Shown here: piece after piece, positions 1 through 64,000 of the stretch
How the letters are laid out: every line of letters starts with the position of its first letter
How positions within the stretch are numbered: the first letter of the stretch is position 1
NCBI GenBank assembly: GCA_030248225.1
Contig: JASANE010000798.1
Location: 1 to 64,000, forward strand
Source of the DNA: Trileptium ribeirensis
Lineage: Eukaryota > Nematoda > Enoplea > Enoplida > Thoracostomopsidae
Direction: 5' to 3'
DNA: 64,000 nucleotides
Translations under genes and position numbers: made by a program
The notes under the pieces: model-generated
Seen by the model: the letters and a program-made list of their open reading frames with translations, nothing else
Databases searched by the model: none
Told to the model about the DNA's origin: nothing

Positions 1-1806
1 ATGAATTTACTTTTACGAAAGGGTGTTTACCCCTATGAATATATGGACTGTTTCAGTAAATTTGAAGAAACTGTATTACCCCCAAAAGAAAAATTTTATT
101 CCACTTTAACTGATAATGAAATTACTAATGAAGACTACCAGCATGCACATCAAGTATGGAATGTTATGAACATTAACAACATGGGCGAATACCATGATTT
201 ATATTTATGTACAGATATATTATTACTGTGTGATGTATTTGAAAATTTCCGTATGTTATGTTTAGATAAGTATATGTTAGACCCTGTACATTACATTACT
301 TTACCAAGTTTTGCGTGGGATGCTTGTTTGAAGTTTACGGGTGTTGAGTTGGAATTACTGACAGATCCTGACATGTATACTTTCTTTGAGGAAGGTATAC
401 GTGGAGGTGTGTCAGTAATTTCACACCGATACGCAAAAGCTAATAACAAGTACCTCCCAGAAACATATGATACAACACTTGCAACGATGTATATAATGTA
501 TCTGGATGCAAATAACTTATATGGCTGGTCAATGTCACAAAAGCTGCCCTGCAGCAACTTTACATGGTTGACCCAAAAACAAATTGATGACATTGACTGG
601 TCAATAGTTAATACTCAGGGTGATACTGGCTATGTACTTGAGGTTGACTTGGAGTATCCTGAGGAGTTACATGATAGTCATAATGACTATCCTTTAGCTC
701 CTGAAAGGCTTCAAGTCACAGATGGTATGTTGTCAGAATATTGCGCTGACCTTAAAGAGGTGTTAAATGTAAAGTCTGGTTCTGTCCAGAAACTTGTACC
801 AAACCTCATGCACAAACAAAAATATAAATTGCATATAAAAAATTTACAACTCTATTTACATTTAGGCATGAAGTTGTGCAAGGTCCATAGAGTAATTTCA
901 TTTACTCAGGACAGTTGGATGGAACCATACATTAGATTTAACACCGAAATGCGCAAGAATGCTAAAAGTAATTTTGAAAAAGATTTATATAAATTACTGA
1001 ATAATGCTGTATTTGGTAAAACTATGGAAAATGTACGTGCGTACATTGATGTAAAATTAGTAACATGTGAACATAAATATAAAAAATTAATAGCTAACCC
1101 CCGTTATAATATGTCTAGTATATTTAATGAAAATTTAGTAGCTGTTAAAATGAATAAGCGTACTGTACATTTGTGTAAACCAATTTACATTGGGTTTACA
1201 GTACTTGATTTATCAAAAACATTAATGTATAGTTTTCATTATAATTATATGAAATGTGTATATAATAATAATTGTAAATTATTGTTTACCGATACTGATT
1301 CTCTATGTTATGCTGTATATACGGATGATATTTATAAAGATATGAGTGAAAATCTACAACTGTTTGATACGAGTGATTATCCTACAGATCATCCTTTGTT
1401 TTCTACGCTAAACAAAAAAGTTTTGGGTAAGATGAAGGATGAGACTGCAGGCACTCCTATTGAAGAGTTTGTTGGTTTACGCTCAAAAATGTATAGTATT
1501 AAGTGTGGTAATATAGAGAAAAAACGTGCTAAAGGTATTAAAAAATGTGTAGTTAAAAAAATAATTAACCATCAAAAATATAAAAATACTTTATTTAATA
1601 AAACTAATAATAAACATTTAATGCATATGATTAGAAGTAATAAACATATTTTACAAACTATAAAACAAAATAAAATAAGTTTAAGTGCTTTTGATGATAA
1701 ACGTTTTTTACTTAATGATGGTATAAGTAGTTATGCTTATGGCAATTATAATATATTTGATGACAAGTTTTTGTCATTGTTAAATAATATGTGTAATGAT
1801 AAATAA
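1..1806 (+). CDS. polB: Protein-primed family B DNA polymerase, 5'-partial
   Basis: Replicative DNA polymerase of a Polinton/adintovirus-type element, expected to copy the linear viral genome from a protein primer. The visible 601 residues cover the end of the exonuclease domain (YLCTD near 68-72, an ExoIII-like motif) and the whole palm: motif A around residue 169 (LDANNLYG), motif B at 331-340 (LLNNAVFGK) and motif C at 430-435 (TDTDSL, both catalytic Asp present). The ATG at base 1 is internal: the family has several hundred more N-terminal residues, which lie outside the window. The frame is open to TAA at 1804-1806, and an AATAAA overlaps this stop (1802-1807). It precedes the integrase on the same strand. 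The palm looks intact, so the copy is probably young. Polymerase family is certain; the exact element class rests on the neighbouring genes. Confidence 0.96.
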   Translation: MNLLLRKGVYPYEYMDCFSKFEETVLPPKEKFYSTLTDNEITNEDYQHAHQVWNVMNINNMGEYHDLYLCTDILLLCDVFENFRMLCLDKYMLDPVHYITLPSFAWDACLKFTGVELELLTDPDMYTFFEEGIRGGVSVISHRYAKANNKYLPETYDTTLATMYIMYLDANNLYGWSMSQKLPCSNFTWLTQKQIDDIDWSIVNTQGDTGYVLEVDLEYPEELHDSHNDYPLAPERLQVTDGMLSEYCADLKEVLNVKSGSVQKLVPNLMHKQKYKLHIKNLQLYLHLGMKLCKVHRVISFTQDSWMEPYIRFNTEMRKNAKSNFEKDLYKLLNNAVFGKTMENVRAYIDVKLVTCEHKYKKLIANPRYNMSSIFNENLVAVKMNKRTVHLCKPIYIGFTVLDLSKTLMYSFHYNYMKCVYNNNCKLLFTDTDSLCYAVYTDDIYKDMSENLQLFDTSDYPTDHPLFSTLNKKVLGKMKDETAGTPIEEFVGLRSKMYSIKCGNIEKKRAKGIKKCVVKKIINHQKYKNTLFNKTNNKHLMHMIRSNKHILQTIKQNKISLSAFDDKRFLLNDGISSYAYGNYNIFDDKFLSLLNNMCNDK

Positions 1807-1810
1807 AAAA

Positions 1811-1903
1811 CACACAAAGGTGCAACTACTAAAATACGTTGCACAAAAAATAAAGTGTGTAAAGTACACAAAGGTGCAATTATTAAAATACGTTGCACAA
1901 AAA
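1811..1903 (+). repeat. Tandem stem-loop repeat after polB
   Basis: Two direct copies of a unit of about 53 bp start just after the polymerase stop. Each contains a perfect short hairpin followed by an A-run: GTGCAAC 1820-1826 with GTTGCAC 1838-1844, and GTGCAA 1874-1879 with TTGCAC 1893-1898. Placement in the 3' UTR beside an AATAAA suggests a role in 3'-end formation or RNA stability. This is inference. From 1911 to 2098 I see only AT-rich sequence. Confidence 0.6.
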
Positions 1904-2098
1904 AATTAAATGTGTACCATAATAAATTCAAAATTGATATTGTTTGTGTATGATATTGTTTGTGTATTTTTGTCATTTGATTGTCTGTATTAATGTGTAA
2001 CATGTGAAAGGCTTGAAAGACTATATCCAAACTTTTTCGATGAATATTTGATTGTGATGTGAAAACACATGAAAGACTAAAAAATACTCAAACCTTTT

Positions 2099-2179
2099 GC
2101 ATGTAACCCACCACCTACTGTTTTTCGATGCGACAGTAGGTGCCGGTCCCAAGTCCGGATAAAAATGGTGAGGGCATGT
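2099..2179 (+). ncRNA. Twister self-cleaving ribozyme, copy 1
   Basis: The sequence matches the twister core. P1 is GCATG 2099-2103 with CATGT 2175-2179; the expected cleavage is between T2104 and A2105 of the conserved TAAC. P2 is CACCA 2109-2113 with TGGTG 2166-2170. A hairpin CCTACTGT 2114-2121 pairs with ACAGTAGG 2133-2140. The P4 hairpin CCGG 2143-2146/2155-2158 closes the invariant loop TCCCAAGT, followed by ATAAAA and AGGG. The loop CCC (2148-2150) can form the tertiary pseudoknot with GGG 2172-2174. It lies between polB and the integrase, just before the integrase promoter motif, so it would cut read-through transcripts. A second copy with covarying stems is at 9789-9868. Confidence 0.93.
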
Positions 2180-2188
2180 AAAAGAATT

Positions 2189-2204
2189 CTTAAAAGCTTT
2201 TAAG
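2189..2204 (+). promoter_or_regulatory. Promoter-like motif CTTAAAAG as a 16-bp palindrome, integrase
   Basis: CTTAAAAG at 2189-2196 is followed directly by its reverse complement at 2197-2204, so the box could be read in both directions. It starts 34 nt before the integrase ATG, and that ATG is the first one downstream. It is one of nine exact copies I counted by eye in the element. Confidence 0.6.
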
Positions 2205-2222
2205 CATCTTTGTATTTAAAAA

Positions 2223-3284
2223 ATGGATGTGGAGTTAAGTAAAATTTATTATGATGCAACTAATGTAGCTGGTTATTCAACACCAGCTAAATTATTCACT
2301 GAGGCTAGACAGAATGGATTGAAGGCTACAAAGAAACAAGTGAAAGAATGGCTAAAAGGACAAGAAACCTACACCCTTCATAAGCCACGTAGGTTAAAGT
2401 TTCGTAGAAGACGAACTATAGTGAAAGGTATAGGTGACTTAATCCAAGCTGACTTGGCTGATATAACAAATTTAGCATCACATAATGATGGAATTAAATA
2501 TTTACTAGTAACAATTGATTGCTTTACAAAATTGGCAAAGGTTGTTGGCGTGAAAAACAAGCAATCTACAACAATTTTGTCAGCACTTAAAACTATTTTT
2601 GAAAAAGAACAGCCAAAAAACCTTCAAACTGATAATGGAAAAGAGTTTGTTAATAACTTAGTATATGACTACATGAAAAGTAAAGGTATAAATATATATA
2701 CAACTAGAAACGTTGAAACGAAAGCTAGTATTGCTGAGCGCTTTATACGAACACTTAAAGGTAAAATTTACCGGTATTTGACTGCGAAAAACACGAAAAA
2801 GTATATTGATGTATTGGATAGTATTGTAAACACTTATAATAAAACTAAGAATAGGTATGGATTTGCTCCAATAGATGTTAATGTGAGTAACGAGGAAGAA
2901 ATTAGACGGAAACTATTTCCATCTAAAGATATTGAAGTATTTTATAAATTTCAACTAGGAGACATTGTCCGTATCAGTAAAGAGCGAATGCCTTTTGAAA
3001 GGGGGTTTAATCAACTGTGGTCTCTTGAAGTTTTCACTGTAAGTACACAATATGCATACGATCCACCAGTTTATGAGTTGGTGGATGCAAATAATGAAAA
3101 AATCTTAGGTAGATTTTATGCACAAGAGTTGCAAAATGTTTATGTTAAAGATGATACTTACAAAATTGAAAAAATTTTAGGAAAACGTAAAGGTAAAAAA
3201 GGCACTGAGTATCTTGTAAAGTGGTTGGGATATCCAAAAACATTTAATTCATGGGTAAACGAAAAAGATTTACGACCAATATAA
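2223..3284 (+). CDS. int: Retrovirus-type integrase with C-terminal chromodomain
   Basis: DDE integrase expected to insert the linear element into host DNA. The catalytic triad is visible: D77 (QADLAD), D137 (QTDNGKEF) and E172 (SIAERFIR), with the 35-residue D-to-E step typical of the rve fold. Residues 312-353 form a chromodomain (YKIEKILG, EYLVKWLGY, SWVNEKDL), which in related integrases reads histone marks to guide insertion. A very basic stretch (KFRRRRT, 59-65) precedes the core. At 353 residues and without interruption it is a normal length for Polinton or adintovirus integrases. The start is the first ATG after the CTTAAAAG box at 2189. A tandem repeat follows its stop. Confidence 0.96.
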   Translation: MDVELSKIYYDATNVAGYSTPAKLFTEARQNGLKATKKQVKEWLKGQETYTLHKPRRLKFRRRRTIVKGIGDLIQADLADITNLASHNDGIKYLLVTIDCFTKLAKVVGVKNKQSTTILSALKTIFEKEQPKNLQTDNGKEFVNNLVYDYMKSKGINIYTTRNVETKASIAERFIRTLKGKIYRYLTAKNTKKYIDVLDSIVNTYNKTKNRYGFAPIDVNVSNEEEIRRKLFPSKDIEVFYKFQLGDIVRISKERMPFERGFNQLWSLEVFTVSTQYAYDPPVYELVDANNEKILGRFYAQELQNVYVKDDTYKIEKILGKRKGKKGTEYLVKWLGYPKTFNSWVNEKDLRPI

Positions 3285-3300
3285 TGGAAATAATGAAACA

Positions 3301-3725
3301 GAGGTACAAAACAGGGGTACATTATAAGGGTACGTGGGTACAATACAGGAGTACATGGGTACAATACAGGGGTACATGGGTACAAAACAGGGGTACATGG
3401 GTACAAATTAGGGGTACAAACCAGGGGTACGTAGGGGTACATGGGGTATAATATAGGGGTATATGGGTACAAACTAGGGGTACATTATAAGGGTATGTGG
3501 GTACAAACTAGCTGTGCATGGGTACAATATAGGGGTATGTAGGGGTACAATATAGGGGTACATGGGTACAATATAGGGGTATGTAGGGGTACAATATAGG
3601 GGTACATGGGTACAATATAGGGGTACGTAGGGGTAGAATATAGGGGTACATGGGTACAAAATAAGGGTATGTAGGGGTACAAAACAGGGGTACATGGGTA
3701 CAATATAGGGGTACATGGGTATAAG
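3301..3725 (+). repeat. GGGGTACATGGGTACAA-type minisatellite
   Basis: About 425 bp made of imperfect tandem units of about 20-40 bp built on GGGGTAC, ATGGGTAC and AATATAGG. It fills the whole gap between the integrase stop and the ATPase promoter. The units are rich in the palindrome GTAC and strand-asymmetric (G on +, C on -). On the minus strand it happens to be open and would read as a Tyr/Pro repeat (YPYIVPMYP-like), which I treat as a by-product of the repeat. Confidence 0.92.
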
Positions 3726-3730
3726 AAACG

Positions 3731-3738
3731 CTTAAAAG
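3731..3738 (+). promoter_or_regulatory. CTTAAAAG box, ATPase gene
   Basis: Exact CTTAAAAG starting 40 nt before the ATPase ATG at 3771. A weaker near-copy, CTTAAAA, directly abuts that ATG (3764-3770). Confidence 0.55.
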
Positions 3739-3770
3739 ATCAAAAATTTGATGATATATAATTCTTAAAA

Positions 3771-4508
3771 ATGGCTTACACATGTGAAAAATGTTCAAGA
3801 GAGTATACTACGCGTCAGCATTTGCATAGACATAAGAAACAATGTAGCGACAAGACGAACGTTGTTAGTAATAGAGAGTATAACAAAATTATTTTACCGT
3901 TGGAACTACCTTTTACTTGTGTTGTTAGTGGACAAACTGGATGTGGGAAAACCCAATGGATAGCGAAACTGTTAAAGCATAAAATGTTTGATAAACCTGT
4001 GGATAAAATATTGTTTTGTTACAGCATTTTTCAAGATATTTATACCACACTGTTAAATGAAATACCAAATTTAGAACTTCATGAGGGAATTCCTGACACG
4101 TTTGCACAAACTGATGTAGGACATATGATATGTGTGCTTGACGATTTAATGATAGAAGCAGCAAATGATAAAAAATTAGCTGCTGCTTTTTCAAAGATGA
4201 GGCATAATAATTTAAGTACAATTTTTGTAACACAAAATTTATATCACGAGGGTAAATACATGAGAACAATTACAAGAAATGCACAATACATGGTACTTTT
4301 CCCAAACATGAGAGACAAATCTATGATTTGTACTCTTGGAAGACAAATGTGGCCAACCAAAAGTAATTTTTTACCAAGCGCTTTCGAACAAGCGACAAGT
4401 AAACCATATGGTTACATATTTTTAGATCTAAAACCAAATACTGAAAAACTCTTAAGAGTTAGAGAGTGTATTTTTCCAGATGATGATTACATGTTTGTAT
4501 ACGCTTAA
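3771..4508 (+). CDS. Packaging ATPase with N-terminal zinc finger
   Basis: Genome-packaging ATPase of the FtsK/HerA-like class found in Polintons, adintoviruses and virophages, expected to pump DNA into the capsid. The P-loop GQTGCGKT is at residues 54-61 and Walker B (CVLDDLM, with acidic D124 and D125) at 121-127. Residues 5-25 form a C2HC-type zinc finger (CEKC, then HLHRHKKQC) fused ahead of the ATPase. Length of 245 residues is normal for the family, and it is uninterrupted. The TAA stop (4506-4508) lies inside the CTTAAAAG box of the next gene. The zinc finger may bind the genome end or the portal; that is inference. Confidence 0.93.
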   Translation: MAYTCEKCSREYTTRQHLHRHKKQCSDKTNVVSNREYNKIILPLELPFTCVVSGQTGCGKTQWIAKLLKHKMFDKPVDKILFCYSIFQDIYTTLLNEIPNLELHEGIPDTFAQTDVGHMICVLDDLMIEAANDKKLAAAFSKMRHNNLSTIFVTQNLYHEGKYMRTITRNAQYMVLFPNMRDKSMICTLGRQMWPTKSNFLPSAFEQATSKPYGYIFLDLKPNTEKLLRVRECIFPDDDYMFVYA

Positions 4509-4511
4509 AAG
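4504..4511 (+). promoter_or_regulatory. CTTAAAAG box overlapping the ATPase stop
   Basis: The stop codon TAA of the ATPase gene is the centre of this box (reading GCT TAA AAG). It starts 36 nt before the ATG at 4540. An ATG at 4518 is only 14 nt from the box, probably upstream of any start site set by a TATA-like element, and opens a short dead-end frame. Confidence 0.6.
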
Positions 4512-4539
4512 GTTTAAATGATTGAAGGTCAGGAGAAAA

Positions 4540-4809
4540 ATGTCTAAAAATATAGAAAAACACATTGATACATTACAATTTTTGAAGAATTGTCCTTCGA
4601 AAATTGTTACAGCTGTAATTATGAATGCTCCAGCATCCCTCATTTACGCTTTTAGTGAAATTGCATATAACGCTGTACAAAATAAAAAAACAAAAATACT
4701 TAAAAGCATTGCAAATAAGAATATTTGTATTTCAAAAAAACGTAAATTACTTACACCACCAGTTGTAAAGTACTTAATTGATTATTTTGATAAACATTAT
4801 GGCACGTAA
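4540..4809 (+). CDS. Small conserved Polinton-type basic protein
   Basis: An 89-residue protein starting MSKNIEKH. It resembles the short proteins that commonly sit beside capsid genes in Polinton-like elements: an N-terminal helix (LQFLKNCPSKIV), a middle Ala/Ile segment ending in EIAYNAV, and a Lys-rich C-terminal half (KTKILK, SKKRKLL). I know no function for the family; a virion or DNA-binding role is inference from charge. The ATG at 4540 is chosen because the only earlier in-frame start is TTG. Its 3' end overlaps the next gene by 11 nt, and its coding sequence carries the CTTAAAAG box at 4699. Confidence 0.75.
   Translation: MSKNIEKHIDTLQFLKNCPSKIVTAVIMNAPASLIYAFSEIAYNAVQNKKTKILKSIANKNICISKKRKLLTPPVVKYLIDYFDKHYGT
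4699..4706 (+). promoter_or_regulatory. CTTAAAAG box inside the small basic gene
   Basis: This exact copy is embedded in coding sequence, encoding part of ILKS. It is 100 nt before the next gene, further than usual, but the first ATG downstream of it is exactly the start of that gene at 4799. Confidence 0.45.
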
Positions 4810-5203
4810 AATGGCAGTTGTTCCAGCAAGCTGGTTGGAACATAATATGAAGACAAGAGCGATTGAAGAAAAACCTGTAGTAAATGAAATTGAGGTTTAC
4901 AATGAACCAAAAATGAATACTAATATTATAGATTTATTTCCAAAAAACCTTCGGAAAAAAGCAAAGCTGATGCTTGAACACATTAAAAACCTAAAATTAG
5001 ATGATAATAATAGGGTTGTATATGGAAACAAGAAAAAAGGTTCAAATATTTTTGATCTTATAAAATATTTTACTTCAGATGTAAACTTTTCACCACCGAG
5101 ACCTTTAGATTCAGAAGAGTTTGAGAAAATTTTGACAAATGTGCCTGATGCGGCATTTGGAAGAGGTAGAAAACAAGTTTCAAAATGGAAAAAGTTATAT
5201 TAG
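4799..5203 (+). CDS. Polinton-type protein with GSNIFDLI motif, unknown function
   Basis: A 134-residue protein starting MARKMAVVPASWLEHN. The C-terminal half has the pattern I associate with a common but unnamed Polinton protein: a K/G-rich turn, then GSNIFDLIKYF, a Pro pair (SPPRPL), a helix EEFEKIL and NVPDAAFG near the end. I see no catalytic residues, membrane segment or zinc site, and it is not the adenain protease. The start ATG overlaps the end of the preceding gene, in a different frame. An alternative start is the ATG at 4811. From 5204 to 5276 there is only a weak promoter-like motif. Confidence 0.78.
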   Translation: MARKMAVVPASWLEHNMKTRAIEEKPVVNEIEVYNEPKMNTNIIDLFPKNLRKKAKLMLEHIKNLKLDDNNRVVYGNKKKGSNIFDLIKYFTSDVNFSPPRPLDSEEFEKILTNVPDAAFGRGRKQVSKWKKLY

Positions 5204-5223
5204 TAACCGTGGTAAACTTGATA

Positions 5224-5233
5224 TTTTAAAAAG
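5224..5233 (+). promoter_or_regulatory. Degenerate box TTTTAAAAAG before the NADAR gene
   Basis: The best match to CTTAAAAG upstream of the NADAR gene, starting about 52 nt before its ATG. A six-codon upstream frame (ATG at 5257) ends in TAA overlapping the NADAR ATG as TAATG, which could couple translation. This is the only gene of the block without an exact or near-exact box. Confidence 0.3.
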
Positions 5234-5276
5234 TATATGTAATGAATAAAAAATTTATGATTTCAATTCAAAAATA

Positions 5277-5780
5277 ATGGAGCATACTAAGTTTTGTGTT
5301 AGCACCACAGGAACACCTTTGGTTTTGTTCAGATCAGGGTGGAGTGTGTTTAGCAATTTTAATATTTGTAAATTTTATATTAATGGGATTTTATATAATT
5401 GTGTTGAACAATGGTATCAAAGTGAAAAAGCACGCTATTTTCAAGACTATGAAAGTTATGAAATGATAATGAAAACTTATAAACCAAGCATGCAGAAAAT
5501 GATTGGGAAAAAAATTAAAGGTTTCAATGATGATGAGTGGAAACAGGTTGCGAGTAAAATTATGAGGATTGGTTTATGGGAAAAATTTAAACAAAATAAT
5601 AATATAAGGGAGGAGTTAATGAACACTGGTGATGCAATTATTGCAGAAGCCAGTGAATGGGATAATTATTGGGGAATTGGTATTAGTTTGTTTGATAAAA
5701 AAGTAAACGACATGCAAACCTGGTCTGGACAAAATGTTTTAGGTGGTTTGTGGATGCAAATACGTGACTTTGAACAGTAA
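5277..5780 (+). CDS. NADAR-domain (YbiA-like) protein
   Basis: A 167-residue single-domain protein of the NADAR family, enzymes that act on ADP-ribose-type nucleotides (N-glycosidase chemistry in YbiA; removal of ADP-ribose from guanine reported for other members). Family landmarks in order: FSNF at 25-28, the active-site segment VEQWYQSEKA with E44 and K51, a central helical part, then WDNYWGIGIS at 128-137 and the C-terminal GQNVLGGLWMQIRD at 151-164. All key segments are present and the length is typical. In a virus it could counter a host ADP-ribosylation or NAD-based defence, or repair modified DNA; that is inference. Its stop is followed at once by the structured 103-nt element. Confidence 0.93.
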   Translation: MEHTKFCVSTTGTPLVLFRSGWSVFSNFNICKFYINGILYNCVEQWYQSEKARYFQDYESYEMIMKTYKPSMQKMIGKKIKGFNDDEWKQVASKIMRIGLWEKFKQNNNIREELMNTGDAIIAEASEWDNYWGIGISLFDKKVNDMQTWSGQNVLGGLWMQIRDFEQ

Positions 5781-5883
5781 CCCAACAGTCCTCCCAAGGA
5801 CTCGTGGATTAGGGCTACTGGCGACACCACGTAAAAATAAAACGCTGGATAAGGGTACCGCAAGGTCCAGTGGAAACCCTTAA
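5781..5883 (+). ncRNA. Structured 103-nt RNA element, copy A
   Basis: Begins one base after the NADAR stop and is 99 of 103 identical to copy B at 9345-9447. Visible pairings: AGTCCT 5787-5792 with AGGACT 5797-5802; CGTGG 5803-5807 with CCACG 5827-5831; an A-rich linker; CTGG 5845-5848 with CCAG 5867-5870, enclosing ACC/GGT closed by a GCAA tetraloop (5857-5866); and TAAGGGT 5850-5856 with ACCCTTA 5876-5882, which crosses the CTGG stem as a pseudoknot. The hairpin CGTGG-TTAGGG-CCACG plus A-rich linker recalls the first part of pistol ribozymes, but the rest does not match, and I cannot assign a known class. Its 3' end runs into the promoter box of the TBP gene. Confidence 0.75.
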
Positions 5884-5886
5884 AAG
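5879..5886 (+). promoter_or_regulatory. CTTAAAAG box, TBP gene
   Basis: Exact copy that shares bases with the 3' strand of the 103-nt element's pseudoknot. It is 34 nt before the ATG at 5913 but only 16 nt before the earlier ATG at 5895, which favours 5913 as the real start. Confidence 0.55.
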
Positions 5887-5912
5887 GATAATTTATGCTT
5901 GAACTGTTAATT

Positions 5913-6434
5913 ATGGATAACAGAATAACTAATTTAACTATTGCTTGCAATGTTGAATGTGATATTGATTTAATGGAATTGTCAATGTTTGTAAATAATG
6001 TCGATTTTGATGATGAACGTTTCAATGCAGCCAAATGGCGGTTTAAACCAAGGGGAACTATATTAGTATTTCCAAACGGTAAACTTATTTTAGTTGGTGT
6101 TAAAAGTATTTGTGAAGCAGATAAATTGTTGAAGAAAGTATGTAAAGAGTTAAAAAACTTAGGATACGTTTGTAGCCTAAGCTGGGAAGTAAAAAATGTT
6201 GTGGGTTTGATGAAATTAAACAAGCGGTTAAGGTTAGCCGACATTTATAACACATTAAGAACATGCACAACTGTGTTATATGAACCTGAAATATACAATG
6301 CACTGAAAATAAATGTGAATAAATGCACTGCTTTGGTATTTGTTAGTGGTAATGTAGTTATTACAGGATGTAAAAACATTAATGAATATAAGCAGTTTGT
6401 ACTTTATATGTATAATATACTTAAAAGGTTTTAA
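5913..6434 (+). CDS. TATA-binding protein homologue (virus-encoded TBP)
   Basis: A 173-residue TBP core with both direct repeats of the saddle fold. Repeat 1 covers about 7-90, with RFNAAKWRFKPRGTILVFPN and GKLILVGVKS; repeat 2 covers about 95-173, with YEPEIYNAL, ALVFVSGNVVITGCK and a C-terminal YNILKRF that matches the eukaryotic ILKGF end. Phe53 and Phe143 align with DNA-intercalating Phe of cellular TBP. There is no long N-terminal tail. It should bind a TATA-like box and recruit the Pol II or III machinery. Divergence from cellular TBP is large (gaps and changed residues), which suggests a long viral history or altered DNA specificity. It stands at the head of the capsid gene block. An upstream ATG at 5895 would add six residues. 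Similarity is clear; function is inferred. Confidence 0.93.
   Translation: MDNRITNLTIACNVECDIDLMELSMFVNNVDFDDERFNAAKWRFKPRGTILVFPNGKLILVGVKSICEADKLLKKVCKELKNLGYVCSLSWEVKNVVGLMKLNKRLRLADIYNTLRTCTTVLYEPEIYNALKINVNKCTALVFVSGNVVITGCKNINEYKQFVLYMYNILKRF
6420..6427 (+). promoter_or_regulatory. CTTAAAAG box inside the TBP 3' end
   Basis: Encodes the Leu-Lys-Arg of the TBP C-terminus (LKRF-stop). It starts 31 nt before the ATG at 6451, the first ATG downstream. Confidence 0.58.
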
Positions 6435-6450
6435 ATATTGATTGTGTATA

Positions 6451-7068
6451 ATGATTAAAATGGAGCATGTTATTATTTGTGATTTAAATGATAAGCAAGT
6501 TGAACTTCCAGTAGCGATTGCTGCAAAGAAAGTTAAAGTTTTAGAAGTGATAATGCCTCACAAATTTATAAATATACAAAAAAGTGAAATTGACTATTTT
6601 ACAAACAATAAATGGAAACGATTTCATGTTGAGAAAGGTTATTATAATGAAAGCACGTTAATAAATTTTTTAAATTTATACAGTACAGACATTCAGTTTG
6701 CATTGGATACATGTTGTGACCGAGTTAGCATATATTGTTTAAATACTGCTGAAATTAAATTGTCTGAAAACATAGCCGAATTATTTGGGTTTGAAGAACG
6801 GCATTTGAGAAATGGTAGACACAATGGTACAAAAAGTTTGAGATTGTTAGAACCTAAATTTTTACTGTGTTCTTTCATTCATGAAAGATCCGTAAATGGA
6901 AAAAATAAACAGTTGTTGCATGTATTAACTGACAAAACAAACAGTACTGACTTGCTTTTAAATACATGTTTGGTAAAAACTATAAATTTTGAGGTAACAG
7001 ATGTAAATTTTAAACCAGTTGAATATTTTAAAGGTGATAAAATGATTATGAGATTATGGTTTTCATAA
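6451..7068 (+). CDS. Penton-like minor capsid protein
   Basis: A 205-residue protein (or 202 from the ATG at 6460) fitting the single jelly-roll penton proteins of Polintons and adintoviruses: N-terminal beta-rich segment (ELPVAIAAKKVKVLEVIMP), a YNESTLINFLN segment like the conserved penton Y-N-x-x-x-L block, an IAELFGF turn, and a final strand set ending EYFKGDKMIMRLWFS. It directly precedes the core peptide and the major capsid gene, as expected. No frameshift is visible. The call rests on pattern and position, not on an exact motif. The TTG-initiated extension upstream is ignored. Confidence 0.8.
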   Translation: MIKMEHVIICDLNDKQVELPVAIAAKKVKVLEVIMPHKFINIQKSEIDYFTNNKWKRFHVEKGYYNESTLINFLNLYSTDIQFALDTCCDRVSIYCLNTAEIKLSENIAELFGFEERHLRNGRHNGTKSLRLLEPKFLLCSFIHERSVNGKNKQLLHVLTDKTNSTDLLLNTCLVKTINFEVTDVNFKPVEYFKGDKMIMRLWFS

Positions 7069-7073
7069 AAATG

Positions 7074-7081
7074 CTTAAAAG
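7074..7081 (+). promoter_or_regulatory. CTTAAAAG box, core-peptide gene
   Basis: Exact copy 37 nt before the ATG at 7111. Two earlier ATGs (7089 and 7104, in one shared frame) lie 15 and 30 nt from the box and give only 9-14 codons. Confidence 0.55.
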
Positions 7082-7110
7082 CAATTATATGTATTGTTTT
7101 GATATGAAAA

Positions 7111-7233
7111 ATGGCAATACCATTATGTTTTAACATGTCTAAACTGCCAGAGGCAGTAGAAATAAAAACCAAGATAAAAAAGAAGGTTAAGAAACCTGTT
7201 AAAAAGAAAGTGAAAAAGCTTAAAAGGAAGTGA
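7111..7233 (+). CDS. Lys-rich 40-residue core-like peptide
   Basis: A very small gene. The first 18 residues are neutral or hydrophobic (MAIPLCFNMSKLPEAVEI); the remaining 22 are mostly Lys with Val and Pro spacers (KKKVKKPVKKKVKK, ending KLKRK). Such peptides in adenoviruses and adintoviruses condense the packaged DNA, and the position between penton and major capsid genes fits. It has its own upstream box and is followed by the box of the next gene, whose bases encode its last Leu-Lys-Arg. The function is inference from composition and place. Confidence 0.75.
   Translation: MAIPLCFNMSKLPEAVEIKTKIKKKVKKPVKKKVKKLKRK
7219..7226 (+). promoter_or_regulatory. CTTAAAAG box, major capsid gene
   Basis: Lies in the last codons of the core-peptide gene and starts 38 nt before the capsid ATG at 7257, which is the first ATG downstream. 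Confidence 0.6.
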
Positions 7234-7256
7234 GTTTTTAAATATTCAATACAATA

Positions 7257-8543
7257 ATGGAGCATACATGTGGATTGGAAAAATTAAATTGGTTAGCTGG
7301 TGCGTACCCCACGCAACAGTCAATTGAATCAACCCAATTGGTTGAAGTTGCATGTGATACAACTTTGCCTAGTAGTGATGAAGAGGATTCATTGCGTTTC
7401 AAAATTAATGAAAGTGCCCTTGACTGCATTGACTTGTCACAAATATATGCATATATAGAGTTACAAATTTTAAAAGGTGATGGAAAAAATCTACCCCCAA
7501 ATGAAAAATTTATCCCATGCAATATGTTTGGGTATGCAATATTTTCATCTGTGCAAATGAAAATAAATGGTGAACCTGTAACATTTAACCAAAGGCATTA
7601 TCCTTGGATGATATATACACTTTATATGCTACATATGAATGAGCAGCAAAGATTACAATATTTACAAGGGTGTATTTATGCACAAGATAGTGCATATACA
7701 TTTGATAGTTTTGATGATAATAATGGTGGAACAGCTAGACAAACATACTTTATATCTTCAACGAAAGCAGAATTATATTTTCCTATCATTATTGATGCAC
7801 AATTTATACCGAAATTCTTACCACCAAAAACAAAAGTTGAGTTTGAGTTTAGCAGAAGCCCTGCCAATGTTGTTATTTTGCATGATAAAGATAAAAATTA
7901 TAAACTGCGTATAAATGACTTTAAACTTTACGTTGCTAAATCTAAACTAAGTAAACAAGCTTTGGAAATGCAAGATAAGATATTAAATAGTAGTGGAGCA
8001 ACATTTCCTGCAATAAGATACAGAATACATACATTTTCTGTTAATAAGGGTCTACAAAATGTTGATTGGACTGTGTTTGATGGAAAATTACCTAGACGAA
8101 TTTACGTGTGGGGAATAACACAGGAAGCGTACACAGGTGGAGTAAAGAAAAACTTGTTTAATTATAAGTTACCAGATATTAATAGTTTTACACTTTTTCT
8201 GAATGATGATAGGTTACCATGTAATGTTGCATTACCATGTAAATCCGGTAACAATTTAAGAGTGTTTCAAAATACACTATATGCACTTAATTATAGAACT
8301 GATAATATAGGGCTAACTAGATCTAATTTTGATGGTGGGTATAAAATATTTTGTGTGGATATGAGTAGAGACCATAGTAGTGACTGTAACTATATTTCAA
8401 ACCCAGCAGAAGGTAATCTAAGGGTCGTAATTGACTTTACAACAGTATTAAATGAAGCAATTGTATTATTTGCAATGGGTGAATACCCTGCAGAGCTGCA
8501 TATAAATAAAAGTAGAGAAGTATATTGGAATAAAATTGCTTAA
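7257..8543 (+). CDS. mcp: Major capsid protein, double jelly-roll (hexon-like)
   Basis: A 428-residue major capsid protein of the Polinton/adintovirus type, forming pseudo-hexameric capsomers. Supporting features: length, position after the penton and core genes, the N-terminal block SLRFKINESALDCIDLSQIY and YAYIELQI, the segment FGYAIFSSVQMKINGEPV followed by YPWMIYTLYML (a common pattern near the start of the first jelly-roll in this family), the middle YFPIIIDAQFIPKFLPPKT with VEFEFSRSP, and the C-terminal GNLRVVIDFTTVLNEAIVLF. The frame is open throughout. Its TAA stop (8541-8543) lies inside the next CTTAAAAG box, in the same phase as at the ATPase stop. Confidence 0.92.
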   Translation: MEHTCGLEKLNWLAGAYPTQQSIESTQLVEVACDTTLPSSDEEDSLRFKINESALDCIDLSQIYAYIELQILKGDGKNLPPNEKFIPCNMFGYAIFSSVQMKINGEPVTFNQRHYPWMIYTLYMLHMNEQQRLQYLQGCIYAQDSAYTFDSFDDNNGGTARQTYFISSTKAELYFPIIIDAQFIPKFLPPKTKVEFEFSRSPANVVILHDKDKNYKLRINDFKLYVAKSKLSKQALEMQDKILNSSGATFPAIRYRIHTFSVNKGLQNVDWTVFDGKLPRRIYVWGITQEAYTGGVKKNLFNYKLPDINSFTLFLNDDRLPCNVALPCKSGNNLRVFQNTLYALNYRTDNIGLTRSNFDGGYKIFCVDMSRDHSSDCNYISNPAEGNLRVVIDFTTVLNEAIVLFAMGEYPAELHINKSREVYWNKIA

Positions 8544-8546
8544 AAG
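8539..8546 (+). promoter_or_regulatory. CTTAAAAG box overlapping the capsid gene stop
   Basis: Reads GCT TAA AAG with the capsid stop in the middle, as at 4504. It starts 27 nt before the ATG at 8566 and 33 nt before the one at 8572. Confidence 0.6.
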
Positions 8547-8565
8547 GTGATGTATAATTAGATAA

Positions 8566-8970
8566 ATGAAAATGGAAAAAGAAATAGCATTTGTTGTTTT
8601 GTTACTTTTTATAACACTGCTTGTTGTAAGCATTGATATCAGCATACATAAATATTCACCAAAATGTTATAACGTAAAATATGAAATAGAATGGGTTAGA
8701 AAAACAGAAAATGAAACACAGCTTATTGTAAGATTCCAAAATTATGAAAATTGGAGTCATTTATTAATTATATGGGACAACGTTTTTGATAAAATCAAAT
8801 TATATACCAATAACAGTGTGTTCATTGTTACGAGCAATGAAGTTAAAGGATTTAGAGCAGAAAAACTAGTGGTAGTGACGAAATTTGTGGAAACATTAGC
8901 AAAATTTGATTTAAGAAATGTTAGGTTGATTAATGTAGTTGTTAGAAATGACGTCATTACGAAAGTATAA
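8566..8970 (+). CDS. Small single-pass membrane protein
   Basis: A 134-residue protein (132 from the ATG at 8572). Residues 8-26 are a strong hydrophobic segment (AFVVLLLFITLLVVSI) behind a short charged N-terminus, which reads as a signal anchor. The rest is a soluble region with beta-rich segments (QLIVRFQNYENWSHLLIIW, KLVVVTKFVETLAKF, VRLINVVVRNDVITKV). I do not recognise the family. Polinton-like elements often carry one membrane protein in the capsid block, possibly an inner-capsid or entry component; that is analogy only. Confidence 0.7.
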   Translation: MKMEKEIAFVVLLLFITLLVVSIDISIHKYSPKCYNVKYEIEWVRKTENETQLIVRFQNYENWSHLLIIWDNVFDKIKLYTNNSVFIVTSNEVKGFRAEKLVVVTKFVETLAKFDLRNVRLINVVVRNDVITKV

Positions 8971-8980
8971 ATACTGCTAA

Positions 8981-8998
8981 AATTGCTGAAAAGCAATT
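8981..8998 (+). promoter_or_regulatory. Variant box CTGAAAAG in a perfect hairpin
   Basis: AATTGCT 8981-8987 pairs with AGCAATT 8992-8998 around GAAA. Within it CTGAAAAG (8986-8993) differs from the common box at one base. It starts 47 nt before the ATG at 9033, the first ATG downstream. Confidence 0.4.
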
Positions 8999-9032
8999 CA
9001 GTTTGATTTTGCAAGGATAGAGTTTGGTGACC

Positions 9033-9341
9033 ATGGACAACGTTGTTTCTTTTGTGCTGAGCGATTATTTAGTACAGGAAATAAAACAAGCAGAGGCAGA
9101 AGTAGAAATATTTGAACACAACTGTAGAGTTACAGGAGAATATATTGATGGGCGCTCAATGGAACAGCATAAGTTACAGCATTTGCTGTCTTTACGTGAG
9201 AAAATGATTTTTTCCGTGAAATTTATGACAAAACAAATGAAAAAAGGCGTACCGCTAACCATTGCATTTTTTAAGCTTTTTGAAATTTTACCAAACTTTT
9301 CTATAAACAACAAAGATTATATTTTAAACTTGTTCAAATAA
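9033..9341 (+). CDS. Small helical protein of unknown function
   Basis: A 102-residue protein beginning MDNVVSFVLSDYLVQEIKQ in a strong Kozak context (GACCATGG). It looks helical, with a likely coiled segment EIKQAEAEVEIFEHN at 15-29 and a Lys/Met-rich middle (MTKQMKKGVPL). I do not recognise it. It is the last gene of the block; the second 103-nt structured element begins 3 bases after its stop. Confidence 0.65.
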   Translation: MDNVVSFVLSDYLVQEIKQAEAEVEIFEHNCRVTGEYIDGRSMEQHKLQHLLSLREKMIFSVKFMTKQMKKGVPLTIAFFKLFEILPNFSINNKDYILNLFK

Positions 9342-9344
9342 TAT

Positions 9345-9447
9345 CCCAACAGTCCTCTCTAGGACTCGTGGATTAGGGCTACTGGTGATACCACGTAAAA
9401 ATAAAACGCTGGATAAGGGTACCGCAAGGTCCAGTGGAAACCCTTAA
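9345..9447 (+). ncRNA. Structured 103-nt RNA element, copy B
   Basis: Same structure as copy A at 5781-5883. The four differences are all unpaired in my fold: two in the first hairpin loop (CCCA to CTCT) and two in the loop of the CGTGG/CCACG hairpin. Every helix is kept base for base. It lies 3 nt after the stop of the last gene, so both copies sit at the start of a 3' UTR. Confidence 0.75.
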
Positions 9448-9479
9448 CAATTTTATTTATTATAATTAAAATTAAGCCT

Positions 9480-9643
9480 GCTTTCGGACGGCTTCTGCAA
9501 GCTGCCGAAGCCGTCCGAAAGCAACGACTTGAAAAAGAGCGCATTTACGAAATGCGCGAAGCGGTACGGTCCTGGGACGATGGACCGCACCAACCCTGGG
9601 TACGCAAGTGGTGCAAGAGCGTACCCAGGGCACCTGGACCGCG
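9480..9643 (+). other. GC-rich cluster of four strong hairpins
   Basis: A GC-rich island in AT-rich DNA. Perfect stems: 16 bp, 9480-9495 with 9507-9522; 8 bp, 9539-9546 with 9550-9557; 6 bp, 9567-9572 with 9582-9587; 12 bp, 9594-9605 with 9619-9630. In addition GCGGT 9561-9565 can pair with ACCGC 9638-9642 to close the last two into a multi-branch. There is no credible reading frame. It may be a structured RNA, a fold-back DNA end, or a replication or packaging signal of the element. 9644-9788 shows nothing more. Confidence 0.7.
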
Positions 9644-9788
9644 CAATAATTAAGGTAGTTAATATTTTAATTTTATCATTTTTTATTATTTTCAGGTAGA
9701 AAAAAAAGATAGGTAAATACTAACTTTTCAGATGTCGCAGGTAAACTAACTGTGGAGCGGAAGAGCTCAATGCACGGTTTGCTGTGTG

Positions 9789-9868
9789 GCGTGTAACCAC
9801 CTCTACTGCTTTTTCGATACAGCAGTAGATGGCGGTCCCAAGTCCGCATTAAAATGGGGAGGGCACGC
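9789..9868 (+). ncRNA. Twister self-cleaving ribozyme, copy 2
   Basis: P1 is GCGTG 9789-9793 with CACGC 9864-9868; expected cleavage between T9794 and A9795. The hairpin CTACTGCT 9803-9810 pairs with AGCAGTAG 9821-9828. The P4 hairpin GCGG 9832-9835 pairs with CCGC 9844-9847 around the invariant TCCCAAGT. CCC 9837-9839 can pair with GGG 9861-9863. Compared with copy 1, P1 (A-T to G-C), the inner hairpin (GT/AC to GCT/AGC) and P4 (C-G to G-C) change on both sides and keep pairing. P2 appears weakened by an A/G mismatch. Confidence 0.9.
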
Positions 9869-9892
9869 ATATATATTAGTAAGACATCACTA

Positions 9893-9960
9893 GAGGTGGT
9901 ACAACCACCTCCTGACCCCCTCAATTGAGGTGGAACCACCTCCACCTCAATTGAGGTGGA
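9893..9960. repeat. Palindrome cluster on AGGTGG/CCACCT
   Basis: Six copies of AGGTGG or its complement in under 70 bp. They form GAGGTGGT 9893-9900 with ACCACCTC 9904-9911, the palindrome CCTCAATTGAGG at 9919-9930, and a perfect 20-bp palindrome at 9941-9960. It lies just past the second twister, near the probable right end of the element, and could be an iteron-type protein-binding site. Confidence 0.7.
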
Positions 9961-11244
9961 TGTAGAACCGCCATTTTTTCTACTACTACGGTATTCCAAT
10001 TAGTTAGGCTTACCACTAACTATTAGTCTGAGAACATGCAGACAGGAAGCAAATAATCGTTCCGAATAATCCTCTACAATGTCTCGGTCATCTTAGCAGC
10101 ATTCTGCGTACATGGCTTTAGCGCAGAATTTCACTACCTGTTGAACTATGGCACTATTGTTGTTTAAGACCCTATTAACTTGTTCCATATATATTGTGCT
10201 CAAAGTTTGCTCAGATAGATCACTTTCTATTCTCACTCCTACCCCACCAGATTCATCTGTAATTTTATTATATTCGATTGTGACATTGCCAAAACCATTG
10301 ACTAAAAAGGTCACAGTAAAAGCGTTTTAGAATCATTATATACGCAGTTACATCTGCTGTACACGCCATAACAACTGACTGTCGCCATGAGCGAGAAAGT
10401 AACTGCGAAAACATAGCATTATATTCGAATATCAATTTTATTTTCCCTACGAGCAAGTTACCAGCGAGGAGCTGAATTAACCGCTGTTTTACCTACTCAA
10501 AGGGTCAGGGTATATAATAACAGCCTTGTGCTACAACTTAGTAATATAAGCAACGCAAACGATGTTTTATGCAAAAATTTACAAAAGAAATACTGACCGC
10601 AAGTTTAACAGCAGACAAACAATACGCATTTTAATTACAATCACGCTCAGAAATAAACGAATTTCGCGGAAAATTCACGAATAGCAATTGAACAGCTGTT
10701 AAGTTTTGAGAGTCTTGCTTATATTTCTGAGCGTGACTGTTATAGTGCAGTTGTCCATGTGCAGAAACGAAGGTAAATATTGCTATTATGAGACTTACCT
10801 AGTTATTTTCTGTTTGGCACAGAGAAACAACAAGGAACTCAAAAATTGCATAACTTGCAAGGTATAACAGTGTCACCGTACTTCCCGACACAACATTCAA
10901 ACTACGGCATGTAGTAATATACCAAGTCTTTCTAACGTGGGGATGGATTATACAAAATTTGGGAACTGCCATAAAATAAGAACAGATTCCGCTTCAACGT
11001 ACATATTAATGTCATAAATGAATAATCTGTACCGAAGTTTGTAGCCCGAAAAACAGAGTGTCACATAAGCGGTTAATTTTGCAATTACAGGCCTCATGTT
11101 TTAAACTGCGTACAACAATGGTGACGTGGTAGAGCGAAAATGAACAGTATCATATCAAAAAAGGGACCAAATTTAATCCGTGCCACTAATTAATTTTATG
11201 AATTTGTGTCGAGCTATTTTGCTGTTTACTACCGTTTTTAGAAT
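9961..11244. other. Junction between viral element and host gene
   Basis: I see no gene here. The viral right end must lie in this stretch or just before it, but I find no clear terminal inverted repeat or target duplication. A TTTAAT at 11172-11177 gives ATTAAA on the minus strand, a possible poly(A) signal about 70 nt after the UBA2 stop. Confidence 0.5.
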
Positions 11245-11573
11245 TCACTCAACTTTCGCACGTTTGGTTTGAATTTCATCACTAATACATTCATATTTAT
11301 CATTTCCATCGCTAGATTCTTTTAAAGTAGCATCAACGCATTTTGCGTCTACCGAGATTAGACCAGTTGATGCGCGTTTGCGTTTCAGAGTTTGCTGATC
11401 CGTCGATGCTTGAGGTTCGCTGCCGATAGGCTTGGCGCCTGGCAAAACTGACATGTCCGCTTCTTCTACGCAAACAATGTCCTCTTGCCTGTCATCGGCA
11501 TTATCCGCCGCACTGCCTCTACCAATTGCACCGTTGGCCGCGCTGCTTGACACTCCAGATGTTGACGGCTGAT
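11245..11573 (-). CDS. UBA2: UBA2 exon 19: C-terminal tail and stop
   Basis: Acceptor TTGCAG; ends in TGA at 11247-11245. Encodes QPSTSGVSSSAANG, then RQEDIVCVEEAD, which looks like a SUMO-interacting motif beside acidic residues, and basic nuclear-import candidates LKRKRAS and QTKRAKVE at the very end. This matches the disordered tail of UBA2 (DDVLIVDSDEE, RKRKLDE, AKRSRIE). Confidence 0.95.
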
Positions 11574-11980
11574 CTGCAAAATATCCTACCTGTTACTACT
11601 AAAGCCGTCAATATTTAACGCATCAATATTTTACTCTTAAAATAGAAAGTAACAGTAAAAATAGCTTTAACTCGCTGCATTCATTTTAGTGTGCTCAGAC
11701 ACGATTATTAATAAATAATATCAAGCAAATAATATAATTGCTTGCAACCTTTTAGTATTTTCAAATGCAATGTGACGCCAGATCATATAAAATTATAGCT
11801 ATTTAAGGCAAACAAGCAAAGGACAGTCATACCCTAGTAATATTTATGACCCGCCTTGTAATCTGATAATTATTACTTCAGTCCTATTATCAAAGCACTT
11901 TGCAATAATTCCACTTTAAAGACTAGAGATACCTACTATATTATTCTGCTAAATTGGATACACCATCAGCAATGACATAC

Positions 11981-12057
11981 CGCTATAAAGCGCTTCAGGC
12001 TTCAGTTGCGATATTTCAGTCACTATTTGAAACTCAACATCTTGCGGCAAGTCGGTG
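11981..12057 (-). CDS. UBA2: UBA2 exon 18
   Basis: Acceptor CTTCAG, donor GTATGT, 77 bp. Encodes TDLPQDVEFQIVTEISQLKP, matching EDLGKDVEFEVVG of UBA2. Confidence 0.95.
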
Positions 12058-12234
12058 CTGAAGACAAGAAAACAAAGAAAATAAAAAATACAGTCCCTGT
12101 CAAAATTACTGTTAGATATCGAACGACTAAGCTTCGAGCATCTCTCGCACAAACATATTAGTTTTTATATTAAGTTTTTTACTATTAACATTTTTCATTT
12201 ACACGTTCGATCACATCTAACTGTATCTCCAACG

Positions 12235-12790
12235 CGGTAACCAAACGAAGCGAGCGTTGTTTCATTTTTAAGTTATTTTGTGTTATCACCTAAAACGGGC
12301 TGTGTTTGATGTATATACCAGCCTAAAACATCTGGAACCCGGAACCCATTGAAAAACCTAAAACCTCATCGACTCTAAACCCATAGAAAACAACTGACAA
12401 CGCATCAAGTATTTGTGCTGGTCTCTAGATAACCAAACAATCGTACACAGCGTACCAAACACTTCTAAATTGACAACTGATGACATGTATGTACTAACTG
12501 TATGTATTGACTAGTGAAGGCCGACTGTATTCTGAAAATCGGCTTCATTGACCCTAAACCCAATAAAAACGTCTGAAAAGCCATGAAATATTCGTGCTAT
12601 TCTGTAGATAACACAACCATTGTGTTCAACCTACCGAAAAATTATAGAGATGCTCTCTACGGAATGCGTAACCTAACGAGCTACAGACACAAAAGAAACT
12701 TTCACCATTCCCCACCTCAGCAACTTCGTGTTCTCCTAGTTCCCTCAGTGGAAACTCTGGTCGCTCCGTTTCAACAAGTATGATCGAACA
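12235..12790. repeat. GAGCGAGCG satellite family, array 1
   Basis: In the intron between exons 17 and 18. Begins with CGAAGCGAGCGTTG and TTTCATTTTTAAGTTA, then about two degenerate units of roughly 200 bp marked by CTAAACCCA, GTCTCTAGATAACCAAA and ACAGCGTACCAAA. Related arrays are at 20139, 47270 and 48130. 12800-14980 holds nothing I can name. Confidence 0.65.
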
Positions 12791-14987
12791 GGATGACCAG
12801 TAAATTCAAACAAGTCTAATAGGATCACAAAAAATAATTTCGAACGAACATCAAACAAATCTCGAACGAACAGCAGTCATTTATGGCAGGACTGTAAAAA
12901 CTGAACGCTGAGTTGATCGTCACTGACAGAAAAATAAATTTTTGATGCACTTTATATCTCAATAAACTGTCGTGCTGTATATACTATAAATAATAAGCTA
13001 CAACAAGTTGCATATCGCTACCATTGCCAACAATAAAAACAACAGAAGGAATCAAAAGTGGTATACATTTTAACACACTAATTCTGAAACTAACATGATT
13101 GCTTAAAACTTTCCATGAAATTTAAGAGTATTCTTTGATTTTGGCATCATCAGATATTTAAAACCGAATCTTCCATTTAACTGAGCCACCATCCTCCATT
13201 TAAAATTCAAAGAACTAGTATATCTTTGGAATTTTACTGAAATTTAAATAAATCTTATATATTTGAAAATAATTTTTTAAAAATTTCAAGGAATACGTAC
13301 TTTGAAATTTAAAAGGATATAGATGGTGCAAAAATCAATAAATACTTATCTCAGATTTCATGGGAAATATTTTGAGAATAGGAAGCCGTGTGGTGAGTCG
13401 AAACGGGGGAAATACTGCTATTCTGCTATATTGGCCATCCTGAAGTTTTAAATTGAGGTGAATTGGTTGTTTGAGGTTGACATCAAAAAGAATAAGATAC
13501 AGCTATTTGAAACATCAAATCCGCATGTAGGACATTTGATTTCTTCCACCAATGACTAAAAAGTCGTGAACAAAGGACTTTATAAATCCCGGCAATCAGG
13601 AAAATAGCATTTTAGGTATCATATTTGTACATTGTCGGCCCTTAATATTTACTGTGCGGATACATACGACGTAAATACAATGCTTTAACCGTACTCAGTA
13701 ACGCCGAAAATCTAAAGACCCGGTCCGGCAATTCATACGTACGTACAATTAAATTTAATAATATAACTTGACAATTATTTTCAATGCCTATATTTAGCTT
13801 TTTAACCTCTGGAACGGCTAACTTAAGAGGTTAACGATATACCCAATATGGTTTCGATAGAATAATACTAACACCTTTTAAGTCCTATAAGCTTTCATCC
13901 AGCCTTAGCAAAAAGGAAGCTGACTTGAATGAGAAAAAAAGATTTAAAAATTCGCTTTTTGAGGTACTTTTAAATTTTTAAAGTTCGGCTGATACATAGC
14001 TCGCAAACGGCTGCTCAGACAAGACGGGAGCACAGCACAGATCAGCTATCGACCATAAGATATATTTTCAGAACTAATACCTATTACACGAGTTATAACT
14101 TATAGCTCTGGGACACCCCAAGAGGACAAAGTCTAAATATTCCAATTTTATCGTTATTTTGAGAATTGGGGCAGGGAATCACTAAAGCAGCGCAAATACA
14201 AAACAGTCGAATAAACAACTGAAAAACTTCATCACTCCAGAGATGACATGCATGACAGTTAGAGACACAATAATTTTGCACAATATTAAGCATTATTTTG
14301 TGGAAAAGCCACTCCTACGCTCATTCCGTTTCAACAAAATATTTTACTCACATGTATTCATAGGTCATGTTATTGTTAAAATGTTGTGCAACCTGCAGGA
14401 ACCTGTGACACATAAATCAATCCCATCAATGAATTAACAGGTTAAAAGTACCACATCTCAGAATTTATATTTTTTATTTCCGCACTGTTGGAACACATCT
14501 GGCAAATACCGTATTTCAAAACTGTATTTGTTTCGATTTATAAGTTGGACACATCTGGCAGTATCCCTCCGAGAGTACCCTGGTCCGCCACACCAATCGA
14601 CTCAGCGGGTAAAATTATCCTATATGAGACTAACTTCATTCTTTCGATTTCGTGATCCCTGCAGCGCATGCAGTAATCATGCCCTTCCGAAGGTACCTTA
14701 AATCCTTAAAAAAACCTCGGACACGAAATTTTACCACTACAATCAACTCAGCGAGCCAAATTTAACTTATATGAGATTATTTTTTCGATTTCTGTACCCC
14801 TTAGGCTCATCTAGAAGTGGTTTCACAGCTCCTTACCGCGGGTTTGGAGACAAAAATTTTGGAAGTTTGTTAGACGAGTATTACAGTGTTCTGTGTACTA
14901 TATATTAGTAGTACACAGTATTACAGTGTATCTAAATAAAAAATGTCATTTTCAACTCTGATTTATTTAAAAAACCCAACAACGTAC

Positions 14988-15093
14988 CACTGCACAATAA
15001 CCAGCACCAAAGTGTATTGCTGGAGAAAATCGTCACACGTTAGCTGCGCGCCGTCGCCTACATTAAATTCGGCGAGTGTCTTATGGGCGACAT
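14988..15093 (-). CDS. UBA2: UBA2 exon 17
   Basis: Acceptor TTCTTAG, donor GTACGT, 106 bp. Encodes HKTLAEFNVGDGAQLTCDDF and LQQYTLVLVIV, the C-terminal half of the ubiquitin-fold domain. The neighbouring LINE lies about 390 bp upstream in the same strand. Confidence 0.95.
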
Positions 15094-15657
15094 CTAAGAA
15101 AATAAACATGCACTTTCATGATTATTTACACTACTAAATTTTTTACAAAAATGTGTTAATACAAAATACATAACGGCGTTAATATTGTGACACCACACTA
15201 TTGAATTTTTTTTATGTAATAATTACCTGGAAGGGGTTTCCGAAATACAAACTTGAATACTGAGATTTCGAATAAAACCGTTGCTCATAGGAGCCAACTT
15301 ATGAATTTTTGGACACAGAAACATGTTTGACCAGAATATATGTAGAAAAACCTTCGATATAATACATACCTCTGGATGTCATAATAATGTAACATGGTAC
15401 ATAATTTCAGTTTGGCCTAGGTTCCACGTCTTTGCAACTCATTCAGTGTTTTATATGTTACAATATTCCTTTTTAAGGTATGCAGCTATTCACCTTTGAA
15501 TTCACCTTTGACCCGGGCGGATTCTGGTCGATCCGTGGACTGTCCAGTTCCACCCAGAAAAGCCCCCTCATTTGAGACGGCAAATGTGTCAGATTGAATC
15601 GATTGACTTTCGTTTGAACGTTTTGATCCTGTAATAGGACTGGGACGGCAGCGCAGA

Positions 15658-16560
15658 CTACAGCTCGGGCAAATAGCCCGATGCATGGAGACGCGACTTG
15701 AACACTGACACTGAAGGAGCCCCGACCACCGAAGCAGGCAAACTGTTCCAACTATTCACAACACGATAAGCGAAAGAGCAGTGAGCGAAATCCAGACGTG
15801 GTTGAACTCGTGCTCGAAGCTTGTAGACGTGACCCCGAAGACGATTATCGGCAATGAAGTCGAACCATTTATTGATCGGGAAGTCAATATTGCCGTGGAT
15901 TGTGTTGAACAATAAGATTAGGTCCGCCCTGAGTCGTCTTGTCTCCAATGTTTGAAGCTGGAGCTGTTGCAATCGTTGAGTGTATGATAAGTGGCTAAGA
16001 CCCGGAACAAATTTTGTGGCGCGACGTTGAACGCGCTCAATGAGTGTAGTATCCTTTTTGTAATATGGACACCAGGAGGACGACGCGTATTCGAGACGTG
16101 AGCGAATAAGAGACCGATACAGCATGAGGAACACCGATTTGTTAAGTGATTTATAGGAGCGGCGAATGCACCACAAAACAAATTCTGAACGACGGACGAT
16201 GTCAGAGCAATGTTGAGAACACTTTAGGGTTGTTGAGATAGTAACACCAAGGTCTTTTTCAGATTGTTTGTTTGGAATGGCTTCCCCATCTAAGTTGTAG
16301 GTATGCCAAGGGTTACTTCTACCAAAATGTAAACAAGCAGATTTGTGCACGCTGAAATTCATACACCACATTCTGGCCCATGCAGCAAAAGCGTCGATGT
16401 CGCGCTGTAAGTCAACTATGTCGAAGTTTGTTAGAGAGGGATGTGAGTGAATACGACGGAATAATTTAAAGTCATCGGCAAATTTACTCAGATCACTGGA
16501 GATCCAAGTGTCCACATCGTTGAAGTAAACCAAAAAAGAACAGGTCCCAGAACGGTACCC
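15658..16560 (-). pseudogene. LINE ORF2, RT C-terminal half
   Basis: Second open piece after the frameshifts, from LVYFNDVDTW through KFADDFKLF to GYLPEL-stop. Has the thumb and the C-terminal segment CSFAYRVVNSWNSLPASVV typical of CR1/L2-type elements. Confidence 0.88.
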
Positions 16561-16592
16561 TGCGGCACCCCACTTTTTACAGGTACCCAACT

Positions 16593-17970
16593 TTAATAAT
16601 GACCGTTGACAACGACTGTCAGCATTCGGTCGCACAGAAATGACTCTATCCATCGCAGGACATTACCAGATATGCCTAGCGACTGTAGTTTTATAAGTAG
16701 TCGGCGATGGGGTACTCGATCGAACGCTTTATGGAGGTCCAAATATATCGAGTCGACATAGTCGCCATTGTTTACTACCTGTATTATCCATTGTAGATAA
16801 TCAAGAAGTTGGGTAGTGCCGGACCGTTTGTGCCTGAATCCGAACTGGGAATCAAAGAGCAGGTTTTGGGACGTGAGTTGGAGCATAATATTGTCAGCTA
16901 TAATAGATTCCATGATTTTAGACGATCCGGAAGTAAGGCTTACTGGACGGTAGTTTTCGGTAGAAAATCGGCACGCTTTTTTGAATATGGGAGTAATACG
17001 AGCAAGTTTCCAGTCGTTTGGCAGTATACCAGTTCTCATGGAGTTATTGAATAGTTGAACGATGTTGTGACACAGTTCCTCGCGGCATTCGTATAGGATA
17101 TAGTTCTGTATCATGTCAGTGCCTGGAGATGCGTACTTCTTTATTGTGTTAAGTTTGTTCATAACAATGTCATGTGTGAAAGTGATGTTTTCTAGTTTTG
17201 TAGTTGTTTGACAGTGGAGAACGTGTAGGTTTGATAAATTTTCGTCAACAAAGACAGATGCGAAGTAGTTGTTAAGCACCGTAGCACAGTCAGCTTCTGA
17301 AGCTGATATAGAGCCGTCGGGTAACTTGAGAGGTCCTGTACCGGGCCTATCATGGATCCTATTGTTCACATAGTGCCAGAAAGACTTCGGGTCGTTGTTT
17401 ATATTTTGAGCAATCAAACTCTCGTGGCGTTTTATGGCTCGGTTTGCTTCTTGAAGAGTTAATTCGGACGCGGCGCGATAAGATTCCCAATCGCTGATAA
17501 GGCGGGTTCGGCGATACCTTCGGTGACAGGTTTCTTGGTGTGCGAATGCACGACGATATGAATAATCGGCCCACTTGGGTTTGGTATTACGGTTGCAGTT
17601 ATGTTTCGGGACGAAAAGGGAGATAGCTGAAGTTAGTATTGATTTAATATTGGACCATGCTGTGTCGCTATTGTCAGAAATAGTTGGCGGAAGATTGTTG
17701 CGGACAAAATGCCTAAACTGCGGCCATTGTGCGCGCTTGAAATTTGGACGAGTAGTTGTCACCGTGGGGGGTCGGTAGTGCTGTGATAGAATAGAAAAAT
17801 TTAAACACGAGTGGTCGCTTGTACCTAAACCAGCGCTGGCGGTAACGTCACCAAACGAATTCGGTTGATTTGTGAAGATTAAGTCGAGTGTATTGTTAAA
17901 ACGGGTTGGTACAGTTACCTGTTGCGTTAAGCTATGTGAACCAACGAAACGCCCAGTTACATAAAACCCA
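16593..17970 (-). pseudogene. LINE ORF2, endonuclease end and RT N-terminal half
   Basis: Open from about 17970 to a stop just after VVNGHY at 16593. Contains the C-terminal part of the AP-type endonuclease, the long connector, and RT blocks up to the palm (SLGISGNVLRWIESFL). The upstream endonuclease half is missing. Confidence 0.88.
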
Positions 17971-18261
17971 GTTATTTTAGAAATTAGAAAGCCTAGCGCT
18001 GGATGTACACGATAATTTGAAGTAGCCCGATAAAAACACAGTTAGTATGCGGTTAAAAGCGCTGCGCACTTAAGCATTTTTGTTCAGCAGCCACAATAAT
18101 GGCACAAACTATAATTGATATTTTAAAACACTTTCAAAATTTTCGAACTATAAATATTGTAATGTTACGCATATACTAGCATTCTCTATGGCCGACGATT
18201 TAAAGCTCCACCAACATTAGTTAATTTTAATTATAACCTGATTGCAGTATCGTGCTTATCT

Positions 18262-18627
18262 GGCCTGTCCACAGTGGGGGGGGGGTGGGTGGGGACCCCC
18301 ACTTTCCACATACCCCCATGTTCGTGAGATTTCCCCCCATGTCCGTCCCCCCCACTCGGCCGAAACCCCCATGTTCAACTAATTCCAAAAATTTTTTATG
18401 TCTCAAAATTTATGTTCTTTGTTTGCAAATTGTTTTTTAAACATTAATTACCACTATTTATAATGCTAAAATATTGTTTTTTGGTTTAAAATAACGTTCA
18501 CAGTAGTAAAAATGCATGAAAATATGGAAATATTTTGTATTTTTAAGCAAAATTTATCCCCCACTTTGAAATTTCCCCCGAGAATGAACATGCCCCCCCC
18601 ACTTTTCGGAGGTCTGTGGACAGGCTA
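18262..18627. mobile_element. 366-bp MITE, hAT-like, with C/G runs
   Basis: Inverted ends GCCTGTCCACAG and CTGTGGACAGGC, flanked by the 8-bp direct repeat GCTTATCT (18254-18261 and 18628-18635). Eight-base duplications point to a hAT-type transposase. Inside the ends are long G and C runs, and there is no reading frame. Confidence 0.85.
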
Positions 18628-19052
18628 GCTTATCTAACCGAATTACCACACAAAACGTCAATAGGTATGTCAGTCTAATTTCCAGTCCAAAATAATAATC
18701 ATCCTATATAATTTGTTCCGTCTGTGCCTGCAGCCCTCTAGAGCATAATAAACCATTTAACCAATAGTGAATTTGTTTTAGGCGTAATATAAAGAAGTCT
18801 GATTTCATCTTTTTTACTGCGATAGCTCTGACTCAATTTAAATTCACTTCGAGTAAGCTTGGTAATCACCGTTAATCGCAAATTAACATATGATATTCAT
18901 TGTTTCTCTTAGCATTTCCACGATATTTCTGCAGATATCGCAGTCCCGCATTATTTTCAATATAGGTTTGTCCATAATGCATCTCAATCTCTCACCCAAT
19001 TACAAATTAACATTTAATTAAAACAGGCTAGAATTCATAAAAAAACACACAC

Positions 19053-19091
19053 CATCGGTTTCACCTTCTTCACTTGATACGAGTATAGTTC
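19053..19091 (-). CDS. UBA2: UBA2 exon 16, microexon
   Basis: Acceptor TTTAAG, donor GTGTGT, only 39 bp. Encodes TILVSSEEGETD with split codons at both ends, matching TILISSEEGET. Confidence 0.93.
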
Positions 19092-20138
19092 CTTAAAAAT
19101 GATATAATTATTATAAAGCAACTTCCACTTATGTTATAGTACTGAGTAACAACTGCAAAATAAATATTATCAAAGTCTGCTATGTTGTGCGGCAGAAGAT
19201 AAAACTAGGACAGTACAGGGTAAATCAACATTAGGTGCATGTACCTTGTTGTTCTTTTGTCAAGTCATTTCACGATATTAAAACCGAAGTCCGCGCATAA
19301 AAAGCTATTTGCAAATACCGCAACACGTAGGCGCTGTTCGTTTCAACTCTTCTACGATTTTACTTTTGCAATTAAGTAATCGCGTACGCCATTGAAAACC
19401 CAATTTATCGCGTTTTTATCACATACTTTAATACATACACAGGCAACGAACATAGCTGTGCGATTCAGCAAGCCATTTGATAAACACAAACGAGAACTCA
19501 AATCTAATATCACACAATATGTCACCGATTACATAGTATATTTACATACTGAATAAGTCAAGCACAAATCTTTTTCCAATATCTTAGCCTAGTAGTAATA
19601 CACACACTTTTGAACACAATTTCAAAATCAAGTTTCTTTGGAACACCATGTAACGCAACAAAACTCACATAAGTTGTTTTACGTCTATTTCTGCACAGCT
19701 TGTCAAATATTTTCCTTCTTAAAATAAAGAGTATTTTGTACAATCTTAAATAAACTTTTGTCGCAACGATGGATGGACTCTGGACCCTTCGTATCCGACC
19801 CTGTACACTAGCCATTACACTATTTAGCAACAGTTCTTCAGCTCGAGTAATAGCGCACGTGCAAACTCGGTTAGCTAATAGTTTCGCAATGTCAATAAAA
19901 GCACTGAAACAGACTATGTCTTTAGCACTAAGCAAGTGAAACAAGTTCTTTCGGAAGTTTCTTGTTTAATGAAAACAAATAGTAAGTACTAATAAGTGTT
20001 CAATGTAAATTAGTTTAGTCACAATTTGTTTACCTAATAATTGTGTACCCCCTGTAACTGTGAATACTGAGCTAGCCTAACAAATTTGGGATGCATTTAA
20101 CGTTCATACAGATTTTGCTACCAGAAATATACTAGCAA

Positions 20139-20545
20139 CTAGCAACCGAGGGTGAGACGGAGCGAGCGTGATTTTACTTTTAAGTTACCACTTTGTTTAA
20201 AAACGTGTAACAGACTGAATTTGATGTATACACCACCCTAAGACTTTCTGGACCCAGAATCCATTGAATATACTAAAACCTGCAACTATATACCTGTCGA
20301 CCTTATACCCGTAAAATATTTATCTTTAGACAACCAAACCATCGCATCCAGCGTACCGGCAAACCTATATAGACATTTCTTGATGACCTGTACGCATTAC
20401 GTAACCAAACAACTGAAGACATACTATACTCTGGAAATAATTGTGTTCATTGACCATAAACAAGTTCAAAACTCATGAAAATTCTTGAAATATTCACACT
20501 GGACTCAATATAGCCAAAAATAACTGTTGTATCCCGAGCGAGTGA
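20139..20545. repeat. GAGCGAGCG satellite family, array 2
   Basis: In UBA2 intron 15. Starts GAGACGGAGCGAGCGTG and TTTTAAGTTACCA, then GATGTATACACCA and units with CTAGATAACC-like and CAGCGTACCGG. Close relative of the arrays at 12235 and 47270. The rest of 19100-21050 shows nothing. Confidence 0.65.
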
Positions 20546-21049
20546 CGCCGTCGAGATTTCGTAAATATTAAAATTAACAATAAAATTTTATTCTTAAAAG
20601 AATTTCTTGGCAAGTACTGTACAATAATTTATTGTGATAAAAGTTGGTTCGAAGCACATTACATGCTCATTCATTTTTATTATTAGTGGCAATTGAACGT
20701 CCAAGCGTGTTTCAGCGAAAAAGTAGAAACTAATAAAATTTTTTTTCAGCTTTATTGTGGAACAAATTTTTTCTAACTGAGAAAGAAATATAGGGAGTGA
20801 CTATATTTTCAGTGAGTAACGTTTTAGTTAAAAACTGTCGAAACTACAGAATCAGCGGTTAAGGCAACAGCCACCAAAATGATAAAATAAGAAAATCCTA
20901 TCTTAACCATATGACGTAATGAACCTAATAAAACATTCTTTTCATAAACAGAAATGTATAAAATAACGGAATTGCCAAACATGTCCAAGTAAATATTAAT
21001 TTTACCACATTTCAACCACATGCCTGCAATTTATATAGAATACACATAC

Positions 21050-21104
21050 CAGTCCCAGAAATCTCAACATCAGGAGCAATCATATTCAGTTGTCCCTTCA
21101 GAAT
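21050..21104 (-). CDS. UBA2: UBA2 exon 15
   Basis: Acceptor TTATAG, donor GTATGT, 55 bp. Encodes ILKGQLNMIAPDVEISGT, matching the family MVAPDVQIEDGKGT segment. Confidence 0.93.
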
Positions 21105-21218
21105 CTATAACAAATTATAGTGGAGATGAATATTGCGCAATGAGTATAATATCGTTGTGCTGTGTATTTTTATAAAGGACATTGAACATTTCGAATGAAC
21201 ATCGAACACAGTATAAAT

Positions 21219-21653
21219 CTGGGCTCTACAAATTGGGGGCTGGCACTTTTCGCTTCCCCCTGGTTTCCCCCGGTTTATGCACCCTGGTTTCCCCCGGTTT
21301 ATGCCCCCTTGCAAAATTTTAAGCTCCCACCGGTTTACTGCTTCTTGACAATTTTTTTGTTTCCAATCGGTCCAAAGTACATAAAATTTGATCAAAATTT
21401 GTACTAAAATTCCTTCCCGAAGCCAAAATTTCGTTAATTTGGTCAAAATTTGCTCCAAAATCATTTTTATTTCCATCAAAAGCATTTCGGCCGTGTTTAT
21501 AACACGATTTTTGACCGCTTATCTGTTGGAAAAAATGCTCCCAGACAAAAGCGGATATCTCGCTTCGGAACTAGAGGAGGTCACCGGTTCGAAACTAGAG
21601 GAGGTACCCGGTTCAGGCCACCTGGCAAAATTTTCTGCAAGTGGAGAGCCCAG
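21219..21653. mobile_element. 435-bp MITE, CTGGGCTC family, copy 1
   Basis: Inverted ends CTGGGCTC and GAGCCCAG. Interior with CCCCCGGTTTATG-like segments, a TTTGATCAAAATTTGTAC stretch and CTGGCAAAATTTT near the right end. Lies in UBA2 intron 14. A second copy is at 55432-55796, and part of one at 47728-48060. Confidence 0.75.
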
Positions 21654-22464
21654 TAGAAGGTAGTAAAATGACTGACTTACGCAAGTTATCAAGAAAAAGC
21701 TTTTAATTACTTGTAACATTAAAAAAAAACGTCAATTTTGGCTCTGAGCAGGTCCTTCTTTTTCGGATGAATTCGTTCGAAAAGAGTTCCCTGCCATTTG
21801 TCGGGGAAAGACGGAACCGGAACCAGAAATAAATCAATGTCCAATAACATTTCTGTGTCAACCGTAAGTGACCATAGCCATACAAGTTATATTCAACCAC
21901 CTGAAGCCCGCCTCGCATACACCCCGCGCGGCGAAGACAATCAGATAATTTAACAAAATTATAAAGAAAAGCTGCACAACCCGGGAACAAATTATAGTTT
22001 ACCCCTGCGGCACTCTCCCTCTATCGAAATCATGTACACTCTTAAACCGACGGACTTGAGCAACAACGGTGTAAACCCAACGGTAATGAATTCATCATAT
22101 ATCTTCAACGGCAGAGTATTCGTCAAGTATATCATTCATATTATTATAACGATTACACAGAAATTTTAAACACGTTAGTTTGGAAAGCTTTTGAGATCCG
22201 CATAAAAACATCATCAAATCATATCTTATATGTTGCCACATATAGTTAACGTCAATGAACAAATCGATCGATAAACAGCTGCCCGTTTCTATTGTAAAAC
22301 TTACCAAAAGATGGTGAACGTTTTGTTGTGCACATACTCCATGTCAGCTCATATTACAAAATTATACTTGTTTATCAATGTTTTGTCCTGTTTAAGTAAA
22401 ATTTGTTTACTTTGCTACACCACAATGTGGCATTAATTTAAGCAACCGAAGAAGAATCACAAAC

Positions 22465-22518
22465 CTTCTCTTCCAACATTTTCAGCGTTGTTTTTCCAGT
22501 GTCCAGCTTGACGTGAAT
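22465..22518 (-). CDS. UBA2: UBA2 exon 14: ubiquitin-fold domain start
   Basis: Acceptor TTTTAG, donor GTTTGT, 54 bp. Encodes IHVKLDTGKTTLKMLEEK, the first strand and helix of the ubiquitin-fold domain that binds UBC9. Confidence 0.92.
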
Positions 22519-23689
22519 CTAAAAGCAACTCAAACACTTATGTGTACAATCAGCTGGGTAGATATATATGCAATGTACACATATTTATATAATTATCAAT
22601 ATAATATATTCAGTCGTTTGCTACTGCATCCATTACCTTTCTATCGTTGAATATTATAGTATTGCTCTTATTTTCTAAATAATAGCAGTTTAATAATGCT
22701 TTCACGAAAGAAGGTTTACTTCTAAATAAAAATAAATTCGTAATCGATAACATGAACCCAGTTGTGGCAAGCAAAGCTGATTTGCCGGAAATACATTCCA
22801 TCTCTTCCCAAAAGAAGACTTGTCTCATTGTCCGGAAGTTCAATATATGTGTGTTGAAAAGCAGACAGGAACACGAACCTTTTGCATCAATCAACAATTT
22901 ACATGCAACTGCTAAAGGAATTCTGTAAACCTACTAGATCAATATGAGGTAACGTAATTAGTACATCCCTCGTCACAAGCGATGGCTGCTCCCTAACAAC
23001 TTGCCAGTGAGTAAATATAGTATAATTATAATTTAAAATTTTATGATTTGGCTGTGGCTCGGTCGCTTCTAAGATGACTGTCAGATTGTGTTGGATGCTG
23101 TATCATGGTAACCTTGTGAATGTCCAAAAAATATTGCGAAATATGGCATGGCGAGTCCATAATGTTTTTTTGTGATATTTGAATAGTCACCGGAAATAGT
23201 TATAAACCGGTACTGAGTTTGTTGTTATTTTTGACCCTTCTAAGACGGTAAATATTTTCGCGTTAAAACTTGGTTATAATAACTTGGTTTTGCGTCGCAC
23301 TAGCTGTATATTCTATGAAGAACGCGTATATTGCAACAGGCAAATGATATCGTTTAGGAATCATTAAAAATTAAGCTGCACTGAGAAACGTAACATTATA
23401 CATTCCAAGAAAATTAGCATGTCAGTGAACGGGATTAGGAGGTCGGTAGAGTAGCAACTAAGACTTAGTGGCCATCTAAAGCGCCAGCCTTAGCGTATAG
23501 AGAGACTGCACTTTACAACTGACAGCTACATATCACTTAAGCTACAATTTCCTCATACTCTATTGAAGTTTGTTTATGGATATAAACCTTGTCAATCTAT
23601 CTAAACTTTGTATGTAATTAAAATAACAAATATGGTATATCGTTCCGCTAAAAACTACAACATATTGCCTGGCTTCTTCAAAAAACGGG

Positions 23690-24540
23690 TGGCCCGGCTG
23701 GGCTCCCTGGCAAAATTTTTAGTTTAGCCACGGTAAAAACGTATCTGATCTAAAAAGCTTGACAAAATTTTTATAAATTTTTTACAATTTTTCTGAATTA
23801 AAAAATTTGGTTAATTTCTGCAAACAATTGGTTTAAAGGTCAGCGGATACGTATTTTTACACCGTTTTTAAAGCGATTTATTAAAAATTTTAACGTTGTT
23901 AGCCGAAACATTAAATTTAGAAAATTTCTAAGCATGCAGCGAACCCTCCGTTCAAGCCAGGAGCCCCTCAGTTCATTCCCCTGGCGAAATATCTCGCTCA
24001 CAGCCTCGGTTCATGCACTCTCGCAAATTTTTCAACGAAAGAAGAATCCAGATTGCGTAGGCTATTTTTGAACCAACCTCAGGCTTTGGTGAGCACACAT
24101 AGCAGTTATGTTTTGGATGAGAGAGTGCTTCCGTTACTAGCAACATATTTCTAGCAGTAGGCTTCCTCACCACATAAACCTACAACAAATTAAATATTGT
24201 TTTAAAATTAACAACGTCTGCAACAAAATTCAAATTAAACTAAATGCTTCGCTGGGACGGTTGTGTTTTAATGTGATGTGAAAAATCATGTATATAATGC
24301 TACCCTATTTGCAGCATCATCTGTTGTGTCAACCACTGAAACATGTTAACTTTTAACGATAAATCACAATTCGTCAGTCCTTGCTAGACTAGTCATTGTT
24401 TGCTATACGTTGACACTACTGCAAGTTGAGAGCTTCTCCACACTGGTGGTCGGGGTGCCCCTAGAATGTTTCGGTACCTCCTGGCAAAAAACTGCCTCCC
24501 ACTTTGACCCCGTTTCTGAGGCCATTTATTACCAATGTTA
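23690..24540. repeat. Fragments of CTGGCAAAATTTT repeats around exon 13
   Basis: Scattered pieces resembling the CTGGGCTC family (GGGCTCCCTGGCAAAATTTT at 23700; CTCCTGGCAAAAAACTGCC at 24478). No complete ends. UBA2 exon 13 (24078-24179) lies between the fragments. Confidence 0.4.
24078..24179 (-). CDS. UBA2: UBA2 exon 13: second zinc Cys pair
   Basis: Acceptor TTGTAG, donor GTTGGT, 102 bp, phase 0 at both ends. Encodes VYVVRKPTARNMLLVTEAL and HPKHNCYVCSPKPE; CYVC is the second half of the structural zinc site. Confidence 0.97.
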
Positions 24541-25277
24541 GTTTTTGAATTTTGGTTAAAACTTTTGGAAGTTTTTTATACTTCGAAACCGGGAGACGGT
24601 CCCCAGTTTATCCCTCTTTTCAAAAAACGTCCCATCCCATTTCCAAACCAAGGGTATTCACAGCAAATGAAAAAGATATAGTTGTGCTTACAGAGATTGT
24701 TAAAATTAGGCCGGTCCCGAACGAGTTTTGCCTGATTTAACTTGAGTCCAAAATGTATCAAATATATATCTATGATAGTGGCGCGCTGTGCACCTAACAA
24801 AAGTCAGACCACGTTAAATCCGTAATTTGCGCAGTGTTCACCAGTAACTAAAATACATTTATTGCGTTTTAAAATAATGTATTATCTCCATTATTCATAA
24901 AAAATTTGCATCCAAATCCGTGCTCATTTAAATCCATGTTGTTGCGCATTGTGTTCCACGACTTTTCTGACAATATTCAGTATTGGGGCTACAATTATAC
25001 AACTGTCGCAACACTAGCTAGTGATAGTTTGCAAACAACAGTATATGCACTTATTACACAAACAGCACAAATGCTACACTCCAGTTGCTACAATTTATTG
25101 TACTAAGTTTATTACAATAACATGGTCGTCATACTGTAATATCTATTTCATTAACATATCTAAAACCAGTAACTATAGTATACACAAGATCATGTGACAA
25201 ATTTATTGTCTCAAATTAAACGATCCTAATCTACGTCAATCATTTAGCTAACATTGCAAAAAAAATTCACAACCTAC

Positions 25278-25390
25278 TGAATTAGCTTTGGCAATATTGC
25301 CAGCAAGAACCTTCAACGCTTCTAGGACAATCAGACCGGCAACTATTGCATTTGTCGTGGCGATAGCAGGAATTATGTTACCAGCAATCG
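25278..25390 (-). CDS. UBA2: UBA2 exon 12
   Basis: Acceptor TTTTAG; donor GTAGGT chosen over the GT four bases further because it keeps phase with exon 13 and gives exact family spacing. Encodes AGNIIPAIATTNAIVAGLIV, nearly identical to vertebrate UBA2. Confidence 0.97.
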
Positions 25391-26886
25391 CTAAAATTAA
25401 AACTAAGACCGTGCTCACATTGATTCCCATATGATCCAATTGCAGTCCAATTCTGGGCCTACCTTATACTGTGTATTTGTTTATATGTTGCAATAGTACA
25501 TCGTATTCGCTCCAATAAAATAAATTGTGCATGTGCGTGACCGGATCGGGCGGAATGTGAACAAGGTTTAATTTAATACTTTTAATGAAAGTCTAGTTTT
25601 TTTAACTCTACCGCGATTTATTGCTACGATGGCTTATACAGCGATACCGCTACTGCAATATGAATATTGTGTATAGGGTATGAAGAATGTTCTATGCATG
25701 GGTTTTTCGGTGGCAGGACACGAAGGTTTGATTATTTAGAGAGAGTAGCACAAATACTTTGTGAGTATTGCGACATTTTTGATAGGTTTAGGGTCGACAA
25801 GGTTTTAGGGTTTCCAATAGATTCAAAGATTACAGAAGTTTTAGTGTAGTATATATCAAAAACAAAGTCTGTTACAAGATGATTACACAAATTGACAACT
25901 TGATGAAACCTAGCATGCTTCGTTTCAAGCTCGGTTGCGAAATAGTTTTTAGATTGTTTTAATTTACAATCAAATTCCTTGAATCCAAACCCAAAAGTGA
26001 ATGTAATGTTAAATCCCACTACACCGCTTAAAATTCACTAACTCGTACCCTACAATAAATACAAAAATACACAACAATGTTGGACAAATTTTAACCAAAA
26101 CATCCAAGGCGCAGCCCTGTGATAAATCCCACTACCATATTTCGCAATCAAAAACCCTTTTTAAATTCTGAGTAGTGACTGAAAAGAGTGCAGCGAATAA
26201 TTCTCCATGTACAGAGTTGTATATTTCGAAGGTATCCGTTGCTACGTTTCTGTGGGGTGACGAGCATAACTCAACTTTGACGGTGCCGAAGAACTCGCGC
26301 TATAGCTCATTCAAAAGCATAAAATCTGTTTGTGCCTTTAATTAAACTGAAAACGCATTATAACTCCTTCCAGTCGTAATAAACGAGAGCTAGTTAGACA
26401 AAGCATATTATAGGTTATCTCAACACCGGTGCAGATATTTTTACAGCATGTAAAGTTCTATAAAATTGGATATAAAGCTTTTGCACAACTTTACCCTTGG
26501 GACCAGGATTAGGATCTAAAGAGGTATTAAAGCACCCATGAGACCCAAAAGACACGAAAACGGCAACATTTGCTTAACCGCTAGACTTATAAGGGTGTTA
26601 TTGCTTAGACTTTTATAGAGCAATTCATCCTCTGCGTAGTTGCACATAATTGAGTCCTTCAATACGCAATAAACGGCAATTTCTCCTCAATTATCTTCGC
26701 AACATGATTGTTATTCGGCTTATTTTATAAGTCACATCTTTAGGAAAATAAGCTTATAGTTTTGACATTTCATTTTTAGAAATTGCATACACAAAGTCAC
26801 AACACATGCGAATTTGCAAAATTCACAGCAAGTATCAACGTATACAACATGCAATACTTATCACACACAGAAAACAAACAATTACG

Positions 26887-28501
26887 GGGTCATTTCACGC
26901 TACGATGACGTTTTGCCCCAGAAAAAATGACTAATGACTTTTTTGGCTCCGATTATCTTCATTTTTACACCCTATGACCAAAAAACATCAAGGATCCGTA
27001 ATTTGAGGTCGTTATAGTAAATTTTTTAACCGTTTTTATGCTATGGCTTCCCAAATACCACCCCCCTGCTGCTCCGCAAGGTACCATAAAATGGCATCTG
27101 GTATGCTCCAGGTTGCGTCTAGCCTCGATTTTGTGATCGTATCTCGTGCAGCCCGTCAGCGCGGTCAAAATGACGTTATGCGGAACTCCGTATATCAAAA
27201 ATTAAACTTTTTATGCCTATTCTTGGGTCAAATTTAACACTTTTAAAACACAGGGGTGCCGATTTATACCGTTATTAAATGGAAACGAAGCGGCCATAAA
27301 CGGTAGCTATTTATATCGATAGTTTAGCCTGGGGGAAGTGTTATGTAAAAAAATTCGCAACATACCCTTTGCCAGATATGTTAGAATACCGGAAGTAGCT
27401 TGTGGTCGGGGGTGGGTAAAATTTGGCGGGGTGGGAGGGGTAAAAATGTGAAATGGCCAATTCGACCGTGTTTAACCAGCATAGTTAACTTGAAAACGGT
27501 ATGTAAGATATGCTATACCACAATTTCCACTATGAGGGTACAAAATGGCAGCCCATATCAACTGCCAGTGTACATGCCTGAGACCATGGTCGGGGGGGGG
27601 GGTAAATTTAGAATTTTTTTAAAAAAATAATTTTGCGACATATGTCGTCCAAATGTATTGCCACAATGTATTATGAACCAAAAGCGTGAAATTTCCTCGA
27701 AATAACATCGTATGTTCGATTTTTCCACATTTTGGTGGTGGTCGGGGGTGGGTAAAAGTGTGGTCGGGGGTGGGTAAAAGCCTGACATCAACAGGTTGGG
27801 CGCGAGATAGAGCTCCGGTCGTTTCACCATTCGCTTCGTGATTGGAAAGAACCATAACAGACAAATTAATTTAATTCTACTGACTCCACCATACCCCTAA
27901 CTAGCAACGGTCGGGGGGGGGGGGTAATCAAATGTGCTAAAATCAATCTTTTGACCTAGCGCTGGGGTAAATAACAGCAAGCACCTGGGTTAATATTTTT
28001 TCAAAAGGCATCCAGGGGACAGGTATGATATATGAACGTTTATGTACCATGCATAAGTAACGAGCAATGACCAAAAAAGGAATTTGGTCGGGGGGGGGGG
28101 GGGGTAAAACTGGTGTTCATGCCATATCGACAGCTGTCACTCTCCTTGATTGGAGTAGATTTGAAAATCGTGCAATTAAAAATGTTGTGTAGACCTGACT
28201 AATCCTGCATAGAAAAGAATTTGGGCCATAACTACGAGCACGGAGCCACGACACTATCCGAAAAAAAGAGGTCGAAAAATTAGTCATTACGATTTTTGTC
28301 AATTTGGGACTTATGTGGATGTCCAGCCTCTTACGGCGTGCGTGAAGCCGAAAAATTTTTTTTGTTTGAACTAGCTAACTAATGACGCTTCCTAGCGCAA
28401 ATAACATTTTTACCATTTCCCTGCACGTTTACGTGCTACTGGCCAAAATATCCAGTTTTACCCCCCCCCGACCAAAAGGTCATCGTAGCGTGAAATGACC
28501 C
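26887..28501. mobile_element. 1.6-kb TIR element with poly-G blocks, copy 1
   Basis: Near-perfect inverted ends of about 30 bp: GGGTCATTTCACGCTACGAT at 26887 and its complement ending at 28501, with a possible TACG duplication outside. The interior repeats blocks GTCGGGGG(n)TAAA six or more times, with G runs up to about 15 and one inverted CCCCCCCCC. No transposase is seen. Lies in UBA2 intron 11. Confidence 0.85.
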
Positions 28502-29270
28502 TACGTGACAAAAACAAGGTCATGCTGCGACTTTAAATACGGTTTGTATTTCCAAGATGATAAAAATTATCCACCACAATCCATTTTAATCGTAAGTCCA
28601 AAATAATTGTTTTTCTGTGGATCTAAAAACCTATGAATGTTCCAAGAATTTTAAAATGCAAAGCGTTTGGATATTTGAGGATATCCAACTCTCGACTGAA
28701 CGATACTGGCTGCAAAGCCTCCGAATGGACTACCAGTTCTTACTTCGAAACAAAATAGTTAATTTAAATCACATCACAGCTCACACGAGCTTATAATTAA
28801 GCATGTACTCTAAAGCCGCGGTGATACGCGAAAATTTACGAGTACGGCACGCAAATATAAAGTGAACTGAAATACAAAATAGAATATACAAAAAAGTGCA
28901 CTGCAGCACATACACTGCATACACAAAAAAAGATACATTTCGAAAAAGATTATACATTATAAGTGTTGCTATCGAAGTTTGTCAGATTTGTGATTAAAAT
29001 TAATGAAGATGCTGAAGATAGGCTAAGACAGACTGGCTGGGATCAGAACACTGGTTCACACAGAGGAGATGTGTATAATTTTTCTATGACACTGCTTTAC
29101 TTCATGTGTTAGAAAAATCAGCATTGGTCGGGGCATCATTAACATTGGGGACGGAAGAGCTAGGTCAGTTTTCTTTTCTTATTAAGAACACTAAATTAGA
29201 TTAAAAATAGCCGAATTGCGGAATTTCGCGCTGTCATGGAAAAACTCAAACAAAATTCAAATAAACCTAC

Positions 29271-29364
29271 ACTTAAGATCAAATCGAGACTTCATTGGAA
29301 TGTTGAATATATAAGCTCGAATATTGGCGCAACTAGCGACAAAATCCATACACACGTCATCGTC
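29271..29364 (-). CDS. UBA2: UBA2 exon 11
   Basis: Acceptor TTCCAG, donor GTAGGT, 94 bp. Encodes DDDVCMDFVASCANIRAYIF and NIPMKSRFDLK, the DDPSAMDFVTSAANLR block of the second adenylation half. The last T joins CG of exon 12 as Ser. Confidence 0.97.
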
Positions 29365-31351
29365 CTGGAAAATATATGTAATGCATGTACTATTGAGTCC
29401 TGGTTCGCGAAATCACAGAATACAAACGATTTTGCATTAGATCTGCAACTTTAGTGCAAGTAAGAATGACCCTTAAAATGCAAACCAAAAATACGTGCCT
29501 CTAGTGCTGCTTGTACCGTTTTGGTTAGTGCTGAAGTAAATATTCTGACCTGTGAAGCAAGCTTCGATGAATACTATAGCTGTCATTAAGATGCGTTTTG
29601 GCGCATATCCTCATTCGCTTCGTGCAAATAAAGGAGCTGGCCTACAAATTTTGTGTCTAGCCCACAACAATTCATAATAGATTTCCGCGTAACTTTTATA
29701 AGCAAAGAAAACAACACAAATTCACAAGTAAAATTTGAAAGTCGATCTAGGTCCCAAGCACATGCTTCCTTTGATTTCCTAAACCTTTTTGCAAAAACTA
29801 TTAATTAAAGTTAAAGTTCAATTTTCGCGGTAGTGAGGACTAACCGACAAAGGCATTTGTGGCCTTTATGATTTATGGATGTTCGATAAGACCGACAACA
29901 GTTTGCAAGCAAAAAGATGCAATCGCGAAAACGTACGTAAGTATTACAAAAGCGTAATTTTATCACACAATGCAGAGATCGTAATTTTAACACACAATGC
30001 AGAGCCATTCACATTTAGTTTAGTTTGATCTTCAAATCAATCTTCGGTTTGCTATTGTGGTATACGGCGTTTTTTCGTGTGTGCGGCTTGATATGTTGTT
30101 TCTCGGTTTTGTTGTTTTTTGCTCAGTCGGGGCAAAGAATTGCGCATACTGATGAAGCTTAACGACTTTGTTATGATACATGGTGGATTTTATCATTTCG
30201 CTTATTACCTATAGTTTACGGAGCTACCGTAATTATAAGTGGAACATATGAATTCAAAAAAATAAGATCTCATAGCGGCACAAATAGTTATATGTTACCT
30301 GGCATATACGTAGGGCGAAATACCAATGCGGCTTATATAAATAATTCAATATTATTATTCTTGCACCATGGAGTAACCGGAATTCCGATTCCGGCGAAAA
30401 TCGTGTTCCGGTTGCGGTTCCGGCAAAGGGTAAAAACCATACCGGACCCGGAATTCCAGCTAAAAATTTTTCCCCTTTTTGCCTCAACTGTGATCCAAAC
30501 ATATGTAATAAATATTATACAATGATCAAGCTCCAATACAACCAAGCAAAAGAAAAGATTAACTAAGCAATTTGCCGTGTGAAAAGTAAGTAGGGTACAT
30601 AATTTCAGTAGGAAATTTTCATAATAACCTGCAGGACTTTATTAACAAATCAAAGCCAGGTCGATGCTTGAAGCAGCTATTTTACGCATCCAGAAGTCTG
30701 TGGGGTACGTTTGAATTAAACCGGTCCAACTCGGTAACAGAGTATGGCTTACGCAGAAGTACTTAGGGTATGCTTGGCTAACATAAATTGCGTCAAGCAC
30801 CCACCAGTGCGCTTGTAAACTTGGTAAATCAGTCTAAATCGAAGTAAACTGACGTTATCTGCAACGCAGCTAGAAACTGCTTTCTTGGAAATGCACTGTA
30901 TTCATTGAAACTGTGCGAGCAACATTACAGTGTGTCTGATTAGAAAGTTATCATCAAACTGACTGACTGAAAAGTCATCTAACTGACGGACACTGTTTGT
31001 CCAACGCTAGCGTAAACAGGCTCTGACCACTGATCAGAAAATTACTTTCTAACTATTATTTTCTCTTAGAATCATATAAAGCAAGCATATTCTACGCTCC
31101 AAGCTTTGTAAGCACATTCGATTTGACTTCCACTATACACAATGGTGTATAGTGGAAGGTATTTTTTGCTCTGGGTGTCCAAACACCGACATATTTGATC
31201 GGTAAATAAAAACTATTAGCTTCCTCAGTCTCTTTAAAGTTTCAGAAATGCAATAATACCATCACAATACATTAAGTTTAATGTAAAAGTTATTTTAATG
31301 CATTTTAAATCCACTATACCTTCATTTCTTCCTTCATCTGTTTTACTATAT

Positions 31352-32897
31352 GGCTCATTTCACGAAACCACGTCATTTTGTCGGGGGGGGGGCTACATCG
31401 GCACTTTTTTGCTCCATAGCACCAGTCTTTTGGAAGGAAATTTAATGTCGCTGTGAGATGTAGTAATAGCATGTCCGACGGTCATAATGAGGTATGGTGG
31501 ACCTCTGTATCCCTAAGATAGCAGGAGCCAGAGATCCTCAACCCGGATTGGCCACATGAAGCCAAAAACACATCTCCCACTATAAACGTTCGCCGTATCG
31601 CTAGCACGTGATACATATGAGTGTTTTTCATTTCGCTGTGATCATTTGGTATTTGCTAATTTTTCCGGAAAAACTTGGGAGTAAGCATCTACACCGAAGC
31701 TGACCTCAAACTTCCGAAAAAATTTTTCGTGACATGTAGCCCCCCGACCAAGGTCAAATCTGGCAGCTTGCATACGCTGGTAAATAACGTCAAAGTGCAC
31801 TAGCGCCAAAAATGCAATATAACGGTAATCGTATTCAGTACAGGTGTTATTGAAAAACAATATCAGCGTCTGTCTATGTGTTGTTTGATTATGAGGCCGA
31901 AGGTCATAAAGTGCCAAAAGTGGGGTATGCAAAATGTAGCCCACGACCTACCGAAAATTAAATTTAAAAAAGCCAAATTTTGCATACAGTTTTAGAATAG
32001 GCCGGATAGAAACATAGTAACGCCCCACTAGAATCGACCCATGTATTAAAAATTTTTAATGGAGATGTAGCCCCCCCCGCATGTATAATAAAAGAAACCG
32101 AAGGTCGCACGAATCATATTAGTATATAAGTTTATAATCATTCATCATAATTGCACCATGATATGGGGCCGTGCTGTTAACTGGGTAGCTAGGGAACCCT
32201 TTTGCCTGCCCGCACATCTATTTTTCGCATTGCCTTTGGTATCACCACCTAAATGTAAGCTAATCGTACATAAATTGCGTTTGTTTTACAGCAGCTGCGT
32301 GTTAACATAAATCTAGAATCTCTAGAAGTGCCAGTTTCACGAAATGCATGTTGTAGGAAGGTGTAGCCCCCGACCTGAAGTGTAGCCAACCTGACTAACA
32401 CATATTTGGGTGCCAATTTTTACAAGGCCTAAGGATCTGCCTGAAATTTTTTGTCGGAAATCCGCACTCATGGTTGATTCGTGAGCATAAAATGGTATCA
32501 GTAGGTGCTGTCTCCGTTGCGCTAGAAAAACTTCTGCGACAGGCTTGTTCTAAATTGGTCGATTTTTAACCATAAAAGGACCGTAGCTGCCAATTTTAGG
32601 TCGCAAGTCCTCCAAATGGCTTGACTGTGACTTTTTGGTCCGATTTGCATACAAACAGACCATGGTTCACATGTCACTGCATTACCCTACAGAATAATGA
32701 CTTATTTCGGATTAAAATTTGACCCCCAGTGGTACCCTTTGCGACCACTGTAGCAGGTCTCAGGTAGCTCGCTTTGTATAGAGACATCGATATTCGAAAA
32801 ATTCAGGGTTTTTTATGTCGGAAGGGGTCTAGACAGTGTACGTACGAAAACGTTTCATTTTGGCTTCAAAAACGGTGTATCAAAAGTGAAATGACCC
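31352..32897. mobile_element. 1.5-kb TIR element with poly-G blocks, copy 2
   Basis: Relative of the element at 26887. Left end GGCTCATTTCACGAAACCAC, right end CAAAAGTGAAATGACCC, more diverged. Interior carries TGTAGCCCCCCGACC and GTCGGGGGGGGG blocks. Lies in UBA2 intron 10. 29600-31350 shows nothing else. Confidence 0.7.
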
Positions 32898-33649
32898 AAA
32901 TATTTCGAAGACGATGTTCCGGTTCCGGAACTGGTTTAAATGGACGGTTCCGGTTGCTGGTTCCGGTTATTCCTTGTCTTGTACATAGGGTCCCAGCTTA
33001 AGAGTTAAGCCACAGGATAAAATTGAGTGGCACCTAATCTAATAGCATATAGATAAAACCTATATTGGCCCGAGTCAGCCACAGACTGAGTAACATCAGG
33101 GGCGAGCATATTACAGGGGTTAACTTCATGAGTTTCAGAATAGAATTAAAGGTGTGGCATTAGGACGACCGGTTTTAAGCATCCCTACTCTTCCTAAAAT
33201 AACCACCTGTTGGCATTCCTACTGGATGCCGCGGGACCTGAGCAGACAAAGTTCCATCTAGGGTGTGTACTACCGGCACAACCTACTTCATAAAATAACA
33301 TTCCTGCATTCCCACCGGGTGAGCGTTACATAAGGTAGGGGTTAATATATAGCTTAAATATAAGGACTTAGGCTCAGGTAATTAAATAGAATTGCTATGT
33401 GCTTCTTACCGGGGCCTCTGCATTAATCTCAAAAAAGAACTAATAAAATAATAAGTAAATAAAATACCAAAGGGTATTAGAGTGCAAGATCAGAGAAAGT
33501 ATCATCTGATTACGAATAGGGTCACCGAGAATGCGAGGAATTACAATAGAAGTGGGCGAATATAGCGCAACCCTAAAGATAATCTGGTGTGTATATTTCT
33601 AATGCTTTTACCAAAATAAACATTTTTACTCGCGCCTTTGGTTTCTATA

Positions 33650-33860
33650 CCTCTGAACTGCGAGTGTGCAGAAGTAGTCACGCCGCCTCGCATGAAATAG
33701 TAGCAAACAACGAACGCGCGGTGTATATACTCGCTATCCCACCGGTATTCTACTGGTCACACCGCGTTCGGCACAATCTTCGGTGAGGAACCCTTTTCCC
33801 CTTTTAATACCGACAGCCGTCATAAAAATCCTACCTCCAACGCAATCTCTAAAAAAAACG
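33650..33860. repeat. Dispersed repeat also found at 61720 and 63895
   Basis: Contains TCTACTGGTCACACCGCGTTC, then TTCGGTGAGGAACCC and TTTTAATACCGACAGCCGTC, matching the arms at 61720-61860 in the same orientation and at 62067 and 63840-64000 in the opposite one. Probably a SINE or fold-back fragment. Confidence 0.55.
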
Positions 33861-34438
33861 TTCAAATATAACAAGAGCTTTCAAAGTAATTAAAACTCGT
33901 GTATTTACAGCCAACAGTTCAAGGGCCAATAGTTCATTTTGAACTTCGAGGAAATGAAGCATTAATTTTTAATAGTTCTGCCATGTTTTAGTCACGCACA
34001 TACAGCACAAATATTCAACCATTTTTGTAATATCTATCACAAAAGTTTAAATGAAAAAGAAGAGAACACGACTCCCAAATCGATGTACCACCAAATCCGG
34101 GTACGTTGTGATCCCGAAGAAGAAGCGGAGGATCCATATAGGTATTTTTCCAAGTTTTTAGTTGATTTAGAACGATCTACTACATCTGTAACAGCAGTTT
34201 GAAATAAAACATTAAGCTGCACCACCAACGCTGTATTTTTAATAATTCGACTTCTAATTAATTAAAATTCCATTGTCACCATTGCATTTTTCGTCGTCAA
34301 TCAAAATCTGGTGAAAGGAATGGATCAGCGAAGACTTCTCTTTTTAAAGGAGATAGCAGTTAGGTGTCGCATTTGAGCAAATAGTGCGACCGCCTTACCT
34401 TCCCTCTTTTCTGAACAACCGGCTTCCTGATAACTAAC

Positions 34439-34647
34439 CTTATCCCAAGTCAAGACGTGTCCCTCAGGCAGTTCTTTAAATCGGTCACGTAAAATAGCAA
34501 GTGATTTGTTCAGTTTATCACGACACTCGATGAGTGTCCACATTTGTTGGTCACGAATACGACCTGTATGCATGTCTGGAGTGCCTTCGCTGTGAGACTC
34601 AGGCTGGTTGGCAGCAGCACCGTACCTGAGATCTCCACTTCCAATAT
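34439..34647 (-). CDS. UBA2: UBA2 exon 10
   Basis: Acceptor TTCTAG, donor GTTAGT, 209 bp. A variable Gly/Ser/Glu-rich part, then RDQQMWTLIECRDKLNKSLA and EGHVLTWDK, matching the DQQVLDVKSYARLFSKSIETL and ELIWDK region. Confidence 0.95.
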
Positions 34648-36032
34648 CTAGAAACAGATAAAACTAGTATTTCGGCCCAACATAGCAATAAAGACAAAAC
34701 TGCGCTTGATTCATTGTTTTACTTAAAAATTTGTCATTTCTCGCTCAAAGAAACTAGCATGACAAAGCAATAACTAAAGTGGTGTAATTCGGTTGTTTTG
34801 TTTCACTGTTTTTAACTATTTTGTCACCATTTGTTCAAAAGAATTAGCACGGTAAACAAACATCAGGCCGTTTTGGTTCGCTGTTCATTTTAAATCTTAT
34901 TACAGTTTATGCTGTGTAAACTTAAGCTGCGCCACCTAAAATCCTTTTTTGACACTGTATACAAGAATAGAACATTCATTTCAATAGCCAATTCCAAATT
35001 AAAAAATCTCGTTCGCGAACACAGAGCGACTGATTACAAAATGGAGTAGCTTCTGTTCACTAACACAATGCACCTATTTGCTGTTTCGCTACAATCTCGT
35101 TTCACAACGCACAGCGTGCAAAGTTGCATTTAGCATTTTTCTTTACGTAAACACATTTAGTTTTACGAATAATACTTGTAGCTCGCGAACATCACATGTA
35201 CTGTGTAACTATCAAATACTAAACGGACGCATATTAGTTCGATAACAAAATATAATATACCAGTTCAAATGTCAACCCGTCACTAGCAGATTAGTTGATG
35301 TTTTTAGGACTAATCGTTATTAAGCTAATATTTTGCACCTTAACATTTTGGATGCGATGTCCAAAACAACTTTGTGTTCATTTTATGTTTAGGGATGGTT
35401 GGTCTACCGAACAAGTTATTTCCAATCGCTATTAACAAAAGAGGATGGCAGGCGGCGGATCTTAAGTATACTCTTGCATTATTCAAAAAAGCTAACATTA
35501 CATTGAAACAGCTAAACGTTGCCATCAGCCTGTTATGTAACCCAAATATGTATCGAAAAAGATAACAATGACACACCCCAATTACTTAACTAGTTTTCAA
35601 GTAGATTTTGGCATTGTCCGGCGTACTAACGAGATTTGTTAGGCAAAAACTCTGTAAGACAATAAAATCTAGCTTAAATTGGCTCTTTAGCAAATACGTA
35701 ATATTATCGCCCTTTACTATGTTATACCGAAATTACTTTAAGATGATTATTCGACTCAGTTTTAAACTAAAGTGAAAACCCCTTTACAATGACAACTAGT
35801 TAAATTTGGGGTTTGTTAAAATAAGACAAAAAACTGAAACTCAGAACAGGGTACACAGTAAAAATTCATCTTTAAAGGGTATTAAACCAATCTCTAATAG
35901 TAAACGACACTAAAATGGATGAATGGTATAGGCGTATTTATCATGACAAAACCTCAGCGCTGAAAAAATTCTCAAAAAAACAACGCTAATAATGGTAAAG
36001 GGCGCTTCTAATTCAAATAGAAACCGCCATAC

Positions 36033-36138
36033 CGACAGACGTATCAGAAACATTATCCCACAGTAGCGGTGTTGGTGGTGTACGCTTCTTCCACAAGTTT
36101 TCCATCGAAAGTAAATAGTTGATATCGTCGTAAAACAG
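36033..36138 (-). CDS. UBA2: UBA2 exon 9
   Basis: Acceptor TTTTAG, donor GTATGG, 106 bp. Encodes LFYDDINYLLSMENLWKKRT followed by PPTPLLW, matching the family LFxDDIRYLLxMDKLWRKR segment. Confidence 0.96.
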
Positions 36139-36710
36139 CTAAAAACATTAATTACTATACAATTACTGCAGCGGGATCAGTGATGTAGGGAAGAGAAATG
36201 TCAGCTAAGAAGGAAATACAGAACACAGATCTGGCTTTCCTTAAAGCGTTTATACTAATGATTCACTCTGCGAATCCGGCAGTAGTATCTGTTTGTGGTC
36301 GAATTGAAGAATTCTGTTATCGCAGACACACGAGAATAATTGATTGATGAGTTGTCAATTATTAATTCTTTTACAGTTCCTGCTTCAGAAATTAGCTGTA
36401 TCGTGTTAATAAATCTAAACACTCAAAATAAAATAATCGAAATAGAAGTAGATATAATTAAATATTTTGGTAAAAACTTAAGTTCATACGCACAGTTTGA
36501 CTCGATGATGATTTATCTTATTTTTTAATTTAACTCGTTTTAGATTGTATTAGCCGGCAAGCACTGGCTGCAGTGACAACGTAATTTTAGGTTTTATGGA
36601 AATAAAAAGTAGTTCCCTAAAAAATAATCCTTCCCCTAAGCTCCATATCTTTAGCTGCCATTTGGCGCAATCTGATTAGTGAAAAATTTTTAATCGCTTG
36701 CTTGACGTAC

Positions 36711-36943
36711 CTTTCTAAAAAGTATTTCAGGCTCAAACTCATTCTCTTCGGCCCATCGTCGAGTGGAAATCCGTTGAATGTTGCCCGCTACAGACTCCGA
36801 CGCATTTTCAGATGCAGCCGTTGTGTTTTGATCGTGGATTGGAGCTTCAGCATCGATCGAATTCTCAATGTCAGTACCATTTTCAACATTAGAAGATTCC
36901 CCGTTTGTTGCGTTAGCACCACTGTTGATAAGCGTTGCCGCTT
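36711..36943 (-). CDS. UBA2: UBA2 exon 8: variable insert and RRWAEEN block
   Basis: Acceptor TTTCAG, donor GTACGT, 233 bp. A low-complexity Asn/Glu/Ser-rich insert (NGESSNVENGTDIENSIDAE), longer than in vertebrates, then ISTRRWAEENEFEPEILFRK in the catalytic-Cys domain. Confidence 0.95.
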
Positions 36944-37530
36944 CTGAAAAATTCACAACAGCAGTTAACAGTCTTAAGATGCTAAAAGTGCGCCATACTT
37001 CTAATTTTCTTGCTTTAACTACGCTTGGGTACAATCGAAAACTTAGCAATCTTTTATTATATTACATTGTGTAATCCAAACTTTAGTCATATCGTTCACA
37101 TATGTATCTCGACAATAGGTGCAGATACCTGAGCCAAGTTAGGCTGACTCTGTGCAGCGACAAATGCTGTAAATGTTGTGCAGCGACAAATTCCCTCCGA
37201 AAATGAACATTCCCCCCGAAAATGGCCCCAAATTTAACCACTACGGGTTCGGAAAGCCGTGAGCAGGCAAGATACACAGAAGTTAATGTTGACTTGTGTT
37301 AGGTCAGGCATAGTACTAAATTCACCGAACTAGTTCAGTTCAAGACGAACCGTGCTGGAACAATTTAAAATGGCATAAGAATGTTGCTATATCTCCAGAA
37401 AACATAGCTAATTTTTCACGTATTCAATGTTTTCCACATAGAATTTAACAATTTTCCATTATTTTCTGGTGGCGCGGTACCATGTAATAGCAAATGATTA
37501 CGTTACAGAACCGAAATAATCAAAACTTAC

Positions 37531-37598
37531 GTTGAAGTTCGGGATCAGCCATATCTGGAGATACATCTTGGTCATCGTCAGCTTCTCCAAACAACTGA
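37531..37598 (-). CDS. UBA2: UBA2 exon 7
   Basis: Acceptor TTGCAG, donor GTAAGT, 68 bp. Encodes NQLFGEADDDQDVSPDMADP, the acidic linker after the WAKHLF segment. Confidence 0.96.
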
Positions 37599-37970
37599 CT
37601 GCAATAAAAATTTTAACGAATTATACATATATGTATGTACATAACAAAAATGTAATATATACCTGGGCTCACCATATTGGGGGTGGGGGTAGAGCCATGG
37701 CATTTTGAAGTGCCATAAAAAAGCTGAGGTTTGGCACAAAATTATGTATTTTTCTTGAATTTAGTGTAACAAAGGCCCAACGGTAGTTTGTAAAAAAACA
37801 ATATATACACCAAAAATAGTACTCACATTGTACATGTATATTGGAAAAATAGTTTTTATCAAACTAACCAAAGAAACAAACATACGTATGTACCAAGTTT
37901 ATATCGATTATGTGTAAACGCATAGCAGTCAGTACACTGATTATAAATAATTAGTCAAACCAACACTTAC

Positions 37971-38092
37971 TTAAACAAATGCTTCGCCCATACGACACAA
38001 TGAACAGGCTCCGATGGAGTGTTCCGAATTGTACAACCCGGAAAGGATTTCTGCGGAGCCTTTGGATTGCACTCGTAGCATTCAGTGATGCC
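37971..38092 (-). CDS. UBA2: UBA2 exon 6: catalytic Cys and zinc pair
   Basis: Acceptor TTTCAG, donor GTAAGT, 122 bp. Encodes [11 protein letters not shown] with the first zinc Cys pair, and [20 protein letters not shown], whose GCTIRNTP Cys corresponds to the SUMO-accepting Cys173 of human UBA2. Confidence 0.98.
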
Positions 38093-38299
38093 CTGAAATT
38101 AGACCAAATTTTGCTGAATTACACACTAAATAAATCAAAATCGGCAAATATTCCTTCATAGTTGGCTCAGCTTTAACTATGGACACAAATCAAAATTACT
38201 TAAATTAAGGAATTAACTTAACTTCACCTTTACTGTTCTCTGTTCAGTTTGCATCGTTTAGAGCCAGACTGAACAATGTTTAAGTGATGTAAACACTCT

Positions 38300-38700
38300 A
38301 TACAAGGAGTTTTGTAAACGGAGCGAGCTGAGTTTCTACTGAACGTGCCAGGTGGAAAATCGTGAAAATTTCTTTCTTTTTGTCACGTTTTTCCACGCAT
38401 AACTCATCATCGGGAAGATGGATTTCAATAACCTTTTTAATCGACAGCAAAACTAATGATGATGTGCCCTTTAGTTGAACGCCAAAAGCTCCGACACCAT
38501 CTTCGGGGTCAAAACGGCGAAAAAAAAACCGATTTTTAAGGTTCTTTGCCAAATTTGACCATCCAAGCCGCGACACAAGCTTTGCATCGAAAAATCGAAT
38601 CAGCTTATCAAGATCTACTGCTTTACTGACCAAGACTTTTCTGTGGGACCACTCCCTGGAGTGGTGTGGGTCCGAATATGGTTCGTCGAATTTTTTTGCC
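38300..38700 (-). repeat. Dispersed repeat, copy 1
   Basis: On the minus strand it contains GGCGTTCAACTAAAGGGCAC and AGTAGAAACTCAGCTCGCTC, shared with 48600-48990 on the plus strand. It is open for 111 codons on the minus strand, but the copy at 48600 is not, so I do not call a gene. Confidence 0.55.
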
Positions 38701-38929
38701 AGAAATAAAGATTTTCAAATTTCAAAATGTTGTTGCACGTTTTGCCTTACAAGTGTCTTAGGCTACTAAACAGACTGAATACACTACTTTTGCTATTTAG
38801 AGCCCAATTTGACTAAGCTATTCCTTTTCATGAGGCTTCAAGGATTTTACGACCGACGTACCCATTTTCCGAAATATAGTGCGTTTTCATTTGTTTGGTT
38901 AGTTATTACTTGCAGGGCATCAAAAATGG

Positions 38930-40140
38930 TCTATATATAGTTTTTTTCGGTACGCTGACTACGACGATTATGTTATCTAAAGCCCACCACTAATATATCA
39001 TGCCTTTTCAGATGTTTTCAATAGGTGTGTTAAGGGTCAATGAATCCGATTGCCAGAATATAGTAGTTTATATATAAATATATATATATGTTTAGGCATG
39101 CTGAATACGATGGATCGGTTATCTAGAGACGAGCGCGAATACTTCGATGGGTTTAGGGTCGACGAGGGTTTTAGGGTTTCACTAAGTTTAGGGTTATACA
39201 GGGTTTAGTGCAGTATCTACATCAAACATAAAGCCAAGATAATACTAGTAACACGTAAACGTGGGTGACGGAGGCATGGTGGTTAACAACGGCGTGAATA
39301 GTGCATACAGCTTGTGGAATTTCTAACATTTTTGGTAACAATAATAAGAGGAAGACATGAAAACGTCTAGTTATTTATACAGTAGAATGACAATACATCT
39401 ATCAAGTTGTACCCATCAATGAAATTTAGTCCAAATCGGCCGAGTCATTCAAAAGTTATAACACACTTAATAATTTTTCACTCATTTTAAGAGAATTTAT
39501 AAAGGTAAGTAGATCACTCGTATACAGTCTTTTAGAAAACGTGAAGGTACATGTTATGTCAAAAAATGACCGAGATAGCACGAACGGTTGTCGAGATATG
39601 ATGAACTTAGGTTTCCCTAAGTCAATTTTAAGAGAATTTGTTTAATTTTTAAGGAAAGAGATGAAATACGTCAATCAGCTATATACAGCTGTTTGGAAAA
39701 CGTGAAAATACATTTTATGTAAAAAAATCGCCGAAATAGCACGAACGGTTGTCGAGATGCGGTGAAAAAGCTGAAAAAATGGCAAAAATCCCTAAGTTTG
39801 AGCAACATTTGCTTAATTTTGAGTACAAAGCAATTTTCGTAGAAAAAAGTGCTCAATGAAAGGGCACTCCGCAAGAGAATATGCAACACGAAGAAAAAAA
39901 AATTTCTAAAATCGGCCCAGGCGTTCAACCTGCAGACCTGTCTGTGACAAACAAAAAAAAAGTCACAGAGAAAATTGAAATTTTGCGTCCAATATATTGA
40001 TATATAAAAAGTTAAATGTACGCCTCCGGCTGCGACTCACCACCTTCGGTGGCTCGTCTTGCCTCCGTCAATAACACAAGGTGATTTCAGTAAATTATCA
40101 CTTGATGAAACCACGCTCGCCCCGCCTCACCCTCGCTTGC
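38930..40140. repeat. Degenerate satellite and low-complexity DNA, intron 5
   Basis: Includes GGTTTAGGGTCGACGAGG and TTTTAGGGTTT (also at 25788-25815), two related blocks with GAGATAGCACGAACGGTTGTC (39570-39760), and an inverted GAGCGAGCG-type end near 40110 (ACGCTCGCCCCGCC). 41040-42910 and 43000-45340 contain nothing I can name. Confidence 0.45.
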
Positions 40141-40525
40141 TAGTCACTAGTTTATAGAACAGAAGAGATGACCCCTAAAAGACACCTCCCCTGACCGCTA
40201 AATTTTTGTTTTTAACCAACATAGTTTTCTGTCCCCGATTTTTTTCCAATTTCTTCTTTTTCGTTAAAAATTTTCTAAATTTTGGCAAAAAATTGTCCTA
40301 TTTCTTCCAATATCTGTCATTTCTTCTAAAATTCAGTCAATTTTCCCCCAAAACTTTCGTTACCTACAAATATCGCGGACTTGACCTCAGTTAGCAGTCA
40401 AAGCTGACCCTGTTTCTTTAGCCCCTAGTCTCGGAGACAGAAATACAGCGGTTATTAAGAATATAGTAAACAAAAAACGACAAATTATGCCAATTTTATG
40501 CAATATTGCAAGGTAAATTTAATAC

Positions 40526-40626
40526 CTTTTTAATAACAGCGACTTGACCCAAATATCCAGCAGAACCGGATTCCACAAGAGGTACATCAGCTGCCAAGCA
40601 CATACGGTTGACGTGGTTTCTTGCAG
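40526..40626 (-). CDS. UBA2: UBA2 exon 5
   Basis: Acceptor TTTAAG, donor GTATTA, 101 bp. Encodes [20 protein letters not shown] and [14 protein letters not shown], the end of the first adenylation half. Confidence 0.97.
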
Positions 40627-42914
40627 CTTAAATAAATAGTTAATGCATGTAAATTCCGTTGAACGATTAGATTTAGGATAACGTAAGGTCAGTACGGCTT
40701 AGGTATCTCCAATACCATTGTTCCACGACTGTTGGGCTCTTAGTGAAACAATTGGTAAATCTAGCTTTGTTAAAAAGATATAGTCTCATAATACTGTCTT
40801 CTACCAAAGATATAATCCCCTATTTGTGCATTTTACTATCTTTACCTATGCCCAAACTTCAAGTTCCACGTGGACAGTCGCAACAAAATTTCACTCTTTG
40901 CACAATTATATCATATTCAAAGTTAACTTCTGTTTTTTCAAACAACTTTAAAGTTTCAAAGCCAATCGCCGAGTCGAAAAGTGTAAAATATAATACTATG
41001 CGTACATACTTATAGTAAATGTATTAAATCCAGAATAGAAGGACTACGTAGCAGCCTAAAAATGTCAAATCAGATACGCAAATTCAACCTTTTAGTAAAT
41101 ATGTCAATTTGAGACCTACACTAACGTCGCTTTGAAACATATACATTTCGTAATAATACTTGGAACTAGTGCCATTTTGAAAAATATAATAAAAAAGAAA
41201 TGTGTGACTCAAAACGTAGAAACATTACAAATCTACGTCGTTATATCAAGAGTTCATTATAATAAACTAGCGCGAAATCTGCCCCACATACGGGGTGGGC
41301 CTTTGCCCAGCTTCGTGCTGGTTCGTCACCGCTGGCCTTCTGACAACGTGTGTATGCAACACATCAATGTGTTGTTGAGGTATACCGATTACGAGTATTT
41401 GCTCACCGTTTCGGGACCAGTTGTCGTGACTAACCAAACAAAGAAAGAAATAAAAAAATTAAAAACTCATGTACTACTTTCCTTTATCCGATGACGTGGT
41501 TTTCGACTTACGCCCCCAAGGATTGCAGGGTACCCCGATGTTCTTTAGTGGGGGTTGTAATATTGGCTATCCCTACCATTTAGCTGGCCGCTAATAACCA
41601 ATAAACTTAGAGAAGTAATAGAGACCACATCTGAATTATACTGCTGCTACAATTTGATTAGTTATTGCGAACTGATATTTCGTATACCCTAAGAAACCTG
41701 GGAGAGGGGGAGCCGATACCCCCCAAAAGAACCTTGGTGGTACTCCTCTCAAATCCTTTGGAAAGGTGTGGTCAACTGAAGAACGACACGTCATAAAAGG
41801 GAAAGAAGATGATATTTACCAAGTGTCACAATCCCCTACAAATTTTTAGTGAACTCTTGGTATATGAACCTAGGGATGAGAGCTGATATTTTGAAGATAA
41901 GCACCAGTTTTTGTGCTATAATAAGTAGTTCGCATTGTTCTTACAACATTTTTTAAAATATATAGTATTTCCATTGTTATCACCACGGTGTATCCAAGCA
42001 TAAGGGAGTGAGGTCGTCGATGGAGTTAGTGGTCGCCCCAAAAAATTTCTTTTTACAAAACCGCAAAAAAATTTTGGCCATGAACCAGTTGGATTTCAGC
42101 AACAAAATAATCTTGTTAAAATATTGAACCTAAAAAACCTAGTTTATACAAAAAATTAATTTAAACCTAATTTTTGCCCTTCATATTCATTCCCATGCGA
42201 AATTAAGATGAAAAAATAGTAATAACATCAATTGCTTAGGTTAATATTTTATCAGAATTTTAACCTGGCATTTCCGCGCCACGGTTCTGCTCCAGTACTT
42301 TCTCTTAAAGCGCGACCCTGGTCCGATGCTCCCAAGTTTTTCCGAATGCAAAGATTACATAATCTGCGTAGATGAAACACAAATAAACTGAAGTCGCTTT
42401 TTCATTTGTGAGTACACAAGCTATAGTTTTCGTCTGTGAGTACACAAGCTATAAACCAAATTGTATGTAGACACCAGAAATGAAAGATTTTCAAAGAACT
42501 ATTATAATAATACAACTTTAGTACTGATAGGTATATGTTGAATGACAACAACACCACTAAAATATTACTAAGTTGCATGGTGCAAAATGTCTTTTGTTTG
42601 AGCATCAAAGCCAAAATAGTTATGCAAATTTCTAAGAACAGTTCAGAGGAGATCTGATTTAACCACTGGTAGCTGAACAACTTCAATAGAACAAAAAAAT
42701 TTATATAAATTACCGACCAGGTATCTAATAGTATACCAACAATTGCGCTGTGCAAGCTATAAAATGAGCGACACACACGTACCCAGACATTGCTAGCTAG
42801 TTTGAGCCTCAAAACTAAAGGCGTATGAGGCGCAGAAAGACAAACAAACGTACGAGTTAACCAGACGTTCGAACTACGCTGTGATAACAAAGTTCAATAC
42901 AATTACGGACGTAC

Positions 42915-42979
42915 CGTTATTGTCCAGGGCATTCAATACAATGTTGTATTGTTTGTAAAACGCGACGTCAAAATGAGAG
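42915..42979 (-). CDS. UBA2: UBA2 exon 4
   Basis: Sixty-five bases from a TTATAG acceptor to a GTACGT donor. Encodes SHFDVAFYKQYNIVLNALDN, matching the family block that ends VMNALDNR. The last base joins exon 5 as the Ala codon G|CT. Confidence 0.93.
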
Positions 42980-45347
42980 CTATAATAATATTAAAACATC
43001 GACCAATATGCATAATGAAAGAATATGGAGCCGTCAATGATCAAGCAGGACAGCCCTTCATAAAACATCGAACACTACGAATAACATGTGATGCCAGACT
43101 GTCAATGACTGGCCTGAACACTGTCACAGAAATTGAGCACTGCGTCAGGCTGTCGGGCTTGTCAATCCTCTTATCGATAGATGGGCAGATAGATAGAATG
43201 AAATAAATCAGTAAAACAATATGTCCGTTACACGGTCTCGTTCTGCTAAAGGAAGAAAAAATTTGTGACTAATCTATATCTACGCTGGAGGCTGCCCAAC
43301 TGAAAAAATGGCATTTCATATGGTCCAGCACGTATAACAAATGCGAAAGCTTCAGCCTAACACGTTCTCAAGACATTCCCAAGATCGTTCAATAACCACA
43401 TCTCATAAATCTCGTGGAGAACCATGACCAACGACAACAGCCGCTAAATAACCAGTTTCCACAGATCAACTATGACTGTTCACTTCCACGAAGAAGGAAC
43501 GCGGAAGCAGATTACATGTGACAACTATCCCAACACCATGATCACCCACTGATAATGAGGAAGCCAAGTATAAATTCTTGAAAAATTTTAGCTGGTGAAT
43601 TTAGGTTGATTAAAATAGAGAATGTAATGTTCGGTGGTGCGCCAACAGCGGCGGCACAGCAGGGTTTACCATCGGTTTTCCGGAGCACAGTCACATGAAA
43701 CGGTTAACCACTGTTTCGAACTTTCAAACTTCGCGCAAGATGCAGTGCCGTTATAGCAACTAACGCGATACCAAATGCGAACGGCGTTTTTTACACATAG
43801 AATCTGATAATAAAATATAAATCTATAAACTACTGCAACAGTCAGAAAAAGGATTCTAATTGTTGAACCGATTCCTTGAATATAGACATTACATATAAAC
43901 CGCATTGGCGATTGATAGCAGTTTGCGAATAGCAGTTTTTAAAGCACTCACATCGAAAGTGATTTAAACGGATGATCAGCGATTCTTAACATTACTGCAA
44001 TATTCTATGGCATAATATGAAAATACTGTTTCGTACTTTTGGATGTTGCTATGGAAATGTGTTATCTTCACGCTTCGATTCAGCCGCAGTGCCGCTTCCT
44101 TTGCAACCTTAAACATGTTACACATTGCCATAAGTTCTCATGCATATAACAATCTCATTATCGTAAATATATTATACTGGCATAACAATCTCACATTAAT
44201 TGATCATCGTTACGAAGGTTCGAACATTTTCTTATATATCCTACAGTTTAACTCATAAGCGTACGATACCTCAATTTGAATTAGTGGTAATACTGAAATA
44301 GCAATCGATAAATAAATGTTACTAATCGACATGGTGAAAATAAACATGTCCGTTTTTTTATTATTTATCTTTCACAGCAGCATAACCCATGTTCTACTAA
44401 AGAAAGCCCGTGCAAATGTGTTATATGTAACGGTAACTTTTATGTTGCAAAGCTACGAAACAACCTCTGGGCTTGTCATCCTTAAAATAACCAACCTGGC
44501 CCTTTCGCGTGTAAAATTAAGGTTTTTGAATAGCAAATCCGAAACATTTATACAGTCCTTGATATAGACGACGACATTTCTGAAGAAAAACGATTCGTAA
44601 GAAATGGTAAGATTTAACAAATTTTTGATCTGGTTCGAAGAACTGTAGCTATATTTTCAAAGTTTTCCAGGAGAAAATAAAATGGAAAGTCCCCAAAGCA
44701 TCAACTTATCACTTCTTAACAAATGTGCATAAGCCACAGCTTTTGATTTTTAACAAGATAAGAAAAAACATCTTACCTGGAATAGGCAAACTTATTAAAT
44801 TTACTAATAAATCTACTTTCAAAAAGTCATATCTTCTCTGTTATGATAAGTAAATAAAATGTTATCTAACAGCTTGAAATTATAATTTTAATGAATGAAA
44901 GAAAATTAGTATTTTGAGTTTAACAGCTCCATTTTTGTGTTTTGTTCAGTCAAAACAGATATGCAAATGTATCACATGCAGGAGTTCGCTGTATACCCTG
45001 CTTTTTGATAATTTTAGTGAGGTTAAAGTTTAAGGTTACGTTGTTCGGCTTGCTTCCGATATTATAAATGGCGATCAGGCTTCAGAAATAGGTGGAATGG
45101 AGAACCACTACCCCTTCAGAGATCAAAGTTTATCCCATGCTTTTGGTTGACAAGGAAAAATGCAACGCTAACAATAAAATTCCACAATAGCAACTTCGAT
45201 ATCAAAACAAACAAATATGCAGTGCAAGTAGCACATCGATTGTTTACAATTTTTACGATGTTTTGACAGATGGAGAAGGTCGCTTTTGAATGGATCAAAA
45301 AAATCTGCGATCCCAATTTGGGTCCTCCTCCTTCCTCGAGCTAGCAC

Positions 45348-45379
45348 TTGACCCCGAATTGTGGGAACTGCTGTAACAC
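45348..45379 (-). CDS. UBA2: UBA2 exon 3, uncertain
   Basis: A 32-bp candidate between CTCTCAG and GTGCTA encoding VLQQFPQFGV, similar to VLQFYPKANI of UBA2, with phases that fit exons 2 and 4. However, about five residues before and seven after this block in other UBA2 proteins are not accounted for, so the true exon may be another segment between 42980 and 47069, or an extra microexon exists. Confidence 0.4.
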
Positions 45380-47069
45380 CTGAGAGATATAACAAAAAAC
45401 AGGAAATAACATAAACATATTTGATAATAGATAGTATATAATGTCCTGCATGCCACAGAAGTTTGGTGTCGATGCTTGTTTAAAGATTATAATTTGATTG
45501 AGTTAATACATGCAATTGTTAAAACCAAAAACAAAACCGTTTTTCATCACATTAGCCAGGCATAATAGATCAGATAATCATTTATTAAAGCCACATAGAA
45601 AGCTATTTTCCTACAGCAGCTTATTTCTTCTAAACAGTGTGACAACAAAGAGATCCTTCTTTCCTTTTTCAATTCAAAAGAACATATAGCATAACAAATT
45701 TTGATACTTGCCCATGATAAGAACTCTTTATTATAATTTAGGTAATAATGCACAAATTTCTTTACGATAAATATAAAAAATAAACAACTCACCGCAAATA
45801 TACAGTTTTAATCCAAAAAAGTTATAAATACCTAAATTCGGCTTAAAAATATGTTAAGGTATCTCTAAATATCCTAAAGAGTATTCTAAAAAAGCTACCA
45901 GGGCCCAAGTGAAGGGCCGAGACGCTAGTTTTGGATGAAACACAAAAAGCACAGTAAACTAATAAATTTAATCCAAAAAGGGGATGCAGATACCAAAATT
46001 CATCCCAAAGGTAGAAATTTTAGTTATTTGAAGCAGTTGAGATAGACTAATTTCATAGGGCACCATTTTTTAAATCTATCAAGGCCTAAAACCGTGAAGA
46101 TATGTAGTTATTTTTTCCCAAACTAGGTCATACTCTCTAAAAAATCGTATGGTTCCAAAGTTTTTGAATTTTTTTACACCGCAAGACATTTTAACTCAAA
46201 ACAATATATCCGGCTTGTTGAGGAGCACATTCGTAGGCAAACTTATTATCAGATGCGATGATCAAGGGTGGTGCGCAAATTCATACCAAGGAAAGGTGAC
46301 GATTCCTTCAATTGCTCTGTGAACACATTATAATATATGTTGCTTGCAGACTGTCCATCGTTAGATACAGCCAATCAACTTTAAATGAATAATCTATAGC
46401 TGTAGCAATATTATCAAAGTCTACTTTCTTGAAACTAGTAGGCGTCCATTTGAATACACTATCAGACCTTTTTTACCACAAGTGGATTAAGCATTCTTAA
46501 TTCCTAGATAGTGCTGCACATTGAATTAACGTTTGATAAAGTACTATCGGTCACAATACCACTGCATTGCTAATTTGCATGAGACATCTACAGCAGCGCT
46601 TAACGCTTACCATAAGACCCTGACGCCGCGCAATGGATTGATCCTCGTAAATTACCGATGGGTGCAAACGTTCTAAGGAACAATAATCCAAAATACAATA
46701 AGTACTAAAACTATAGTCAGCAGTGGCGCACTGGCATAACTGCGCTAATGCTATTTCTACCCTGCCGTACTTAAAAAGCATCATGAAAGACACAAGGATT
46801 TAGGGATACGGAATGACAGCCCGCCTCAAAATGCAAACTTTCGGAAAAATCTCACTGCTTACAATAATAACTATGCACCATGCGAGTCCCAATTTTACAA
46901 CAAACCTTGCATGAAACCCGATAATATACTAAGTATATACAGTCAGGGACAAAAGTAAGTGCAGACGCCGAAGATCAGAATTGCGTACGGACGCAGAAAG
47001 ATGCAATTATGTTCGTCTGCGTTCTTTTTTGTACATCTAATTTTGTTGGTGACTGTACGTAGAATTTAC

Positions 47070-47153
47070 CTCAGCTTTCGAACGACCAACATGTTGCTTT
47101 TGAAACAAAAACTGGCGATTCAAGTTGCTGACGTCAATTGTGTCTAAATCGAT
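47070..47153 (-). CDS. UBA2: UBA2 exon 2: adenylation site
   Basis: Twenty-eight codons between a TTTTAG acceptor and a GTAAAT donor, phase 0 at both ends. Encodes [17 protein letters not shown] and [11 protein letters not shown], the most conserved E1 block; the Asp and Arg bind ATP and magnesium. Confidence 0.97.
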
Positions 47154-47269
47154 CTAAAACTATGCAACAAACAATGAATCCAGTACACATACCGTGTAAC
47201 ATAGAATATTTTGTAACGCATATATCAAAATGATAATTTAACTTCTTGAAATTAAAAATAGTATAAACA

Positions 47270-48545
47270 AGCGAGGATGAAACGGAGCGAGCGTGGTTTC
47301 ATTTTTAAGTTATCATTTTGTTTGATCACCTGTAGCAGGCTGTTTCGATGTATATACTATCCTTACTTCTGAAACCATGAACCTGTTGAAAAACCTAAAA
47401 CATCGTTGACCTTGTCTAAATCCATCGAAAACAACTCACAACACATGAAAAATATGTGATGGTGTCTAGATAACCAAACCATCCTATTCACCCTACCACC
47501 AGAAAACCAATATAAGCAATTCTTGATGTACGCAATACGTAACTAAAACTACTGAAGACAGACTAATCTGAAAATAGTGTTCAGTGACCCTGAACCCATG
47601 GAACACACATAAAAAAGTATGAAATACGAATGCTTGACTTCCAAATCATTGTATCCAGCGTAACGAAAAATCCCTATTACTATTTTTGATGCCATGTACC
47701 AAACTAGTGAAGACCAACTATATTATGCTAGACTCTCCATTCGCCGAAAATTCGACCTGGGCGGTGCCCGATTTTACCAGGGAGCATGTTGCTAAAAACG
47801 GATAAAAATAGTGTCAGAAAACTGCCAAACGCCATTGATAGAGAGAAAAGATATTTTGCAGCAAATTTTGCAACATTTCCGAAATTTTGGCTCGGAGACG
47901 GAATTTTAGTACAGATTTTGATCAAAATTTATTTCAACTTGGGGGTGTATTTACTCAGCCGAAAAACGTTTACAAAGAGGCGATGAACCAGAGGGAGCCC
48001 AAAATTCTCCCAGGGGGCTCGAACCGTAGCGCATCCGGTTTTGCCAAGAGGCAGTTGAAAAAACCAAAGGGCCACCCCTCCCGCAATTTGCCCATCCCGA
48101 TTTTCGAATTCGGGTTCCCTAACCCTCCTAAACCCAATTAAAACGTCTAAAAAGCTTAAGATACTCGTGCTGGACTATAGATAACCACAAGATTGTATTT
48201 AGGCTACCGGAAAACCTATATAGACAATTTTTGATGACGCAATAAGTAATCAAACAACTGAAGACAGTCTATATTTTTCGAAATCTAGTTCATTGTTCCT
48301 AAACCCATTGAAAGCCCATGAAATGTGCACACTGGACTCTAGACAAAATGCAGTAAAGCTTCAGAAGTTCCTATATATAGGCCATTCTTGATGCCGTGCA
48401 CGTCATACATGAGACAAATGAAAAAGCAGAACATTTTAGAAATCGATTTAATCGACAGTAAAACCCTTGAAACCGTACGAGGAAGTATAATATATTCAGA
48501 CTGGACTATAGACAGCTAAAAATCGTGTTCAGCGTGCTTGAAAGC
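47270..48545. repeat. GAGCGAGCG satellite family, array 3, with MITE fragment
   Basis: In UBA2 intron 1. Starts GAAACGGAGCGAGCGTG at 47282 and has several units of about 200 bp with CTAGATAACCAAACCAT, CAGCGTA, and AACCCATTGAAA-like markers. It is split by a CTGGGCTC-family fragment (about 47728-48060), the reverse complement of the right end seen at 55796. Confidence 0.65.
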
Positions 48546-48599
48546 TCAGCTAATAGGTCCTCGTTGTAAGGTAAAACGACGAATAGCACGGCGAAATTT

Positions 48600-48990
48600 G
48601 CAAAATTTCAATTTTTTGGCAAAGGGATAACGAACCATATTCGGGCCCGCATCCTCCCAGAGAGTGGTCCCACAAAAGTCATTTTCGACAAATTTGTAGA
48701 TCCCGATGTGTTGATTCCGATAGTTGTCTCCATTTTTCGATGCGAAATACTGGTGCCCGCATGGCAAGATATAGCAAAGAACTCTTAAAAACCAGTTTTT
48801 TTGTCATTTTTACTCTGGATATGGGGTCAGAGCTGGTAGCGTTCAACTAAAGGGCACATAGTCATCACTTTTGCTATTGAGAAAAACTGTCGAAATCAGT
48901 CCACCCGAAAGAGAGTTATGAATGACAGCGACAGACAAAATTTTTTTTACGATTTTTCCATTAGCGGTCTCAGTGGAAACTCCGCTCGCT
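48600..48990 (+). repeat. Dispersed repeat, copy 2
   Basis: Homologous to 38300-38700 in the opposite orientation; shares GCGTTCAACTAAAGGGCAC and GTGGAAACTCCGCTCGCTTTG. It follows array 3 directly, so the two may be parts of one larger composite element. Confidence 0.55.
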
Positions 48991-49439
48991 TTGCACGTTT
49001 TGTTTCCATTAGTAAAAATTGAAAATTTATTTTTATTATATTTTAAGATCAATCACTATTACAGCGCAACACAACTGAATATTAAGCTAGTTATCATACG
49101 AGCTTCACTGTTTAATGCTTGTTCCAATTTTCAAAACTGCAAACTGTATTGAGAGCTGCTGTCCTATTAAGTGCTCTTCAACCATCGTTGCGTTATGATT
49201 AAAGCCAAAGTTTAAACACAATGACCACAAGTCCTAGTTATATAATCGTTGAACATACACTGTCACTACAATGATTACAATGACTGTTCTCAACTAGCGT
49301 AACACTAAAATCTTTTTATGCTACAACCACATCTGAGTGATAAACTGAAATATCGTCACCTACTAGGCACCTACATAACTAGGGACTTGTCTGATGGCCA
49401 AGAAAGTGAATTCTGGGTGTATATAAGTTATGAAAATAC

Positions 49440-50060
49440 TTAATTTCGTTAAAGCCGAAGATCCAAAACAAAACTCAAATAGTAGAGCACCACATATATA
49501 CCTATATATAGCTTTGTTCTTTGAACTAAATGAGCCCGAGCGCGGCTGAAACGCTCTAGTCGTTGAGGAGATATGACCAATTTGGTGGTTTTCGGATCCC
49601 AAGGGCTCATGTATAAACAATCTTTACCCAACCCTGCTAGACCGGTGCAGTCAATAGCAATGCAGCATATATAGATATACAGAGCTTCGCTTTCTGAACA
49701 AAATGAGCCCAAACTTAGCCGAATCGTTCCAGCAGTTGATAAGATATGTCAGGTTTGGTGTTTTCGGGGTACCAAGGGTCCATGTACAAGCCATCTTTAC
49801 CCACCCTGCTCTACAGAAATAGCAATGCAGCGCATATAGCTATTTAGAGCGTTGCTTTCTGAACAAAATGAGCCCAGTCTTCGCCTAATGGTTCCAGTGG
49901 TTGAGGTGATATGGCCAATTTGGTGTTTTCGGGGGTCCCATGAGCCAATCCTAAAACCCATTTTGACCTAAGCCTGGAACGTAGGTGACCTCGGAAATAG
50001 CAACACAGCGTATATATTTATATGGGGCTTTATTTCCTGAACAAAATGGGTAGTTGTGGA
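49440..50060. repeat. Satellite, unit about 170 bp
   Basis: Three to four tandem units marked by CTGAACAAAATGAGCCC (49530, 49704, 49869, and degenerate near 50040), each followed by GAGATATGACCAATTTGGTG, CCAAGGG and CATCTTTACCCACCCTGCT. In UBA2 intron 1. 50270-52390 shows only CTGGGCTC-type fragments (51598). Confidence 0.8.
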
Positions 50061-52394
50061 GATATGACTCATAACCTGCTTTGGAGGGATCCACAGGGAC
50101 CATACCTGGGCCCTGTCGGACTCCGTTTGGAGGGGCAAGGAGTTGGAACCAGTTTTTGCGTCTAACCCAAAGGGCACAAATAGAAATTTCAAGCTTTCGA
50201 ATGAGGTATCGCACGACCAGATCTGCCTATCAGAAGTTGAGTTATGGATGTCACCCGAAAAAATCCACAAACAGATGCTACCAAATTTTACGCCCCCGGC
50301 TAGTAAGACTTCTTCGCTTCGCTCGTTTTACTCACTCATTCAGAATTCAAATATATCCATTATAAGTCAAACCAGGAACGATATACTCTGCAATGACTTA
50401 AATACCGGCCACCTCCTTCCAACTGCCAGAACCTATGGGTTCTAAGAAACTGGTACTGGGTTATTAGTCATACAACAATAAGTTTTAGAAATTACTGTAA
50501 GAATGATTATATAACATGTCGCACTACATTAGTACTCTTTCTTTACGATGCCATACACTTGTTATTTTTTCGTATTTTTGAATGACTCAAGCCCCACTAC
50601 TGACTATAAGCGCCTTAATTTAGTAGGCAGCTTCAATGGGTCAAACAAGAAGCAACCGAAATCGTTGATCCGCAATCAGTAAATTATACAAAGAACATCA
50701 CAAATGGAACCGGAAGGTGGTTGACAGGGATGACTACAATCACAGGTGTTACATAGCAGAGCAGTGTGTCCCGGGAAACTGTGTGGATGGTGAACTTACG
50801 TCAACAATAAGCGACGCCGCAAAATGTCATTTCTTACACAGAACCCAATTACATAAATTACATGAAGCAGTCAAAAATTGCAAATACATCCGCGGAAAAT
50901 AAGAGAACACTTTTGCCTAAGAATATACATTTCGCCATTATGTAACCTTCGCAAATTTAAATGTTTATGTAAATTGATCTTTGCAATGCAAGCATAATCA
51001 CGCACACGTCTCGTCTTAAGTCTCTTTACACATGCACATCAGACAGAAACACAAAATACAGCAGTTGGCTTCTTCAAATAGGGTGATTTCCCCAGGTATT
51101 TCGACCTCCCTTGCTTTATGCCCCCAGGTAAATTTTGGATTGCATCATGTAGTTTCCTGTAGCACTAAATAATGACCAAATTTTTGCCGTATGGACAAGA
51201 GAATATGCCAATGTTTCCATAATTTTGCCCGCGGGAATAATATGCCAATTTTATACTAAAATTTCCTTTTTTTAAGCAAGAATAAGTTCAATCAGCTTCC
51301 AAATTAGTCATTTTTGATGTTTTCTGACGGTTACACTACATAATGTATGGTACCCAGTTCAAGTAGAGGACGCCCATATGAAGTGAGTAAATTGGGGTCC
51401 CCTGTTCCCACATATTCCTCCAGTTCCGAACTGGGGGACTCTCAAATCATGCACCCAGGTATAATTTTGGTAGTTCCGAGAAGCAAGTGCAAAAACAATG
51501 CAGCCGACCAGATATGAACACATATAGCATCGATTGTGCTAATGCAATAAAATTTTCAAATACTGGTGCAGATATATAGACGCTACAACTTTATAAATAT
51601 CTGGGCTCGCCAAATTGTGACGGTTTTTTTCGTTTCCCATAAAAATAAGAAAATTTTGAGCTTCGTCTGGCAGTTTTTCCTTTGGCCACTCGTAAAATAC
51701 GTACTTCCAGCTGACATAAGGAATAATTGTTTTTAAAAATTCCTGCGAACCGAAATGAAAAAAATTTAATAGATTAAGCTAAAAAGACAGTTTAAAAAAT
51801 ATTTCCTATCTGATTTATGGTTCAGTAGCGTTGCTTAAGCTTTTTATTAACCACTTAATCGCTTTATACTGAAAAGCAACAACATATTTTTAAACACAAA
51901 AGCGCAAAGTCAACCCAGACGTGTTTCTTGACAGACTCTCAGACTTGACACATAAGGCGTGTGTGCCTCCTGGCTATACCCATCCCGATCAGGACAATAG
52001 TATCATGAAAACACTCTTGGCATAATTTAAAGCAAATGGTGAGGCAAGTATAATGCAGTTTGATCTTTGGACTAATCCTTATTTCATCCGTTAAAATTTT
52101 AGTTTAGAACAATTGTTTCGATACAAAGCAAGTATATACTTTATACAAACAAAGCTCAATAAAGTTTGTTACACTTACCCTTGTTTCTCGGTAAAATAAG
52201 ACAAACTAAACGGTGGAATCTTGAGGTAACATGGCTAGTCATACTTTTCTTTAAAATTTGTAAGGAAATCCTACTGCTAATGACTGTGAACGTAATAAAA
52301 ATTGAAAGCAGAAATTTTACCTATAATCCGGGAATTTAGCTAGTGATCGTATAGTTAATCTTTAAATTATATAATCAATTTATTAAAACGTTAC

Positions 52395-52514
52395 CAAATC
52401 AATATTGCCGAAATTTGACATCGTTAAATTTTTGAGCAACTCGCACCCAATTCCACCAGCCCCAACTACGAGCACACGAATAGACGACAACTTCTCACGA
52501 TGTAAATATAACAT
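52395..52514 (-). CDS. UBA2: UBA2 exon 1: start and ATP-binding loop
   Basis: Forty codons from ATG (52514-52512) to a GTAACG donor. Contains [18 protein letters not shown], the glycine-rich nucleotide-binding loop of E1 enzymes. Twelve residues precede the RVLVVG strand, close to other UBA2 proteins. The frame is open upstream, so an acceptor and earlier start cannot be excluded. Ends phase 0. Confidence 0.88.
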
Positions 52515-53999
52515 TTTGTTACCATCCAATAACTCTTTAAATACAGGCAAACACAAAATTACATTAAAAATAAACAGGAATAATAAATTGAATCCATTCG
52601 TAAACAAAACTACGATAGTAAATGAACAAGGTCAATTCAACAGAAGTGTCACCTAGTAGATATGGATACAAAAAACCTAAATTCATCAGCGAATACAAGG
52701 ATTTTAGCGAAAATTGTTGCCGCAACTTGGCGTAGAAAAGCGTAACTTTAAAAAAGCACAAAAAAACTAGCTAGTGAAAGAACATTTCACATCTTGATGA
52801 TTATTGAAGAGAAAAAGCTAAAAACTGAATCATCTAGTTTTGTGACAGTGTTCACTACACCCAAACAACCCTGGTGTTTTCACAGTGGTTCCCCAGGAGG
52901 TTCGAGCAACCACCAGGTCATGCAATCAGGCTTTGGTTTCCCCCAGCACACCCTAGGTATTTGATGTGACGCTAAACGTTATAACAAAACTCAGTATATA
53001 TATACTATTGCTTATATCTTGATTATTCACTATAAAATCCTATTAAAATGAAGCTCGGCCCGCAGAAATAGTATTTTCAGTGGGTAAAGCAGGTATTTAT
53101 GGTTCCGCCAGGTAGAAACTGGGGTACCCCGGCTCAAAACCCCTCGGTAAATGTTCATCCTGTGGACAAGCCAGCAAACTTCGACGATTGACCTTAATCT
53201 ATGCACGATATACGTGCATATACCAGGGATTAAAGTGAATTCCGGTTTCGGCTAATTTTTACCAGATGTTTTTTGGATATTTGCATGTGGATATTTGCAA
53301 CTTATAATAAAAATTTCCTTTCCTTGTCAAAATTAGCAGACAAACTAAACCAAAACTGCAGCAATAGTCTTGATGCTCATAACATAAAACGAAACATATT
53401 CCATCTTTGTTTGCTCAGCATCTTTTTCGATATTTTCTAAAACGGTACATAATACACAGAGACAAAACTCAATGAGACACAAACATATCTATAATTCTTG
53501 ATGTTCTCCGTAGTCCGGAATTTATTAGCTAATCCGTTATTTAAACGAAAGGCTAAGGGATCTTGCAGAATATCTTTGTATATGGCTTTATCAGTTAATT
53601 CTCTTGCACTCGTGAAACCACAACGTTTAGCAGTTACAAGAAATTCGTATTTCTAAAAATTGTACAACACGTCGTAATTCTGTCAATTCGTCAAAAGTAA
53701 TTCGTCCAGATAGTGGAAATGAGGCGAGCGTTGAGCAGTCTGCTTTTTGTGTATAAGTGGTAATTTTTGAAATTTTAGGAACTCAAAAATTTCCAAATTT
53801 TGCTAAAAATTTCACTATTTTTTGCCAATTTAAATAAATTTTTTCTTAATTCCCATTTTTTGCATATTTCACACCTATTTTTACCATTTTTTTATTTTTG
53901 CTAAGGGGTTTTTCCCTGGTATTACCGCGGAAGGCGGTGCGAAGCCTTCAACGGCGTGGGAGTAGTAGATTTGGCGTCAGGGTCTGACCATTACGGGGG
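52515..53999. other. 5' flank of UBA2
   Basis: The promoter should lie here, but I see no clear core motif or CpG-rich island. Repeat fragments with CCCCAGGAGG and CTGGGGTACCCC-like segments occur at 52870-53160. Confidence 0.4.
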
Positions 54000-55030
54000 T
54001 TACCCCGTTATATATTTTTCATTTAGGCCTAGCGACAGACGTTTGAAGACGAAAGGATTTGAAGGGGTGGGGTGGGATTCGATAAGCGACTTCAAAGCAG
54101 TTATATAAAGCTGCTATATGCAATACCCACGACTTCCCACTCTAGTTCCGCAAGCAAACGCTGTAAACAACTAAGCTAAAGGCTGAGCTATCTCTGCCCG
54201 ACTTCACAACGACTATTATAAAGCCGTTATATTCTGCATCCTTTCGTCTTTCCTTAAGACATACCAATGACCTGATTTTTACATAACCATTTCGTAAATA
54301 TGGAGGCTATATCTAAAAAGATGGTGGGACCCTTATCTGATTCCACCTGCTTCAGGAGGACACAAAAGTTGCGTAGGGGCACTATACGAACACACGCCAC
54401 TGCTTTTGGATCCGCAAGCAGGTGTTCTTCCCACCAAGCCATCCCTGCCCAAGTTCAGAGCAGTTATAACGTTGTGATATACTACACCGACGACCTGCCG
54501 CTATTGGATACGCAAGCAGCCGCTCTATATAACTAAACTGCCAATTCCCGACTTTTCAGCAGATATTAAATCGCCAAATTCGACACCCCCTTTACTCCTG
54601 TTATATATTTTCGTTTAGAGCCTGCATTAGGAGCTTAAAGACGAAGGGATTTAAAAAACGGGCCGCTGAAACTTGGGCTGTGTGGTATTCGAAATTATGG
54701 CCTCCTGCTCTTGGATCCGCAAGTAGATACTTTACCGACTAAGTTATCCTCGCCCGACTTCATAACTATTATAAAGCCATTATTTTCGACACACCTCCAT
54801 CTTCCATTAAGGAACACAACTGACTTTATTTTCATGTATGTATTTCGTATATATATTTTATTTTATAATCGGATTAATGATTAGCTACACTTAAGCTGTT
54901 ACCCCTTAGGCCATGCATGTGGGGTGAGGGGTAATGGGCGCAGGTACGATTCTGGTTCGGCAAGGCGGCAGTAGCTTCCAACCTCTCCAGTACGACCTTC
55001 ATATTATGTATTTTTCATTTAGGGCGCGCG
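54000..55030. repeat. tRNA-related SINE-like repeats
   Basis: At least three related units, marked by TTATATATTTTTCATTTAGG (54010, 54600, 55000) and by tRNA-like segments. On the minus strand 54100-54210 reads GGGCAGAGATAGCTCAGCC (box A like) and then GTGGGTATTGC (weak box B). Similar segments end near 54460 and 54760. None folds into a proper tRNA. Confidence 0.5.
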
Positions 55031-55431
55031 ATAGAAACTTGAGGATGAAAGGATTTGAAAAACTGCAGAGGGATTCCCTAAGCTATTTAAGTGGTTTTGG
55101 GTCCAAACACCTTATTTTAGTTCCTAAGCCCCCCGCGAGACCAAATTATCTGGAGTTCACAAATTTTTAGTTATTACATCCTTCCTCCCTTTTTGAGTTA
55201 TTTTCTTCCTTATTTCGGTTCTAAATAACCCTAAAATCTACTAAGTTACATAATTCCGCTTTATTTTGTTTATTAGCTAACTTATCTTTCAACTGATTTT
55301 AGTTTTCTGATTTTTCTGACAAGTTGTTGTTGTATAATCTATTGGACGCACTTACTGAATAGATTGTCCCACGCTTATCCGCCAACAACTAGTAGCTAAT
55401 GGTAGTAGCCATACCAGTCGCTATATACTGT

Positions 55432-55796
55432 CTGGGCTTTCAAAATTGTGGGGTGGGGACTGGAATTTTTCGATTACCCCAGATTCATGCTTCCTGGCAA
55501 AATTTTGGGCTCCCCCGGTTCACCGCCTCTTCGAAATTTTTTGTTTCCAATCGGTCCAAAGTACATAAAATTTGATCAAAACTTGTACTAAACTCCCGTT
55601 CTGAAGCCAAAAATTAAGCAAATTTTATGAAAATTTGCTTCAAAATCGCTTTTTCCCTAAATCAAAACCATTTTTGCAGTGTTTCTGACACGATTTTAAC
55701 CGTTTCTCTTGGAAAAATTCCTCCTGGCAAAATCGGGCGCCCGCCGGTTCGGAATGAGGGGCCCCTGGCAAAATTTCCACCGAATGGAGAGTCCAG
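55432..55796. mobile_element. 365-bp MITE, CTGGGCTC family, copy 2
   Basis: Ends CTGGGCTTTC and GGAGAGTCCAG. Shares with 21219-21653 the interior TTTGTTTCCAATCGGTCCAA, ATAAAATTTGATCAAAA and CTGGCAAAATTT blocks. It abuts the truncated 3' end of the LINE at 55815. Confidence 0.75.
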
Positions 55797-55814
55797 TACT
55801 GTAATACGAGTTTG

Positions 55815-57530
55815 TATGGGTGCCCTCTGGTCCGAGTACTAATGGAGCGGATGAATAGGTCATCAACGTTGAAGTTTACATGGTTGTTGAATAATTTGTA
55901 CAGGAAGATTAAGTCTTGGCGGAGACGTCGAGTTGAGAGTTTTTGTAAACCCAGAAAAGCAAGCCGGTTTTCATAGCTGAAATCATATAACCCTGTTACT
56001 CGTTTGGTAGCATAGCGTTGGACACGTTCTATTAAATCTATATCGCGCTGGATGTAGGGACTCCATGCCTCAGAACCGTATTCTAATTTGGCGCGAACTA
56101 AACTTTTGTATAGAGGCAAAAACAGATTTAGTTATTGGCCGGAAAGCTCGCAGTATAGGGCGCAATATAGCAAAGGCGCTTTTGACTACTTTGGGGACGT
56201 GCAGTGAGGACTTCAGATCTTTTGAGATTGTTATACCCAGATCGTCAACTTGATCGACTGAACGAAGCCGCCGGTCATTGAGATGATACTGAAAAACAGG
56301 ATTGTTATAACCAAAGTTTACTATAACACATTTATCACATTTATATAACATTAAAATGTAAATAGTTATCTTGAGCCCAAGAACCGGCGTTAGAAAGATT
56401 GTTTTGAAACGACAAGGCGTCGCTGGAATAATTGTTTCGGTCAATTGCTTTTGCAATCCGAGTGTCATCTGCGTATTTTCCTATAAAACAGTCAATGTAT
56501 GTATCGAAATGGTCAATGTAGAAGAGGAAAAGTGTTGGAGCAAGGACAGTGCCCTGAGGTACACCACTTGTGACACTACCTTCATTTGACAAGCAGTCAC
56601 CGATGATGACTTTTTGAGTACGATCTTTTAGAAAGTTGTTAACATAAGATATCATATGCCCACCAAAACCGTATTGAGACAATTTATAAAGTAGCCTGTT
56701 GTGGGCAACCTTATCAAACGCCTTGGACAGATCCAGATATGCACAATCTACCAGGTAGTTATTGTCGACGGAAGCTATAACAAAGTTAAGGAAGTTTAGA
56801 AGCTCTAAAATTGCTGTGCGGCCTGGAAGGAAACCGTACTGGGACAGGTGAAAAAGATTGTTAGAGAGAGAGCGTATGTCAATAGTTTAGAATGAACAAT
56901 TTTTTCGAGCACTTTGGAGACACTTGATGTAAGACTAATTGGTCTGTAGTTATCAGGTTGATGTCGTGAGCCTTTTTTGAAGATAGGAATAACGTGTGCT
57001 GTTTTCCAGTCGCCTGGTATAGTGTCGGTTGCAAATACAAGCTGGAATAGATGAAAAAGAGGTGTGGCTAAAACAATGGCTGCGTTTTTCAGTACAATGT
57101 TAGGTATGCCATCGGGGCCCGGAGATGATTCGGCTTTAAGTTTGGTACAGATTGTCAAAACATCGAGAATAGTGAAGTCAATGTTGTCAATTGAACACGT
57201 TCCCTTTCTCGGAATGGGTTCGCCGATTTGATTGATATCTGAAAAAACGCTGATGAAATGAGTATTAAAAATGTTTGCGCAGATCTGAGGATCGGACGTA
57301 TACTGGTCACCAGTTTTAAGTGGGCCACAGACACGTTCGGGTTTGAGTTGAGTCCGAGTATAAACCCAAAAGTGCTTCGGGTGTGATCCAAGATTGGTTG
57401 CAAGACGAGTTAAGTATTTCGATTTAGCCTGAAGAATAACTGTGTTAGTAAGCTCGACTGTTTGCCTGTATAAGATCCATGATGCATAAGTGCGGTCGCG
57501 TTGATGTCTGCGGTGAGCGTTGTGCTGTTT
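55815..57530 (-). pseudogene. LINE ORF2, reverse transcriptase, frameshifted
   Basis: In pieces: YASWILYRQ to KAESSPGPDGIPNIVLK, DNYRPISLTSSVSKVLEK; then LDLSKAFDKVAHNRLL, SGVPQGTVLAPTLF and KYADD (catalytic); then LRSVDQVDDLGITISKDLKS; then LVRAKLEYGSEAWSPY. Breaks lie near 56870 (a GA-repeat), 56400 and 56110. The last C-terminal segment is missing. Confidence 0.88.
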
Positions 57531-58690
57531 TTATGGCGGCCCAAGTGTTGAAGTTGGCCCATGAAGGACGACGACGTTGGCGGTTAACTGAAACAGTAGG
57601 ACAATAAAGTTCAATACCGGTTGTTATGATAGTTTTTAGCTGTTGCCAGCCAGATTCGACTGAGGTTGGGCAATAGTTAGCTAGATTATGTGACAGATAG
57701 TTGATGCAGTTTGGCCAATCGAGACGTCGCCAGCACTTCTTTGTAGTTGATGCTGCGTTAAATGTGGAAACAGGTTTGAGCTGAAACAATACACTGTTAT
57801 GATCACTTAAGCCAATAGGGCATCCCACATTGACGGCAGTAATAAGATTAGGCACATTGCAAAACACTATATCTAATATACTGTCATGTCGCGTTGGGAC
57901 TGTTACAAACTGTGACAAATTGTTTTCAAAAATTATGCTCATAATGCTGTCCAAGTGAGATGGCCAAGTAAAGTCTACCCAGTTAATTTGTGGGTAATTG
58001 AAGTCACCAACAAGCAAAATGAAATCAAAGTCGATTATTTTATTTAATGCACTTAGTAGATTTAGGTTATGTAATTCGGTATTGTTAGGTGAACGATAAA
58101 CACATGACACAAGAGTTTTTTGACCGTTGAAATCGCAAATACAACTAATACACTCCTCGTATAAAGAAAAGTCAACTGACGAGTTATAACAGTTTACAGA
58201 ATTACTGATATACATTAAAACACCACTTCCGCGGGACAAACGATCGCCATGAAAAAGTTTATATCCTGGTATAGCAATTTCAGAGTCAAGTATACCAATA
58301 TGACACCACGATTCAGTAACAAAAACTAGTAGTGGCTCTTCGTTAACACATAGCAAGCGCAAATTGTCAATTTTGTTGACCAGAGATTGACTATTAAATA
58401 AAACGCACCAGTGTGATTTGTTGTTGTTATTGTTGTTGTTGCTGTTGTTGTTGTTACTGTTGTTGTTGTTGTGAGTTGTGGTTTTGTGAGTATAGTTAAA
58501 AGTAAGAGTAGTAGTAGTAGTGGTAGTTACAGTAGTAGTTGTTATAGTCGTGTTTGCAGTGTAAGTAGTAACTGTAGTGTTAGCAGTAGCAGTTAAAGTT
58601 ATAGTATCAGTTGGGGAAGTTGTATTGTTTGAATAGACTGTAATATTGATGTTTGTGTTATTGTTGATGAGGTTAGAGTTCGAAGTATAA
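57445..58690 (-). pseudogene. LINE ORF2, spacer and endonuclease
   Basis: The frame is open upstream of the usual start, to about 58690. The first 95 or so residues are almost all Thr and Asn (58420-58690). The endonuclease follows: LVNKIDNLRLL, FVTESW, SRGSGVLMYI, LLVGDFNYPQINW with the catalytic GDFN, and GLSDHNSVLF. A frameshift near 57530 separates it from the RT. Confidence 0.88.
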
Positions 58691-58700
58691 TTGTTTGTTG

Positions 58701-59559
58701 CTAGTTGTTTCCCGGCCCGTTTTTTGGCACAATACGACCACGATATATACGTAATTGCTCACCAGCAGCACATCTCGCCTTAAACTCTTTATACAACTTA
58801 ACTTCTTCCTCACGTTGCATTTTGGTGAGGTCACGCTTTATACTACATTTTTTAAATCGGCTGTCTACTGTGTGTTTGAGATTGCTAGCATTACGCAAAA
58901 TTTCGACCGGATCTTCAGGTGAACCAAATACGACTTTCAGAGGCTGAATTTTGCCATCAACTTTTTTACCAACACGAAAAACATTTTTAATGGTTACATC
59001 TGATGGCTCTGTGTGCGTTGCCAATAACAGTTGTTTGAAAAGCTCATTATTATCAGTATCATTGTCATCCAAATTGAATATGACCAAATTTGATTGACGG
59101 GACTGGCGGTCGCTAATTTCCATCACGGCGGATGACAAGGTGAAAGATGATACGGCAGTGGTACCGCCCCCTTCCCCAGGTCGAGCAGTTGATAGGTAAC
59201 TGCGTGTGGGCGTTGGACCAGGAGCTGCAATTTCGGCCACGGCTGAGCAAAGCTGATCAAGTTTGGTTGACAACGCTTCAATTTTAGATGCATTTGTATT
59301 AATTCCATTGAAACTCTTTGACAACTGGTAAGCAGCGCACACATGACCAGAATACCTGACTGTTGGGCTTCGTAATTTCGCGGAGAAGAGTTTGAGTAAC
59401 GTTTCCACACGTTGATCCAGTGTGGAAGTTCTCTCGGCAGCAGCTACATTTTACATATGTGTCGCCATTTGCAACGTGAATCGGTTGACCACATGAAGCG
59501 TGGGCACACGTTAGAGCACGATCGGATATATCATTAGAATTTCGTGTATTCGGCATCAT
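58701..59559 (-). pseudogene. LINE ORF1 with PHD-type zinc finger
   Basis: N-terminal 86 residues contain a Cys/His pattern (CAHASCGQPI, YVKCSCCRENFH, CGN, FWSCVRC) fitting a PHD-like finger, as in CR1-type ORF1 proteins. After a frameshift near 59300 come a coiled stretch (SKIEALSTKLDQLCSAVAEI) and a domain with NLVIFNL, FRVGKK and KVVFGSPED, like the RRM/CTD part of other ORF1 proteins. It ends NGPGNN-stop. Confidence 0.82.
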
Positions 59560-59639
59560 TTATGCATATATAGTAATAAAATCTGTCTATATGCTATAGG
59601 CGGATATTACACAAAACCGCAAAAGGTAGAACAAAACTA

Positions 59640-60810
59640 ACACCCGTTAGTTAAGTATGAGCAAGAAATTTCCCATGCCGGAAAACCCCCAAGTGCAAGA
59701 TATCAGCCTCACAGGACGTCACAATAAAATTATGAATTTTGGGTCGAGGAACCATGCGGGCGCCATGCCCCGTACCCATGGAACTATGAGTCGCAGAGCA
59801 AAACCAACACAGGCAATGAGTCTCCCATGCTCGAAAACCGCCAAGTGAAACTTTTTAACCGCCCAGGACGTCAGAACAAATTTTCGAATTTTAGTCCATG
59901 AACCACGAGGGTGACATATTTCAAACCCCATAACTTCAGAACCGAGCTTTAATCGAAAAACAAAAAATGCGGATTGGCAATTATCATTTTATTATGAAAT
60001 AAAATTACCCAAAGAAAAATTTCAAAAGTAAAGATAAAAATAACCTTGCTTCTGTGAACGGTACGAAAATGAGGTAAAACCCTTTGTTGACCTCTGAGCC
60101 CGAACCATGGAAGCGCCATACCCCCGTACAGATGGAATCCTATGTCACACACCATAACCGACACCGTCAATGAGTTTCGCATGCCGGAAAACACCAAGTG
60201 AAGCTTTTCAGCCGCCCAGGACGCCAGAAAATTTTTTCGAATTTTGGGTCGAGGAACCACGAGGGAGCCATATCGCAAACCCCATAACTCCAGAACCCCA
60301 GCCTTAATCGAAAAACAAAAAAATACGCTTCCGCATTTATCATTTTACTATGAAATAAACCAACCATAGAAAAAAATTCGAATGGTACGACAAAAATAAT
60401 CTTGCTTCCGTGAAGGGTACTAAAATGGGGTAAAAACCCTCATTTGGACCTCTGACCCCGGGGGCGCCATACCCCCGTGCTCGTACCCATAGAACCATAT
60501 GTCACACAGCGAAACCAACACCGGCATTGAGTTTTCCACGCCCGAAAACCCAAACATGAAACTTTTAAGCAGCCCAGGACGTCAGAAAAAGATTTTCGAA
60601 TTTTGGGTCGAGGAACTATGGGTGCGTCATACTCCCGTACCTCAAACCCCATGACTCCAGAACGGGAGCTTTAATCAAAAAACAAAAAATATGCATCGGC
60701 ATTTATCATTTTACAATGAAATAAAACCAACCAGAGAAATAAATTTGAAAGTTAAAATAAAAATAACGTTGTTTCGTGAAGGTACTAAAATGGGGTAAAA
60801 TGGGAGAAAA
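59640..60810. repeat. Satellite, unit about 355 bp
   Basis: Repeats of GCCCAGGACGTCAGAA-like segments at 59861, 60214 and 60572 (353 and 358 bp apart), each followed by TCGAATTTTGGGTCGAGGAA and later TTATCATTTTA-TGAAATAAA. A shorter unit of about 150 bp precedes. Several minus-strand frames are open by chance of the repeat. Confidence 0.88.
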
Positions 60811-61716
60811 AAACCACATTTTGACTAGTGCTGACTTAGCTTGCCCCGGCCGCAGCTAACCGAAAAGTACTCTGCGTTCGATATTCCAGCGCATACAAAG
60901 CATATATACATACATTCAGACGGGGGGTGGTTGGAGGGAGTAAAATTCCCAATGGAACGCCGGACACCCCCCCCCGCTGAGTGAGGTGAACTAATAGTCG
61001 AAAATTTGACGCCGGCGACCAAAAAAGGTCCTCGCTACCGTACCGGACCCCTCCTAGAAAAATTTCAACGGGTACCGGGGGTTAACTCCTCGTGGATGAC
61101 CCCAAGGGCATCTATCCATCGTCGACATGTATGCAAATATACCAATAACCAAATCATTGTTTAAATATGATTCTTCAAGATAATCACGTAAAAATAATAA
61201 TCTTGTTGAAATATCAAAAACTCTACACATGTCGTTTTAATATTTTAGTTTATTAGTTTAATACACTGTACATTATGAGCTAAAGTTCAGTTTCAGGAAG
61301 GTGATGTGGAATTTGCACTGTCCTAGTTAGTAGCAAGCATTATATCTTCATCTCCAGATTATCTGTTTTACTAACTAAGGTACCAAAATATTTTTTATGA
61401 AACAGTATCCCCCGCCCCGGCACCTAAATTTTACCTTTACCGGGGCCGGAGCGGGGCTAAATTTGTTACCGAGGGCCCGGAGCTACACCCCGGTACATCC
61501 CTAATTTTGCCGCCTGACATTGAAACCAGAGCCCAAATAATAAAACGCTCGGCCATGTACACGGTAAATCGGCTATTCTGGTTCGAATGAGCCTAAGATC
61601 ATGAAAATCGGTTAAGTCGTTCCCGAGTTATAGCCGATCGAACGCACAGAGACGGAATTTAATAGCTTTCACCACTACAAAACACAATCTCCACTACGTT
61701 ACACTACGTTCTGAAA
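60811..61716. other. No gene seen
   Basis: Contains C/G-run segments (60930-60975) and short blocks such as GTACCGGGG, possibly decayed MITEs. No reading frame of interest. Confidence 0.5.
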
Positions 61717-62121
61717 AGAACGCGTGCCATACCCAATCGTCCAAAGGCATTTTACTGGCCACACCTCGTTCCACACAACCATCAGTGACGAATCCCGTCC
61801 CCTTTATAATTCCGATAACAGTCACAAAAATAACCCTCCAACCCTACCCATATCATTTCGACAGAAAATAACACCAGTGGTAGGCCTCAATGGGCAACGG
61901 AGAATGACAAATATAGCGGCTTAATAACTGCTACGAAGTCCGGGAAGTATAGCTCAGTCGGTAGATCGCAACATCTTTGCGGGTCCAAGAGCGGGAGGTC
62001 ATGGGTTCGAATCACAGCCACGCCCAAATTTTCGGCCCGCCGTTTTTGTTATTTCATTATTGGTAGGAACGAGGTGTGGCCAGTACATTGTCGGTGGGGA
62101 TACTCGGATGGCACGCGTTCT
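61717..62121. repeat. Fold-back element with inverted arms
   Basis: Arms pair: AGAACGCGTGCCAT from 61717 with ATGGCACGCGTTCT ending at 62121, and 19 perfect bases at 61753-61771 with 62067-62085. A tRNA-like segment lies between the arms. Related half-copies are at 33650-33860 and 63840-64000. Confidence 0.72.
61942..62026 (+). tRNA. tRNA-like sequence, probably a SINE head or pseudogene
   Basis: Has good Pol III boxes: box A TAGCTCAGTCGG (61950-61961) and box B GGTTCGAATC (62004-62013). The 3' end ACAGCCACGCCC would need a GGGCGTGG 5' acceptor, but the 5' sequence is CGGGAAGT, so no acceptor stem forms and the anticodon arm is unclear. I do not call a functional tRNA or an anticodon. Confidence 0.5.
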
Positions 62122-64000
62122 TTCTCTTTTTGTGATTAGTACCTGTCTTATATTTTGCGTTGCGGCGCGACTACGTCCGAAGCACTTCTGGTTTAGATAC
62201 ATGCGAACCAAACGCGTAGCAGAAAATGTTTATTTCAAAACGAGATAAAATATTAAGGCATGATAATTGACTACTGGCGACCGTTAGCTATTTCACACGG
62301 CACTGTTCTTTAGTACCCTTGGTTATATCACACTTACTGCAACACCGGCAACTGTCGCCTAATTCAGTTGTTAACACTAACTCGGCCACTAGCGCTCTAT
62401 ACTAACCCGTTCCCGAATGCTATTAGCGTTAAGGTTAGGTTATGTATTATTTTTGTTAAGTATTTTGTGAGGTTGGTACAATCGCACTCGACTTGCGACG
62501 ATGCACGAGTAATTGACTACCTCAACCTAGGCCGTTAGATTTACGCTAATACTGTCCTTATTTAATACACTTGCCCCCGAATGGCTGACAAATGCGTTAC
62601 AGTTTAAGTGACAGTTAAAGTTTAGGTTATCTATTACGTTACTAAAGCTCTTGTGAGTTGATACAGCTGACCACCGAATCGTTGGCCAACTGCAGGGTTA
62701 ATTAATTACCTTAACCTGAGTCTTACAGTTACGCTATTAAAATGCCGGTTATGTTAAACAAGCCGCCCCCGAGTAGCTGACGGCTACGTTACTAAAACTG
62801 TATGGTAGCGGTCGACTACTATTCAGTTAGAATTTTGCTGAATCCATTGGCCCTCGAATGGCTGGTCAGCTGGCTGGTTATTACATGTAGAGTTTTCGAG
62901 GTGGTTCGTCGAATCCACACACCTTACTCACCCGGTCTTCTCAAGAATAACACTATATATTTGTTGAGCCGCCCCGAATGGCTACCGCACCCAGCAAGGA
63001 GAACTACTAACCTTAGAGCACACCTGTTCAGCTCGCCCGGGTATTACTCACTCGACCCTTTCTTTTGGCCGAAGTTGTAAGATATTACTAATTCTTAATG
63101 TTAACTAATATATATTAGTTACACGCTCTTATTATGATTATGGTCATTTCGATTTTTATAAGGTAACTTATATTACTATATTCAACTATTAAGAATACTT
63201 AAAATACTTATGTGTGTAGCTTGGAGTAATTCTCAGCTCCTACTTTACAAAAACAGAACTCTAGTAAACCCGAACTCTATAAATCCAAAACACGTCTGAA
63301 CTCCTCGTATAAATTCTTTATATGCGCACCGTATGCTCTCCAAGAACCAAAACCATAAGCCACAGCACTAAAGCCACTCTAAACTCAGTCTTTGATTCAA
63401 GCCCTATTACAAAAACAGATGCAATAACGGCTGCCGTACAAATTCTATCAGACTACCCCTTCCGGGCAGCTGTGTAAGCCGTCCAAATAAAAACCAATAT
63501 ATCTAGCAGAACTTCAGCGAATTTCTTTATGCGTAATATAGCAGCCGAACAAGAGCTCTGCACAACCAAACTGAAACTAAAAAATAATAAAAATTAGGTT
63601 AGCTAAGCTTAGGAAATGTTGCAATTTATGCAATTAGGTAAAAGGTTAAGATTTAGGAAAATTTAGTAAAAACAGAGAAAATAAAACCAAGAGAGGGCCC
63701 AATAAGATTTTTTGCAAAACCAAATGAAAATTTTAAGGGAATTTAGACGAAGGAACCTTTAATAGAATACCGGACCCCCGACAATTGGTTGTTGCATTTT
63801 TATGCTTCTGAGTGGGTAGGGTTGGACGGAAATTTTCGTTATGACTGCTATCGGTAGTTAAATGGGGAAGGGATTCTTCACCGAAAGTTGCGTGGTCCGA
63901 GGTGTGGCCAGTAGTATGCCTGTGGTACGATTCGGTTGATGCGCGTTCTTACTTCTCGTGGTCAGTATCGGTGCCCTATATTTTGCGTTGCGGCGCGATG
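62122..64000. other. Intergenic DNA with a repeat at the end
   Basis: 62122-63830 shows no gene. 63895-64000 repeats 62068-62171 in the same orientation (CGAGGTGTGGCCAGTA, GCGCGTTCTT, then ATATTTTGCGTTGCGGCGCG in both). Confidence 0.6.

What the first reader, a model, noticed from the sequence alone, without database searches (positions are those of the whole stretch)
2189..8546. A recurrent CTTAAAAG box upstream of nearly every viral gene
By eye I find nine exact copies, at 2189, 3731, 4504, 4699, 5879, 6420, 7074, 7219 and 8539. Eight start 27-40 nt before an ATG; for the ninth (4699) the first ATG downstream is the next gene's start. By base composition I would expect fewer than one in this length. 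The spacing is that of a TATA box, and the element carries a divergent TBP, so the two may form a dedicated promoter system.
Basis: partly seen in the sequence, partly recalled or inferred. Interest (0 to 1): 0.92.

Follow-up and report, generated by a model that had tools for sequence, protein, structure and literature searches.

The report
Private promoter box with matching TBP
A family of virus-like elements in an animal genome carries its own altered version of the cell's TATA-binding protein and marks nearly all its genes with the same private TATA-like box, which looks like a dedicated gene-switching system of a sort so far known mainly from herpesviruses.

Summary
Confirmed: all nine CTTAAAAG copies are there; shuffles average 0.3, maximum 4 of 1000. 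The host genome holds many related Polintons with TBP genes. In 21 of them CTTAAAA(A)G occurs 136 times on the coding strand, once on the other; 86 of 141 copies lie 32-40 nt before a start codon. The ninth box (4699) is real: two boxes inside reading frames hold the two most codon-conserved of 86 conserved leucines. NADAR-TBP, by contrast, often has a host-type CCAAT/TATA/initiator promoter. The TBP has a true TBP fold, but F190 and P191 of the DNA-contact surface are replaced in every row examined; the host TBP keeps both. A second Polinton family, read from one element, pairs another TBP with another box, CATGAAAAG, at similar spacing. Best reading: host machinery starts the viral TBP gene, and viral TBP then switches on the rest, as herpesvirus ORF24 does with TATT. 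Binding, transcript starts and timing are not shown. The literature searches listed no Polinton TBP.

The parts
2189..2196 (+). Box CTTAAAAG, 34 nt before integrase ATG; forms a palindrome with 2197-2204 (- strand)
   Evidence: box in 9 of 11 elements at this gene
3731..3738 (+). Box CTTAAAAG, 40 nt before ATPase ATG
   Evidence: 14 of 16 elements
4504..4511 (+). Box CTTAAAAG, 36 nt before the 4540 gene; overlaps the ATPase stop codon
   Evidence: 14 of 15 elements
4699..4706 (+). Box CTTAAAAG inside the 4540 gene, 100 nt before the 4799 gene
   Evidence: 17 of 17 elements keep CTTAAAA here, 15 with (A)G; its Leu codon is CTT in 12 of 12 open frames
5879..5886 (+). Box CTTAAAAG, 34 nt before TBP ATG (5913), at the edge of a 124-bp repeat
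   Evidence: among 21 elements only the window has a box at this gene, but 16 of 18 close copies keep it
6420..6427 (+). Box CTTAAAAG inside the TBP C-terminus, 40 nt before the next gene (penton-like, 6460)
   Evidence: 18 of 18 elements; Leu codon CTT in 17 of 19
7074..7081 (+). Box CTTAAAAG, 38 nt before the small basic (core-like) gene 7112
7219..7226 (+). Box CTTAAAAG, 38 nt before the capsid-like gene 7257
   Evidence: 16 of 19 elements
8539..8546 (+). Box CTTAAAAG, 27 nt before gene 8566; overlaps the upstream stop codon
   Evidence: 3 of 3 elements with a located start
8986..8993 (+). Variant CTGAAAAG before gene 9033, between TATAAAT (8966-8972) and TCAGTT (8998-9003), a host-type TATA-initiator pair
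5913..6434 (+). TBP gene (173 aa)
   Evidence: PF00352 E 9.3e-33; PDB TBPs E about 1e-18; AF2 pLDDT 92.6; Foldseek TBP E 2e-15
5277..5780 (+). NADAR gene, upstream neighbour of TBP; no CTTAAAAG before it
   Evidence: PF08719 E 1.6e-40
1..1806 (+). 3' part of the DNA polymerase B gene (start outside the window)
   Evidence: 7999 relatives, several with PF03175; the fragment itself has no Pfam match over its cut-off
2223..3284 (+). Integrase (rve + chromodomain)
   Evidence: PF00665, PF00385
3771..4508 (+). Packaging-type ATPase (A32-like)
   Evidence: PF04665 26 bits, cut-off 22.8
7257..8543 (+). Capsid-like gene (label from gene order and recall; no family match)
   Evidence: no match; syntenic in relatives

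Best explanation
CTTAAAA(A)G is the core-promoter element (a private TATA box) of this Polinton family, recognised by the TBP that the element itself encodes. Host RNA polymerase II with host TBP first transcribes the NADAR-TBP cassette (and, in the window's own clade, probably DNA polymerase and gene 9033) from ordinary CCAAT/TATA/initiator promoters. The viral TBP then binds the private box about 30 bp before the start sites of the integrase, ATPase, capsid and other genes, recruits host TFIIB through its conserved glutamates and brings in polymerase II. Shown by sequence: box, spacing, strand bias, DNA-level conservation, two promoter classes, TBP fold and altered DNA-contact residues, a second TBP-box pair. 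Inferred: binding, start sites, temporal order, TFIIB recruitment.
For: Strand and count: 136 sense, 1 antisense in 21 elements, 6.7 expected per strand; TATAAA shows no such bias, 166 to 147. Unbiased search: CTTAAAA is the top 7-mer, in 82 of 156 upstream windows; the largest count of any 7-mer in 30 shuffled sets is 25. Position: 73 of 136 boxes have an annotated start 27-44 nt downstream, random mean 3.2, maximum 11 of 2000. The box tracks the downstream ATG (32-40 nt), not the upstream stop (99 to 1784 nt), for INT-ATPase, n=11. DNA-level selection; in close copies 92 of 97 boxes are exact, box mismatch 0-1.4%, flanks 2.2-7.4%. Two classes: CCAATCA, either strand, -160 to -40, before NADAR in 11 of 21 elements and before 0 of 133 other starts; TATA-initiator at NADAR in 12 of 21. 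TBP, 37 rows from 36 places (the window enters twice): F99 and F116 kept in 37, F190 in 0, P191 to N in 37, E188 kept in 37, E186 in 36; the host TBP exon keeps ELFPG. Second family: CATGAAAAG 5 sense, 0 antisense in 2.8 kb, its ATGAAAAG 34-37 nt before three starts, 0 CTTAAAA(A)G, own TBP; the first family has 2 CATGAAAAG in 128 kb. A distant element with no TBP found in the 14.0 of 17.4 kb held (L001) has no box within 90 nt of 9 of 9 gene starts.
Against: No RNA or binding data. In the window's own clade NADAR has no recognisable TATA and TBP carries the private box, so how the first TBP is made is unclear. PolB boxes lie 8-14 nt before the ATG in 5 of 7 elements where the start was located (3 of 10 fetches gave none). 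Some NADAR genes also have CTTAAAAAG 64-72 nt upstream (L035, L041, L045) or further. The TATA-initiator pattern is loose: 33 sense matches but also 19 antisense, overlaps counted. In the second family the TBP keeps F190-P191 yet its box is not TATA-like, so no residue-by-base code is established. L048, with a TBP but few other genes, has no box in the segment scanned. The 21 elements are related copies (12 TBP groups), not independent. Boxes imply very short leaders (inference).
Confidence: 0.74

Rival explanations
1. The box is a core-promoter element, but it is read by host TBP/TFIID as a weak TATA variant; the viral TBP does something else (for example squelching host TBP or acting with polymerase III factors).
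For: CTTAAAAG shares six of eight bases with TATAAAAG; TBP tolerates variants (variants of the adenovirus box solved with wild-type TBP are listed). Host TBP is canonical in the exon read.
Against: The TBP cassette, which must be expressed first, often has a canonical TATA instead; two families with different TBPs use different boxes in one host, which host TBP alone does not explain; DNA-contact residues are changed in the same way in all 37 TBP rows.
Confidence: 0.17
2. The box is an RNA-level signal: trans-splice acceptor, 5'-leader translation element or 3'-end signal of the preceding gene.
For: It ends in AG, sits close to ATGs, often overlaps the upstream stop codon, and in 5 of 7 PolB genes is only 8-14 nt before the ATG.
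Against: No pyrimidine tract before it: -6 to -3 is A-rich (100 boxes). For INT-ATPase the distance to the upstream stop varies from 99 to 1784 nt while the distance to the ATG is 32-40. At gene 4799 it lies 100 nt upstream inside another frame. NADAR, with a TATA promoter in many elements, mostly lacks it.
Confidence: 0.07
3. Chance or coding constraint: A+T-rich DNA and Leu-Lys codons produce the boxes.
For: Boxes 4699, 6420 and 7219 lie in coding frames with Leu-Lys.
Against: 136 to 1 strand bias; CTT is 17% of Leu codons yet 12 of 12 and 17 of 19 at two boxes, the top two of 86 conserved Leu columns.
Confidence: 0.01

Closest known systems
Beta/gamma-herpesvirus late transcription complex: KSHV ORF24 (TBP mimic) with TATTWAA late promoters (PMC12529657; passages and section 15 seen)
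   Same: Viral TBP-like protein, a dedicated TATA variant, early genes transcribed in a host-like manner, host polymerase II
   Different: ORF24 has four domains to residue 752 and may not bind TFIIB directly (that paper); here a bare 173-aa TBP keeping E188, one of the residues named there as critical for TFIIB. ORF24 keeps F190 and P191, these do not. Box CTTAAAA(A)G, not TATT.
Polinton/Maverick elements (adintovirus-like)
   Same: PolB, rve-chromo integrase, A32-like ATPase, shared gene block
   Different: No TBP turned up in the Polinton papers listed or term-searched (in 129 the 15 of 22 rows shown hold 0 'TBP'); a private box was looked for only through the listing
Mirusvirus TBP (PMC10132985; passages seen)
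   Same: TBP gene in a eukaryotic DNA virus group, 59% of genomes there
   Different: 'promoter' has 0 hits in that text; another kind of virus
African swine fever virus B263R, predicted TBP (PMC5825884; search listing only)
   Same: Predicted viral TBP
   Different: Large cytoplasmic virus with its own polymerase (recalled)
Mavirus/CroV shared promoter motif (PMC8547959; search listing only; motif recalled)
   Same: One motif before most genes of a small capsid-coding element
   Different: There read by a helper giant virus (recalled); here a TBP is encoded by the element

Membership tests
TATA-binding protein (PF00352) | Two TBP repeats with significant family score | tested here: met
   112.4 bits, cut-off 22.9, two stretches
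TATA-binding protein (PF00352) | Saddle fold | tested here: met
   AF2 pLDDT 92.6, pTM 0.82; PDB TBPs E to 2e-15, TM about 0.9
TATA-binding protein (PF00352) | Four intercalating phenylalanines | tested here: not met
   F99, F116 37/37 rows; F207 28/37; F190 0/37. A TBP by family score and fold; canonical TATA recognition is not claimed
TATA-binding protein (PF00352) | Binds DNA and nucleates polymerase II initiation | not testable with these tools
   needs binding and transcription assays
Polinton/Maverick | PolB, rve integrase and A32-like ATPase in one element | tested here: met
   that PolB is of the protein-primed type rests on PF03175 in relatives and recall
Polinton/Maverick | Double jelly-roll major capsid protein | tested here: inconclusive
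   no match in Pfam, PHROGs or PDB sequences; fold job could not be placed
Polinton/Maverick | Terminal inverted repeats, 6-bp target duplication (recalled) | not tested
   the window holds only the 3' part
Herpesvirus ORF24/UL87/BcRF1 late TBP-like family | TBP-like domain within a multidomain late factor | tested here: not met
   stand-alone 173 aa. Works like it, not a member; its viral partners were not searched for
Herpesvirus ORF24/UL87/BcRF1 late TBP-like family | TATT late-promoter motif | tested here: not met
   motif is CTTAAAA(A)G or CATGAAAAG

The most novel reading that the evidence does not exclude
One animal genome houses at least two families of Polintons, each with its own diverged TBP and its own private TATA-like box, so that these elements have repeatedly evolved mutually exclusive polymerase II core-promoter systems: a natural set of TBP-box pairs that ignore the host's promoters and each other's.
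Probability: 0.5. Interest if true: 0.93.

Novelty: new variant of a known kind. Interest (0 to 1): 0.88.

Why it matters
TBP is among the most conserved proteins of eukaryotes, and altered-specificity TBPs are known mainly from the laboratory (recalled). A transposon-like virus family that carries a true TBP with changed DNA contacts, next to dozens of natural copies of the site it should read, gives a ready comparative set for asking how TBP specificity evolves. It also suggests a two-stage gene programme for Polintons and would be a second, independent invention of the herpesvirus strategy.

Tried and rejected
Protein searches with TBP and the capsid-like protein found no relatives. IMG/VR scans with single proteins and with TBP, capsid and ATPase alignments and GTDB contigs with the capsid alignment found none; a PolB alignment found one distant contig (L001), so nearly all comparison is within one host genome. 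Idea that box 4699 is a chance coding match: rejected. Idea that L063's family is a TBP-less control: rejected, it has a TBP but a different box. Idea that P191 to N explains the first base of the box: weakened by the second family. A clean TBP-less Polinton from the same host was not found. Chance, splice-acceptor and terminator readings: see rivals. The capsid fold was not modelled.
Full report
What is there. The first 9.5 kb of the window is the 3' part of a Polinton/Maverick: PolB (1-1806, cut by the window edge), integrase with chromodomain, A32-like ATPase, two small genes (4540, 4799), NADAR, TBP, a penton-like gene, a small basic gene, a capsid-like gene and two more. The labels penton, core and capsid rest on gene order and recall; the family searches gave no usable match for the penton-like and capsid-like proteins (only weak hits over E 0.01 for the penton-like one), and the core-like one was not searched. 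The rest of the window holds retrotransposon reading frames and no other gene that I identified.

The observation. All nine CTTAAAAG copies are at the stated positions. In 1807-9345 the dinucleotide-shuffle mean is 0.295 and the largest of 1000 shuffles is 4. Gene-start distances are 27-40 nt for eight and 100 nt for 4699. Host DNA in the window has 0.038 copies per kb per strand.

Related elements. The host genome (687 Mb, unnamed) gave 150 scored TBP-like places out of 753 candidates; they include fragments. I fetched 20 diverged loci (L032-L051), with TBPs about 43-61% identical to the window's. All 20 have NADAR next to TBP and 18 also the penton-like gene (L049 ends there; L048 has only NADAR, TBP and PolB pieces); several are broken or rearranged. 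The 37 stop-free TBP rows, near copies included and the window counted twice, form 12 groups at 75% identity.

The box is general and has two spellings. In the 21 elements (window plus 20) CTTAAAAG occurs 63 times sense and 1 antisense (4.7 expected per strand), CTTAAAAAG 73 and 0 (1.9 expected). Window, L032 and L050 use only the four-A form in the segments scanned; the others mix both. Unbiased 7-mer counting puts CTTAAAA first (82 of 156 upstream windows; shuffled maximum 25). By gene, within -65 to -15: INT 9/11, ATPase 14/16, 4540 gene 14/15, penton 18/18, capsid 16/19, 8566 gene 3/3, NADAR 2/21, TBP 1/21, 9033 gene 1/15, 4799 gene 0/17 (its box is at about -100). Of 141 boxes in the whole loci, 126 lie before a start by the rule used, 86 of them at 32-40 nt and 14 at 99-100 nt. 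With annotated starts only, 73 of 136 lie 27-44 nt upstream against a random mean of 3.2. Eleven of the 12 TBP groups have a box; the exception is L048.

DNA-level selection. Some boxes lie inside frames. CTT is 17% of Leu codons in these elements. Among 86 conserved Leu columns of eight genes, the two with the most uniform codon are those in boxes 4699 (CTT 12/12) and 6420 (17/19). At 4699 the third residue changes (S, R, K, N) while the DNA keeps the box in 15 of 17 and CTTAAAA in 17 of 17 elements (in L042 it is displaced by 12 nt). In near copies of the window 92 of 97 boxes are exact.

Two promoter classes. NADAR and TBP stand close together in most elements, but not in the window. Before NADAR stand CCAATCA (11 of 21; 0 of 133 other starts) and TATA[AT]A followed by TCA[GT]T at 26-33 nt (12 of 21). 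Counting overlapping matches, the second pattern occurs 33 times sense and 19 antisense in the elements: 24 of the 33 at NADAR, 4 at the 9033 gene, 5 elsewhere. PolB of the window's clade (L059) has three CCAAT, TATAAAT, an initiator and also the box. In the window itself NADAR has no clear TATA, and TBP has its own box at the edge of a 124-bp repeat. PolB boxes are 8, 10, 10, 10, 14, 33 and 95 nt before the ATG in the 7 of 10 fetches where the start was found.

The TBP. PF00352 at 112 bits, PDB TBPs by sequence and by fold (TM about 0.9). Against plant TBP, in yeast numbering (mapping by motif, numbers recalled and in part confirmed by the table), over 37 rows: N69, N159, F99, F116, T215 kept in 37; V71 to T and T124 to V in 37; F190 replaced in 37 (Y 19, H 17, Q 1); P191 to N in 37; V203 T in 27; E188 kept in 37, E186 in 36. 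The host TBP exon reads YEPELFPGL. In the KSHV paper the equivalent of P191 is said to favour T at the first TATA position, and E188 is named among TFIIB contacts (PMC12529657). Arabidopsis TBPs with three substitutions in the second repeat accept TGTAAA and other variants (PMC10005294). So changed residues lie where specificity can change. This is inference.

The second family. A PolB search with L001 brought up further Polintons. One (C4837) has an integrase 51% identical and its own TBP. In the 2.8 kb read it has no CTTAAAA(A)G but CATGAAAAG five times sense and none antisense: its ATGAAAAG begins 37, 34 and 35 nt before the first gene, the integrase and the ATPase; one copy lies inside a gene and one 26 nt after the TBP stop. 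Shuffles of the 2.2-kb part gave a mean of 0.03 and none of 2000 reached 4. The first family has 2 in 128 kb. Its TBP keeps F190 and P191 but has W for F116. So TBP and box differ together, but no simple base-to-residue code follows. This family was read from one element and two short stretches only.

Control without TBP. L001, an IMG/VR contig with PolB 48% identical, shows no TBP in the 14.0 of 17.4 kb held and no box within 90 nt of 9 of 9 gene starts, where TATA-like runs stand instead; it has 1 sense and 2 antisense boxes elsewhere. It is distant, so it is a weak control.

Print. The listings show no paper that appears to describe a TBP in a Polinton; two papers searched by term (PMC11071296, PMC11071308) hold no 'TBP' or 'TATA'. 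TBP genes are reported for mirusviruses (PMC10132985, passages) and sporadically in virus-derived elements, some with mirusvirus-like capsid genes, of a green alga (PMC10675990, passages). The library lacks most subscription papers and, among others, the adintovirus paper looked up.

Verdict. The private box is established as a selected, promoter-positioned DNA element (about 0.93). That the element's own TBP reads it is the best explanation (about 0.75), with timing and start sites inferred.

Noticed in passing
window 2100-2178 and 9790-9867: Twister-P1 ribozyme-like matches on the + strand (51.2 and 36.3 bits, E 3e-9 and 6e-5, both under the gathering score), the first between PolB and the integrase box. 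Of 7 other elements searched, L036 and L041 have hammerhead III and L032 a twister match, also under gathering scores.
   Followed up: partly
window 5773-5896 and 9337-9460: 124-bp repeat, 90% identical, with predicted hairpins and AATAAA; in the window it separates NADAR from TBP and its edge carries the TBP box. No Rfam match at E 0.5.
   Followed up: partly
window 3311-3721: Minisatellite (21/44-bp units around GGGTACA) between integrase and ATPase; similar GGGGTACAAA runs stand before the ATPase in several other elements.
   Followed up: no
L053, L054, L060, L061, L062: PolB genes carry CTTAAAAG only 8-14 nt before the ATG; in L054 and L060 it follows a pyrimidine-AG stretch that looks, by eye, like a splice acceptor.
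   Followed up: partly
window 5277-5780: A NADAR-domain gene stands next to TBP in the fetched elements; in the second family the 45 nt before TBP also look like a NADAR end, by eye. Role unknown, perhaps NAD/ADP-ribose metabolism or counter-defence.
   Followed up: no
L035, L036, L040-L043, L045: Several NADAR genes have a CTTAAAAAG further upstream, near the end of the 4799 gene, besides a TATA motif.
   Followed up: no
P0001: A JGI metagenome contig of 2,890 bases encodes a PolB 78% identical to the window's: a close relative from another source.
   Followed up: no
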